44,820 bases of DNA from Acidimicrobiia bacterium. Its GTDB lineage: Bacteria; Actinomycetota; Acidimicrobiia; Spongiisociales; Spongiisociaceae. The position numbers were made by a program, and so were the translations under genes. Below, piece by piece: positions 1-44,820 of this stretch (position 1 is its first letter; each line of letters starts with the position of its first letter). The notes under the pieces were generated by a model. It was not told the origin of the DNA, ran no database searches, and saw nothing but the letters and a program-made list of their open reading frames with translations. The stretch is taken from the NCBI GenBank assembly GCA_009841105.1, contig VXMM01000014.1, positions 17,522-62,341 on the forward strand, in the 5' to 3' direction.

Positions 1-120
<120 letters not shown>

Positions 121-231
121 CTTCACCGTTATGTCCACGCCGTGGAGGACCTCGACCCCGCCGAAGCTCTTGCGGAGTCCGGTAGCCCGGAGTTCGAGCC
201 TCTGGTTCAGCGCTCCGTTCTCCGACGTCAT
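121..231 (-). CDS. Sugar ABC transporter ATP-binding protein, N-terminal fragment
   Basis: Thirty-seven codons are readable from an ATG at 231, ending with LRKSFGGVEVLHGVDITVK, the typical start of an ATPase of ribose/xylose-type (RbsA/MglA/FrcA-like) importers. The Walker A motif would follow but the reading runs into the poly-C stretch. The ATG overlaps the stop codon of the upstream permease by 4 bases (ATGA), so the two are translationally coupled and belong to the importer operon that starts with the binding lipoprotein at 3409. Whether it is a one-domain or two-domain ATPase cannot be seen. The missing part is a data limit, not a mutation. Confidence 0.85.
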
Positions 232-1244
232 GATCCGCTCAGGCGTAGCCTCACCTGATCGAGCCCGACCGCCGCCACCAGGACCACACCTGTAGCGACG
301 TCCTGCCAGAACGACGAGATGCTCAGCAGGGTGAGTCCGTTCTGCATTATGCCGAGTATGAAGACACCGAGGACCGTACCCGGTATGGTGCCCCGCCCGC
401 CGGAGAGGCTGGCACCACCGAGGATGATGGCGGCCACCACCTCGAGTTCCACGCCCGTGGCCGCGTTCCCGGAGGCGGCATCCAACTGCGACGCCAGGAT
501 CAGCCCGGCCAGGCCGGCCAGGAGACCGCTGACGATGAACATGACGAAGATGGTCGGCTTCTGGCGGATACCCGACAGCCGGGCCGCGGTCGGGTTGCTA
601 CCGATCGCGTAAACGGATCGGCCGAAGCGCGTGTAGCGGACCACGAACCACGCCAGCACGGTTATCAGGACGAACATGACGATCTGGGCCGGTACGCCGA
701 AGATGTCGTTGGTGATGAACTCGACCTTTCCGTTCATCCTGATCGTCTGGCCGTTGGAGAAGAGCCGCGCCAGTCCCCTGTATCCCAGCCAGGTACCCAG
801 GGTGACGACGATCGAGGCGATACCCGCGTAGGCGGAGAGCACGCCGTTGAATATCCCGGCCAGAAGACCCACGGCGAGGGCGGCCAGGATGGCGGCCGCC
901 GCGCTGTTCTCCTCGGCGACGACGCCCGCTATGCAGCCGCATAGCGCAGCCCCTGACGCCACCGACAGGTCGAAGTTGCCCGAAATGAGAAGCAGGGTGC
1001 CCGGTGCGGCGAGGATGCCCAGGACCGAGACGGAGAGCAGCACGTTGCGCATGTTGCGGGTGGTGAGGAAGAACTCGCTCCCCTGCCAGAAGATGAACCC
1101 GAGGATCAGCAGGACCACGATGAGGACCACTTCGGGTGGCATCGCTACGAATATGCGGGCGATCCGGGCCCGCCCGCTGATGCCTGCTACTGGCGCGGCA
1201 TCCGGCGAGCCGGCCCCACCCTCTTCGACCGGCGTTTCGTCCAT
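228..1244 (-). CDS. Ribose-type ABC transporter permease
   Basis: This 338-residue integral membrane protein of the RbsC/BPD_transp_2 family forms the membrane channel of a sugar importer. A short polar, acidic N-terminus (about residues 1-30) is followed by about nine hydrophobic segments. Family features visible are ISGNFDLSVASGA near residue 87, the cytoplasmic YAIGSNPTAARLSGI loop near 215, and AAIILGGASLSGGRGTIPGT near 270. The start ATG at 1244 has a rather distant AGGAG (about 1255-1260). It follows the binding-protein gene, from which it is separated by a strong hairpin, and overlaps the ATPase gene downstream. The substrate cannot be read from sequence; a pentose, hexose or deoxysugar fits the surrounding catabolic genes. 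Confidence 0.9.
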   Translation of the reverse strand: MDETPVEEGGAGSPDAAPVAGISGRARIARIFVAMPPEVVLIVVLLILGFIFWQGSEFFLTTRNMRNVLLSVSVLGILAAPGTLLLISGNFDLSVASGAALCGCIAGVVAEENSAAAAILAALAVGLLAGIFNGVLSAYAGIASIVVTLGTWLGYRGLARLFSNGQTIRMNGKVEFITNDIFGVPAQIVMFVLITVLAWFVVRYTRFGRSVYAIGSNPTAARLSGIRQKPTIFVMFIVSGLLAGLAGLILASQLDAASGNAATGVELEVVAAIILGGASLSGGRGTIPGTVLGVFILGIMQNGLTLLSISSFWQDVATGVVLVAAVGLDQVRLRLSGS

Positions 1245-1266
1245 AACTTGCTCTCGCTCCTAACGG

Positions 1267-1310
1267 AAAGCGGGGGCGGCGACAAGACTCACTTGCGCCG
1301 CCCCCCGTTT
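1267..1310 (-). terminator. Intercistronic GC-rich hairpin (attenuator or mRNA stabiliser)
   Basis: Inverted repeat between the binding-protein stop (1325) and the permease start (1244): arms 1271-1281 and 1296-1307 (CGGGGGCGGCG against CGCCGCCCCCCG, one bulged base), extended by AAA/TTT, with a ~14-base loop. On the minus-strand transcript it is followed by CTTTCC rather than a true U-run, so partial termination or protection of the upstream message from 3' decay is more likely than full termination. Such hairpins usually keep binding protein in excess over permease. Confidence 0.7.
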
Positions 1311-1324
1311 GCTTACTGTCGACC

Positions 1325-3409
1325 TCAGCCCGGGTAGAACTGGTCGATGTTGTCCGCGCTCACAAAGATGTGGTTCACGTACAGCGGATCCGGTACCGGG
1401 TCACCGGCGATCATGGCCAAGATGGCCGGGATCACATAGTTCCCGTACGTCTCGGGGAAGTACCCCGTCGACCCGATGTACTGCGGGTTGGTCCTGATCT
1501 CCTGATGGATCGTCGCGTCAGCACCCTGGCTGGCATACACGACCATGTCCTCGATCCCCAACTCACGGGCCGCCGCCAGAGCCGCCAAACCCATGTCGTC
1601 GTTCAAGGACACCACCGCGATCCGCTTACCCGGATTAGCCGTGAACGTGTCCAACACCTTCGGGAACGCACCATCGGTGGTACCACCACCATCAATCCGG
1701 GTAACGATCCCCGTCGCGTCCGGCGACCAGTTCTCGAAGTCGCCGTAGTCAAGACCCGTACACACCTGGGAGATACCCCGGACCATGCCGTTGGCCCGAT
1801 CGATGTTCACCTGGCCGACCACGAAGGTCTCCATCGTCACGACCATGTCGATCCCGCAACCCCAGTTCTCCTGGGCCCACTGACCCAGCGCCTGACCGGC
1901 CAACTCACCCGCGTAGCCGTTGTCCGCCCCGAAGAACAGAGCACAAGACGGATGGGCGATGTCGATAGCGATCACCGGGAGATTCGGGTCGTTCGCCCGC
2001 ATCTCGTCGCAGAGCGCACCCTCGATCGACGCGTCGATCTGGAACTGGATCACACCATCCACCTCAGCCAACGTGAACGTCCGAGCGTTCTCGAGAGCCG
2101 TCTCACCGTCCAGGTTGTTATCCGCGTACAACACCTCGACGTTGCACGCCTCAGCAACCTCCATCAAGTTATCCAACACCTGGGTCACGAACGGGATACC
2201 AGCAGTCAGATCCCCATAACCAATCGTGATACCCGACCCGTCATAACCCTGACACACAGCAGGCATATCAGCCATAGCCGCCGGAGCAGCCGTACCGTCC
2301 GCCGGGTAGAACTGGTCGATGTTGTCCGCGCTCACAAAGATGTGGTTCACGTACAGCGGATCCGGTACCGGGTCACCGGCGATCATGGCCAAGATGGCCG
2401 GGATCACATAGTTCCCGTACGTCTCGGGGAAGTACCCCGTCGACCCGATGTACTGCGGGTTGGTCCTGATCTCCTGATGGATCGTCGCGTCAGCACCCTG
2501 GCTGGCATACACGACCATGTCCTCGATCCCCAACTCACGGGCCGCCGCCAGAGCCGCCAAACCCATGTCGTCGTTCAAGGACACCACCGCGATCCGCTTA
2601 CCCGGATTAGCCGTGAACGTGTCCAACACCTTCGGGAACGCACCATCGGTGGTACCACCACCATCAATCCGGGTAACGATCCCCGTCGCGTCCGGCGACC
2701 AGTTCTCGAAGTCGCCGTAGTCAAGACCCGTACACACCTGGGAGATACCCCGGACCATGCCGTTGGCCCGATCGATGTTCACCTGGCCGACCACGAAGGT
2801 CTCCATCGTCACGACCATGTCGATCCCGCAACCCCAGTTCTCCTGGGCCCACTGACCCAGCGCCTGACCGGCCAACTCACCCGCGTAGCCGTTGTCCGCC
2901 CCGAAGAACAGAGCACAAGACGGATGGGCGATGTCGATAGCGATCACCGGGAGATTCGGGTCGTTCGCCCGCATCTCGTCGCAGAGCGCACCCTCGATCG
3001 ACGCGTCGATCTGGAACTGGATCACACCATCCACCTCAGCCAACGTGAACGTCCGAGCGTTCTCGAGAGCCGTCTCACCGTCCAGGTTGTTATCCGCGTA
3101 CAACACCTCGACGTTGCACGCCTCAGCAACCTCCATCAAGTTATCCAACACCTGGGTCACGAACGGGATACCAGCAGTCAGATCCCCATAACCAATCGTG
3201 ATACCCGACCCGTCATAACCCTGACACACAGCAGGCATATCAGCCATAGCCGCCGGAGCAGCCGCGGTGGTCTCCGGAGCAGCAGCCGTGGTGGCCTCGG
3301 TAGCGGCGGGGGCGGCAGTGGTCTCCGCCGGTTCGTCGTCATCACCCCCGCACGCGGCGGCTACCAGCGATAGGGCCAATACAACCGCCAACAACTTGAG
3401 TTTTCTCAT
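1325..3409 (-). CDS. Sugar-binding lipoprotein with tandem-duplicated binding domain
   Basis: Substrate-binding protein of the periplasmic-binding type 1 family (Peripla_BP_4, ribose/xylose type) feeding the permease and ATPase downstream. I choose the ATG at 3409 because GGAGGA lies just upstream (3413-3418); a longer in-frame ATG at 3490 would hide the signal peptide. Of 694 residues, 1-19 are a lipoprotein signal with lipidation Cys20 (LVAAACGG). An Ala/Thr/Pro-rich linker follows, then two copies of a ~310-residue binding domain joined by ADGTAAPAAMADM. Each copy has six Cys (likely disulfides) and ends with DNIDQFYP. The family normally has a single ~300-residue domain, so the protein is about twice the usual length. 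The copies translate identically. Codons in the first half of each copy end in T/G more than in neighbouring genes. Confidence 0.9.
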   Translation of the reverse strand: MRKLKLLAVVLALSLVAAACGGDDDEPAETTAAPAATEATTAAAPETTAAAPAAMADMPAVCQGYDGSGITIGYGDLTAGIPFVTQVLDNLMEVAEACNVEVLYADNNLDGETALENARTFTLAEVDGVIQFQIDASIEGALCDEMRANDPNLPVIAIDIAHPSCALFFGADNGYAGELAGQALGQWAQENWGCGIDMVVTMETFVVGQVNIDRANGMVRGISQVCTGLDYGDFENWSPDATGIVTRIDGGGTTDGAFPKVLDTFTANPGKRIAVVSLNDDMGLAALAAARELGIEDMVVYASQGADATIHQEIRTNPQYIGSTGYFPETYGNYVIPAILAMIAGDPVPDPLYVNHIFVSADNIDQFYPADGTAAPAAMADMPAVCQGYDGSGITIGYGDLTAGIPFVTQVLDNLMEVAEACNVEVLYADNNLDGETALENARTFTLAEVDGVIQFQIDASIEGALCDEMRANDPNLPVIAIDIAHPSCALFFGADNGYAGELAGQALGQWAQENWGCGIDMVVTMETFVVGQVNIDRANGMVRGISQVCTGLDYGDFENWSPDATGIVTRIDGGGTTDGAFPKVLDTFTANPGKRIAVVSLNDDMGLAALAAARELGIEDMVVYASQGADATIHQEIRTNPQYIGSTGYFPETYGNYVIPAILAMIAGDPVPDPLYVNHIFVSADNIDQFYPG
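1330..3264. repeat. Tandem direct repeat, 2 x 963 bp, inside binding-protein gene
   Basis: Copy A is 1330-2292 and copy B 2302-3264, with nine non-repeated bases (2293-2301) between them; the period is 972 bp, exactly 324 codons. Reading the two copies against each other I found no difference. The unit runs from the Ala-rich linker just before the binding domain to the end of that domain, so the duplication is in frame and domain-exact. Perfect identity implies a very recent duplication, ongoing gene conversion, or an assembly error; the clean in-frame linker junction argues against a random error. Confidence 0.9.
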
Positions 3410-3609
3410 CAATCCTCCCTCTGATCGCTGAAAGGCTCCCCGATCTTCGCCGGGGAACCAGCAAGCACGACCGGCACTAGCCCCGGACATGAGTACCCGC
3501 AGGTTAATCGAACGAAACCAGCCTCAGTCCGGGAACCATTCGGCCTCGATTCCGGGTACCTTGCACGGGCTATTCTTCCGACCCAGACCACTACCCGGGG
3601 AGGCCCAAG

Positions 3610-4494
3610 ATGAGTGATGTCAGCTTCGTGGACACGCACGTGCACTTCTGGGAGCGGCCCCATCCCACGCTGACCTGGGTCTGGCTGGAGGACGACTTCA
3701 TCCACCCCCAGTTAGGCGACACGGTCCTCCTCAAGTCGATGAAACAGTACGCGATCGACCAGTTCACGGCCGAGGTGGAGGGTGCGGGCGTCTCCAAGGC
3801 GGTCCACGTGCAGGCGGCCATCGGCTCCGCAGACCCTGTCGAGGAGACCAAGTGGCTGCAGGCGATGGTCGACCGCACCGGCTACCCGCTGGCCATCGTC
3901 GGTGACGCCCGCATGCAGAGTCCCGACGTCGAAGCGACTATCGAACGTCACGTCGAGTACGCCAACTTCCGCGGCATGCGCGACTTCGCCCAGGGCGACT
4001 ACCTGGTCGATCCGGACTTCCATCGCGGCTACGCCCTGCTTGAGAAGTACAACCTCGTCTATGACCTCGACGTCTTCTGGGAGAACATGCACAAGGCGGC
4101 GGCCATGGCCGCCAAGTTCCCCAACATCATTCTGGTGGTCGACCACGCCGGCTTCCCGCAGGAACGGACCGCCGAGTACTTCTACAACTGGCAGAAGGGC
4201 ATTGCCGAGTTCAGGGGCATGGACAACGTCTACATGAAGATCTCCGGCCTCGGCATGGGCGACCACATGGCCAGGCGGAAGTGGACGCTCGACACCATCA
4301 AGCCGTGGGTGGAGTGCTGCCTGGAGGTGTTCGGGGTGGAGCGGAGTTTCTTCGGCACCAACTGGCCGGTCGACAAGGATTACTCCACATACCCCGAGTT
4401 GATCGACGCCTACCGCGAGTTGATCTCGGGCTACAGCGAATCCGAGCAGACGGCGCTCTTCTCCGGCAACGCCGAGAAGGCCTACCGGATCTGA
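3610..4494 (+). CDS. Amidohydrolase family 2 (sugar-lactonase-like)
   Basis: This 294-residue TIM-barrel metal-dependent hydrolase of the amidohydrolase_2 group (COG3618) resembles L-fuconolactonase and L-rhamnono-1,4-lactonase. Seen: the metal-binding VDTHVHFWE motif at residues 7-15, NIILVVDHAGFP near 175 (DHAG metal/active-site histidine), and the family's closing block GTNWPVDKDYSTYPEL...GNAEKAYRI. GGGGAGG precedes the ATG at 3610. The gene is divergent from the binding lipoprotein at 3409 and is followed after 75 bases by an SDR. In non-phosphorylative deoxysugar pathways a dehydrogenase makes a lactone that such a hydrolase opens, so the pair plausibly acts on the sugar imported by the neighbouring transporter. 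2-Pyrone-4,6-dicarboxylate lactonase-like activity is the main alternative. Confidence 0.8.
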   Translation: MSDVSFVDTHVHFWERPHPTLTWVWLEDDFIHPQLGDTVLLKSMKQYAIDQFTAEVEGAGVSKAVHVQAAIGSADPVEETKWLQAMVDRTGYPLAIVGDARMQSPDVEATIERHVEYANFRGMRDFAQGDYLVDPDFHRGYALLEKYNLVYDLDVFWENMHKAAAMAAKFPNIILVVDHAGFPQERTAEYFYNWQKGIAEFRGMDNVYMKISGLGMGDHMARRKWTLDTIKPWVECCLEVFGVERSFFGTNWPVDKDYSTYPELIDAYRELISGYSESEQTALFSGNAEKAYRI

Positions 4495-4569
4495 CCCCGA
4501 TACCCGCCTAGGCTGGGCGCTCCGAAATAGGGTCTTCGAGGTCGGGTGCCGGATAGGAGGGGAACCGCG

Positions 4570-5265
4570 ATGAGGAGAACGGCGCTGGTCACCGGATCGG
4601 CGCGCGGGATGGGCGCAGCCATCTGTCGAACCCTTCGCCAGGACGGCCTGCGCGTGATCGGCGCCGACATCATCGAGCACGAACACGATGACTCGGACCG
4701 ATACATCGAGATCGACCTTTCCGATCCCGCCGAATGCGAACGCCTCGTCACCGAGGCCGGCGAGGTCGACGTGCTGGTCAACAACGCCGCCATCTTCTTC
4801 CACAAGCCGATCCCCGAGTTCACCGTTGACGACTTCGACTACACCATCGCGGTGAACCTCCGCGCCAACTTCCTCCTCTGCCGGGGTGTGGTGGAGGGCA
4901 TGAAGGAGCGCGGCTGGGGACGGATCATCAACATCTCCAGCGTGGGCGCCCGCACGGGCGGGGTTTCGGACTCGGCGGTGTACAACGCCACCAAGGCGGC
5001 CATGGTCTCGCTGACCAAGAATTTCGCCCGCAACTACGGCCCCTACGGCGTCACCTCCAACGCGGTAGCGCCAGGGTTCGTCGAGGGCTTCATGACCAGC
5101 CACGTCACTGATGCCGACCGCGCCCTGTACCTGAGCCAGATACCCGTGGGTCGATCCTGCCAGCCCGAGGAGATCGCCGAACTGGTCTCGTTCCTAGCGG
5201 GGGACGGCGCCTCGTTCATCACCGGCGCCACCCTCGACATCAACGGCGGCTGGGTGATGACCTAG
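4570..5265 (+). CDS. Short-chain dehydrogenase/reductase
   Basis: This 231-residue classical SDR has the NAD(P) motif TGSARGMG at residues 7-14, VLVNNAAIFF, the catalytic Ser in INISSVGA, and the YNATK Tyr/Lys pair. It ends with the typical SFITGATLDINGGW block. The ATG at 4570 is preferred because AGGAGGGG sits 6-14 bases upstream (4556 onward); an in-frame ATG at 4546 has nothing comparable. It follows the lactonase-like amidohydrolase on the same strand, and a role as sugar dehydrogenase (for example L-fucose or L-rhamnose 1-dehydrogenase) is an inference from that pairing. Substrate cannot be read from SDR sequence. Confidence 0.85.
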   Translation: MRRTALVTGSARGMGAAICRTLRQDGLRVIGADIIEHEHDDSDRYIEIDLSDPAECERLVTEAGEVDVLVNNAAIFFHKPIPEFTVDDFDYTIAVNLRANFLLCRGVVEGMKERGWGRIINISSVGARTGGVSDSAVYNATKAAMVSLTKNFARNYGPYGVTSNAVAPGFVEGFMTSHVTDADRALYLSQIPVGRSCQPEEIAELVSFLAGDGASFITGATLDINGGWVMT

Positions 5266-5322
5266 CTGGAGCCAGGACTCCAACAGAACGCCCAGCCTGT
5301 CCAGGCCTCGGGTCCCTCTTCT

Positions 5323-5559
5323 TCAGGTATCGATGGTGCAGACGGGGGTGCCTACGCTCACCTCGTCGTCGATCTCGACCAACAACTCCACGACCGTTCC
5401 TGATACCGGGGACGGAAGTTCGGCTTCGACCTTGTCGGTCTCCACGGTCATCAGCGAGTCGCCCGCGGCCACCACATCCCCCACCGAGACGGTCCACTCC
5501 AGCACCAGCACCTCGTCCACGGTCTCGCCCAGTTTGGGCATCTTCACGTTGCTGCGCAT
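5323..5559 (-). CDS. Stand-alone lipoyl-carrier domain protein
   Basis: This 78-residue protein is a single biotinyl/lipoyl domain: MPKLGETV at 7-14 and the ETDKVE motif with the lysine to be lipoylated at about residue 43, followed by PSPVSGTV and VGTPVCTID. The start at 5559 has GAGGGAG upstream. Such a domain is normally the N-terminal part of a 2-oxoacid dehydrogenase E2; no acyltransferase domain is attached or present in the window. It lies on the same strand as E1 beta and E1 alpha (6376-8381) and presumably belongs to that complex, but a divergent-strand toxin-antitoxin pair separates them. A free-standing carrier receiving the acyl group from E1 is the best reading. Confidence 0.85.
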   Translation of the reverse strand: MRSNVKMPKLGETVDEVLVLEWTVSVGDVVAAGDSLMTVETDKVEAELPSPVSGTVVELLVEIDDEVSVGTPVCTIDT

Positions 5560-5662
5560 CCCGGTCTCCCTCGGAGCATGCGGAGAAACTACCAGTGCTG
5601 CCCGCCGGCCAGGGAACCTGGCCTGTACACCTCAGATCAGAATGATGTCATGATGTAGCGTC

Positions 5663-5905
5663 ATGCGTACACAAATTGCCCTTAGTCAAGAACAGCACGC
5701 CAGGGTCAAGCAGAAGGCGGCTGCCCTAGGAATCACGATGGCTGAGTACATACGGCGACTCGTCGATAGCGACCTGGGACCCACCGACACGCACGCTGAC
5801 CCGACCTCGATAATCGGGATCTGTCGCTCTGGTGGGAGCGATATAGCGAGCGAGGGCAAGGATGCGGCGGCAACGGCGATCGCCGAATACGCCTCGAACA
5901 GGTGA
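5663..5905 (+). CDS. RHH-type (CopG-like) antitoxin
   Basis: This 80-residue protein starts with a ribbon-helix-helix-like segment (MRTQIALSQEQHARVKQKAA, then MAEYIRRLVDSDL), followed by a flexible tail that should embrace the toxin. It overlaps the PIN-domain toxin by 4 bases (GTGA), the usual antitoxin-toxin arrangement. No Shine-Dalgarno sequence is seen before the ATG at 5663, so it may be leaderless. An imperfect palindrome (CATGA at 5649-5653, TCATG at 5661-5665) overlaps the start codon and could be the operator for autoregulation. Confidence 0.75.
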   Translation: MRTQIALSQEQHARVKQKAAALGITMAEYIRRLVDSDLGPTDTHADPTSIIGICRSGGSDIASEGKDAAATAIAEYASNR

Positions 5906-6318
5906 CGGTCTTCGTCGACTCGTCGGCCTGGCACGCAGCTGCGGACGCCGAAGACGCCAGCCAGCTGAGGGCCAGTGTCCGGATCGAGGAGTTCGCGGGT
6001 CGACTGTTGACGAGCGATCACGTACCCATCGAGAGATGGTATTTGGCCTCACGCCGGCTGGGTGTGAACACCGCCGAGACGCTGCTGAACAGGATCCGGC
6101 GCGGAATAGCCCGGGTCGAAGCCACGACCCTGGCCGACCTGGAAGTTGCCGCACAGATTCGAGAGGCATTCACCGGTCAGCGACTCTCCATCGTCGACCG
6201 CACGAGTTGGTCGGTGATGAGGCGTCTCGGTATTAACGATGCCATGGCTTTCGACCGGGACTTCTCGATATACCGCTTCGGTCTCAACAGACGACAAGCC
6301 TTTGCCGTCCACACATAG
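5902..6318 (+). CDS. PIN-domain toxin (VapC-like)
   Basis: This 138-residue PIN ribonuclease starts at a GTG (5902) that overlaps the antitoxin stop. Acidic active-site residues are visible: Asp in VFVDSSAW near residue 6, Glu in PIERWY near 44, and the Asp residues of SIVDRTS and INDAMAFDRDF towards the end. VapC toxins cleave tRNA or rRNA when freed from their antitoxin. The pair lies on the plus strand inside the minus-strand E1/lipoyl cluster, as if it had been inserted there. Confidence 0.8.
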   Translation: MTVFVDSSAWHAAADAEDASQLRASVRIEEFAGRLLTSDHVPIERWYLASRRLGVNTAETLLNRIRRGIARVEATTLADLEVAAQIREAFTGQRLSIVDRTSWSVMRRLGINDAMAFDRDFSIYRFGLNRRQAFAVHT

Positions 6319-6375
6319 GCTCGTAGCCACATCAGGGCGACTGCTTAGGGTTGTGTCGCTGACCAGTATCCCTGA

Positions 6376-7368
6376 TCAGGGGGCGTGGATGTTGGTGAAC
6401 ATGTCTTCCACCGTCGCCTGGTCGGCGGCGGAGGCCTCGGCTTCGGCTTCGGCGATCCGGGCGGTAACCCGGGCTTCGATCCGCCCGGCCTCCTCCTCAG
6501 TCAGGTCTCCGTCGTCGATGAGGCGGCGCCGGTAGGTGTTGATCGGGTCGCGCTCGTACCAGCGGTCGAACTCGCCCTCCGGCCGGTAGGGGGCGGTGTC
6601 CGCCCTCGAGTGGCCCGCGTATCGGTAAGTCTTCATCTCGAGCAAGCTCGGGCCTTCGCCCGCCCGGGCCCTTGCCAGCGCTCCCGCCACGGCAGCTTCC
6701 ACCGTGTCCACGTCCTGGCCGTCCACCACCTCGCCCGGCATGCCGTAGGAGGCAGCCCGGTCTGCAATATTCTCGACGGGCGTGGTGAGGTGGATGGCGC
6801 TGTACTCCCCGTACTGGTTGTTCTCGCAGATGAACACCGCCGGCAACTTCCAGATGGCTGCCAGGTTCAGCCCCTCGTGGAATGCTCCGATGTTGGCGGC
6901 GCCGTCTCCGAAGATGGCGATGGCGGCGCCGTCCGTTCCCTTCACCTGGGCGGTCACGGCCGCCCCGGCCGCCACGGGGATGCCGGCGCCGACGATGGCG
7001 AAGGTCGGGAGCAACCCGACGGACATGTCGCAGAGATGCATAGAACCGCCCAGACCCCCCACCGAGCCGATCCGGCGACCCATGATCTCGGCCAGGACGG
7101 TCAGCGGAGGCATACCCAGAGCCAGCGCGTGGCCATGACCGCGGTACGTGCAGGTGACCTTATCGGTGGGTCGGGCGGCCGCCGCAATGCCGACCGACAC
7201 CGCCTCCTGGCCCTGGCAGGTGTGTGTGGTGCCATGGACAAGGCCCTCGAAGAACATGGCCTGGACCCGATCCTCGAAGGCGCGGATCTCGAACATCGCC
7301 TCGTAGCGGGCGGGACGGCTGGACTTGAGATGGAGGCGTCGATCCAGGGAGGCGTTGGCACCGCTCAT
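6376..7368 (-). CDS. 2-oxoacid/acetoin dehydrogenase E1, alpha subunit
   Basis: This 330-residue thiamine-diphosphate enzyme subunit shows the TPP signature GDGAANIGAFHEGLNLA...ENN near residues 155-185, CTYRGHGHALALG near 75, the GGSMH phosphate loop, and YRYAGHSRAD near 258. Length and motifs fit the alpha subunit of pyruvate or acetoin dehydrogenase (PdhA/AcoA type), which decarboxylates the substrate and passes the acyl group to a lipoyl carrier. The ATG at 7368 overlaps the E1 beta stop by 4 bases and has GGAGGTG upstream inside E1 beta; an ATG at 7392 is less likely. The 12-bp palindrome CCCTGATCAGGG covers its stop codon (6370-6381). Confidence 0.88.
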   Translation of the reverse strand: MSGANASLDRRLHLKSSRPARYEAMFEIRAFEDRVQAMFFEGLVHGTTHTCQGQEAVSVGIAAAARPTDKVTCTYRGHGHALALGMPPLTVLAEIMGRRIGSVGGLGGSMHLCDMSVGLLPTFAIVGAGIPVAAGAAVTAQVKGTDGAAIAIFGDGAANIGAFHEGLNLAAIWKLPAVFICENNQYGEYSAIHLTTPVENIADRAASYGMPGEVVDGQDVDTVEAAVAGALARARAGEGPSLLEMKTYRYAGHSRADTAPYRPEGEFDRWYERDPINTYRRRLIDDGDLTEEEAGRIEARVTARIAEAEAEASAADQATVEDMFTNIHAP

Positions 7369-8381
7369 GCCATCACCTCCTGGCTCTCCCACCAGTGGGG
7401 CGGTCGGGTTCCGGTGTCGAGCAGAGAGCCGATCTGGGCGGAGACGTAGTCCGGACCGGGCAAGTAACGCTGCTCCAATTCCTTCCCGTACGGAACGTGG
7501 ATATCAGGACAGGTGATGCGGACAGGGGGCGCCTCGAGGTCGGCGAACAGCTCGCCGGCCACAAAGGCGGTGATCTCCCCGCCCCAGCCGCCGGTGAGCG
7601 GGTTCTCCTCCACCGTCACCAGGCGTCCGGTCTTCGCCACCGACTCGAGCAGGGCCCCCTTGTCGTAGGGAACCAGGGTCTGGAGGTCGATGACCTCGGC
7701 AGACCAGGATGTGGCCTCGACGGCCTGGAGGGCGGTGGGAACCATGGCACCGAGGGCCACCACGGTCACGTCGGATCCTTCGCGGACGGTGGCAGCCTGA
7801 CCCAACGGGATGATGCCCTCCTCGCCCCTCTGGACGGGCTCTCGCTTCGCGTAGAGCGCCCGAGGCTCCAGGAAGACCACCGGGTTGTCGTCGCGGATGG
7901 CTGCCCGGAGCAGGCCGTAGGCGTTATGCGCGCCCGAGGCGACCGCCAGCTTGACTCCCGGCGTGCTGTACATCCACGACTCCAGCGTCTGGGAGTGCTG
8001 GCACCCGAAACCGAGGCCCGCCCCGATCGAACCACGCACGGTGAGCGGCACCGAGACCGTCCCGCGCGACAGGTAGTGGAACTTGGCCGCCTCGGTGACC
8101 AGCTGGTCGAGCGCCACCCCGATGAACTCGATGAACATGATCTCGACCACCGGACGGAGCCCGGTCGAAGCGGCGCCCACCGCGGCGCCCAGAAACCCCA
8201 TCTCCGAGATCGGGGTGTCCCGCACCCGCGAGGACCCGAACTCTTTGAGAAGCCCCGCGGAGGTCTTGAACGGCCCCTCGGCCACCGCGATGTCCTCGCC
8301 GAACATCACGACGTCGGGGTTGTCGCGCATCTCATCGGCCAGCGCAGTGGCGACCGCCTGGTTCATCCGCATCTTGCGCAT
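7365..8381 (-). CDS. 2-oxoacid/acetoin dehydrogenase E1, beta subunit
   Basis: This 338-residue transketolase-like beta subunit carries FGEDIAVAEGPFKTS, DTPISEMGFLGAAVGAA and EIMFIEF in the pyrimidine-binding half and VIDLQTLVPYDKGAL and GRLVTVEENPLTGGWG in the C-terminal half. It pairs with E1 alpha, to which it is translationally coupled (4-base overlap). GGAGGGAG precedes the ATG at 8381. Beta precedes alpha here, whereas alpha usually comes first. No E2 catalytic domain or E3 is in the window; only a lone lipoyl domain follows, beyond a toxin-antitoxin pair. Substrate (pyruvate, acetoin, branched-chain oxoacid) is undecided. Confidence 0.88.
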   Translation of the reverse strand: MRKMRMNQAVATALADEMRDNPDVVMFGEDIAVAEGPFKTSAGLLKEFGSSRVRDTPISEMGFLGAAVGAASTGLRPVVEIMFIEFIGVALDQLVTEAAKFHYLSRGTVSVPLTVRGSIGAGLGFGCQHSQTLESWMYSTPGVKLAVASGAHNAYGLLRAAIRDDNPVVFLEPRALYAKREPVQRGEEGIIPLGQAATVREGSDVTVVALGAMVPTALQAVEATSWSAEVIDLQTLVPYDKGALLESVAKTGRLVTVEENPLTGGWGGEITAFVAGELFADLEAPPVRITCPDIHVPYGKELEQRYLPGPDYVSAQIGSLLDTGTRPPHWWESQEVMA

Positions 8382-8540
8382 ACCGCTCCCTCCGACACGC
8401 CGAGACTAGGACGGTACCCAAAAATGTCCAGTTAGCCTGATAGCCGGCAATGAGACCCCAGGTCGAGCGGTGGTGGGCCGACCCGCTCCCGTCTCTTTCA
8501 GCACCCTCCTAGACCGGTAGCTTCCGTCGAAGCGAACCCG

Positions 8541-8963
8541 TCAGATCGAGGTAGCGCGCCACAGCCGGTGGGCCTCGACTGCGAACATGACGGGGAGGAC
8601 GGTGTCGATCACGTGCCACACGATGGGCTTCGAGTTCCACCCCCATGCATACTCGAACCAGTTGGGGACGAAGGCCAGCGCGACCAGGACCGTTCCGTAG
8701 AACATCACGTTGGATCGGAGCCACGGGCGAAGGTCCCCCGAACTGTCGCCTTCGTACCTGCGCTTCTCCCGCCAGGTGGTCACCATCATCAGCACCAGAC
8801 CGGCGGCCATGAACACGTCGAGCACATGCCATACGTTGAGCGCGGAGCCGATGGCCTCTCCATCGGAGTCGTAGGCGTACAGCGGGAACACCATGAAGTG
8901 CACCGCCACCGCGATGGCAACGATGAGTAGGTACGCGCTCATCAACCTGTGTAGAGCCATCAT
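8541..8963 (-). CDS. Small four-helix membrane protein of unknown function
   Basis: I do not recognise the family. The 140-residue product has four hydrophobic segments, about residues 7-28, 43-62, 84-103 and 114-133, separated by short polar loops. His and Trp residues at membrane borders recur (VWHVLDVFM, IVWHVIDTV), making two similar helix pairs. GGAG lies upstream of the adjacent ATG codons at 8963 and 8960. It stands alone, convergent with nothing obvious and separated from E1 beta by ~160 bases. A resemblance to small membrane subunits with histidine ligands is possible but not demonstrated. Confidence 0.6.
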   Translation of the reverse strand: MMALHRLMSAYLLIVAIAVAVHFMVFPLYAYDSDGEAIGSALNVWHVLDVFMAAGLVLMMVTTWREKRRYEGDSSGDLRPWLRSNVMFYGTVLVALAFVPNWFEYAWGWNSKPIVWHVIDTVLPVMFAVEAHRLWRATSI

Positions 8964-9169
8964 TAACTCCGCATCATCCGTCGGTTACTGCTTCCGTGCG
9001 GGTGATTCCTGAATGATCGTGCCGCCTCTCGGTCACCCATGACGCTTCCGGTGCTCTCTTCTTAGCCCGTAGGTCGAGAAAGCCCGAGCCATCCCGGTCA
9101 TTCTGAATGGTCTTGTGTGTTGCTGCAACTACCACCACACTCTTAGTCTGGTCTGGCTAAGCTATGTAC

Positions 9170-9427
9170 ATGGCCACCACGATAGTGAACACTCATGAAG
9201 CCAAGTCGCGACTTTCGGAGTTGATCCGCAGAGTCCAGGAAGGCGGCGAGGTCGTCGTCGCCCGGAACGGACAACCTGTCGCCAAGATCATCGCGTGGCC
9301 ACCGCCACGCCCCGAACGCCGCCCGGGCACGTGGGCAGGCAGGGTGAAGTACCACGGCGACATCGTCGGACCCGATGAGGATGTCATTGCGATGTTCTCC
9401 GAATCGGCCGAAGGCGGGAAGGCTTGA
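9170..9427 (+). CDS. Phd/YefM-type antitoxin
   Basis: This 85-residue antitoxin (from ATG 9170; an in-frame ATG lies at 9164) shows the family pattern: VNTHEAKSRLSELIRRVQEGGEVVVARNGQPVAKI in the DNA-binding half, then a proline/arginine-rich toxin-binding tail. It overlaps the downstream PIN toxin by 4 bases (TTGA). There is no ribosome-binding site before the start. CTTAG and CTAAG half-sites (about 9143-9162) flank a probable promoter just upstream and may be the autoregulatory operator. Confidence 0.85.
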   Translation: MATTIVNTHEAKSRLSELIRRVQEGGEVVVARNGQPVAKIIAWPPPRPERRPGTWAGRVKYHGDIVGPDEDVIAMFSESAEGGKA

Positions 9428-9804
9428 GACTGCTGGTCGACAGTCACGTAGCGCTCTGGTGGCTGGAGGGAAGCCCCTCGTTGGGGCCGGCATGCCGGAA
9501 CTCCATCGAGCGCGCCGATCAGGTGTTCTTCTCCGCCGTTACCCCCTGGGAACTCGGCATCAAGAAGGCTCTCGGCAAAGTCTCCTTCCCGGACGGATTG
9601 GCGGCAAGGCTCGAGGCCGAGGGGTTCGAAGCTCTATCGATCTCGGCGCGGCATGCTGAACACGCAGCCGCTCTCCCGCCTCACCACCGTGACCCCTTCG
9701 ACCGGATGCTGGTCGCCCAGGCACAACTCGAAGCCCTGGCTCTGGTGACCGCCGACCGTGTCCTACATCCCTATGACGTGTCGACGATCGAAGCCCTGGA
9801 GTGA
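9424..9804 (+). CDS. PIN-domain toxin (VapC family)
   Basis: This 126-residue PIN ribonuclease starts at a TTG (9424) overlapping the antitoxin stop. Typical blocks are LLVDSHVALWWLEGS at 3-17 (catalytic Asp6), SAVTPWELGIKKALGKV near 39 (catalytic Glu), HAEHAAALPPHHRDPFDRMLVAQA with catalytic Asp near 90-95, and LVTADRVLHPY. All are hallmarks of the VapC subgroup that pairs with Phd-type antitoxins. Second of three different antitoxin-PIN pairs in the window. Confidence 0.88.
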   Translation: MRLLVDSHVALWWLEGSPSLGPACRNSIERADQVFFSAVTPWELGIKKALGKVSFPDGLAARLEAEGFEALSISARHAEHAAALPPHHRDPFDRMLVAQAQLEALALVTADRVLHPYDVSTIEALE

Positions 9805-9921
9805 TCGAGCGTGACCGCCTCACCACTGCTGGAGGGTCCGAATCATGACTGCTTTGGGGCGATATCCTGCTGACGCCATGGGACCGCGATCGGGAGCAGC
9901 TCGGGTTCGCATGCCGCGCAC

Positions 9922-10881
9922 GTGTTGAAATCCTCGGCTGCGATCGGGCAGCTGCGGGAGCTGGGATCGCGTCGGCCCCTGCTTCTGCTCGGCACTTCGG
10001 CGGTAGCCTTCAGCACCGCACCTGTCTTCGTCCAGGCCTCGTCCACGAGTGGTCCGGTGTTCGCGTTCTGGCGATCCTGGATCGGGATCATGGCGATCTG
10101 CGCCGGGGTCACGCTGGCCGGGCGCATCCGCATAGCCTTCCCGCGGGGCCGTGAGTGGAGGCTCCCCTTCTGGGCCGGCTTCTTCAACGCCGTCTCGATG
10201 GTTACGTTCATGACCGCCGTCAAGTTCACTGCGGTGGCGGACATCTCGTTGCTGACGATGCTGAACCCGGTCCTGATCGCGTTGTGGGCGATCCCGATGT
10301 TCGGGGAACGTCCCGGGCTGCGCTTCCGTCTCTGGACGCTCGTGGCAATCCTCGGGTCCGGGGTGGTCATCCTCGGAGGATCGACGGGTCCGGACGGCGA
10401 CCCGCTGGGAATCGCCATGGGCACCACGTCGGTCCTCTGCTGGTCTTTCCAGTACGTGACCACGAAACGGGCCCGCGCAACCATGGACACCATCCCGTTG
10501 ATGGTCGGCATGCTCGTGGTCAGCACCCTGTTCATCTCCCTGTTCTGCTTCGCCACCCGCGCCGCCGTCTGGAACCTGTCCGGCGCGGACATGCTCCACG
10601 TGGTGGGAGTGGTGGTCGTGCCCGGGGGGATGGGCGCCATGCTGCTCTCCTGGAGCCTGCGTTGGGTGCCGGCGAACGTCCCACCGCTCATGTACCTGCC
10701 GGCGCCCTTCCTGGCAGCCGCCATGGCCTGGTTGTTCCTGGGGGAAGGCGTGACCCTGGTCCATGTGGGGGGCGGCGCCATGACGCTGGCGGGAGTGGCG
10801 GCCGCTCTGCTCAGCCGTTCGGGCAAGGCGCTGCTGGCGACCGAGTACACCCGCCCCACGGCCTCCCCGCCCCCGGTCTGA
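9922..10881 (+). CDS. EamA/DMT-family transporter
   Basis: This 319-residue membrane protein of the drug/metabolite transporter superfamily has about ten hydrophobic segments in two homologous EamA halves, with Arg/Trp-rich FWRSWIG near residue 50 and a second half starting near 165. The likely start is the GTG at 9922; a nearby ATG at 9911 is out of frame. No clear Shine-Dalgarno sequence precedes it. Substrate is unknown; the family exports amino acids, metabolites or drugs. It converges on shikimate kinase, with only 9 bases between the stops. Confidence 0.85.
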   Translation: MLKSSAAIGQLRELGSRRPLLLLGTSAVAFSTAPVFVQASSTSGPVFAFWRSWIGIMAICAGVTLAGRIRIAFPRGREWRLPFWAGFFNAVSMVTFMTAVKFTAVADISLLTMLNPVLIALWAIPMFGERPGLRFRLWTLVAILGSGVVILGGSTGPDGDPLGIAMGTTSVLCWSFQYVTTKRARATMDTIPLMVGMLVVSTLFISLFCFATRAAVWNLSGADMLHVVGVVVVPGGMGAMLLSWSLRWVPANVPPLMYLPAPFLAAAMAWLFLGEGVTLVHVGGGAMTLAGVAAALLSRSGKALLATEYTRPTASPPPV

Positions 10882-10890
10882 AGGCGGCCA

Positions 10891-11406
10891 TCAGCGTCGT
10901 TGCCAGAGGCTCCAGACCTCCTCGGCGACCTCTTTGCGGGTCTTCCCGTCCATGGAGATGGCCATGTGGGAGGCCTCTTGGTACAGGTGCTTGCGGGCCT
11001 CCCAGATCTCGGTGTAGCGCGCGGCCAGGTCGTCATGGCCCAGCAGCAGAGGGCGGTTCTTGGTCTTACCCTTGGCGATCAGGGAGCCGATAGAGGGTTT
11101 GAGCCAGACCACCAGTCCGGTGTCCCGCATCAAGGAGCGGTTCACCCTGTCGAGGATGGCGCCTCCGCCGGTGGCCACCACCAGCCGATCCGCGCGGCGG
11201 GCGATCCGCGCCACCTCCTCGGACTCCATGGCCCGGAAGGCGGGCTCGCCATGCGTGGCGAATATCTCGGGAATGGTCAGCCCGGCCCGATCCACGATTT
11301 GATCGTCCGTATCCACCAGAGGGAACCCACTGAGTTCGGTTAGCCGCCGGCCCACCTTGGTCTTCCCGGAACTCATCATCCCGATCAGCCACAGTTTGGA
11401 TGTCAT
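10891..11406 (-). CDS. aroK: Shikimate kinase
   Basis: This 171-residue cytoplasmic kinase phosphorylates shikimate in aromatic amino acid synthesis. Seen: the P-loop GMMSSGKTKVG at residues 9-19, the shikimate-binding DTDDQIVDRAG near 32, the GEPAFRAMESEE block near 52, ATGGGAI near 78, and the lid segment KGKTKNRPLL. Length is normal. The ATG at 11406 shares one base with the stop of the threonine-dehydratase-like gene upstream (TAATG), so they are co-translated. Other aro genes are not nearby, unusual for this family, and it could act on a related substrate. Confidence 0.85.
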   Translation of the reverse strand: MTSKLWLIGMMSSGKTKVGRRLTELSGFPLVDTDDQIVDRAGLTIPEIFATHGEPAFRAMESEEVARIARRADRLVVATGGGAILDRVNRSLMRDTGLVVWLKPSIGSLIAKGKTKNRPLLLGHDDLAARYTEIWEARKHLYQEASHMAISMDGKTRKEVAEEVWSLWQRR

Positions 11407-12392
11407 TACCGGTTCGAGGCAGTGAGTATCCCCGCCAGGCGGTCGGCACCGATGCTCCCGCCGCTCACTATGCAGGCCACGGGGCCATCCGTCTGATCGC
11501 CGAGCGCGGCGGCCAGGGACATGGCGCCGGAACCCTCCGCCACCAGCTTGTTCCCCAACGCCAGGCTGGCGATGGCGGAACGAACGTCGTCCTCGGAGAC
11601 CACGACCACCCTGTCCACTACGGAACTCACTAGCGGGTACATCTCGTCGACCACCACCGGAACCGTGGTGCCGTCGCAGATCGTTTCCCCAGCCTGAACC
11701 CATGTAGGCCTGCCGGCCTCCATAGCGGCTCCCAGCGAGGGACAGGCCGAGCTCTGCACTCCTACCACCTCTACGGCCGGCCGCAGCTCCTTGACCACGC
11801 TGCCTATCGCCGCCACCAGCCCGCCGCCGCCCACGGGTATGTAGACGGCCTCCATTTCGGGAAGCTCGTCGAGTATCTCGAGTCCGATCGTCCCGGAGCC
11901 CGCCAGCATCGACGGGTCACCCCACGGGTTGAGGTAGCTGTACGGTTCCTGCTCCCATCCCCGGTCGAAGACGTAGTCCATCAGCGCCGAGAACGGCACC
12001 GGAACCGGCGTGACGCCGTAGGAGCGGACACCGTCGACCTTCACTTTCGGCGCGCTGTCGGGTAACAGACTCCTGGCTGGCACCCCCAGAAGGCGGGCCG
12101 CGTATCCGAGGGCCTGGGCGGTATTGCCGGCACTCTGCGTGCTCAACCCCCTCTCGCGTTCGGCGGCGGAGAGCGAGCGGGCCCAGTTCAGCACTCCACG
12201 GAGTTTGAAGGACCCGGCGGGTTGGAGGCATTCCGGCTTGAGCCAGACCGGCTCTCCCGGCTCCATGGTCTTGTACCGCAGGAGCGGTGTGCGCAACGCC
12301 ACGCCGCTTATCCGACCGGCTGCCTCCTCCACGTCACGGATCGACGGTGGAGGAATGGGAGGGCCGCCGGAGCCGGTTCTCATCTGGTTCAT
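11406..12392 (-). CDS. PLP-dependent threonine dehydratase / serine racemase-like enzyme
   Basis: This 328-residue fold-type II PLP enzyme has the PLP lysine in PAGSFKLRG near residue 60, SAGNTAQALGYAA near 85 (phosphate/carboxylate loop; the usual SSGNHAQG is altered), and the PLP-phosphate loop VGGGGLVAAIG near 180. GGGAG upstream supports ATG 12392 over a longer start. No C-terminal regulatory ACT domain is present, so it resembles catabolic threonine/serine dehydratases, hydroxyaspartate ammonia-lyases or serine racemases more than biosynthetic IlvA. It is coupled to shikimate kinase by a 1-base overlap. Confidence 0.82.
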   Translation of the reverse strand: MNQMRTGSGGPPIPPPSIRDVEEAAGRISGVALRTPLLRYKTMEPGEPVWLKPECLQPAGSFKLRGVLNWARSLSAAERERGLSTQSAGNTAQALGYAARLLGVPARSLLPDSAPKVKVDGVRSYGVTPVPVPFSALMDYVFDRGWEQEPYSYLNPWGDPSMLAGSGTIGLEILDELPEMEAVYIPVGGGGLVAAIGSVVKELRPAVEVVGVQSSACPSLGAAMEAGRPTWVQAGETICDGTTVPVVVDEMYPLVSSVVDRVVVVSEDDVRSAIASLALGNKLVAEGSGAMSLAAALGDQTDGPVACIVSGGSIGADRLAGILTASNR

Positions 12393-12585
12393 TCGTTCAC
12401 TCCCTGCCAGGTTTGCCGGAACAGATCGGAGAGTAGGGTACGCCGACCTCAAACCGGATTACTGATGCGTTGATCGCGGGGTCTTGGGTCGCCGAGCGAC
12501 TGGGGTCCTCCGATGCAGGTGCGCGACGACTTGGATGGGGACGTGATCTTCGTGGTGCTCGGTACTCCTTCCGTTCGCCCCTTGA

Positions 12586-13446
12586 TCACCCCGTGAGGCG
12601 TCCCGGCTCGCGTAGCCAGGTGATGCTCTCCTTGACCATGTTGTCTTCTTGGCTGCCGGAGGGAAGGGTGGCCAGCTCGACGCAGGCGAGACCGTCGAAA
12701 CCGGATGAGCGGAGTTCGGCCAGGACGCCGGGGAGGTCGAGGTCACCTCGGCCGAGGGAGGTACAGGGCCACCAGCCGCCGGGGTTGCCGGAGTCGGCCT
12801 CGGAGAGGTCCAGGTCCTTGACATGGACCATGTCGGTGAGGGGTGCCAAGAGGCGGGTGGCTTCCATAAGGTCGCTACCCACCCTGACGACGTTGGCGGT
12901 GTCGAGCACCACCCCCAGGTTGGGGGCATCCACCCGGTCGATCAGTTCGGCCAGCGCTGGGACGGGTAGGGCCGTGTGGGTCTCGACCGCCAGCCGAACT
13001 CCTTGCTCGGCGGCGTGACGGCAGGCTTCAGCCACCCGGGGAACAAGCCGTTCGACCGATGCAGCGGCGGGTTCCATGTCCCAATGGGTGTATGTCCCCA
13101 CTACCAGGCGCACCAGGTCCACGCCCATGCCGGCGGCGATGTCGACGACCCGGAGCAGGTCCTCGAGCCGCTCCTGGGAGGTACCCATCTCCAGACCTCC
13201 TGGATGGCCCCAGGCCAGCACAGCTTCGAGACCGGTCTCGTCCAGGGTCAGGGCCAGGCGCTCGCGGAAGGTCGGGTCATCCAGATCCAGGTAACAGGTC
13301 TCCAGACTTACCCCGTCGACCTCCAGCTCGGTGGCCCGGGCGAGGAAGTCCCAGGTCGTCCAGCGGGTTCCCGGGTCCTCCTCACCCTCCCGTATCTCGC
13401 CGAAGAAGCGATGGTACGAGTAGGTGTCGATCCCGACCCGCATCAC
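12586..13446 (-). CDS. Sugar phosphate isomerase/epimerase (xylose-isomerase-like TIM barrel)
   Basis: This 286-residue protein of the AP-endonuclease family 2 barrel shows VGIDTYSYHRFF at the start, VDGVSLETCYL, LVRLVVGTYTHW, VRLAVETHTALP (Glu/His metal ligands), NLGVVLDTANV and DMVHVKDLDL (His). Enzymes of this fold isomerise or epimerise sugars, keto-inositols or hydroxypyruvate. The start is uncertain: GTG at 13446 or ATG at 13443, neither with a ribosome-binding site. A hairpin lies directly in front, touching the stop of the Gfo/Idh/MocA gene upstream, so translation may depend on coupling. Co-location with two oxidoreductases suggests inositol- or deoxysugar-type catabolism. Confidence 0.8.
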   Translation of the reverse strand: MMRVGIDTYSYHRFFGEIREGEEDPGTRWTTWDFLARATELEVDGVSLETCYLDLDDPTFRERLALTLDETGLEAVLAWGHPGGLEMGTSQERLEDLLRVVDIAAGMGVDLVRLVVGTYTHWDMEPAAASVERLVPRVAEACRHAAEQGVRLAVETHTALPVPALAELIDRVDAPNLGVVLDTANVVRVGSDLMEATRLLAPLTDMVHVKDLDLSEADSGNPGGWWPCTSLGRGDLDLPGVLAELRSSGFDGLACVELATLPSGSQEDNMVKESITWLREPGRLTG

Positions 13447-13490
13447 AGCGGTCGGTCCGGGAAGTGGCGCTGTCTTGCGGACAGACCGCT
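13447..13490 (-). repeat. Intercistronic hairpin resembling the arms of the 160-bp element
   Basis: Arms 13447-13459 (AGCGGTCGGTCCG) and 13478-13490 (CGGACAGACCGCT) pair over 13 positions with one mismatch around an 18-base loop. It fills the gap between the Gfo/Idh/MocA stop and the isomerase start. Read on the minus strand, the 5' arm GCGGTCTGTCCGC differs from the terminal repeat of the 14697-14860 element (GTGGTCTGTCTGT) only by C/T transitions at three positions. It may regulate translation of the isomerase or be a minimal relative of the element. Confidence 0.6.
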
Positions 13491-14586
13491 ATTCGACGCC
13501 TGCGACCCTGGCCAATCCTCCAGTGCGGAGACTCTCGTAGGCGGCTGCCACCACCTCGACCGACCTGGCGCCGACTTCGCCCGGCGACCGGTTAGGCACT
13601 TCCTTGCCCTGCGTGAGGTCGATCAGGGTGGTGGGGGGACCGTCGCACTGGTACAGCCCGGCGTGATCGGGCAGGTCGGGCTTGTTATCGGTCCCGTCCT
13701 CGCGGAAGTGCCAGAGGAAGTCCCTTTCGAGATCGACGATCAACTGGCCCTCGGAACCGTAGAAGCGCACCTGCAGCTGATGGCGCGGCCACGGCTCGTC
13801 GGCGATGTCGCCGATACCCGCCTGGCTGGGACAGCTGGCGCCGCTCAGGACCCCGGTCGCTCCTGACTGGTAGCGGATGCTGATGGCATCGTGCAGGTCG
13901 ACCCGGGCGCCGACGTTGTTCATCAGGGCGAACACGTCCTTGGCCCGTTCACCGCTCAACCACAGCGCCAGGCCCATGGCGTGGCTCAGCTGGGCCGGGG
14001 CGTAGCCTCCTCCCGACATGGCCGGGTCGGTCCAGGTGTCCCAGTCGGGCATGAAGTCGGTAGCCGAGCCCTCGTAGGCACCGGTGGCCTTCAGCAACTC
14101 CCTAGTACCCGAGGCCATCGCCACCAGGATGTGCTCGATCTCCCCGACTCCGCCGTCCTCGGCCATCATCCGCTTGGCCTCGATAACGGTGGGCCGGTAG
14201 TGCCAGCCGAACGAGATGACCAGATGCCGTCCCAGCGCCTTGGCCGTGGCGTCGAGGTCCCAGGCGTCCGCGGGATCGATGGTGACCGGCTTCTCGCACA
14301 GGACGTTGGCGCCGGCCTCCATGGCCGCCTTGGCGTGCTCATGGTGGAACACCGAAGGGCTACCGACCACCACCGCGTCCAGGTCGTGTTCGAGAGCTTC
14401 CCGGTAGTCCTCGGTGATGTGCTCGAACCCGAAGCGGTCCTTCAGCATCTCAAGGGCATCCACACCCTTCCGAACGGCTACCACCAACTCCACGTCGTCC
14501 CGCGCCTGGAGTACGGGGATGTGGTTGCTCGCCGCCCAAGAACCGGCGCCGATCACACCTACCCGCACCCGATCGTTCGCGCCCAT
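13489..14586 (-). CDS. Gfo/Idh/MocA-family oxidoreductase (copy 1)
   Basis: This 365-residue NAD(P)-dependent oxidoreductase has the Rossmann motif VGVIGAGSWAASNH at residues 9-22, the AVVVGSPSVFHHEHA block near 78, the CEKPVT lysine/proline motif near 101, and the C-terminal Gfo/Idh domain with GWHYRPTVIEAKRM. Members oxidise inositols, sugars or glucosides. The ATG at 14586 has GGAGGG 4 bases upstream. It is clearly paralogous to the gene at 16308-17405 (same length; WTDP, SGGGYAP and PWPRHQLQVR blocks shared). It is transcribed away from rhaM and is followed by the TIM-barrel isomerase. Confidence 0.88.
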   Translation of the reverse strand: MGANDRVRVGVIGAGSWAASNHIPVLQARDDVELVVAVRKGVDALEMLKDRFGFEHITEDYREALEHDLDAVVVGSPSVFHHEHAKAAMEAGANVLCEKPVTIDPADAWDLDATAKALGRHLVISFGWHYRPTVIEAKRMMAEDGGVGEIEHILVAMASGTRELLKATGAYEGSATDFMPDWDTWTDPAMSGGGYAPAQLSHAMGLALWLSGERAKDVFALMNNVGARVDLHDAISIRYQSGATGVLSGASCPSQAGIGDIADEPWPRHQLQVRFYGSEGQLIVDLERDFLWHFREDGTDNKPDLPDHAGLYQCDGPPTTLIDLTQGKEVPNRSPGEVGARSVEVVAAAYESLRTGGLARVAGVE

Positions 14587-14696
14587 GAGCCCTCCAATCC
14601 GCTGTCGACACCGAGCGCTCCGAACAATAATCGCGGCTCCCGGCCGGTCACATTTCCGCAGCAAGGGGCCAATTGGGCCCGAGGTAGAGACTGCTG

Positions 14697-14860
14697 GTGG
14701 TCTGTCTGTGGATTGGCGGTGTGGTATGGCGTCGGCAGCGGTGTTCCTCGCAAGGCCCGCTGACGAAGGCGTGCCCGCAGCGGCACGTTGAGGAAGCGGA
14801 ACACAACGAGGGGCGCCGATGACCGCCATAACACGCCTGGTCATTTCACAGACAGACCAC
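14697..14860 (+). repeat. 160-bp structured element, copy 1 (candidate ncRNA or hairpin mobile repeat)
   Basis: Intergenic region 14587-14901 holds a 164-base element that recurs at 44251. Terminal inverted repeats (P1) are 14697-14710 and 14847-14860, perfectly complementary over 14 bp. Inside: P2 gtgtt/aacac (14741-14745, 14800-14804), an 11-base bulge containing GCAAGG, P3 ccgct/agcgg (14757-14761, 14795-14799), an internal loop GACGAAGG/TTGAGGA, and P4 cgtgcc/ggcacg (14770-14775, 14782-14787) capped by a 6-base loop. It ends 41 bases before rhaM, so it could act in the rhaM leader. I match it to no family I know. Confidence 0.75.
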
Positions 14861-14901
14861 TAGATTCGAGCGAGCACCCAGACGGTTTGGAGGAGGCTTT
14901 C

Positions 14902-15216
14902 ATGCAGCGAGCGTGCTTCACGTTCGAGATCTATCCGGACAAGGCCGACGAGTACAAGAAGCGCCACGACGAGATCTGGCCCGAGTTGGTCGAGGAGATC
15001 CAGAGGGCCGGGCTCAAGAACTACAGCCTGTTCCGCCGCGGCACCCAGATCATCGCCTACGTGGAGGCCCACCCGGATGTCGCCACCGCCTTCGGCAAGA
15101 TCGGTGGCACCGAGGTGAACGCCCGCTGGTCGAAGTGGTTCGAGGATGTGATCCTCAGCCTCGTGGACGAGGACGGCAACCTCTACTGGGCCGAAGAGGT
15201 CTGGCACCTCGACTGA
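14902..15216 (+). CDS. rhaM: L-rhamnose mutarotase
   Basis: This 104-residue protein of the RhaM/YiiL family interconverts the alpha and beta anomers of L-rhamnose (or a related sugar) in the cytoplasm. Seen: ACFTFEIYPDKADEYKKRHDEIWPEL at the start, with the conserved Tyr and His, LKNYSLFRRGTQIIAYVE in the middle, and WSKWFEDVI...LYWAEEVWHLD at the end. AGGAGG (14891-14896) precedes the ATG at 14902 at normal distance. It is the most specific substrate clue in the window and supports deoxysugar use by the neighbouring genes. The 160-bp structured element lies directly upstream. Confidence 0.88.
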   Translation: MQRACFTFEIYPDKADEYKKRHDEIWPELVEEIQRAGLKNYSLFRRGTQIIAYVEAHPDVATAFGKIGGTEVNARWSKWFEDVILSLVDEDGNLYWAEEVWHLD

Positions 15217-15252
15217 ACATCTGCACCGCCTCTAGGCCTTACAAGCATCAAA

Positions 15253-16308
15253 TCAAGCCCTACCCGGGGGCCGACGCGGGGCCAACCACGGCGTGGTGGG
15301 GAGTAGCAGCGCCGGGGGGTAGAAGCCGGGCCGGGCCGCCAGGACGGCGGGGACCGCATTGACGAGCAGGGCCGCGGTGGTGGCCACGGCCGGCATGCCC
15401 GGCTCCATCGTAAGGTCGAGTTCGTTCTCCCCGTAGATCCGGATGCGGTCGCGCGTCTCCCAACCGACCTCGTCCGGAGCCACGTGCAGCGAGAGTTCGA
15501 ACCGGAGCCACTCGCGTCTCCCCACCCAGGCCGTGGCCAACTGGACGACGCCTGCGGTCTCGGGCGGCTCGATCGTGTAGCCGGCCAGGACGTGGACGCG
15601 ATCGGCGAGTACCGGTTCGATCTCCTCGTCGAACCGCTCGATCTCCAACCCCATCCCGGCCGCGATGACACGAGCGCTCTCAGCGAAGCCGATATGCCCC
15701 CGGACCCTGCGCGACCGGACAGCTCCGCGAAACTCGGGCTCGGTGTAGCCGATGCCCAGCGACCGGTGTACACCCCGGCCGAACACGGACGCGTCGAGCG
15801 TGCGCTGGACGATGATCCGCGAAACATCCCAAGCGGCTCCCGCCAGCACGAGTGGGAGGGCGTCGAAGGCGAAGCCTGGATTGATGCCGGTCGCCGCGAT
15901 CACCACTCCGGCTTGCTGGGCGGCCCGGTGCAGCGAGGCGCCGGCACCGGGCTGTTCGACATCCGGCCAGGCGAGTTCCTCGCTTGTGCTAATCACGTGA
16001 ACACCCTGCCGGGCACACAGCCGGATCAGGGGTAGCACGGAGTCGAGTTCGGACCTGGTCGCTACGAGCGCTACATCCGGGCGCGTCTCCTCGAGCATGG
16101 CTTCCGGGTCCGTCCACACGCGAACGCCGGTCCAGGGGCCGGCGGTCGTCCGGCCGGCCGCCGATGAAGGCCTACGGACGGCAGCCACCACCTCCATCCA
16201 GGGGCGTTGCCGGCACACCTTCAATGCCGCGGTCGCGACGCTGCCCACACCGAAGAAGGCGACCCTCACCCGCTCCGATGTGTCGACGTTCTCCTCCGAT
16301 GACTCCAT
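15253..16308 (-). CDS. DapB-like NAD(P)H-dependent dehydrogenase
   Basis: This 351-residue protein has an N-terminal Rossmann fold (VRVAFFGVGSVATAALK near 14-30; ETRPDVALVATRSEL near 75) and a C-terminal alpha/beta domain, as in the dihydrodipicolinate-reductase-like group that includes 2,4-diaminopentanoate dehydrogenase. The block IAATGINPGFAFDALPLVLAGA near 140 is typical of that group. The ATG at 16308 overlaps the stop of the Gfo/Idh/MocA gene by one base (TGATG), so the two are co-translated. An amine- or sugar-derived substrate is possible; I cannot choose. Confidence 0.75.
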   Translation of the reverse strand: MESSEENVDTSERVRVAFFGVGSVATAALKVCRQRPWMEVVAAVRRPSSAAGRTTAGPWTGVRVWTDPEAMLEETRPDVALVATRSELDSVLPLIRLCARQGVHVISTSEELAWPDVEQPGAGASLHRAAQQAGVVIAATGINPGFAFDALPLVLAGAAWDVSRIIVQRTLDASVFGRGVHRSLGIGYTEPEFRGAVRSRRVRGHIGFAESARVIAAGMGLEIERFDEEIEPVLADRVHVLAGYTIEPPETAGVVQLATAWVGRREWLRFELSLHVAPDEVGWETRDRIRIYGENELDLTMEPGMPAVATTAALLVNAVPAVLAARPGFYPPALLLPTTPWLAPRRPPGRA

Positions 16309-17405
16309 CAGACCTCCTGCCGAGACACCTGAGCGACCGCTCCAGTGCTCGCGCTCTCGTAGGCGGCGCTCAGTAGCTCGACGGTCCTGGCTCCCACATC
16401 AGCGGGAGATCGATTCTCCGCCGTCTTTCCGAGGGCCAGATCGATCAGGACATTGGGTGGGTCCTCGCATCCGTAGAGACCGGCTCGGGGTGGTAGATCG
16501 ACCTTGACGTCCATGCCGTCGTCGCGGAAGAGCCACAGAAAGTCCCGTTCCAGATCGGCCACGAGATGGCCTTCCGTCCCGTAGACCCGGACCTGGAGCT
16601 GATGCCGGGGCCACGGAGCGTCCTCTTGATCGACCGCGCTCCCCCCAGGCGGGGACGACGCGCCGGATATCGAACCCGTGGCCCCGGAACGGAATCGAAC
16701 GCTGATCGCGTCATGGAGGTCGACTCCGGCGTCCTCTTCGTTCATGAAGGCGAAGACCTGGGAGGCACGCTCGTCGGTGAGCCACAGCGCCAGCCCGAGG
16801 GCATGGCTCAGCGCCGCCGGGGCGTACCCTCCGCCGGAGAGCCGGGGATCGGTCCAGGTCTCGGCGGCGGGCTGGAAGAAGGCGTCCTGGCCCCGGTAGC
16901 TCCCCGTACCCTGGAGGAGGCCGCGCAGGCCCGAGGCCATGGCCACCAGGACGTGCTGGACATCTCCCACACCTGGGGTCTCCATTAGCCTCTTGGCCTC
17001 TATCGCGGTGGGACGGTAGTTCCAGCCTAGGGCGAGGAGCAGGTGACAGTCTCGCTCGGAGGCGATGTCGTGGAGTTCCCAGGCATGTTCGGGCTGCGTA
17101 GTGAAGGGCTTCTCGCACAGCACATGGGCACCCGCCTTCAGCGCCGCCTTCACATGCTCGTAATGGAGCCCCGCCGGGCTCGCCACGACAACCGCGTCCA
17201 GGTCGAGCGCCAACGCGTCCCGGTAGTCGTGGCTGACGTGCTCGAAGCCGAACCTGTCACGCAGCATGGCCAGCGCCTCGCGGTTGGTACGGACGGCGCT
17301 CACCAGCTCGGCATCCTCCCGGGCGACCAGGACCGCGATGTGGTTGGCGATCGCCCAGGAACCGGCACCGATCACGCCCACCCGGACCCGGCGACCCGAT
17401 CCCAT
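16308..17405 (-). CDS. Gfo/Idh/MocA-family oxidoreductase (copy 2)
   Basis: This 365-residue paralogue of the gene at 13489-14586 has the Rossmann motif VGVIGAGSWAIANH, the VVASPAGLHYEHV block, CEKPFT near 101, and GWNYRPTAIEAKRL. Identical length and co-linear motifs along the whole protein show a gene duplication followed by clear divergence. The ATG at 17405 comes 4 bases after the VOC-protein stop, and its own stop overlaps the DapB-like gene, giving a three-gene minus-strand operon. A different but related sugar or cyclitol substrate from copy 1 is likely. Confidence 0.88.
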   Translation of the reverse strand: MGSGRRVRVGVIGAGSWAIANHIAVLVAREDAELVSAVRTNREALAMLRDRFGFEHVSHDYRDALALDLDAVVVASPAGLHYEHVKAALKAGAHVLCEKPFTTQPEHAWELHDIASERDCHLLLALGWNYRPTAIEAKRLMETPGVGDVQHVLVAMASGLRGLLQGTGSYRGQDAFFQPAAETWTDPRLSGGGYAPAALSHALGLALWLTDERASQVFAFMNEEDAGVDLHDAISVRFRSGATGSISGASSPPGGSAVDQEDAPWPRHQLQVRVYGTEGHLVADLERDFLWLFRDDGMDVKVDLPPRAGLYGCEDPPNVLIDLALGKTAENRSPADVGARTVELLSAAYESASTGAVAQVSRQEV

Positions 17406-17409
17406 ATGC

Positions 17410-17913
17410 CTATCCGTAAGGGTTGACGAACGGGCTCTCGACCTCGAACGGCCTTCCCCCGTCGACGAACTGGATCAGCTCGATCGAGATGTCATCCGGG
17501 TCGCGCAGGTAGCAGGTCAGGGCGCCCTCGTACCTGCCCCAGGCGCAGCGGACCGGCTCGGCGGATACGAACACCGCATGGTCCCGCATCCGTTCGTAGT
17601 CCCGGTAGATGTCCTCGGTCTCCAAGCAGAGATGCGTGTTCCCGGCGTTGTAGGTGGCCATGTCCACGCGGCCGGGCGGTGGGTTGTGGTACTGGAGCAT
17701 CTCGAGCACCGAACCGCCGGGCAGCGCCCAGAGGGCGCCCGACATGTCGCAGTTGGGATACCCGACGATCTTGCCGACGTAGTCCTCGATGTCGGCGGCT
17801 ATCCAGGTGCCTTGCATGAACGGCTCCTTTTCGAGGAACCGGGTCCACCAGGGAACCGACACCTCGAGATCGGTCACCGTCACCCCGATGTGGTCGATCG
17901 AAAGAAAACTCAC
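17410..17913 (-). CDS. VOC (glyoxalase/dioxygenase fold) protein
   Basis: This 167-residue vicinal-oxygen-chelate protein begins SFLSIDHIGVTVTDLEVSVPWW (His metal ligand in DHIG) and has HLCLETEDIYRDYERM near 100 and GALTCYLRDPDDISIELIQ near 140 (Glu metal ligand). The GTG at 17913 is chosen because AGGAGGT stands 6-7 bases before it. Length and two beta-alpha-beta modules fit glyoxalase-like, epimerase or ring-cleaving members. As first gene of the operon with two oxidoreductases, an epimerase or lyase role in sugar breakdown is plausible but unproven. Confidence 0.8.
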   Translation of the reverse strand: MSFLSIDHIGVTVTDLEVSVPWWTRFLEKEPFMQGTWIAADIEDYVGKIVGYPNCDMSGALWALPGGSVLEMLQYHNPPPGRVDMATYNAGNTHLCLETEDIYRDYERMRDHAVFVSAEPVRCAWGRYEGALTCYLRDPDDISIELIQFVDGGRPFEVESPFVNPYG

Positions 17914-18073
17914 CGGTCTACCTCCTGGTCCTGCCCGCACCACCGTGGGGCGATGGCGTCCATTGACAAGTTAGTGATGCTCGCCCGACCCTGCACAGCC
18001 CGGCGTACTATCTGAGCGGAACCGGTCACGAAACCGCTCCGCATGCAAACACCGGAATCCAGGAGGTCCAGGG

Positions 18074-20116
18074 ATGCCCAGCTTCGACCGCCCAGACGTA
18101 CCGCAGGCCGCCCTGGAGTTCGTGGTCATCGCCGACACGCATCACCTGGTCGATCCAGGCATGTACTCGACCAAGGGCGACTCGGTCACTCCGGAGATCG
18201 TGCGCGAGTGGTCGGACCGGGGTGACTGGGCACTGGCTCTGACCAAGGCGACCGAAACCGAATTGGTCTTCCATGTGGGGGATCTTGCCCAGGAGTACCC
18301 GGGATCCCGATTCTTCGACACCGGGAGGCGAGCCGCCGTCGCCCAGTTCGAGGAGTCGGGCCTGGAGGTCAACTTCGCGGCCGGCAACATGGACATCGGT
18401 GACAAGCCGGATCCCACGGTGCCCGCCGGCTGGGTGGAACCGGGATTCCTGAAACGCTGGGACGAGGACTTCGGCAAGTCGTTCTACAGCCGGACCGAGG
18501 GCGATGCGCACTTCGTGGTCCTCAACTCCCAGATCATGAACACCACCCTCCCCGAGGCGATAGAGCAGCGCGAGTGGGTGGAGGCCGACCTCGCCGCCCA
18601 CGCCTCGCACCGGATCTTCTTGTTCATGCACCTTCCGCCGTACCTGGTCGACGAGGACGAACCCGGTCTGGGCAGCTACGACGTGCTCGACAACCCGGAC
18701 CGGACCTGGCTGCTGGACCTGTGCAGGCGCTACGAGGTCGAGGCATTGTTCAGCGGTCACACCCATTTCCAGGTCTTCAACCGGGCCGGCGACACCCGCC
18801 TGTACACGCTTCCCTCGACCACTACGACCAGGCCGGGCTTCTACGAGGCCTTCAACGTCCGCCCCGCCGACCGGGGATGGCTCGACACCACCAAGCTCGG
18901 CTTCTTCCTGGTGAGGGTGACTGACCGGGGGACCTCGGTGCACCTGATCCGCACCAGCGGTGAGACGCATGCCAACCACGGGGCCGGAACCCGCATCCTG
19001 AGCGGCACGATCGTCGACCTTCCGCATTCTCCGGTAGCCGCATACCTGCGACTGCCCATCACCAACAGGAGCGACGGGGCGATCTCCTACCCCAACCACG
19101 TGCGGCACCGGATCCGCGACGACTACCCGTTGCTCTCATGCGTCGAGGCAGGGATCCGCAACGTTCGGTTCCCGATCCACGATCTCGACGTATCTCTGCA
19201 GGCCGGACAACTTGCCGTCCTCCGTGGCGAAGGGGTGCAGTTGACGGCAACCGTCCTCTGTCCCAGGCCGGATGACATAACGGCCGCGGCTCGCAAGGCT
19301 ACCGAAGCGGACTTCATCGAGGTCCAGCTGACCAACCGCTTCCTGCCGGAAGGCGAGGATCTGGAGGCCCTGGCCGAGCTGCGGGAAGCGGGAGTGGGTG
19401 TCGCGATGGCCCCGCTGGCACTGGAGAACACCGGCAAGGTGCACCTGCGTAGCCGGACCGGCTTCCGACCCCGGGAACTGCCGGACCTCGACGACATGCT
19501 GAGCGAGCATGGCGTTCACCTGGACCGGGCGGTCTGCACGGTCGACGACTCGGATTCGGTGTGGGACGACATCCGAGCCTTCGACACCCGGCTCGGCTCC
19601 GTGGGAGGTCTCGACTTCCTGGTTCCACTGGGCGCCGACGATGAACGCAACGCCCTGGCGGTTGCCGAAGCCCTCTTCGCAGCCGCCACGATGCCCGGTT
19701 GCCGCGTCTATCTCGATCCGCTGCAGGATCTCGACCGGGTGACCAAAGTAGTAAACGGGCTGCTCGACCGGCTGTCGAACCCGCGCCCGGCCTTCCACGT
19801 GACGAGGGTGCTGAACACGGTGCTGTTCGGGGAAGGTCGCCGACCGGGCAGCTACACACCCGTGGGTTCCGGCGGGCTACCGGGTGCCGCAGACGTACGG
19901 GTAATCAAGGATCGGAGAGCCGAGTTCTGGCTGGTGCCCGATCAGGAGAGGAGGAGGGCTGCCGAGGCCCTACGGCAGGAGATCGACGAGCACCAAACTC
20001 TTAGGCTCATCGACCCGATAGCCGGCATGTCCTGGCAGATGCCACGCGGACCCGTGGCTGACCTGGTGGCCTCCCCCGGAAGCGGCCCGATGCCGGTGGT
20101 TCAGATCCCGAAGTAA
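18074..20116 (+). CDS. Calcineurin-like metallophosphoesterase with large unknown C-terminal half
   Basis: In this 680-residue protein, residues ~15-300 are a metallophosphoesterase. Dimetal ligands appear in order: IADTHH (Asp21, His23), VGDL (Asp70), AAGNMD (Asn105), FMHLPP near 195, and SGHTHF near 236. The remaining ~370 residues match no domain I recognise. They contain a segment that may be a barrel (LRGEGVQLTATVLC, EADFIEVQLTNRFLPEG, VAMAPLALENTGKVHLR), perhaps an old TIM-like module. AGGAGG (18060-18065) precedes the ATG at 18074. It is divergent from the VOC operon. The substrate could be a phosphodiester or sugar phosphate. The fusion doubles the usual family length. Confidence 0.8.
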   Translation: MPSFDRPDVPQAALEFVVIADTHHLVDPGMYSTKGDSVTPEIVREWSDRGDWALALTKATETELVFHVGDLAQEYPGSRFFDTGRRAAVAQFEESGLEVNFAAGNMDIGDKPDPTVPAGWVEPGFLKRWDEDFGKSFYSRTEGDAHFVVLNSQIMNTTLPEAIEQREWVEADLAAHASHRIFLFMHLPPYLVDEDEPGLGSYDVLDNPDRTWLLDLCRRYEVEALFSGHTHFQVFNRAGDTRLYTLPSTTTTRPGFYEAFNVRPADRGWLDTTKLGFFLVRVTDRGTSVHLIRTSGETHANHGAGTRILSGTIVDLPHSPVAAYLRLPITNRSDGAISYPNHVRHRIRDDYPLLSCVEAGIRNVRFPIHDLDVSLQAGQLAVLRGEGVQLTATVLCPRPDDITAAARKATEADFIEVQLTNRFLPEGEDLEALAELREAGVGVAMAPLALENTGKVHLRSRTGFRPRELPDLDDMLSEHGVHLDRAVCTVDDSDSVWDDIRAFDTRLGSVGGLDFLVPLGADDERNALAVAEALFAAATMPGCRVYLDPLQDLDRVTKVVNGLLDRLSNPRPAFHVTRVLNTVLFGEGRRPGSYTPVGSGGLPGAADVRVIKDRRAEFWLVPDQERRRAAEALRQEIDEHQTLRLIDPIAGMSWQMPRGPVADLVASPGSGPMPVVQIPK

Positions 20117-20174
20117 TGTGCCCACCTGGTCGGATTGGAAATCGGCCTTGAACAGGCATAGTTCCATCGGGGCC

Positions 20175-20215
20175 TTGATATCCCACACCTGCCTTACTAT
20201 AGTTTCTCTAGTAAG
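20175..20215 (+). promoter_or_regulatory. Sigma-70-like promoter with overlapping operator for the AbrB-PIN pair
   Basis: TTGATA (20175-20180) and TATAGT (20198-20203) are separated by exactly 17 bases, a near-consensus promoter. An inverted repeat CTTACTA (20193-20199) / TAGTAAG (20209-20215) with a 9-base spacer overlaps the -10 box, as expected for an operator at which the AbrB-type antitoxin represses its own operon. The antitoxin start follows 23-38 bases downstream. The stretch is conspicuously AT-rich for this genome. Confidence 0.75.
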
Positions 20216-20237
20216 TACTAGCTGTTTTGATTAAGGA

Positions 20238-20486
20238 ATGGATAGAAACAGAATGATCGAGTCCACTATTACGGCGAGGGGGCAGACGACCTTGCCCAAG
20301 GCTGTTAGACAAGCACTCTCAATCCAGTCGGGAGACCGTGTGCGGTACATCATCCAGAATGATCAAGTCCGCCTGCTCGGAGTGCGTCCCATAAACCGCT
20401 TGTACGGGGTGTTACAGCATCATGGCCCGGCCGCGACACTCGAGGACATGGATGACGCCATCGCAGAAGGAGCATCCAGGGCGTGA
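20238..20486 (+). CDS. AbrB/MazE-type (SpoVT-AbrB) antitoxin
   Basis: This 82-residue protein has a swapped-hairpin DNA-binding domain: MIESTITARGQTTLPKAVRQ near 6-25 and SGDRVRYIIQNDQVRLL, then a toxin-binding tail with LEDMDDAIAEGAS, typical of antitoxins paired with VapC. The start is ATG 20238 (AAGGA directly before it) or ATG 20253. The stop overlaps the toxin start by 4 bases (GTGA). A strong promoter with a palindromic operator lies just upstream. Confidence 0.85.
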   Translation: MDRNRMIESTITARGQTTLPKAVRQALSIQSGDRVRYIIQNDQVRLLGVRPINRLYGVLQHHGPAATLEDMDDAIAEGASRA

Positions 20487-20881
20487 CCGCTACCGACACG
20501 AACGTACTCGTGCGTTACCTCGTACGAGACGACGCCGAGCAGGCTGAGGCAGCCCGGGCACTGCTGGAAGGGTTGACACGCGAACGCCCCGGTTTCGTGT
20601 GTCGCGAGGCTGTAGTGGAGGTGGTGTGGGTGCTTGAGCGAGTTTATCGGTTCGGACGAGTCGAGATCGCGGATGTACTCCTGGAACTACTTGCGACAGA
20701 CTGCCTGGTGTTCGAGTCCGCCGACGATGTCATCCGCTCGGTGCTGCGCTATCGACAGGGAGGACCGGGCTTCTCGGATCTGATGATTCTCGCTGCGGCC
20801 AACCGGGCGGAAGCGCTACCACTGCACACTTTCGACGGCCGCCTCGCCAGGGTGGAGGGGGCCTCCCTGGTTCGCACCTGA
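20483..20881 (+). CDS. PIN-domain toxin (VapC family)
   Basis: This 132-residue PIN ribonuclease starts at GTG 20483. Active-site acids are TDTNVLVRYL (Asp5), the Glu of EAVVEVVWVLERVY near 46-55, SDLMILAAANRAEA (Asp near 96) and LHTFDGRLARV (Asp near 117). Third PIN toxin in the window, this time with an AbrB-type antitoxin. It converges on the SDR of the second transporter operon, 64 bases away. Confidence 0.88.
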   Translation: MTATDTNVLVRYLVRDDAEQAEAARALLEGLTRERPGFVCREAVVEVVWVLERVYRFGRVEIADVLLELLATDCLVFESADDVIRSVLRYRQGGPGFSDLMILAAANRAEALPLHTFDGRLARVEGASLVRT

Positions 20882-20944
20882 CCGTCATCGACCGGAGGCC
20901 AGATCGGATGGGTTGGACAGAGACCACCCCAAACCGGCAGGCTT

Positions 20945-21712
20945 TCAATACATGAGGGCGCCGCCGGTGACGCTGATGGCGGCGCCGCTTATGTAGCTCG
21001 CGTGATCCGAGGCCAGGAAGACAACCACCGACGCGACCTCGGACGGTTGGCCCAGCCGCCCCAGCGGGCACGCGGCTACTCCGGCCGCCACGACCTCCTT
21101 CGTGTTGTCGGTGTGCTGCATGGGCGTGTCGATCGGGCCCGGGAGGAGGGAATTGACGGTGATCCCGTGCGGCCCGTACCAGCGGGCGAAGTCGCGGCTC
21201 ATGGACACCACCCCACCCTTGGCCGCCACGTAGGCATGGGCGCCCAGCCTGGTACCCCGGATGAAGCCTGGTGATGAGAAGTTGATGATCCTCCCGCCCC
21301 GCCCCCCGGCGACGAGCGCCTGGCCGAAGGCCCTGCACAGGAAGAACCCGGCCTTGAGGTCCACGTCCAGCTGCAGATCCCACTCCTCCTCGCCCACCTC
21401 GTCTAGAGGCTGCCTCTTCAGAGTTCCCGCAACATGGGCAAGCGCCCACAGCTCTCCCAAACACTCGGACGCCTCCTCCACCAGGCCGCCAAGCCCTGCT
21501 ATGTCGCGGAGGTCGTAACGTTTCGCATGGTGGCGGGAGGGGCGTGCCAGGCCCGCAACCGCCCTCTTCAGAGCTTCCCCTTTGATGTCGACCGCGAATA
21601 CCCGGGCCCCTGCCTCTGCGAAGGCTTCGGCAGTCGCCCTGCCGATCCCCTGGGCGGCGCCAGTGACAATCACTCCCCTGCCTTCGAGGCCTGCGCCCGG
21701 ATTCCAGGTGAT
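20945..21712 (-). CDS. Short-chain dehydrogenase/reductase at end of ABC importer operon
   Basis: This ~255-residue classical SDR has VTGAAQGIGRATAEAF (NAD motif), WALAHVAGTLKRQ, the Ser of IINFSSPGF, the YVAAKGG Tyr/Lys pair, and SYISGAAISVTGGALMY at the end. No ATG, GTG or TTG lies in frame between the ATPase stop and the Rossmann motif. The best candidate is a non-standard ATC at 21712, 7 bases after AGGGG and 18 after the ATPase stop; a CTG further up is the alternative. It is last gene of the binding-protein, permease, ATPase, SDR set, so it probably oxidises the imported sugar. A broken relative lies at 43961. Confidence 0.78.
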   Translation of the reverse strand: MTWNPGAGLEGRGVIVTGAAQGIGRATAEAFAEAGARVFAVDIKGEALKRAVAGLARPSRHHAKRYDLRDIAGLGGLVEEASECLGELWALAHVAGTLKRQPLDEVGEEEWDLQLDVDLKAGFFLCRAFGQALVAGGRGGRIINFSSPGFIRGTRLGAHAYVAAKGGVVSMSRDFARWYGPHGITVNSLLPGPIDTPMQHTDNTKEVVAAGVAACPLGRLGQPSEVASVVVFLASDHASYISGAAISVTGGALMY

Positions 21713-21729
21713 TGCGGAGCCCCTTTGTT

Positions 21730-22506
21730 TCAGGCGGTGGCGCCAGTGATGTGGGCCACGACTTCCTGGCGGGTGGTCTCGGATTTGGGTAGGTCGGCCA
21801 CCAGCCGGCCCTGGCGGAGTATGAGCAGGCGGGTGCAGATCGACCACACGTGTTCCATGTTGTGGGAGATGACGATCATCGCCATGTCCGTCTCGGCCGA
21901 TGACACCATCGCCCCGATCATCTCCAGCACCGCGGCGGCTTCCTTGACACCCAGCGCCGCAGTGGGTTCGTCCAGGAGCAGGAGCCTGCCACCCCAGAAG
22001 CCCGCCCGAGATATGGCCACCACCTGGCGTTGCCCGCCTGACATCGTCTCGATGTCGGCATCGAGGTTCGGAAACCGGGCGGGGAGGGCCTCGACTGCGG
22101 CCCGCGCTCTCTTCCGCATCAACCTGCGGTTGAGTATTCCCAGCTTCCCGCGCCACCCGCCCCTGACCACTTCGCGGCCAAGGTAGAAGTTGGCCGGGAT
22201 GTCGAAGATGTCGACCAGCGCGAGCTGCTGGTAGACAGTTTCGATGCCCTCATCCCGAGCCTCCGCGGGCGTGGAGAACACCTTCCGGTCGCCGTGCAGG
22301 TATACCTCGCCTGCGGTGGGGATGACGGCGCCTGCCAGGCATTTGACCAGGGTGGACTTGCCTGCGCCGTTGTCCCCGAGGAGCCCCACGATCTCGTCCC
22401 GGTCGAGGGTGAAGCTCACGTCGTCCAGGGCGCGTATGGTCCCGTAGTGCTTGGACAGTCCCCTGATATCTAGCAGGGGCGCGTCGGGCACGGTGACGTA
22501 CGTCAT
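21730..22506 (-). CDS. Sugar ABC transporter ATP-binding protein (single domain)
   Basis: This 258-residue ATPase has Walker A GDNGAGKST near 44, the Q-loop VYQQLALVD near 92, the signature MSGGQRQVVAISRA near 155, Walker B LLLLDEPTAALG near 175 and the switch His in VISHNMEHV near 213. It carries one nucleotide-binding domain (FrcA type), not the two found in RbsA or MglA, so it should work as a homodimer. It energises the importer formed with the permease at 22553 and the lipoprotein at 23620. Confidence 0.92.
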   Translation of the reverse strand: MTYVTVPDAPLLDIRGLSKHYGTIRALDDVSFTLDRDEIVGLLGDNGAGKSTLVKCLAGAVIPTAGEVYLHGDRKVFSTPAEARDEGIETVYQQLALVDIFDIPANFYLGREVVRGGWRGKLGILNRRLMRKRARAAVEALPARFPNLDADIETMSGGQRQVVAISRAGFWGGRLLLLDEPTAALGVKEAAAVLEMIGAMVSSAETDMAMIVISHNMEHVWSICTRLLILRQGRLVADLPKSETTRQEVVAHITGATA

Positions 22507-22552
22507 GTCGTTGCCACCTCATGGTATTGCAGACGTACCTCTCCCCCGTACA

Positions 22553-23590
22553 TCACACATCCATCCTGACCTCGGCCTCCCGCCGGCCCAGTTGGTCGAA
22601 CACCACCGCACCCAGCAGCAGGACGCCCCGGGAGACCTCCTGCCAGAAGGACTGGACCTGCAGCAGGACGAGACCGTTGTCCAGCACCGCCAGGATGAGG
22701 ATCGCCACCAGGGTTCCGATCACCGAACCCCTTCCCCCGTACAGGCTGGCGCCGCCCACGATCACGCCGGTCAGGGCCAGGAACTCCATCCTCTCACCGG
22801 TGGTGGGGGACACCGCACCCACCTGGGACACGACGATCATGGCGGCTAGGGCGACGGTCGCTCCGGTGAGGACGAACGCGATGCCCACCTGCCGCTCGAG
22901 CGGGATTCCCGCCAGCCGTGCCGCCTGGGGGTTGGCGCCGATGGCATACATCTGCTGGCCGTACTTGGTGAGGCGCATGACCACGTAGAAGATCGCCACC
23001 ACCAGCAGCAGCACGATCACGGCTACGGGTATCTCGATTCCCCACACCTCGAAGCGGGTCCGCCCCAGGAACCTGAACCCTTCGACGCGGACGGCCCGCC
23101 CGTCCATCACGAGCTTGGAGGCCCCGCGGAAGGCGACGAGGGTGGCGAGCGTGGTAAGGATCGAGTTGACCCGGAACTTGATGATCGCCACCGCGTTGAT
23201 GCCTGCGATCGCCATGGCGGCTGCTATCGCCGCGACGACTCCCCAAGCCATGCCGTAGTCCCGGGCGAACACCGCGAAGACGGCGCCAGCGAACCCGATG
23301 GCGGATCCCACCGACACGTCGACCTGCCGGGCCACGAGCAGCAGGGTCATGGCGCTCCCGATGATGCCGATCACCGCCCCGTTGACCAGGACGTTCACCA
23401 GGTTGGTGGAGGTGAAGAAGAAGGGGGACCGGATGGTGAAGAAGACACACAGCAAGATCAGGACGCCGACCCGCGCCTGCATGGCCGTGAACCGCACGCG
23501 CGACGTCAGCTTCGACATCACGCCACCGGCCGGGGTGGCGGGGATTCCGTCCCCGTCGCCCCGGCCCCGGTCAGAACGTGCCTTGGCCAC
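22553..23590 (-). CDS. Ribose-type ABC transporter permease (second system)
   Basis: This RbsC-family membrane protein has up to 345 residues if the GTG at 23590 is used or 321 from ATG 23518; neither has a strong ribosome-binding site, and the first 24 residues are polar and Gly/Arg-rich. About nine membrane segments are visible, with VARQVDVSVGSAIG near 86, MYAIGANPQAARLAGIPLERQ near 220 and GVIVGGASLYGGRGSVIGT near 275. It is clearly paralogous to the permease at 228-1244. It follows the duplicated binding lipoprotein and precedes the ATPase. Confidence 0.9.
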   Translation of the reverse strand: MAKARSDRGRGDGDGIPATPAGGVMSKLTSRVRFTAMQARVGVLILLCVFFTIRSPFFFTSTNLVNVLVNGAVIGIIGSAMTLLLVARQVDVSVGSAIGFAGAVFAVFARDYGMAWGVVAAIAAAMAIAGINAVAIIKFRVNSILTTLATLVAFRGASKLVMDGRAVRVEGFRFLGRTRFEVWGIEIPVAVIVLLLVVAIFYVVMRLTKYGQQMYAIGANPQAARLAGIPLERQVGIAFVLTGATVALAAMIVVSQVGAVSPTTGERMEFLALTGVIVGGASLYGGRGSVIGTLVAILILAVLDNGLVLLQVQSFWQEVSRGVLLLGAVVFDQLGRREAEVRMDV

Positions 23591-23619
23591 TGCCTAGTGG
23601 TCTGCCTCGCTGGTGGTCA

Positions 23620-25611
23620 CTACCCGGCTGCTTCGGGGTAGGCGTCGGTGAGGTTGGATGCGTCGAGGAACTGGTGGTCGATGAAGATCTCCCGGCCCGG
23701 GTCGTCACCCTTCGCCAACGCTATCGCCGCCGGCACCGCCAGACTCCCGTACCGATCCGGGAAATACGCCACATCACCGATCCACTGCGGATTGTTCAAA
23801 ATGTCCGGCCACGCCGAAGCATCCGCCCCATGACCCACGATGAACACATGCTCACCCCGGCCCTGAGTCTCAGCCGCCGCGAACGCAGAAGCCGCATCAG
23901 GATCACCGAAACTCGACATCACCAGGATCACCGTCGCGTCCGGCACCGTCGTCAAAATGTCAGTGAACTGGCGCCGCACGTTCTCCAACGCATCGGATCC
24001 GCCCTGACGCTTGTCCACAACCCGGAACTTCGAATCAGGAACCGCCCCGCAAACACCCTCGAAGCCCTCACGGGAACCACCGGCCCGCTGAGCATTGATA
24101 TCAGGCGACGACAGGTTCTCGATCGACACGTACAGATCGAAATCGCAACCGAACTCCGACTGAGCGAAATCACCCAAACCGGCCCCGGCCACCAAACCAG
24201 CCTCGTAACCGTTCGACCCCACAAACACCCGCTCACACGGACCCTGCGGCACATCCATTGTCACCGTCGGCAGATCACCATACGCCTCGCAAACAGCCTC
24301 AGCAGCATCCGGGAAGAACTGCCAGTTGATAACCGCGTCCAAACCCTGAGCATCCAAAGTCCGAGCACACTGGATAGCCGTATCCGTAGAGAAATTCGCA
24401 TCACACTCGAACAACTCCACACCAGCCGCCGCCGCCGCATCACGAATACTCTCAGTCACGATGAACACGAACGGATCCGCATCACCACCAGAGATATAAC
24501 CCAACTTGATCGGCTCATCAGTGGTCATCGCCATCTCATCAGCCATCCCGGCTGCTTCGGGGTAGGCGTCGGTGAGGTTGGATGCGTCGAGGAACTGGTG
24601 GTCGATGAAGATCTCCCGGCCCGGGTCGTCACCCTTCGCCAACGCTATCGCCGCCGGCACCGCCAGACTCCCGTACCGATCCGGGAAATACGCCACATCA
24701 CCGATCCACTGCGGATTGTTCAAAATGTCCGGCCACGCCGAAGCATCCGCCCCATGACCCACGATGAACACATGCTCACCCCGGCCCTGAGTCTCAGCCG
24801 CCGCGAACGCAGAAGCCGCATCAGGATCACCGAAACTCGACATCACCAGGATCACCGTCGCGTCCGGCACCGTCGTCAAAATGTCAGTGAACTGGCGCCG
24901 CACGTTCTCCAACGCATCGGATCCGCCCTGACGCTTGTCCACAACCCGGAACTTCGAATCAGGAACCGCCCCGCAAACACCCTCGAAGCCCTCACGGGAA
25001 CCACCGGCCCGCTGAGCATTGATATCAGGCGACGACAGGTTCTCGATCGACACGTACAGATCGAAATCGCAACCGAACTCCGACTGAGCGAAATCACCCA
25101 AACCGGCCCCGGCCACCAAACCAGCCTCGTAACCGTTCGACCCCACAAACACCCGCTCACACGGACCCTGCGGCACATCCATTGTCACCGTCGGCAGATC
25201 ACCATACGCCTCGCAAACAGCCTCAGCAGCATCCGGGAAGAACTGCCAGTTGATAACCGCGTCCAAACCCTGAGCATCCAAAGTCCGAGCACACTGGATA
25301 GCCGTATCCGTAGAGAAATTCGCATCACACTCGAACAACTCCACACCAGCCGCCGCCGCCGCATCACGAATACTCTCAGTCACGATGAACACGAACGGAT
25401 CCGCATCACCACCAGAGATATAACCCAACTTGATCGGCTCATCAGCCATCATCGCAGTAGTTTCCGGCGCCGCCGCCTCGGTAGTGGCGGGGGCTTGGGT
25501 AGCCACCGGCTCGGCTGTCTCCTCGTCGCCACCGCAAGCCGCGGCGAAGAGCACAAAGACCGAGACGATCACCAACCCGGGTCTGAACCGATCCCACGTC
25601 CCTCCGAGCAT
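23620..25611 (-). CDS. Second sugar-binding lipoprotein with tandem-duplicated binding domain
   Basis: This Peripla_BP_4-type substrate-binding lipoprotein is paralogous to that at 1325-3409. The ATG at 25611 is preferred because GGGAGGTT precedes it. Of 663 residues, 1-25 are a signal peptide with lipidation Cys26 (FAAACGG). A short Ala/Thr/Pro linker follows, then two copies of a ~295-residue domain joined by MADEMAMTTDEPIKLG. Each copy runs from IKLGYISGGDADPF to DASNLTDAYPEAAG and has six Cys. The two copies translate identically. The protein is roughly double the family's normal size. T- and G-ending codons dominate the first half of each unit. It presumably delivers sugar to the permease at 22553. 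Confidence 0.9.
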   Translation of the reverse strand: MLGGTWDRFRPGLVIVSVFVLFAAACGGDEETAEPVATQAPATTEAAAPETTAMMADEPIKLGYISGGDADPFVFIVTESIRDAAAAAGVELFECDANFSTDTAIQCARTLDAQGLDAVINWQFFPDAAEAVCEAYGDLPTVTMDVPQGPCERVFVGSNGYEAGLVAGAGLGDFAQSEFGCDFDLYVSIENLSSPDINAQRAGGSREGFEGVCGAVPDSKFRVVDKRQGGSDALENVRRQFTDILTTVPDATVILVMSSFGDPDAASAFAAAETQGRGEHVFIVGHGADASAWPDILNNPQWIGDVAYFPDRYGSLAVPAAIALAKGDDPGREIFIDHQFLDASNLTDAYPEAAGMADEMAMTTDEPIKLGYISGGDADPFVFIVTESIRDAAAAAGVELFECDANFSTDTAIQCARTLDAQGLDAVINWQFFPDAAEAVCEAYGDLPTVTMDVPQGPCERVFVGSNGYEAGLVAGAGLGDFAQSEFGCDFDLYVSIENLSSPDINAQRAGGSREGFEGVCGAVPDSKFRVVDKRQGGSDALENVRRQFTDILTTVPDATVILVMSSFGDPDAASAFAAAETQGRGEHVFIVGHGADASAWPDILNNPQWIGDVAYFPDRYGSLAVPAAIALAKGDDPGREIFIDHQFLDASNLTDAYPEAAG
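23623..25445. repeat. Tandem direct repeat, 2 x 899 bp, inside second binding-protein gene
   Basis: Copy A is 23623-24521 and copy B 24547-25445, with 25 non-repeated bases between them; the period is 924 bp, exactly 308 codons. I see no difference between the copies. Boundaries coincide with the linker before the binding domain and with its C-terminal end, so the duplication is in frame and domain-exact, just like the unrelated-in-sequence 972-bp duplication at 1330-3264. Confidence 0.9.
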
Positions 25612-25743
25612 CTTCAACCTCCCGTAGCGCTGGTGCAAGGCATCGCCAAGCCGCCTCATACGACTAATTGACCGTAGCAGGGGCCTTCGAAACGGGGCCG
25701 TCCAGAAGGCGTTCTAATCTCCCCCGGCCGCCGATCCAAGGAT

Positions 25744-26187
25744 TCAGCGGCGGCGACCCCGGTGGTAGAGGTCGACGAAGTCGTTGACGGAATAGCGGGC
25801 GACGGCCTCCCCTATGACCTTGAGAGGTAGGTCGTCGAGGCGGCGGAAGCGGACGCAGCTCTTGCCCATGTCCATCCGCCTGCCCGTAGCCCGGTACGCC
25901 TGCTCGAAGTCCTCGCGGGCCACCGGATCGGCATAGACGCCGGATAGGTAGACGGCCATGTGCCGTTTCTGGGAGGCAAGCGCCGCGTACATGAGCGGCT
26001 TGCCGTTGTAGGTGTCGGGCTGGATCGCAAGCGGCACCTCGTAGCAGATCATCCCCCAGCGCATCTCCTCCTCGTAGCCTTCGGGAAGGCGTTCGAGGAT
26101 CAGAGAACGCACCGCCGAGATCGCCTCCCGCCGATCCTCGGGCAGGCTTGCCAGGTACTCCTCCACCGTTGTGGCGTTCGATCTCAT
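25744..26187 (-). CDS. DUF1801 (YdhG-like) protein
   Basis: This ~147-residue protein begins TTVEEYLASLPEDRREAISAVRSLI, with EMRWGMICYEVP near 42, SQKRHMAVYLSGVYADP near 73 and GKSCVRFRRLDDLPLKVIGEAVARYSVNDFV near 110, a typical DUF1801 layout (iron-chaperone-like fold, function unproven). ATG 26187 is the usual family start; an in-frame ATG at 26253 would add 22 residues of unlikely leader. No strong ribosome-binding site is seen. It seems to be a single-gene unit. Confidence 0.8.
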   Translation of the reverse strand: MRSNATTVEEYLASLPEDRREAISAVRSLILERLPEGYEEEMRWGMICYEVPLAIQPDTYNGKPLMYAALASQKRHMAVYLSGVYADPVAREDFEQAYRATGRRMDMGKSCVRFRRLDDLPLKVIGEAVARYSVNDFVDLYHRGRRR

Positions 26188-26329
26188 CGAGACCCAGCAT
26201 AGAACTGCACCGGAGTGTCGCGGCGAGGTCGGCGCCCGCGGCTGCTGATCCATCCACGAACTCAGGATCGAAGGAGCTGTCTATCAGGATCGACGCGGGC
26301 TCAGCCCTCGAGCGGCAGAACGGAGGTAG

Positions 26330-27637
26330 TTAAGGTCTCAGCGCGGTCAGGGGTACCACGACCACGCCATCATCCGTCTGGTAGCCGGGCCCGAACGCCG
26401 TCAGCACGATCAGCCGCGCCGGCTCGCCGCGCCTGGCCGCGTCCACCCGGGAACGCACGGCTCGCAGGGAATCCATGGCCCTTTTGACAGCCGATGCCCC
26501 TCCGAGCTTGATCTCAACGGCGGCCCAGCGACCGTCGAGACCGTCGATGACGGCATCGGCCTCCAGGTTGCTCTCATCCCGGTAGTAGTACAGATGCGCT
26601 CCCATCGCCTGGGTATATACCCGAAGGTCGCGCACCGCCATCGACTCGAACAACAAGCCCATCGTCTCCAAGTCGCGCTCTAGAAAGGCGGGGGAACGTC
26701 GCAGCGCAGCAACTGCCAGCGCCGGGTCGGTGAAGTACCGCTTCGGGGTTTTCCTCAGACGCGACGCTGATCTGAGATGGGTGAACCAGGCCGGCAGTGG
26801 CTCTATCACGAATAGGCGGGCGAGTTCGTCCAGGTAGGCCCCGATGGTTGAACGGGCGGGTGCTCCGGCGCCCGCTTCGGCCAGATCGGCTCGCAGAGTG
26901 CCGATAGAGGCTGTAGTGGCCTCGTTACGAGCGAGCGACGCGAGCAGGTCCATCACCATCCGCGGGTTGCGCCTGACTCCTGCAACACGGGAGATGTCGA
27001 TGCGGGCAATGTCGCTCAGGTAGTCACGGAGACGAGCCTGCGCGGTGCTAGCGGCCATCCCGATCATGCGAGGCCACCCTCCGCGGCAGATGAGGGACGC
27101 CAGGTCGCTGATCGTCCAGTCCGTGTCCGGCGCCCTGCATCGACCACCTTCCAGTAGTGATGACAGAGACACCTCGCCGGTGGAGTCACCGGATTCCCAC
27201 AACGCCATGGGTCGCATACGTACGCGGGCGACCCGTCCCGCGCCGGAGTGCTCAGTGAGATCGTCCGGAGGATTCTGCGAGCCCGTGAGTAGGAAGTGTC
27301 CGAACCCTCCCCGCCGGTCGCAGGCGCGGCGCATCGGATTCCAAATGCTGCGGACCAGCTGCCACTCATCCAACAGTCGCGGTTCCTCGCCCGCCAGTAT
27401 CGAGTCCGGGTCCACTTCGGCGACCATCCGGAGTGCCTCCGACCCGTCCAAGAAGATCTCGCTACTGGCGAACCTCTGCCCGGTCCAGGTCTTGCCGCAG
27501 CCTCGCGGGCCCTCTATGAGCACGGCGGGTGACGAGGCTAGAGCTGTGGCTACCTCGGCGTCCACCACTCGATCCAGGTAATCGGGACTCCCGGGATTGA
27601 CCAAAGCTCCGCCACAGGGCTGGTTGGCACACCACAC
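26330..27637 (-). CDS. AAA ATPase with DUF4143 domain
   Basis: This up-to-435-residue protein has Walker A IEGPRGCGKTWTG near 41-53, a Walker B-like RLLDEWQ near 87, the sensor HFLLTGSQN near 114, and a C-terminal DUF4143 nuclease-like module with YYYRDESNLEADAVIDG...WAAVEIKLG (restriction-endonuclease-like E/D..ExK). Such proteins are widespread, often mobile or defence-linked, with unproven function. The first codon is GTG 27637 without a ribosome-binding site; a TTG at 27604 is an alternative. Three 12-bp direct repeats precede it at an exact 23-bp spacing, probably its operator. Confidence 0.85.
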   Translation of the reverse strand: MWCANQPCGGALVNPGSPDYLDRVVDAEVATALASSPAVLIEGPRGCGKTWTGQRFASSEIFLDGSEALRMVAEVDPDSILAGEEPRLLDEWQLVRSIWNPMRRACDRRGGFGHFLLTGSQNPPDDLTEHSGAGRVARVRMRPMALWESGDSTGEVSLSSLLEGGRCRAPDTDWTISDLASLICRGGWPRMIGMAASTAQARLRDYLSDIARIDISRVAGVRRNPRMVMDLLASLARNEATTASIGTLRADLAEAGAGAPARSTIGAYLDELARLFVIEPLPAWFTHLRSASRLRKTPKRYFTDPALAVAALRRSPAFLERDLETMGLLFESMAVRDLRVYTQAMGAHLYYYRDESNLEADAVIDGLDGRWAAVEIKLGGASAVKRAMDSLRAVRSRVDAARRGEPARLIVLTAFGPGYQTDDGVVVVPLTALRP

Positions 27638-27655
27638 TCTGGGATGATTCTACAC

Positions 27656-27713
27656 TTCACTTTGCGGGTGGTTTGCAATTCACTTTGCGGAGGTCATGCA
27701 CTCCACTTTGCGA
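27656..27713. promoter_or_regulatory. Three phased direct repeats upstream of the DUF4143 ATPase
   Basis: Twelve-base repeats CTTCACTTTGCG (27656-27667), ATTCACTTTGCG (27679-27690) and CTCCACTTTGCG (27702-27713) share an invariant CACTTTGCG core (TGCACTCC... varies before it) and lie exactly 23 bp apart, i.e. on one face of the helix about two turns apart. They begin 19 bases before the ATPase's first possible codon. An autoregulatory binding array is the simplest reading. Confidence 0.75.
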
Positions 27714-27766
27714 AACAAGACGTCGTTCGGGCTGCGGGAAGCGGAGGGACTAGCGGGCCGACATGC

Positions 27767-28765
27767 TTACGGATCGAGGCCCAGGAGTTTCTCGGGATTG
27801 GCCCTGACCATCTTGCGGATGTCCCCGGCCGGCAGGCCCAGGTCGAGAAGGCAGGCGATGAACTCGCGCAGGCCCTCGACCGGCGCCGGCAAGGTGTACC
27901 CGCCGAAATCCGTGGCCAGGATGCAGTGATCGACTCCCACTTCCCGGATCTGTTCGGCGGCCTTCCTGATGCCACCGCTCGCCTCACCCGTCATCTCCTC
28001 GTCCGCCGCGTATTCCCGCTCGACGTAGTAATGGGTCTTTGGAATCGATGTGGTGTGCGTGTAGGCGCCCAGGGTGTATTCGATGAAGGCGCCCCTCCGC
28101 GCCATGTACCGGAGTTGGTCGGTCGACGCGACCTGGGTGACGGCCGTGGCGACCAGCACCTTTCCGATCCCATACTCGCGGGCAAGCTCGACTAGGCGGA
28201 TGGCCTCATCGGGCGAGACGTGGCCCGTGTTCAGAAAGACATCGGGATGGTCGGAGATCACGCTCAGGATCTCGTCCAGTTCCGGCCCGACCGGCCCTTC
28301 CACAGGTATGCGGATGGCCCGATCCAATTCCTCCCTCCTGAACTCCGGGTACAGGTCTTTCAGGGGTGTGAACTTCCCGTCCACGATCCGACCCTCCCTC
28401 GAGGCTTGGTAGTAGGTGGAGTGAGCACCGAAGCTGATGAACCTGGCGCCGTCGCCGTACCCGATCGCCGTCTTGACAGCCCGAGGGTTCAGGCCACCGT
28501 ACGCGGTGTTGAGGATCAGGCCGCCGTAGACCGTGAAGTCAGGAACCGCCCGATTCACGATCCAGGCGATCCCGTTGGTCATCTGGAAGACATCCATCAG
28601 CACGATGGCCCGCATACCGGCGTCCCGCGCTTCTGTGGCCGCCTCGATGGGATCCAGCCGTCTCGGGCTGCTCGGCAGGTGCGGTGTGGCGTGGACGTGG
28701 ACGTCTATAGCGCCCTCGAGCAACTGCCGGGACAATTCAAAGGAACGGTTCTCGGGCAATAGCAC
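27767..28765 (-). CDS. DUF6282-like amidohydrolase-superfamily protein
   Basis: This 332-residue TIM-barrel hydrolase-like protein has the metal motif GAIDVHVHATPH near 18-29, ISFGAHSTYYQA near 110, VFLNTGHVSPDEAIRL near 175 (His ligand) and CILATDFGGYTLP near 283 (Asp). The arrangement fits metal-dependent hydrolases annotated as DUF6282. The GTG at 28765 follows the truncated-hemoglobin stop immediately (TGAGTG), so the genes are coupled. Substrate unknown. Confidence 0.75.
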   Translation of the reverse strand: MLLPENRSFELSRQLLEGAIDVHVHATPHLPSSPRRLDPIEAATEARDAGMRAIVLMDVFQMTNGIAWIVNRAVPDFTVYGGLILNTAYGGLNPRAVKTAIGYGDGARFISFGAHSTYYQASREGRIVDGKFTPLKDLYPEFRREELDRAIRIPVEGPVGPELDEILSVISDHPDVFLNTGHVSPDEAIRLVELAREYGIGKVLVATAVTQVASTDQLRYMARRGAFIEYTLGAYTHTTSIPKTHYYVEREYAADEEMTGEASGGIRKAAEQIREVGVDHCILATDFGGYTLPAPVEGLREFIACLLDLGLPAGDIRKMVRANPEKLLGLDP

Positions 28766-29269
28766 TCAGCAGTCCTGTCCGGGCGTCGCGCCGGTGTGGT
28801 TGATCAGGTGGGTGGCGGCGTTGTCGAAGTGGTCGAACATCGCGGCCCGGACCTCGGCGGACAAAGGACGACCCGTGCCGTCGGCGAGGGTTGCCACATC
28901 GAGAGAGGCCGTCATGTGCGCCATCCACGCGTCTCGCTCGGCCCGGCCGATGGCAAAGTGCATGTGGCGCATCCGCAGGCGGGGGTGTCCCCGCTCCTCG
29001 CTGTAATGCGGCGGCCCACCCCAGTACTGGGCCAGGAAGCCGGCCAGCCGCGCCCTGGACTCCTGGAGATCCCTCGGATACATGGGCCGCAGTAGGGGGT
29101 CTCGCTCCACGGCGTCGTAGAAACGGTCAACGAGATCGTCGAAGAACGCCCGGCCGCCCACCGCCTCGAACACGGTAGGGGGAGCCTTCATCGACTCCCG
29201 TAGCGGCCCGCGGAGGATCACCCTCGCCGGCTGACCACCGTCACCGACCACGTTGTCCGGCTCGCTCAT
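28766..29269 (-). CDS. glbO: Group II truncated hemoglobin (GlbO type)
   Basis: This is a heme protein for oxygen or peroxide chemistry. Seen: VFEAVGGRAFFDDLVDRFYDAVERDPLLRPMYP, the group II marker FLAQYWGGPPHYSEERGHPRLRMRHMHFAIG (proximal His in RHMHF, preceded by the Tyr/Trp signature) and AWMAHMTASLD. With ATG 29269 it is 167 residues; ATG 29191 with GGGAG close upstream gives the more usual 141. Followed at once by the DUF6282-like gene. Confidence 0.88.
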   Translation of the reverse strand: MSEPDNVVGDGGQPARVILRGPLRESMKAPPTVFEAVGGRAFFDDLVDRFYDAVERDPLLRPMYPRDLQESRARLAGFLAQYWGGPPHYSEERGHPRLRMRHMHFAIGRAERDAWMAHMTASLDVATLADGTGRPLSAEVRAAMFDHFDNAATHLINHTGATPGQDC

Positions 29270-29383
29270 CTTCCCAGGCTAGGAACGTCCGCGATGATCG
29301 GCAATCATGGCCGGACGCAGTTGTTGACGGGTGGAAGACCGGTACCGAACCCCGGATTGCCACCGGTTGCCGAGGGCACCGGC

Positions 29384-31708
29384 TCAGATAGGGAAGAAGA
29401 CCGGTACGAGGGCGACCACGATGCCCAGGACGACAACGGTGAGGGGAGTACCGACCCGGGCGTAGTCGCTCGCCCGGTAACCCCCGGCACCCATGACTAG
29501 GAGGTTGGCCTTGTGGCTGAAGGGAGTCATGAAGGCGGCCGACGCAGCGAGGCTCACCCCCATCATCGCCGCGTAGGGGTTCATACCCAGCTGGGCAGCC
29601 GTTTCGAGGGCCACCGGCGCTAGTAGGACCACTGCGGGCGCCCCGTCAAGGGCCTGGCTGAGGAGGCTGGCCAAGATCACCAGGGCGATGAGGATGGCGA
29701 GGTGACCCAACGGTCCCAGCCAATCCCTCACCCTGCTGACAAGGAGCAAAGCCGCGCCCGTGCTTTCCATGGCGATCCCCACCGGCAGGACCGCCGCCAC
29801 CAGGAAGATGGTGCGCCACTCGATGGCGCGGTATGCCTCCTCCATGGTGACCGTACCGAACAGCAACACCAGGCTGGCGGCGATGAAGGCAGCCACATGG
29901 ATTGGCTGGATGCCCAGTACCACCATCGCGACCATCAGCAACAACGCTCCCAGCGCTATCGGAGCTTTCTTGGGACGGCGAGGCCGCATCCCGGCCGGTG
30001 AGAGCACCACGAAGTTGGCGTCGGAACCGAGCAGACGGATCCGGTCCCAGGGACCTTGCACCAGTAGCGCATCACCGAAACGGAACGCCAGATCAGCCAG
30101 GTTCTCATAGACAGAGTTGCCGTCCCGCCATACTGCCAGCAACTGGACGCCGTAACGATCCCGGAACTGCAGCTCGCGAGAGGTCTTGCCCTCGATCGCC
30201 GAGCGGGGCGCTAGCGCCACCTCGACGACGCCGAAGTCATCCGACTCGAGGTCCCCCTCCACCCGGGGATCCACCTCTACGTCACCCAGCCGGACCAACC
30301 GCTCGAACCCTGCCAACTCGCACGCCACCAGCAGACCATCACCGGCCTCGAGCACGTCATCGGGATGCACGTCGAGACGGGTGACGTCATCGCGGATGAT
30401 CCCTCCAACCGTGACCCCCGCCAGCTCGCTCAGCCGGCTCGCTCCGACGGTCGACCCCGCCAGCGAAGACCCTTCCGGGACCCGGAGCACGGAGAGATGG
30501 CCCTCGATGGCCCGCATCGCCGCCAGTCCCAGGTCCTTCACCAGGAAGTTCGGGTCGGGCTGCATCTCCAGCAGTTGGGAGCGGCGCCCGATAGCGATCA
30601 CATGATCCCCGGCGCGGATGGTCCGGGAGGCCAGGTTCTCCCGCAGGACCTCCCCGTCCCGCTCCACCCCCACGATCACCGCCTCGTAGCTATCCCTGAA
30701 GCGAGCCTCTCGCGGACTCCTCCCTGCCAGACCGGACGAGGCGGGAACCTCGAACCTGATGGCTGTGAAGCCCCGCACCGGCCTCGGGAGTTGGCGGGTC
30801 GAGGTCGGCCGGATCTCCACTTCCCCGACCCGCAACAGGTCCTCGAGGTCCGACAGCCTGCCGTCGACGAGAAGAACGTCACCGGCCCTCAGAAGGGTGT
30901 CGGCCGCCGGTGAGAGGTGCTTGGCCCCCCGGTGTATCGATACCACCTGGATACCCAGGGCGCCGGACAGGTTGGCGTCGGAGAGGGTAACGCCGTCCAT
31001 GGCAGACGGCTCGGGAATCCGGATCGTGAACAGGCGCTCCTCAAGTTGGTAGATATGGGTCAGCTCATCCGCCGCCGACTCAGCGGGACCCACGTGGCGG
31101 TCGGGAAGAAGCCGCCGGCCTACCGTGATCATGAACAGGATCCCGGCGGCGAGGAGAACCAACCCGACGGGGGTGAAGTCGAAGAGACCGAAAGGCGTCA
31201 TACCCCGTTCGGCGATGATCGTGGCGGCAACGATATTGGGCGGGGTGCCCACCATGGTGGTGGTGCCGCCCAGGATCGACCCGAACGCGAGCGGCATCAT
31301 CAGGCGGGAGGCTGATAGCCCGGCTCTCCGGGCGATACCCGCCACAGCCGGCATCAGCACCGCGGTGGCGGCGATGTTGTTCATGAAGGCCGAGAGGATG
31401 CCCGATACGAGCATGAGGGTGATGATCAGCGGCACCTCCTTGCTGCCCACCAGGGTGTAGACCTTGGATGCCACCGTGTCGGCTATGCCCGTGTAGAGGA
31501 GAGCGGCGCTGATGATGAAGATGGCCAGCATGGTGATCACGGCCGGCGAGGCGAAGCCGCTGAAGGCTTCCGCAGGCCCGACGTATCCACCGACGATCAG
31601 CACCGTCAGCCCCAGGAAGGCGGTCAGGTCCACCGGTAGCTTGGCGGTCAGGAACAGGTAGGCCATCGCCACCAGCAGCAGGATCAGGAATGCGATCTGC
31701 CAGGTCAT
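29384..31708 (-). CDS. SLC13/DASS-type permease with four RCK_C (TrkA_C) domains
   Basis: This 774-residue protein has an N-terminal membrane half (about 1-185) with SAFMNNIAATAVLMPAV and SILGGTTTMVGTPPNIV, a ~370-residue cytoplasmic insert, and a second membrane half (about 565-774) with MESTGAALLL and VSLAASAAFMTPFSHKANLLV. The insert holds four RCK_C-like units near 207-275, 300-365, 385-450 and 475-540. Units 2 and 4 share FRDxY and RDGxxxxENLA; units 1 and 3 resemble each other, giving an a-b-a-b order. The neighbouring paralogue has one a-b pair. The family moves sulfate, phosphate or dicarboxylates with sodium; the RCK_C units probably sense a small ligand such as a nucleotide. Confidence 0.85.
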   Translation of the reverse strand: MTWQIAFLILLLVAMAYLFLTAKLPVDLTAFLGLTVLIVGGYVGPAEAFSGFASPAVITMLAIFIISAALLYTGIADTVASKVYTLVGSKEVPLIITLMLVSGILSAFMNNIAATAVLMPAVAGIARRAGLSASRLMMPLAFGSILGGTTTMVGTPPNIVAATIIAERGMTPFGLFDFTPVGLVLLAAGILFMITVGRRLLPDRHVGPAESAADELTHIYQLEERLFTIRIPEPSAMDGVTLSDANLSGALGIQVVSIHRGAKHLSPAADTLLRAGDVLLVDGRLSDLEDLLRVGEVEIRPTSTRQLPRPVRGFTAIRFEVPASSGLAGRSPREARFRDSYEAVIVGVERDGEVLRENLASRTIRAGDHVIAIGRRSQLLEMQPDPNFLVKDLGLAAMRAIEGHLSVLRVPEGSSLAGSTVGASRLSELAGVTVGGIIRDDVTRLDVHPDDVLEAGDGLLVACELAGFERLVRLGDVEVDPRVEGDLESDDFGVVEVALAPRSAIEGKTSRELQFRDRYGVQLLAVWRDGNSVYENLADLAFRFGDALLVQGPWDRIRLLGSDANFVVLSPAGMRPRRPKKAPIALGALLLMVAMVVLGIQPIHVAAFIAASLVLLFGTVTMEEAYRAIEWRTIFLVAAVLPVGIAMESTGAALLLVSRVRDWLGPLGHLAILIALVILASLLSQALDGAPAVVLLAPVALETAAQLGMNPYAAMMGVSLAASAAFMTPFSHKANLLVMGAGGYRASDYARVGTPLTVVVLGIVVALVPVFFPI

Positions 31709-31712
31709 TCCC

Positions 31713-31817
31713 GGTTGCTGGTTGTCGGTTGCCGGTCGACAGCTACTAGTCGATAGTTACTCGTGGATCGCAGCTCGTGGCCGGCCACCGGCCACCGCCC
31801 ACCGCCCACCGGCCACC
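31713..31817. repeat. Heptanucleotide tandem repeats between the SLC13 genes
   Basis: The 124-base gap between the two permease genes holds two 7-mer tracts: GGTTGCT-GGTTGTC-GGTTGCC-GGTCGAC (31713-31740) and five units of G[G/C]CCACC (31783-31817). Both keep a 7-base period with substitutions. Between them lies TAGTCGATAGTTACTCG without clear signal. The first tract abuts the start of the downstream gene on the minus strand. Confidence 0.8.
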
Positions 31818-31832
31818 AACTGCTGGACCGTG

Positions 31833-33599
31833 TCAGAACGACCATAGGCGGGGGATGAAGATCACGGACAGGATCCAGAAGGTGATGCTGAGGGGCACGC
31901 CGGTACGCAGGAAATCCGTGTACTTGTAACCGCCGGCGTTGTAGATCATCGTGTTCGTCTGGTAGCCCACCGGCGTGGAGAACCCGGTCGAGGCGGCGAA
32001 GGTGATCGCCATCAGGAAGGGGCGCGGGTCGACTCCCATCTGCTCCGCAGTGGAGATGGCGATTGGCGCCAGAAGCACCGCGGCCGCCGCGTTGCTCATC
32101 GTGTCGGTCATCACCGAGGTCATGAGGTAGATAACCGCGAGCACGGCTACCGGCCCCATGTCCCCCACCATCCCGACCGCACGTTCGGCGATGAACCCGG
32201 CGGCGCCACTGGACTGCATGGCTATCCCGAGGGGGAGGATTCCGGCAAGTAGGAAGATGACCTGCCAGTTGATGGCCTGATACGCCTCGTCCAACCTCAG
32301 CACACGGGTCAGCAGCAAGGCCAGGCAGCCGAGCAGCGCTGTTACCAGTATCGGAAAGACATCGAACGCGGCCAGCCCCACGACGGCCACAAGGATCGCT
32401 ATCACCAGGGGGGCCCGGTGCCGCAAGACCGTCCCCGGAACCTCGTCGAGCACGATGAAGTCGCTGTTACGTCGCAGCGCTCTGATCTCCGCCTCGTGTG
32501 CCTGGATCAGAATCACGTCACCGAGGCTGAGGGAGACGGAACTGAGCTGGTCATGAATCGTCTCGCCCCGGCGCTGCATCGCCAGTACCAGCGACTTGTA
32601 GCGGTTCCGGAAGTCCAGTTCCTTGAGGGTATGTCCGATGAGCTCGGACCCCGGAGCGACCAGAGCCTGCACCAGGCGCAGATCCTCGGTCTGCAGCGTC
32701 TCGTCACGCAGTTTGAAGTCGACATTGAGTTCCAGGCCCATGGAATCGCGCAGGCGTATCAACTCGTTGATCTCACCGCGCACGAGGAGCACCTGATCCG
32801 GTTCGAGAACCTGGCGGAGCGGCGCCCATCCGGGATCGCCTATGTGCAGGACCCGCAGGACGGTCACGTCGTGCTCCTCCCCGAGCCGGCTCTCCAGCAC
32901 GGTCTTACCTACCAGCGGCGAGTTCTGCCGGACCCGCATCTCGGTGACGTACTCTCCCAGGTTGTAGGTGCTGGCGAGTTCGCTCACCTGCCGGTCGGGA
33001 AGCAGCCAGCGCCCGAACACCAGGAAGAAGGTGACTCCGGCTACGAAGAGGATCAGGCCCATCCGGCTGAACTCGAACATGCTGAACGACCCGTACCCGG
33101 CCTGCTCGGAGATGGAGCTGACCAGGAGGTTGGTGGAAGTACCGATCAGCGTGCAGACGCCCCCGAACTGCGAGGCGTAGGAAAGCGGGATCAGCAGCTT
33201 GGAGGCGGAGATCCTGCGCCGGTTGGCGAGGATCGTGACCAGCGGCATGAACACGGCCACCGCCGCCGTGTTGTTGACGAAAGCCGACATCACCGTGATC
33301 GTGCTCATCACCACCACGAGCGCGGAGTAGTGGTCCTTGCCGAAACGCACCATGAGGCGGCCTACTGCCGCCGTGGCGCCGGTCTTCTGAAGGCCTGCAC
33401 TCAGGATGAACATGGCGGCGACCGTGAGTGTGGCAGGATTGCTGAATCCGGAGAACCCCTCCTGCGGTGTAACCAGACCAAGGAGGAGCAGGGCACCCAG
33501 ACCGAGCAACGCCACCATGTCGAGCGGGTACTTCTCGGCAACGAACAGAGCGACCGTTCCGACGAGAATGGCAAGTACGAGAACCGCCTCTAGCGACAT
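31833..33599 (-). CDS. SLC13/DASS-type permease with two RCK_C domains
   Basis: This 588-residue paralogue of the downstream gene has two membrane halves with SAFVNNTAAVAVFMPLV and QFGGVCTLIGTSTNLLVS in the first and MQSSGAAGFIAE, MTDTMSNAAAAVLLAPIA and FAASTGFSTPVGYQTNTMIY in the second. It has two cytoplasmic RCK_C units near 220-285 and 305-375 (the second with FRNRYKSLVLAMQRRGE). This is the ordinary layout of SLC13-type permeases with TrkA_C domains. The ATG at 33599 is preceded by AGGA. It is probably co-transcribed with the 774-residue paralogue 124 bases downstream. Confidence 0.87.
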   Translation of the reverse strand: MSLEAVLVLAILVGTVALFVAEKYPLDMVALLGLGALLLLGLVTPQEGFSGFSNPATLTVAAMFILSAGLQKTGATAAVGRLMVRFGKDHYSALVVVMSTITVMSAFVNNTAAVAVFMPLVTILANRRRISASKLLIPLSYASQFGGVCTLIGTSTNLLVSSISEQAGYGSFSMFEFSRMGLILFVAGVTFFLVFGRWLLPDRQVSELASTYNLGEYVTEMRVRQNSPLVGKTVLESRLGEEHDVTVLRVLHIGDPGWAPLRQVLEPDQVLLVRGEINELIRLRDSMGLELNVDFKLRDETLQTEDLRLVQALVAPGSELIGHTLKELDFRNRYKSLVLAMQRRGETIHDQLSSVSLSLGDVILIQAHEAEIRALRRNSDFIVLDEVPGTVLRHRAPLVIAILVAVVGLAAFDVFPILVTALLGCLALLLTRVLRLDEAYQAINWQVIFLLAGILPLGIAMQSSGAAGFIAERAVGMVGDMGPVAVLAVIYLMTSVMTDTMSNAAAAVLLAPIAISTAEQMGVDPRPFLMAITFAASTGFSTPVGYQTNTMIYNAGGYKYTDFLRTGVPLSITFWILSVIFIPRLWSF

Positions 33600-33799
33600 A
33601 TCCTGCTATTCACCGCGCGATCGAACGGATGGGAATGGGGTCATCACTTTCCCTTGCAGGTTCCACCCCGCGCGGCGCCTGTGCCGGCGGCTCGCTTCGG
33701 TACCCGGAATCCGGCTCTCGATACCTTATCACGGGCTCCTAGCCGCCGAACGCGCCCACCGGTGTGTCAGAATCGGAGTGAGCCACGGCGAGGACAGGT

Positions 33800-35215
33800 A
33801 TGCCGAGTGACAACTCTCCCACCCTCAGGATCGGATTGCTGGCCGTCTACTTCGGGCTGTTCGATGCGGCCATGCCGCCCGAGTTCCGGGAGGAGCGCAC
33901 GGCATTCGCCGAGGCCATGCGGAACCGGCTCGAGCAGTTCGGATCGGTCGTCTACCCGGGCGTGGTCGACAACGACGAAGCGGGACGGGAGGCCGGCCGG
34001 CTGTTCGCCCGCTCCGACGTAGACGTGATCGTCTTCGCACCCACCATGGCGGCCCCGCCTAGCTACGGATGGGAGGCGATCCGGAACCTTCCCAGGGTGC
34101 CGGTGGTGGCGGTGGGGGCACAGGAACTCATCGAGGTGCCCGACGATTACGCCACCGAGGAGGCCACCCGCAGAAGCCTGCCGGTCGGTCTGGTCATGTT
34201 CACCAACGTGCTGGTCAGGATGGGCCGGCGGTTCACCACGCTGGTCTCCTCGGTTCTCGGTGATGAGCTCGACGCCGTCCTCGGCGAGACCCTGAGAGCC
34301 GCTGACGCCGCCGCCACGGTCACCAAGTCCCGGCTGCTCACGATCGGCAAACCCATTCCGGGCTATCTGGACGTGGAGGTCGCCGCCGAGCAGCTGGTCG
34401 ATCTGGGAGTCGAGGTTGTCGACGTCGATCCGCCGGGGCTCGCGGCGGCGTTCAGGGCGGTGGGCGACGGCGAAGTGTCCGCCCTCATAGGCGAGCTGCG
34501 AGATCGTTTCGAGGCCAGCCGGGTCGACGATCACGTGCTGGCGAGGTCGGCCCGCCTGGCTCTGGCCATGAAGGAGCTGTGCCGCCAAAACGATGCCAAT
34601 GCTGGGGCGGTCAACTGCCACGGCGACGCTCTCCGCTGGAATCCGGAAGTGGGCGTGACCGCCTGCCTGGGAGTGGCCCTATGCGCCGAGGCCGGCCTGC
34701 CCTTCGCCTGTACCGGGGACATCCCCACCGCGCTCGCTCTGACCATAGGGAAACGCCTGGCCGGATCGGCCCTCTACTGCGAGCTATACCAAGTCGACTT
34801 CCCGGGGAACTGGATATTGGTTGCCAACGGAGGCGAGGGCGATCCCACCATCCGGGCGTCGTCGTCCGACGTGACCCTGCTCCCCGAGGACCACTACATG
34901 GGCGATCACGGACCGGGGACCGCGGTAGCGTTCGAACTCCCGGAGGGACCGGCCACACTGATCAGCCTCAGTCCGGTCGATCACAACAACGGATGGGTGC
35001 TGGTGGGCGCCGAGGGCCGGATCCTCGACTCGAAGCACCACGCCATGGAGGGGCCCAACGGGATGTTCCGATTCGACTCGGGAGAAGTGGCCCAGGCCTA
35101 CGCCCGCTGGTGCGAAGCGGGCGCTACCCACCACGCCGCCGTGCTGCCAGGTCACCAAGGCGAAGTGCTACGCCAGACCGCCGCAATGCTGCGGATAACC
35201 TATACCGCCGTGTAG
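33800..35215 (+). CDS. L-fucose/L-arabinose isomerase-like protein (copy 1)
   Basis: This 471-residue protein has the layout of the fucose/arabinose isomerase superfamily: an N-terminal Rossmann-like part (VIVFAPTMAAPPSY near 76), NAGAVNCHGDAL near 270, VTACLGVALCAEAGLPFACTGDIPTALALTIGKRL near 285-320, and a C-terminal metal-site block ARWCEAGATHHAAVLPGH near 434. GAGGACAGGT precedes the ATG. It is paralogous to the equally long gene at 38745-40160. Real substrate unknown; isomerisation of a deoxysugar aldose would fit rhaM and the importers. Confidence 0.75.
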   Translation: MPSDNSPTLRIGLLAVYFGLFDAAMPPEFREERTAFAEAMRNRLEQFGSVVYPGVVDNDEAGREAGRLFARSDVDVIVFAPTMAAPPSYGWEAIRNLPRVPVVAVGAQELIEVPDDYATEEATRRSLPVGLVMFTNVLVRMGRRFTTLVSSVLGDELDAVLGETLRAADAAATVTKSRLLTIGKPIPGYLDVEVAAEQLVDLGVEVVDVDPPGLAAAFRAVGDGEVSALIGELRDRFEASRVDDHVLARSARLALAMKELCRQNDANAGAVNCHGDALRWNPEVGVTACLGVALCAEAGLPFACTGDIPTALALTIGKRLAGSALYCELYQVDFPGNWILVANGGEGDPTIRASSSDVTLLPEDHYMGDHGPGTAVAFELPEGPATLISLSPVDHNNGWVLVGAEGRILDSKHHAMEGPNGMFRFDSGEVAQAYARWCEAGATHHAAVLPGHQGEVLRQTAAMLRITYTAV

Positions 35216-35238
35216 CGGAACACTTTAGGTAGGCAAAC

Positions 35239-36003
35239 GTGTGTTTCGACCAGGACTCCGCTCCTCCAATCCCTAAGGGGGATCGACCAGCACAGGGCCG
35301 CGATCTGGTGCTGACCGCGCGGGATGGCAACCGCTACTCGGCATTCGAGGCCACCGGGGCCACGCCTTCGGCGGCCGCGGTGGTGGTCCTGCCGGATGTG
35401 CGAGGCCTGTTCCAGTTCTACAAGCAGCTAGCCCTCCTGCTGGCCCACGCAGGCCACGACGCCCTCGCCATCGACTACTTCGGACGCACCGCCGGTCTCG
35501 GCGAGCGACCCGACGACTGGGACTTCTGGCCCCATGTCCACGACACCACGTTCGCCGGCATCCGGGACGACGTGGCCGCAGCCGTCTCCCATCTCCGGGC
35601 GTCCGACCCTGACCGGGCGGTCTTCACGTTGGGGTTCTGCTTCGGCGGATCCGCTTCCTGGCACCAGGCCGCCAACGGCCTCCAACTCTCCGGCGCCATC
35701 GGCTTCTACGGGAAACCCCGCCGCCCGGAGGAGACCGCCGGGGCAATAGATCGGGTGGCCGGCATGGCCTGCCCGATACTCGCCCTGATGGGCGGAGACG
35801 ATCCCAGCATCCCGCTCGAAGCAGTGAGGGGGCTGGAGGATGCCCTGGCGGGAGCCGGAGTCCCCCACGAGGTAGTGGTCTACCCGGGTGCTCCGCACTC
35901 GTTCTTCGACCGCCGCTACCAGGAGTTCGCCGGCGAATCGAACGACGCCTGGGAACGAGTCCTGGCCTTCATCGCCGCTAATTCGTCCCGGGGAGGTACC
36001 TGA
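35239..36003 (+). CDS. Dienelactone hydrolase family protein
   Basis: This 254-residue alpha/beta hydrolase has DVRGLF near 57 (oxyanion region), the nucleophile elbow GFCFGGSA near 135 (Cys, as in true dienelactone hydrolases), ALMGGDDPSIP near 180 (Asp) and YPGAPHSFFDRR near 215 (His). The GTG start at 35239 follows AGGTAGG. It is followed after 2 bases by the ABC ATPase gene, so the two are in one transcript, though their link is unclear. Confidence 0.85.
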   Translation: MCFDQDSAPPIPKGDRPAQGRDLVLTARDGNRYSAFEATGATPSAAAVVVLPDVRGLFQFYKQLALLLAHAGHDALAIDYFGRTAGLGERPDDWDFWPHVHDTTFAGIRDDVAAAVSHLRASDPDRAVFTLGFCFGGSASWHQAANGLQLSGAIGFYGKPRRPEETAGAIDRVAGMACPILALMGGDDPSIPLEAVRGLEDALAGAGVPHEVVVYPGAPHSFFDRRYQEFAGESNDAWERVLAFIAANSSRGGT

Positions 36004-36005
36004 GC

Positions 36006-36923
36006 ATGTCAGACGCGATCGAAACCCGAGGTCTCACCAAGTATTACGGCGAAGCCGCAGGGATCGTCGACCTGGACCTCGCCGTCGAGGTGGGCGAGGT
36101 GTTCGGGTTCATTGGTCCCAACGGCGCGGGCAAGACCACCACGATCCGCCTCCTCCTCAACTTCCTGCAGCCGACCAGGGGCTCGGGAACGGTGTTCGGC
36201 ATGGACATGACGGCCGACTCGGTGGCTATCAGGAGCCGCGTCGGATACCTGCCCGGGGATCTGGCCCTCTACCCGTCGATGACCGGAAGGGAGTTCCTTC
36301 TCTACTTCAGCCGGCTCCGGGGCATCGACACCGCGGCCGCCACGACCCGGCTGGCCGAGCGGTTCGAACTGGACCTGGACCGGCGTATCAAGGAGTACTC
36401 GAAGGGAAACCGCCAGAAGGTGGGTCTGGTCAACGCCTTCATGCACGAGCCGGAGTTGTTGATCCTCGACGAGCCGACCGGCGGTCTTGATCCCCTCATG
36501 CAGCAGGAGTTTGCGACCCTTCTCCGCGAGGTGCGGGCCGAGGGCCGCACCGTCTTCCTGTCCTCCCATTACCTGCCCGAGGTAGAACGGATCGCCGACC
36601 GGGTGGGCATCGTCCGCCAGGGCCATCTGATCGCGGTGGATACCCTCGACGGGTTCCGCACCAAGATCCAGTCCAACCTGTCGGTCGAGTTCGCCAGACC
36701 GGCCGACCCGTCCGGCTTCGCCGGGCTCCGGGGAGTCATCTCGGTCGAGGCACACGACGATGGCAGGCTGTTGCGCCTGAGCGTTTCCGGTCCGCAGGAC
36801 GCGGTGATCAGGGCGGCAGCGGACGCCGGGGCGATCGCAATCCACACCCAGGAGGCTGATCTCGACGACGTCTTCCTCTCCTACTACGGGCCCGGAGATA
36901 CCGAGTCCGGGTCGGGAGGCTGA
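36006..36923 (+). CDS. ABC-2 type exporter ATP-binding protein
   Basis: This 305-residue ATPase has Walker A GPNGAGKTTT near 37-46, the signature variant EYSKGNRQKVGLVNA near 130, Walker B ELLILDEPTGGLDP near 150 and the switch His in FLSSHYLPEVERI near 182, plus a C-terminal extension with DLDDVFLSYYG. GGGGAGGT lies before the ATG. It works with the permease 6 bases downstream to export drugs, lipids or other compounds, as in CcmA/DrrA-type systems. Confidence 0.9.
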   Translation: MSDAIETRGLTKYYGEAAGIVDLDLAVEVGEVFGFIGPNGAGKTTTIRLLLNFLQPTRGSGTVFGMDMTADSVAIRSRVGYLPGDLALYPSMTGREFLLYFSRLRGIDTAAATTRLAERFELDLDRRIKEYSKGNRQKVGLVNAFMHEPELLILDEPTGGLDPLMQQEFATLLREVRAEGRTVFLSSHYLPEVERIADRVGIVRQGHLIAVDTLDGFRTKIQSNLSVEFARPADPSGFAGLRGVISVEAHDDGRLLRLSVSGPQDAVIRAAADAGAIAIHTQEADLDDVFLSYYGPGDTESGSGG

Positions 36924-36929
36924 GGCACC

Positions 36930-38606
36930 TTGACCACCGCCATCCTGATCAAGAGCCTCCGGGACCGGCGAAGGGCCCTGATCGGCAACAGCCTCGGCCT
37001 GGTGGCTCTGGTGCTTTGGCTCGGCGCGCTGTTCCCGATCCTGCGGGACAACCAGGGCTTCACCGACATCATGGAGCGCGTGCCGCCTGAGATGCTGTCC
37101 GCCTTCGGGACCGATCTGGCCACCTTCCTGACCGCGGCGGGATTCCTGTCCGCCGAGTTCTTCGCGCTGTTCGCCCCACTCCTGATCCTTATCTTCGTCA
37201 TCAGCGCGATGGTCGCTGAGACCGCCACCGAAGAGCGGGACGGGTTGATGGACATGGTGCTGTCCAATCCGGTATCCCGGCGCAGGGTTTTCCTCGAGAA
37301 GGCGGGCGGTGTGGCCGCGGCGGCGCTGCTGATGGTGGCCGTGATAACCGTGGCGCTCCTTGCCGCAAACCCCGTCTTCGAGCTGGACCTGCCCGTGGCG
37401 GGTGTGGTGGCGGCCGGCCTGTCGCTCTGGCTCCTGGGAACGTCCTTCGGCGCGGTAGCCCTGCTGATAGGGGCCTTCACGGGCCGGTCGGCCACCGCCG
37501 GCGGGATGGCCGGGTTCCTCGCGCTCCTGGCCTGGTTCGTCACCAGCTTCTCGGGCCTGCTCCCCTGGCTGGAGGGTGCAGGAGCGGTAAGCCCGTTCAC
37601 CTGGTACCGGGAGCCAAACCCGCTGATCGCAGGATTCGGCGCCGGTCACCTTTGGCTGCTGCTGACCACAGTCGTTCTGCTGGGGGTTGCGGTGCTGTTG
37701 TTCGACCGGAGGGACATCGCCACGGAGCGGGCGGCCCTGCCCGACATCAAGATCCGGCGGCGGGCGCGGTCCCGTGTTCGACAACCCCGAGCAGCCTGGC
37801 TCCTCACCGATCCGTTCCGCAAGGTCATCTGGGATCGCCGCCGGTCGGTGTGGGCGTGGGGCGGCGGCCTCGGCCTGCTGTCCCTCGCCATGTTCTCGGC
37901 GTGGCCGGCCCTTGCGCAGGATGCGGACGCGCTGGCGGCGCTGGTCACCTCCATGCCCCGGGAAGTCTTCGTGATGTTCGGTCTGACCAACCCCGAGGCG
38001 ATCGTCACCCCGGCCGGGTTCGTCTCATCCCGCAGCCACCAGTCAATCGGCCCGATCGTGGTGATCTTCTTCTGCGTCCGAGGCGTGTCGATGGCCCTGG
38101 TCCGCCAGGAGGGATCCGGCGTGCTTGACCTGGTGCTGGCTCAGCCCTCCTCCCGGAGCCGGGTCGTCGCCTCCAAGCTGGCAGCCGTTGCTCTCGCGGC
38201 CGGGCTGGTGGTGCTGATCCCCACCGTCGTAGCTCTGCTGGCTGACCGGTGGTGGGAAACCGAGCTCGGGATCGGGCCGATCCTAGCGGCCAGCGCCGGA
38301 CTCTACCTGCTCGGCCTGTTCTTCGGCGGACTGGCCCTCCTGCTGTGGGCTGTGAAGGGCACGTCCCTGCCGGCCGTCCGGATCGCCGGCATCGCAGCCC
38401 TGGCCACCTTCCTGATGAACGGCTTGGGCGCCCTGGCGGACGGCCTCCGACCGATCCGGTTGGTCTCGCCCTTCTATTGGTACTTCGGTGACAACCCACC
38501 GCTCGCCAAAGGGTTCGAACCGTCTTATTTCCTGTTGCTGGCCGGGACGGTGGCCATGGCGTGGGTTGCTGTGGTCCTCTTCCGCCGGCGGGACACCAGC
38601 GTCTGA
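36930..38606 (+). CDS. ABC-2 type exporter permease, fused double
   Basis: This 558-residue membrane protein has about twelve segments in two related halves. Each half carries an ATP-dependent-exporter pattern: ISAMVAETATEERDGLMDMVLSNPVSRRRVFLEK near 95 and VSMALVRQEGSGVLDLVLAQPSSRSRVVASKL near 385 are clearly homologous and show an internal duplication. It starts at a TTG (36930) with GAGG upstream, 6 bases after the ATPase stop. A single polypeptide thus supplies both membrane halves, as in some polyketide or drug exporters (for example TipA/AntiB-like two-gene systems). Confidence 0.85.
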   Translation: MTTAILIKSLRDRRRALIGNSLGLVALVLWLGALFPILRDNQGFTDIMERVPPEMLSAFGTDLATFLTAAGFLSAEFFALFAPLLILIFVISAMVAETATEERDGLMDMVLSNPVSRRRVFLEKAGGVAAAALLMVAVITVALLAANPVFELDLPVAGVVAAGLSLWLLGTSFGAVALLIGAFTGRSATAGGMAGFLALLAWFVTSFSGLLPWLEGAGAVSPFTWYREPNPLIAGFGAGHLWLLLTTVVLLGVAVLLFDRRDIATERAALPDIKIRRRARSRVRQPRAAWLLTDPFRKVIWDRRRSVWAWGGGLGLLSLAMFSAWPALAQDADALAALVTSMPREVFVMFGLTNPEAIVTPAGFVSSRSHQSIGPIVVIFFCVRGVSMALVRQEGSGVLDLVLAQPSSRSRVVASKLAAVALAAGLVVLIPTVVALLADRWWETELGIGPILAASAGLYLLGLFFGGLALLLWAVKGTSLPAVRIAGIAALATFLMNGLGALADGLRPIRLVSPFYWYFGDNPPLAKGFEPSYFLLLAGTVAMAWVAVVLFRRRDTSV

Positions 38607-38744
38607 CCGCCGCTCACAGACCTATGCGAGACGGGGCTCCTAATGTCGAATGTCAATATCCTGTTATCATGTTCTGCTCGTTATTGCGCGCTCCAAGGCT
38701 CAAGTTCTCGGATCGAGAGTGGCCCGCAGGCTTGAAGAACCGGG

Positions 38745-40160
38745 CTAGGAGACTTGGGTGAAGCCGATCCTCAGGTAGCGGGCGACGACACCCACTCCGG
38801 CAGCCAGGGACCCCGGAGCGACCGCGCTGTGATGGTTGGCGCCGGCCAGCGCCCAGCGACGCCACGCCTCACCCACCGGCTGGCCGCCCGCGAAACGGAA
38901 AGCGCCCCCCACCGTGGGGCTGTCCGGAAACGACCTCCCGGTGATCTCTCCCTCGGCAGCTATGAGCCGGAAACCACTCGGCTCGTCGTGGTGGGGGGTG
39001 AACCCCACCAGGGTCGCCGGGCCGGATGGCAGCTCGAACCAGGCGCTGAGGCCGGTGATCCGGTCCGACCGGTACCACGGGTTCGGTTGCAGCCGGGCAC
39101 GGGCGCCGCGCCCGCACCAGCCGAGATCGTGCTCTCCGGAGTTGGCGATGGCGACCTCGCCGGTCTCGAAATCGATCGCCTCGATCTCGTGGTAGAGGGC
39201 CGCCCCACCCAGCCGCTTGGCGACCAGCATGGCCACCGCGGTGAGGACGTCCCCGGCACAGGTCCACGGTACGCCCCGCGTCGTCTCGCGGCCGATGCCG
39301 AAACAGGGGGTGACCCCCGGCTCCTCGCCGAACCTGATCTCCGCCACATGGCAGTTCATGGCCCCGGCATCGAAGCCGCGGGTCCGATCCAACTCCTCTA
39401 CGGCCGCTGCCAAGCGCAGCGAGCGCGTCGAGCCCTCCGGGTCTTCCCTCGCGTCCTCGTACCGGCCGGCCAGTTCCGCCTCGAGCCCCGTCACATCGGA
39501 CACGCCCTGGTAGAGGGTCCGGATCTCCTCGGGGTCGACCGGGACCAGCTCGATCCCGGTGGCACCCCTCAGAACCTCATCATCGACATCAACGCAGTCG
39601 TACCCGTCTATAGGCCTACCGACCCGGGCGATCCGCGCCGATGCCAGCGAGCGGGCCACCGCAGCCGCGCCGACCGTCCCCGCCAACCTCGCGACGACCG
39701 GCTCCTCGTCGATCCCGCCCACCACCAGCTCGAAGGGCCTTCCCGACCGGACCAGCAGGTTGGTCAGCATGGGGGTGCCCACCGTCGCGCCCATCGTGGT
39801 GATGTCCGACTGGTCGAACCCGGTCCGGAGCCTCCGGGACTCCTGGACGGCCCACACCACCACCGGCAGGTCGCCCAACCGATCGAGCGCGGCCATGGTA
39901 TAGGTGGGAGGAACCGCCATCGACTGGGCCACCACCAGCACCTTCGCTCCGCCGGCCCCGATCTCCTTCGCCGCGGCGACCCCGGCCTCCGGCGAATCGA
40001 CCATGCCCGACCACACCACATCGACGCCCGCCCCCTGCAGCCGCTCGACCACGTCGTCAAGCAGGTCCCGCCGTTCGGAGCGGAAGGATGCGCCACCGGC
40101 ACTGGACTCCCAGAACCCCCAGTACGGGAGCATCACCGCAGCCGAGACCCTCGCCCTCAT
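38745..40160 (-). CDS. L-fucose/L-arabinose isomerase-like protein (copy 2)
   Basis: This 471-residue paralogue of 33800-35215 has exactly the same length. Blocks in the same order: VLVVAQSMAVPPTYTM, GAMNCHVAEIRF, VTPCFGIGRETTRGVPWTCAGDVLTAVAMLVAKRLGG, AWFELPSGPATLVGFTPH and RRWALAGANHHSAVAPG. The ATG at 40160 is preferred because GCGGAGA precedes it; an upstream ATG at 40229 adds an unlikely leader. It faces the exporter genes across a 138-base convergent gap. A divergent substrate from copy 1 is likely (NCHGD becomes NCHVA). Confidence 0.75.
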   Translation of the reverse strand: MRARVSAAVMLPYWGFWESSAGGASFRSERRDLLDDVVERLQGAGVDVVWSGMVDSPEAGVAAAKEIGAGGAKVLVVAQSMAVPPTYTMAALDRLGDLPVVVWAVQESRRLRTGFDQSDITTMGATVGTPMLTNLLVRSGRPFELVVGGIDEEPVVARLAGTVGAAAVARSLASARIARVGRPIDGYDCVDVDDEVLRGATGIELVPVDPEEIRTLYQGVSDVTGLEAELAGRYEDAREDPEGSTRSLRLAAAVEELDRTRGFDAGAMNCHVAEIRFGEEPGVTPCFGIGRETTRGVPWTCAGDVLTAVAMLVAKRLGGAALYHEIEAIDFETGEVAIANSGEHDLGWCGRGARARLQPNPWYRSDRITGLSAWFELPSGPATLVGFTPHHDEPSGFRLIAAEGEITGRSFPDSPTVGGAFRFAGGQPVGEAWRRWALAGANHHSAVAPGSLAAGVGVVARYLRIGFTQVS

Positions 40161-40255
40161 AATGTTCTCCGCGGCATGGCGCTCAGGGTAGGGTGAGGAA
40201 AGCCACCAGCGAGGCCAATCCCGCGCCACCGACTGACGGGACGTCGTTTGTTGTC

Positions 40256-40465
40256 ATGAGTGAACACGACCGGCCATTGAACCCGAAAGGGGCCGCGTTG
40301 CCGGATCCGGATGATGCCTCCCGAACGGGCCCGGTTTCCCTCTCCGTAGACGTGCGCTCCGCTGAGATCGACCGATCGTACGGAATCTGTGACGCCTTAC
40401 CACTCGAAACCGAGGATGAATGGGGCAACCCGGCCGCTTTCCTGAACGCTGTCGGATCCACATGA
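40256..40465 (+). CDS. Small acidic protein, possible MazE-like antitoxin
   Basis: This is a 69-residue ORF from ATG 40256 ending DEWGNPAAFLNAVGST, with no recognised DNA-binding domain. Its stop overlaps a following short ORF by 4 bases (ATGA), as antitoxin and toxin genes usually do, and that ORF looks like the tail of a MazF toxin. Hence it may be the surviving, N-terminally decayed antitoxin. Weak evidence; it could be non-coding. Confidence 0.35.
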   Translation: MSEHDRPLNPKGAALPDPDDASRTGPVSLSVDVRSAEIDRSYGICDALPLETEDEWGNPAAFLNAVGST

Positions 40466-40608
40466 GCCCTACCGCAACGAGGCAAGGTGTGGTGGATTCG
40501 ACCTTCGACGTCTCAGTAGCCCATCTCACGTCGCGGCTCGACCGGCTCAGCGGCGAGCGGATACGCCAGGTCTGCAGCGCTTTGGCCGTGGCCGTAGACT
40601 GCCGGTAG
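40462..40608 (+). pseudogene. MazF/PemK-type toxin remnant
   Basis: This 48-residue ORF starts with an ATG overlapping the previous stop and ends HLTSRLDRLSGERIRQVCSALAVAVDCR. That end resembles the C-terminus of MazF-family ribonucleases (…R.GRLS..R…V..AL..A). The ~80 residues of the toxin core are missing, so this looks like an internally deleted copy. The call rests on remembered family patterns only. Confidence 0.4.
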
Positions 40609-40670
40609 CGTCGATTCCAACGCCACGGGCAACCGGCGGATCCGCAACGCGTTACCGCAAGGAGGTAAGC

Positions 40671-41792
40671 ATGACGACCGAGACGCGTATCGAGTTCTCA
40701 GAAGTGCTCGGAAGAAGGATCCGCCTCGGCAGCTGGGAGGACCAGAAGATCTCCACCTACCGGAAGATCCGCGAGGCGGTGGCCGAGGAACGGTGGGACG
40801 ATGCCGCCGATCTGGCGGACTACTTCATCGACGAGGCCAGTGTCTGCTTCATCCTCTACCGCCAGTGGATCAACGACCTGAGCAACTTCCTGAAGAGCAA
40901 CGGCGTGTCCCCCGAAGATGTAGCCGCGGTCAATGCCGATATCGTCGCCAAGATTGCCCTCCCCGACGGCTCGCCCTGGCACGCCCACCGCCATTGGGAC
41001 AGCTTCAAGCGGGAGCAGAGAAAGCTGCTGTCCCACCTCTTCCGGGCCGAGCCCGATCAAGCCCTCGACGCCCTCGACGCTATGAAGGAGACCTGGCGGC
41101 AGACCCACGACCGGGACGTCGATCACACCTACGGGCTCATGTCGGAGATCCAGGAACGCTTCGGCGGGCAGGGCATCGTGGACATGTACAAGGTGGTGCT
41201 GGAGCCCCTGTTCGCGTGGCGCTACGAGAAGTTCGACATCGACAAGCATCCTTGGGACGAAGCTCTCGAGACGCTGATGAACGTGGCGTGCGAGTCCATG
41301 CGGGGCCACCTGGTGGGACCGGAGCGCACCGGCGATTTCGAGCTGGTCGAGACCGACGACCGCTTCATCCTGCGGTTCGATCCCTGCGCATCGGGCGGGC
41401 GCACCATCCGGGGGGACTGGATCGAAGGAACCCCCGCCCGGATGGAACCACCGTACAACTGGGGAGTCAGCCAGGAGGAGGCCTCCTGGAACCACTTCCA
41501 GAAGGGGGTCTGCCTCTACTGCGCCCACTGCATCATCCTGATGGAGGAGATGCCGATCGACCGTTTCGGCTACCCGGTCCGCACCGTGGATCCGCCCATC
41601 TACCCGGACACCGATCCCGACCCCGATGTACGCCAGAAGTGCCAGTGGGAGATGTTCAAGGATCCAACCCAGACGCCCGAGGAGTACTACACCAGGGTGG
41701 GCCGCAAGAAGCCGGAGGTGTTCGGGTCATCGCACTTCGAGGCTCCGCCCATGCCGGACGCCGGCTCGCTGGGGTTGCCCGGCCTCGGGTAG
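40671..41792 (+). CDS. Uncharacterised 373-residue protein with Cys-rich motif
   Basis: I do not recognise the family with certainty. The first ~200 residues look all-helical (Glu/Asp/Trp-rich). Near 240 comes RFDPCASGGRTIRGDW, then PYNWGVSQEEASWNHF, KGVCLYCAHCIILMEEMPIDRFG near 282-300 (CxxCxxC), and a Pro-rich tail. The Cys/His pattern suggests a metal site; a similar PC.SGGR plus CxHC pattern occurs in conserved hypothetical proteins of catabolic clusters. AGGAGGT precedes the ATG at ideal distance, so the gene is surely expressed. It is followed 4 bases later by the alcohol dehydrogenase and then a phosphotriesterase-family gene, probably one operon. Confidence 0.75.
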   Translation: MTTETRIEFSEVLGRRIRLGSWEDQKISTYRKIREAVAEERWDDAADLADYFIDEASVCFILYRQWINDLSNFLKSNGVSPEDVAAVNADIVAKIALPDGSPWHAHRHWDSFKREQRKLLSHLFRAEPDQALDALDAMKETWRQTHDRDVDHTYGLMSEIQERFGGQGIVDMYKVVLEPLFAWRYEKFDIDKHPWDEALETLMNVACESMRGHLVGPERTGDFELVETDDRFILRFDPCASGGRTIRGDWIEGTPARMEPPYNWGVSQEEASWNHFQKGVCLYCAHCIILMEEMPIDRFGYPVRTVDPPIYPDTDPDPDVRQKCQWEMFKDPTQTPEEYYTRVGRKKPEVFGSSHFEAPPMPDAGSLGLPGLG

Positions 41793-41796
41793 ACCG

Positions 41797-42822
41797 GTGC
41801 GGGCCGCGGTCCTCCACGGATACGGTGAGCCGCTAGAACTGACCGAGCTACCTGATCCGGTCGCGGGTCCCGGACAGGTCGTGGTCGACATCCGGGCCTG
41901 TGGCGTCTGCGGGAGCGACCTGTTCCTCCAGAAGGGCGGATTCGACTCGACCCTGCCGATCATCCCCGGACACGAGGCGGCCGGAGTGGTGTCGTCCCTG
42001 GGGCCGGGGGTCGACTCGGTCCGCATCGGCCAGCCGGTGGCCATCTACTACATCGACCACTGCGGGACGTGCCGGATATGCCGGTCCGGGCGGGTCAACA
42101 TGTGCCTGGGGGTGCGCCGCATGGGGGTGGAGTTCAACGGCGCCTTCGCCGAGCAGGTGGTCATTCCCGCCCGGTCGGTAATCCCGGTGAGCGAGCAGGA
42201 CGACCCGGCCGCCGTAGCGGTGCTGACCGATGCGGTGGCCACGCCCTACCACGCCCTGGTGCAGAGAGCCGGTGCCCGGACCGGCGAGACGGTGGTGGTG
42301 TTCGGGATCGGAGGGATCGGGGCCAACGCCGTACAACTGGCCGCCCACCTGGGGTGCCGGGTAATCGCTGTGAGCCGCTCCGACGCCAGCCTCGATCTGG
42401 CCCGGCGGATGGGCGCCGAGGTCGCGATCAGGACCGGCCCCGGCATCGCCGAGCAGGTCCGGGAGGCGGCCGGACCGGGAGGGCCCGACATCATCATCCA
42501 GACGGTCGGGTCGGCAGAGGTCTTCGCTCAAGCGGTCGCCTCTGCCGGCATCGGCTGCCGGGTGATCGCGGTCGGAGCCACGCTGGACCCTTTCCCGGTG
42601 AATGCCATGGACCTGATCTGGAGGGAAGCCGCCCTGTCGGGCTCCCGTGGCTTCACCCCGCAGGACATCAGGGACGTGCTGGACCTCCAACGTGACGGTG
42701 CTATCACCACCGACCACCTGGTGCGGAGTCGCCGGCCGCTCGATCAGGTGAACGACGCTCTGGATGATCTCCGGAACGCACGGGTGGTTCGCTCGGTGAT
42801 CGGCTTCGGGTCGGGATGGTGA
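41797..42822 (+). CDS. Zinc-dependent alcohol/polyol dehydrogenase
   Basis: This 341-residue medium-chain dehydrogenase has the catalytic-zinc region ACGVCGSD near 37, GHEAAGVV near 62, the structural-zinc lobe CGTCRICRSGRVNMC near 89-103, and the NAD motif FGIGGIGANAVQLA near 170. It starts at GTG 41797 (weak ribosome-binding site, 4 bases after the previous stop). Its stop overlaps the phosphotriesterase-family gene by 7 bases. Related enzymes oxidise threonine, sorbitol or butanediol. Confidence 0.88.
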   Translation: MRAAVLHGYGEPLELTELPDPVAGPGQVVVDIRACGVCGSDLFLQKGGFDSTLPIIPGHEAAGVVSSLGPGVDSVRIGQPVAIYYIDHCGTCRICRSGRVNMCLGVRRMGVEFNGAFAEQVVIPARSVIPVSEQDDPAAVAVLTDAVATPYHALVQRAGARTGETVVVFGIGGIGANAVQLAAHLGCRVIAVSRSDASLDLARRMGAEVAIRTGPGIAEQVREAAGPGGPDIIIQTVGSAEVFAQAVASAGIGCRVIAVGATLDPFPVNAMDLIWREAALSGSRGFTPQDIRDVLDLQRDGAITTDHLVRSRRPLDQVNDALDDLRNARVVRSVIGFGSGW

Positions 42823-43904
42823 CCGCTATTCCAGGTTCGGACCAGCGCGCTCACGCGATGACGGTGCAGGGGCCCGTTCCTGTCTCCGAGCTGGGTCCCA
42901 CCCATGTCCACGAGCACCTCCACATGGACTGCAGGCCGATCCTCCGCATCCATGGCTACCCGGTGGTCTCGGAGGCGCCCCTCACCCTCGAGACCGCCGC
43001 GGAGGCCAGATGGAACCCGGGCGGCTTCCCGGACAATTACCACCAGACCGATCCTGATCAGGTCGTGGCCGAGTTGGAGCCGTTCCGGGCCGCCGGCGGC
43101 CGCACGATCGTGGAGGTAACACCCAGCCACCTGTCAAGGAACCCCGGCATCCTGCGGCGGATCTCCGAGCAGAGCGGCGTACAGGTGATCATGGGCTGCG
43201 GCTACTACCTGGCCGGAAGCCATCCACCGGGGACCGCCAGCCGAACCACGCAAGCAATCGCCGGCGAGCTGATCGACGAGTGGCGCCACGGGGTGGGCGA
43301 CACCGGTATCCGTCCCGGAATCATCGGGGAGATCGGAACCGGCGACCCGGTTCACCCCGAGGAGAGACGTGTTCTCCGGGCCGCGGCATGGGCCCACCTT
43401 GAGACCGGCCTGGCGATCAGCGTCCACGTCCACCCGTGGGGCTTCGAGGGCGGAAACGCGCTCGACGTCCTCGAATCGGAGGGCGTGGACCCCCGCCGGG
43501 TAATCCTCAGCCACATGACCACGGCGGTCGGCGATCCGCCCTACCTGCTCGATTTGCTGGATAGGGGAGCCAACCTGGGCTTCGACCTGATGGGCTTCGA
43601 CCACTCGTTGATCGGCCTGGGCAAGTACCCGCCCAGCGACTTCGACGTGGTGGCGCGGATCGCCGCGCTGGCCGAGCAAGGCTTCGCCGATCAGCTGTTC
43701 GTCTCCCAAGACATGGGAGGAGTGAAGACCCGCTTGCTGGCCTACGGAGGCTGGGGATACGCCCATGTCCTCGATCACGTGATCCCGCTACTTCGGACCG
43801 CGGGATGGGGTGACGGGGAGGTGGAGACCCTGATGGTCACCAACCCGGCCCGCCTGCTGGCGGTTCCCGGCCTGGCCCCTCCGGACGCCGCTGAACGGCC
43901 ATGA
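42816..43904 (+). CDS. Phosphotriesterase-family hydrolase
   Basis: This 362-residue amidohydrolase-superfamily protein has HVHEHL near 30-35 (metal His pair), GIIGEIGTGDPVHPEE near 167 (Glu as bridging ligand instead of carboxylated Lys, as in the Php subgroup), ISVHVHPWG near 200 (His), VILSHMTT near 228 (His) and LFVSQDMGGVK near 290 (Asp). Subgroup members are often lactonases. It is translationally coupled to the alcohol dehydrogenase, fitting a dehydrogenase-then-lactonase sequence like the pair at 3610-5265. Confidence 0.85.
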   Translation: MVTAIPGSDQRAHAMTVQGPVPVSELGPTHVHEHLHMDCRPILRIHGYPVVSEAPLTLETAAEARWNPGGFPDNYHQTDPDQVVAELEPFRAAGGRTIVEVTPSHLSRNPGILRRISEQSGVQVIMGCGYYLAGSHPPGTASRTTQAIAGELIDEWRHGVGDTGIRPGIIGEIGTGDPVHPEERRVLRAAAWAHLETGLAISVHVHPWGFEGGNALDVLESEGVDPRRVILSHMTTAVGDPPYLLDLLDRGANLGFDLMGFDHSLIGLGKYPPSDFDVVARIAALAEQGFADQLFVSQDMGGVKTRLLAYGGWGYAHVLDHVIPLLRTAGWGDGEVETLMVTNPARLLAVPGLAPPDAAERP

Positions 43905-43960
43905 CCGGCGCCATCTAGGCCACTGACGGCACGAACCGCTCCTGGCATCTGGGCACCGGG

Positions 43961-44220
43961 TTGGAGGGCCGAGGCGGGATCGTCACCGGGGCCGCCAGCG
44001 GGATCGGGCGCGCTGTCACCATCTCCATGGCCGAGGCCGGGGCCCGGGCGGCGGCCATAGACCGGGACGAGCCGGGCCTTCGATCCACCTTGTCGGAACT
44101 ACCGGCGACAGTCACCTGCCGGTGGTATCGATCTCTCCAACACATCGTCCATACCGCATCTGGTCGCGTCCGCGGTGGAAGGTCTCGGCGAAGGTGTGGG
44201 CCGTCTAGGACGTGTTCACG
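43961..44220 (+). pseudogene. Broken SDR gene
   Basis: From TTG 43961 the reading LEGRGGIVTGAASGIGRAV...AEAGARAAAIDRDEPGL matches an SDR N-terminus and resembles the intact gene at 20945-21712 (LEGRGVIVTGAAQGIGRA). Near 44115 the frame shifts: the other frame continues with IDLSNTSSIPHLVASAVEGLG, the next SDR segment. SDR-like sequence stops near 44220 and the catalytic half (Ser-Tyr-Lys) is missing. The 160-bp element begins 30 bases later, so loss of the 3' part may be linked to it. Confidence 0.8.
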
Positions 44221-44250
44221 CTATGAGCGTTCGTTTGTTATCGCGGCCCC

Positions 44251-44411
44251 GTGGTCGGTCTGTGGGGTGGTGGTGGGATGTGGCGCCGGCAGCGGCGTCT
44301 ATGGCAAGGACTGCTGACGAAGGCGTACCCGCAGGTACGTTGAGGAGGCAGGACGCAGCCATGGGCGTCGATGGCGGTCCAGAGCACGCCGCCGCAACGC
44401 AGACCGACCAC
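44251..44411 (+). repeat. 160-bp structured element, copy 2
   Basis: This is a 161-base relative of 14697-14860 in the same orientation. P1 is 44251-44264 with 44398-44411; P2 gcgtc/gacgc (44295-44299, 44352-44356); an 11-base bulge with GCAAGG; P3 ctgct/ggcag (44311-44315, 44347-44351); the identical internal loop GACGAAGG/TTGAGGA; P4 cgtacc/ggtacg (44324-44329, 44334-44339) with a 4-base loop. Linker lengths match copy 1 (30 and 41 versus 30 and 42 bases). It lies between the broken SDR and the end of the acyl-CoA synthetase; together they fill 43905-44417. Confidence 0.75.
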
Positions 44412-44417
44412 GATCAG

Positions 44418-44820
44418 CTAGTTGAAAGCTTTGGTCTTGCCCTCCCAGTAGGGGGCCCGCAGCTTGAACTTCTGCAGCTTGCCGGTGGCCGTGCGGGCCA
44501 GCTCGTCGCGCATCTCCACCGACGTGGGGCACTTGTAGTGGGCGATCCGCTCCCGGCAGTACGCGATCAACTCCTCGGGCGTGGCGGTTGCTTCAGCCGC
44601 CAACACCACCAGCGCCTTCACCGTCTCACCCCACTTCTGGTGGGGCACCCCGATGACCGCCACCTCGGCCACGGCCGGATGCGAGAACAGAGCGTCCTCC
44701 ACCTCGATCGACGACACGTTCTCGCCCCCGGAGATGATCACATCCTTCTTGCGGTCGGTGATCACGTAGTAGCCGTCGTCGTCGACGTACCCGCCGTCGC
44801 CGGTGTGGAACCAGCCGTCG
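44418..44820 (-). CDS. AMP-forming acyl-CoA synthetase, C-terminal part
   Basis: Reading continues off the right window edge. Visible are GWFHTGDGGYVDDDGYY (A7/A8 region Asp), the hinge VITDRKKDVIISGGENVSSIEVED, VAVIGVPHQKWGETVKALVVL and the catalytic-lysine block ARTATGKLQKFKLR (Lys that adenylates the acid). The protein activates a carboxylic acid with ATP and CoA; pieces match medium-chain fatty-acid or aryl-CoA ligases. The stop at 44418 lies 7 bases from copy 2 of the structured element. Confidence 0.88.
   Translation of the reverse strand, partial: DGWFHTGDGGYVDDDGYYVITDRKKDVIISGGENVSSIEVEDALFSHPAVAEVAVIGVPHQKWGETVKALVVLAAEATATPEELIAYCRERIAHYKCPTSVEMRDELARTATGKLQKFKLRAPYWEGKTKAFN

Follow-up and report, generated by a model that had tools for sequence, protein, structure and literature searches.

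The hairpin element that occurs twice in the window (the whole 44,820-nucleotide stretch of DNA analysed here) is mobile. It is very probably a non-autonomous, TA-inserting element of the MITE type, approximately 165 bp long, which forms one long interrupted hairpin and probably owes its movement to an IS630/Tc1-type transposase acting in trans. Judged from sequence comparison across the phylum, it is the fold and the inner loops of this element, and not its letters, that appear to have been kept while it spread. A further possibility, which we put forward tentatively, is that the hairpin, folded as RNA or as single-stranded DNA, is a module with a function in mobilising itself together with some partner, and that it has been retained across the actinobacterial phylum; the family would then be defined by its fold and inner loops and not by its sequence.

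The hairpin and its two copies in the window

Copies 1 and 2 are 73% identical, and each forms one long hairpin of common architecture (Table 1). The fold of copy 1, computed over 14693-14865, reaches -108.8 kcal/mol and beats 200 of 200 shuffled sequences, while that of copy 2 reaches -116.7 kcal/mol. Forty-seven pairs are common to both folds: 33 are identical, nine are changed on one side (wobble) and five on both sides. The initial annotation had described a shared nested hairpin with compensatory changes between these two copies, and this description is borne out. The pair changes it gave for P1 (14703/14854, TA in copy 1 to GC in copy 2), P3 (14758/14798, CG to TA) and P4 (14773/14784, GC to AT) are as written. 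In P2, the two changes read as T-A to C-G appear as T-G to C-G wobble changes, and this stem contains two other, true double changes (14747/14810, CG to AT, and 14749/14808, CG to GC). Similarly, the statement that no change breaks a pair holds for the stems that had been named, but not for the outer stem, the middle of which is rearranged between the copies (approximately 14711-14731 with 14824-14846), where 15 of the pairs in copy 1 have no equivalent in copy 2. The bulge GCAAGG and the internal loop GACGAAGG/TTGAGGA are the same in both copies, again as first described. The initial annotation also saw a possible kink-turn in the loop beside P3; such a motif is a three-nucleotide bulge with sheared G-A/A-G pairs, and loop sequence by itself does not decide the matter. 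Around type B hairpins, both in the window and elsewhere, conserved sequence of unequal length on the two sides extends the element to a longer unit bounded by CTAG (Table 1).

Table 1. The two hairpin copies, their parts and the adjoining gene, in window positions. R1 and R2 are the covariance models described in the text.
Feature	Position	Strand	Basis
Copy 1 (type A), whole hairpin element	14697..14860	+	Fold z -9.2; boundaries drawn from ~90 copies plus empty sites in relatives
Copy 1, terminal inverted repeats			GTGGTCTGTCTGTG / CACAGACAGACCAC
Copy 1, structured core: P2, bulge GCAAGG, P3, internal loop GACGAAGG/TTGAGGA, P4	14736..14821	+	cmsearch: R1 104.8 bits, R2 89.9 bits
Copy 1, right copy of duplicated target TA (target CTAG)	14861..14862	.	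Right junction CCAC-TA-G; empty sites at other loci show the TA duplication
Copy 1, left target copy, now TG	14695..14696	.	TA in the same-site copy of a sister species (locus L057); flanks of L001, L032 and L057 compared
Copy 2 (type B), whole hairpin element	44251..44411	+	Fold z -8.3
Copy 2, terminal repeats			GTGGTCGGTCTGTG / CGCAGACCGACCAC
Copy 2, structured core	44290..44373	+	cmsearch: R1 95.1 bits, R2 95.8 bits
Longer CTAG-bounded type B unit	44205..44421	+	~42 nt conserved to the left and 6 nt to the right of the hairpin; same flanks, ending in CTAG, at most other type B copies of the own genome
Putative rhaM-like neighbour gene, outside the element	14902..15216	+	ORF with ribosome-binding-site-like GGAGG; name from the initial annotation

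Copy number, target site and mobility

The element ranges from 160 to 168 bp in length. The draft genome to which the window belongs (3.05 Mb) carries approximately 30 near-complete or partial copies together with many separate ends. Eight of the nine other genomes of the genus contain 19-48 matches each, whereas G007 lacks the element; it is also found in another genus of the family. Named records with the element are mostly MAGs of Acidimicrobiia, a class within the phylum Actinomycetota.

Insertion can be read directly from orthologous sites. An empty site has the sequence GAGGTC-TA-GGGCG, while its filled counterpart reads GAGGTC-TA-[GTGGTC...GACCAC]-TA-GAGGG, and three sites (L003, L007 and L008) are consistent with duplication of TA on insertion. 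The insertion target is TA, mostly within CTAG. In a one-contig genome of the same class (G326), 13 full copies lie at unrelated sites in the first 0.8 Mb. Every one of them measures 166 bp from TA to TA and sits in C-TA-G (13 of 13); eight are identical and five have one base changed. From these near-identical copies, the element moved recently in the G326 lineage. Within the genus set, the left flank of type A copies is CTA in 49 of 91 cases and altered in the rest, and the loss of the left TA from about half of these copies is a point against the reading proposed above.

The element has the short length (below ~200 bp), the multicopy distribution and the non-coding character by which MITEs are recognised, as well as terminal inverted repeats (GTGGTCTGTCTGTG/CACAGACAGACCAC and variants). 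Its core has a G+C content of 57-75% in hosts that are themselves G+C-rich, and so does not have the A+T-richness that is typical, though not defining, of MITEs (PMC2229807). A coding origin for the core was considered and rejected: the four frames tested gave no Pfam match above cut-off and one below it, and indels and stops break the frames.

Several other arrangements of the same sequence were observed. The own genome contains short hairpin-like pairs of the same ends, 58-80 bp in length (e.g. C14:26871-26950, C60:9075-9143 and C54:36272-36329). Copies also stand head to tail in tandem, repeating every ~162-166 bp and joined by 1 bp or by short odd junctions, in the own genome (C68:125296-125763) and at two further loci (L072:540-870 and L162:2176-2670). 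Finally, three relatives compared at the L004 site (L117, L118 and L121) have the look of a deletion scar, with just eight bases of one element end (GTGGTCTG) left.

Conservation of the fold and the level at which it is selected

A covariance model of the 85-nt core (R1), built from 40 diverse core sequences of two genera, and a second model (R2) recovered homologues in the own genome and in other actinobacteria, the search for which had been suggested at the outset. Among 395 sampled genomes of the class, 66 gave R1 matches, distributed over 38 of 184 genera. Applied to a sample of 396 genomes of the phylum, R2 matched 23, including 17 outside the class; the outside-class matches are single-model matches of 40-52 bits.

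The fold is retained over this range while the stems change. Fourteen of the 28 core pairs are changed on both sides in the 40 cores of the genus and its sister genus, and 20 covary in a class-wide alignment with distant members. When outside-class copies are included, double changes are seen at 26 of 28 pairs, with 254 cells against 75 expected from shuffles, in a combined alignment that, like the class-wide one, was fitted to a covariance model and so favours structure. None of 500 shuffles reached the observed value in any of the three cases. An independent check used the arms outside the model, comparing the pairing of each left arm with its own right arm and with those of other copies. 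The mean local score was 18.6 with the own arm versus 8.5 when swapped within the class, and 18.4 versus 9.2 outside it, with the own arm beating every other arm in 20 of 24 copies in the class and 13 of 20 outside. The arms of the outside-class copies checked have no evident sequence likeness to copy 1. Many distant copies are bounded by TAGTG...CACTA or close variants, and distant elements fold better than their shuffles (z -3.0 to -13.7). With the evidence of these models and arm comparisons, a wide range of the element across actinobacteria appears well supported.

The best-kept columns of the wide alignment are the GCAAGG and GGAACGC/GGACGC motifs with their closing G-C pairs. Mean information is similar in unpaired (1.07 bits) and paired (1.01 bits) columns, so just some loop positions are special. 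We know of no ordinary MITE with internal loops conserved across classes, and classification as a MITE may therefore understate what this element is.

The family is undescribed in Rfam, as had been supposed: neither the window nor 18 distant loci gave a match at gathering score, and a permissive search of eight distant loci was empty. Hits to the Rfam entries MIR918 and VA were weak, far below cut-off, and of the kind a long hairpin may give. No published description of the element was found among open-access papers, and no match was found in the plasmid records, phage records and viral contigs searched. Good copies are present in two MAGs assigned to other phyla, a Terriglobia MAG (L166:352-438, 89 bits) and a Gemmatimonadetes MAG (L243:3039-3125, 77 bits); these may represent mis-binned contigs or transfer between co-resident bacteria. 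An exact 19-mer of the element occurs in 25 loci of other organisms, but the fold accompanies it in L166 and L243 only and the remainder are attributable to chance.

The distribution of changes along the trees of three genus-level types indicates where selection acts. On internal branches, 154 changes keep or restore a pair and 50 break one; on terminal branches, the numbers are 269 and 238 (p = 2e-8). These effect sizes are approximate, given that the reconstruction is by simple parsimony and that recombination can spread shared variants. Summed over the three types, variants common to at least two copies favour G-T over A-C (43:16), whereas private changes from Watson-Crick pairs show no such excess (GT:AC 25:36). 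As G-T is the mildest mismatch in DNA too, this preference does not separate RNA from single-stranded DNA. Eleven sets of same-site copies contained 31 one-sided pair-keeping, 15 pair-breaking and three compensated changes, which are too few to settle selection after insertion on their own. Together, these patterns suggest retention of the hairpin in lineages that continue to spread and its decay in copies after landing, with one of the two strands being the one that folds. The hairpin thus looks to be selected in the spreading lineage and not at single sites. Selection on a folded strand, as first proposed from the two window copies, is strongly supported, and chance is excluded both for the fold (beyond 200 shuffles) and for the covariation seen with more copies (beyond 500).

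Two other accounts of this conservation have to be weighed. A structured RNA gene (ribozyme or aptamer-like) with an RNA function of its own could be riding on the mobile element, an idea that is compatible with the MITE-type reading and consistent with the loop motifs conserved across classes, the retention of G-U at certain pairs and the covariation of 26 of 28 pairs; the lack of any Rfam match even at permissive thresholds and of a conserved gene neighbour nonetheless makes it unlikely. Alternatively, the palindrome might be kept by a mutational process, such as template switching or gene conversion between the arms, with no function needed. Long inverted repeats can correct one arm from the other, and stems rich in double changes are what this would leave. 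Arm correction would, however, erase mismatched loops, yet the GCAAGG and GGAACGC/GGACGC motifs are among the best-kept columns; nor does it predict a G-T bias in shared variants that is missing from private ones. We consider this second account quite improbable.

The mobilising enzyme, gene context and comparison with known elements

The use of TA in CTAG and the duplication of TA point to an enzyme of the IS630/Tc1 type. IS630/Tc1-mariner is known as the bacterial type that both prefers TA in CTAG and duplicates just TA. The element inserts into TA, usually that of CTAG, and the TA is duplicated; in the mechanism we propose, an IS630/Tc1-mariner-type transposase would act on it in trans. A folded strand, be it RNA or single-stranded DNA in replication or transposition, would matter for propagation, because structure-keeping changes build up in spreading lineages and much less after landing; once inserted, a copy seems to drift.

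Searches for the enzyme returned no candidate with the ends of the element. PF13358 had no match in ten genomes of the genus, all of them drafts of 84-98% completeness. No autonomous IS with these ends was found in ~2.1 Mb of sequence or by searches with PF13358, PF01797 and PF13340, although drafts may miss it, and where matching ends lay 0.45-3.6 kb apart, no pair with the element's ends bracketed a transposase gene. Individual candidates were rejected for specific reasons. An IS5-family transposase in L257 has its end-like stretch inside the transposase gene; the IS630 element of L252 has different ends of its own; a 900-bp end pair in L237 consists of two separate copies; and a lone 51-nt right end near position 180744 of G326 is a fragment between metabolic genes. 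G326 also contains three identical copies of a 968-bp IS5-like element (C1 ~485005-485973, 491054-492022 and 494848-495815) with ends GAGCGCGCGCAGATAGGTG and flanking TAA. In its target this IS is similar to the hairpin element, whereas its ends are unrelated.

A REP/REPIN-type element moved as single-stranded DNA by a Y1 (RAYT/IS200-like) transposase would share the hairpin architecture and strand preference, but is very improbable given that the own genome has no Y1 transposase domain (PF01797) and that empty sites reveal a 2-bp TA duplication, which IS200/IS605 elements are not known to make.

Neighbouring genes were called with a home-made gene caller, and none is conserved beside the element. 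Among codirectional neighbours, its orientation is unbiased (41 same, 47 opposite), and intergenic copies lie in 23 convergent and 18 divergent contexts, with copy 1 upstream of the rhaM-like gene being one of the less common divergent cases. In 46 of 131 copies, about a third, a neighbouring gene ends at a TAG stop whose TA is the target duplicate and whose G is the first base of the element. Since the element starts with G, an insertion at the TA of such a codon recreates the stop, which accounts for survival at gene ends more readily than a regulatory role would. The initial annotation had suggested a possible regulatory leader from the 41 bases that indeed separate the end of copy 1 from the rhaM-like start (ATG at 14902). 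A cis-acting RNA leader for this gene, or several leaders forming a family, would also suit the strong fold of copy 1 and the preference for G-T among common variants, as in a folded RNA strand. This reading is nevertheless unsupported and the least probable of all, because the element occupies dozens of sites with unrelated neighbours and no orientation bias, is present or absent between sister species with TA duplication at orthologous sites, acquires private changes without a preference for the pair-tolerant G-T type, and in those 46 copies falls exactly on a gene's stop codon.

The element is of interest in several respects. A palindromic element of this kind makes it testable whether transposition needs a folded strand, and which molecule folds. 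A covariance model is available for annotating a repeat that is absent from Rfam, and G326 offers a recently active system in which to search for the partner enzyme. The initial annotation had listed, as grounds against its reading, a match to a known Rfam family or MITE, a lack of further homologues and a lack of significant covariation. The element matches no Rfam family and has both homologues and covariation, but it is of the MITE type, though unusually structured. The best reading is a TA-inserting MITE with an unusually deeply conserved hairpin and no Rfam match, for which a parent IS with shared ends was not found.

Several known elements resemble it in part. ERIC (IRU), the 127-bp palindromic element of enterobacteria, has TA ends with target duplication and is multicopy and mostly intergenic (PMC2229807). 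The present element is likewise short, hairpin-forming, multicopy and flanked by a duplicated TA, but differs in its sequence and hosts, its length of 160-168 bp, its GC-richness and the conservation of its internal loops from genus to genus and from class to class. Similarly non-autonomous, with TA ends and terminal inverted repeats, are RUP and Correia (NEMIS) elements, and RUP has ends in common with IS630-Spn1, which links the two (PMC2229807); for the present element no IS with shared ends was found, and its structure is far more conserved than its sequence. A preference of IS630 for TA in CTAG is attributed to Tenzen and Ohtsubo 1991, as cited in PMC2170065. The related ISY100 duplicates TA, and in a few of its products TA is retained at a single end (PMC2170065); a one-sided TA is seen in many of the present copies too. 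Unlike our element, IS630 and ISY100 are autonomous and encode a DDE transposase, none of which was found with the present ends. REPINs are hairpin-forming miniature mobile DNAs with compensatory changes (PMC3116915), which is a point in favour of the REPIN-type reading, and are tied to RAYT Y1 transposases, but the present element differs from them in its TA duplication and in a host genome free of the Y1 domain. Overall, common ends with a parent transposon are the usual basis for defining non-autonomous elements of bacteria; here it is the architecture and the loops that are kept, between genera and, as judged by covariance model, between classes, with the stems rewritten by compensatory change.
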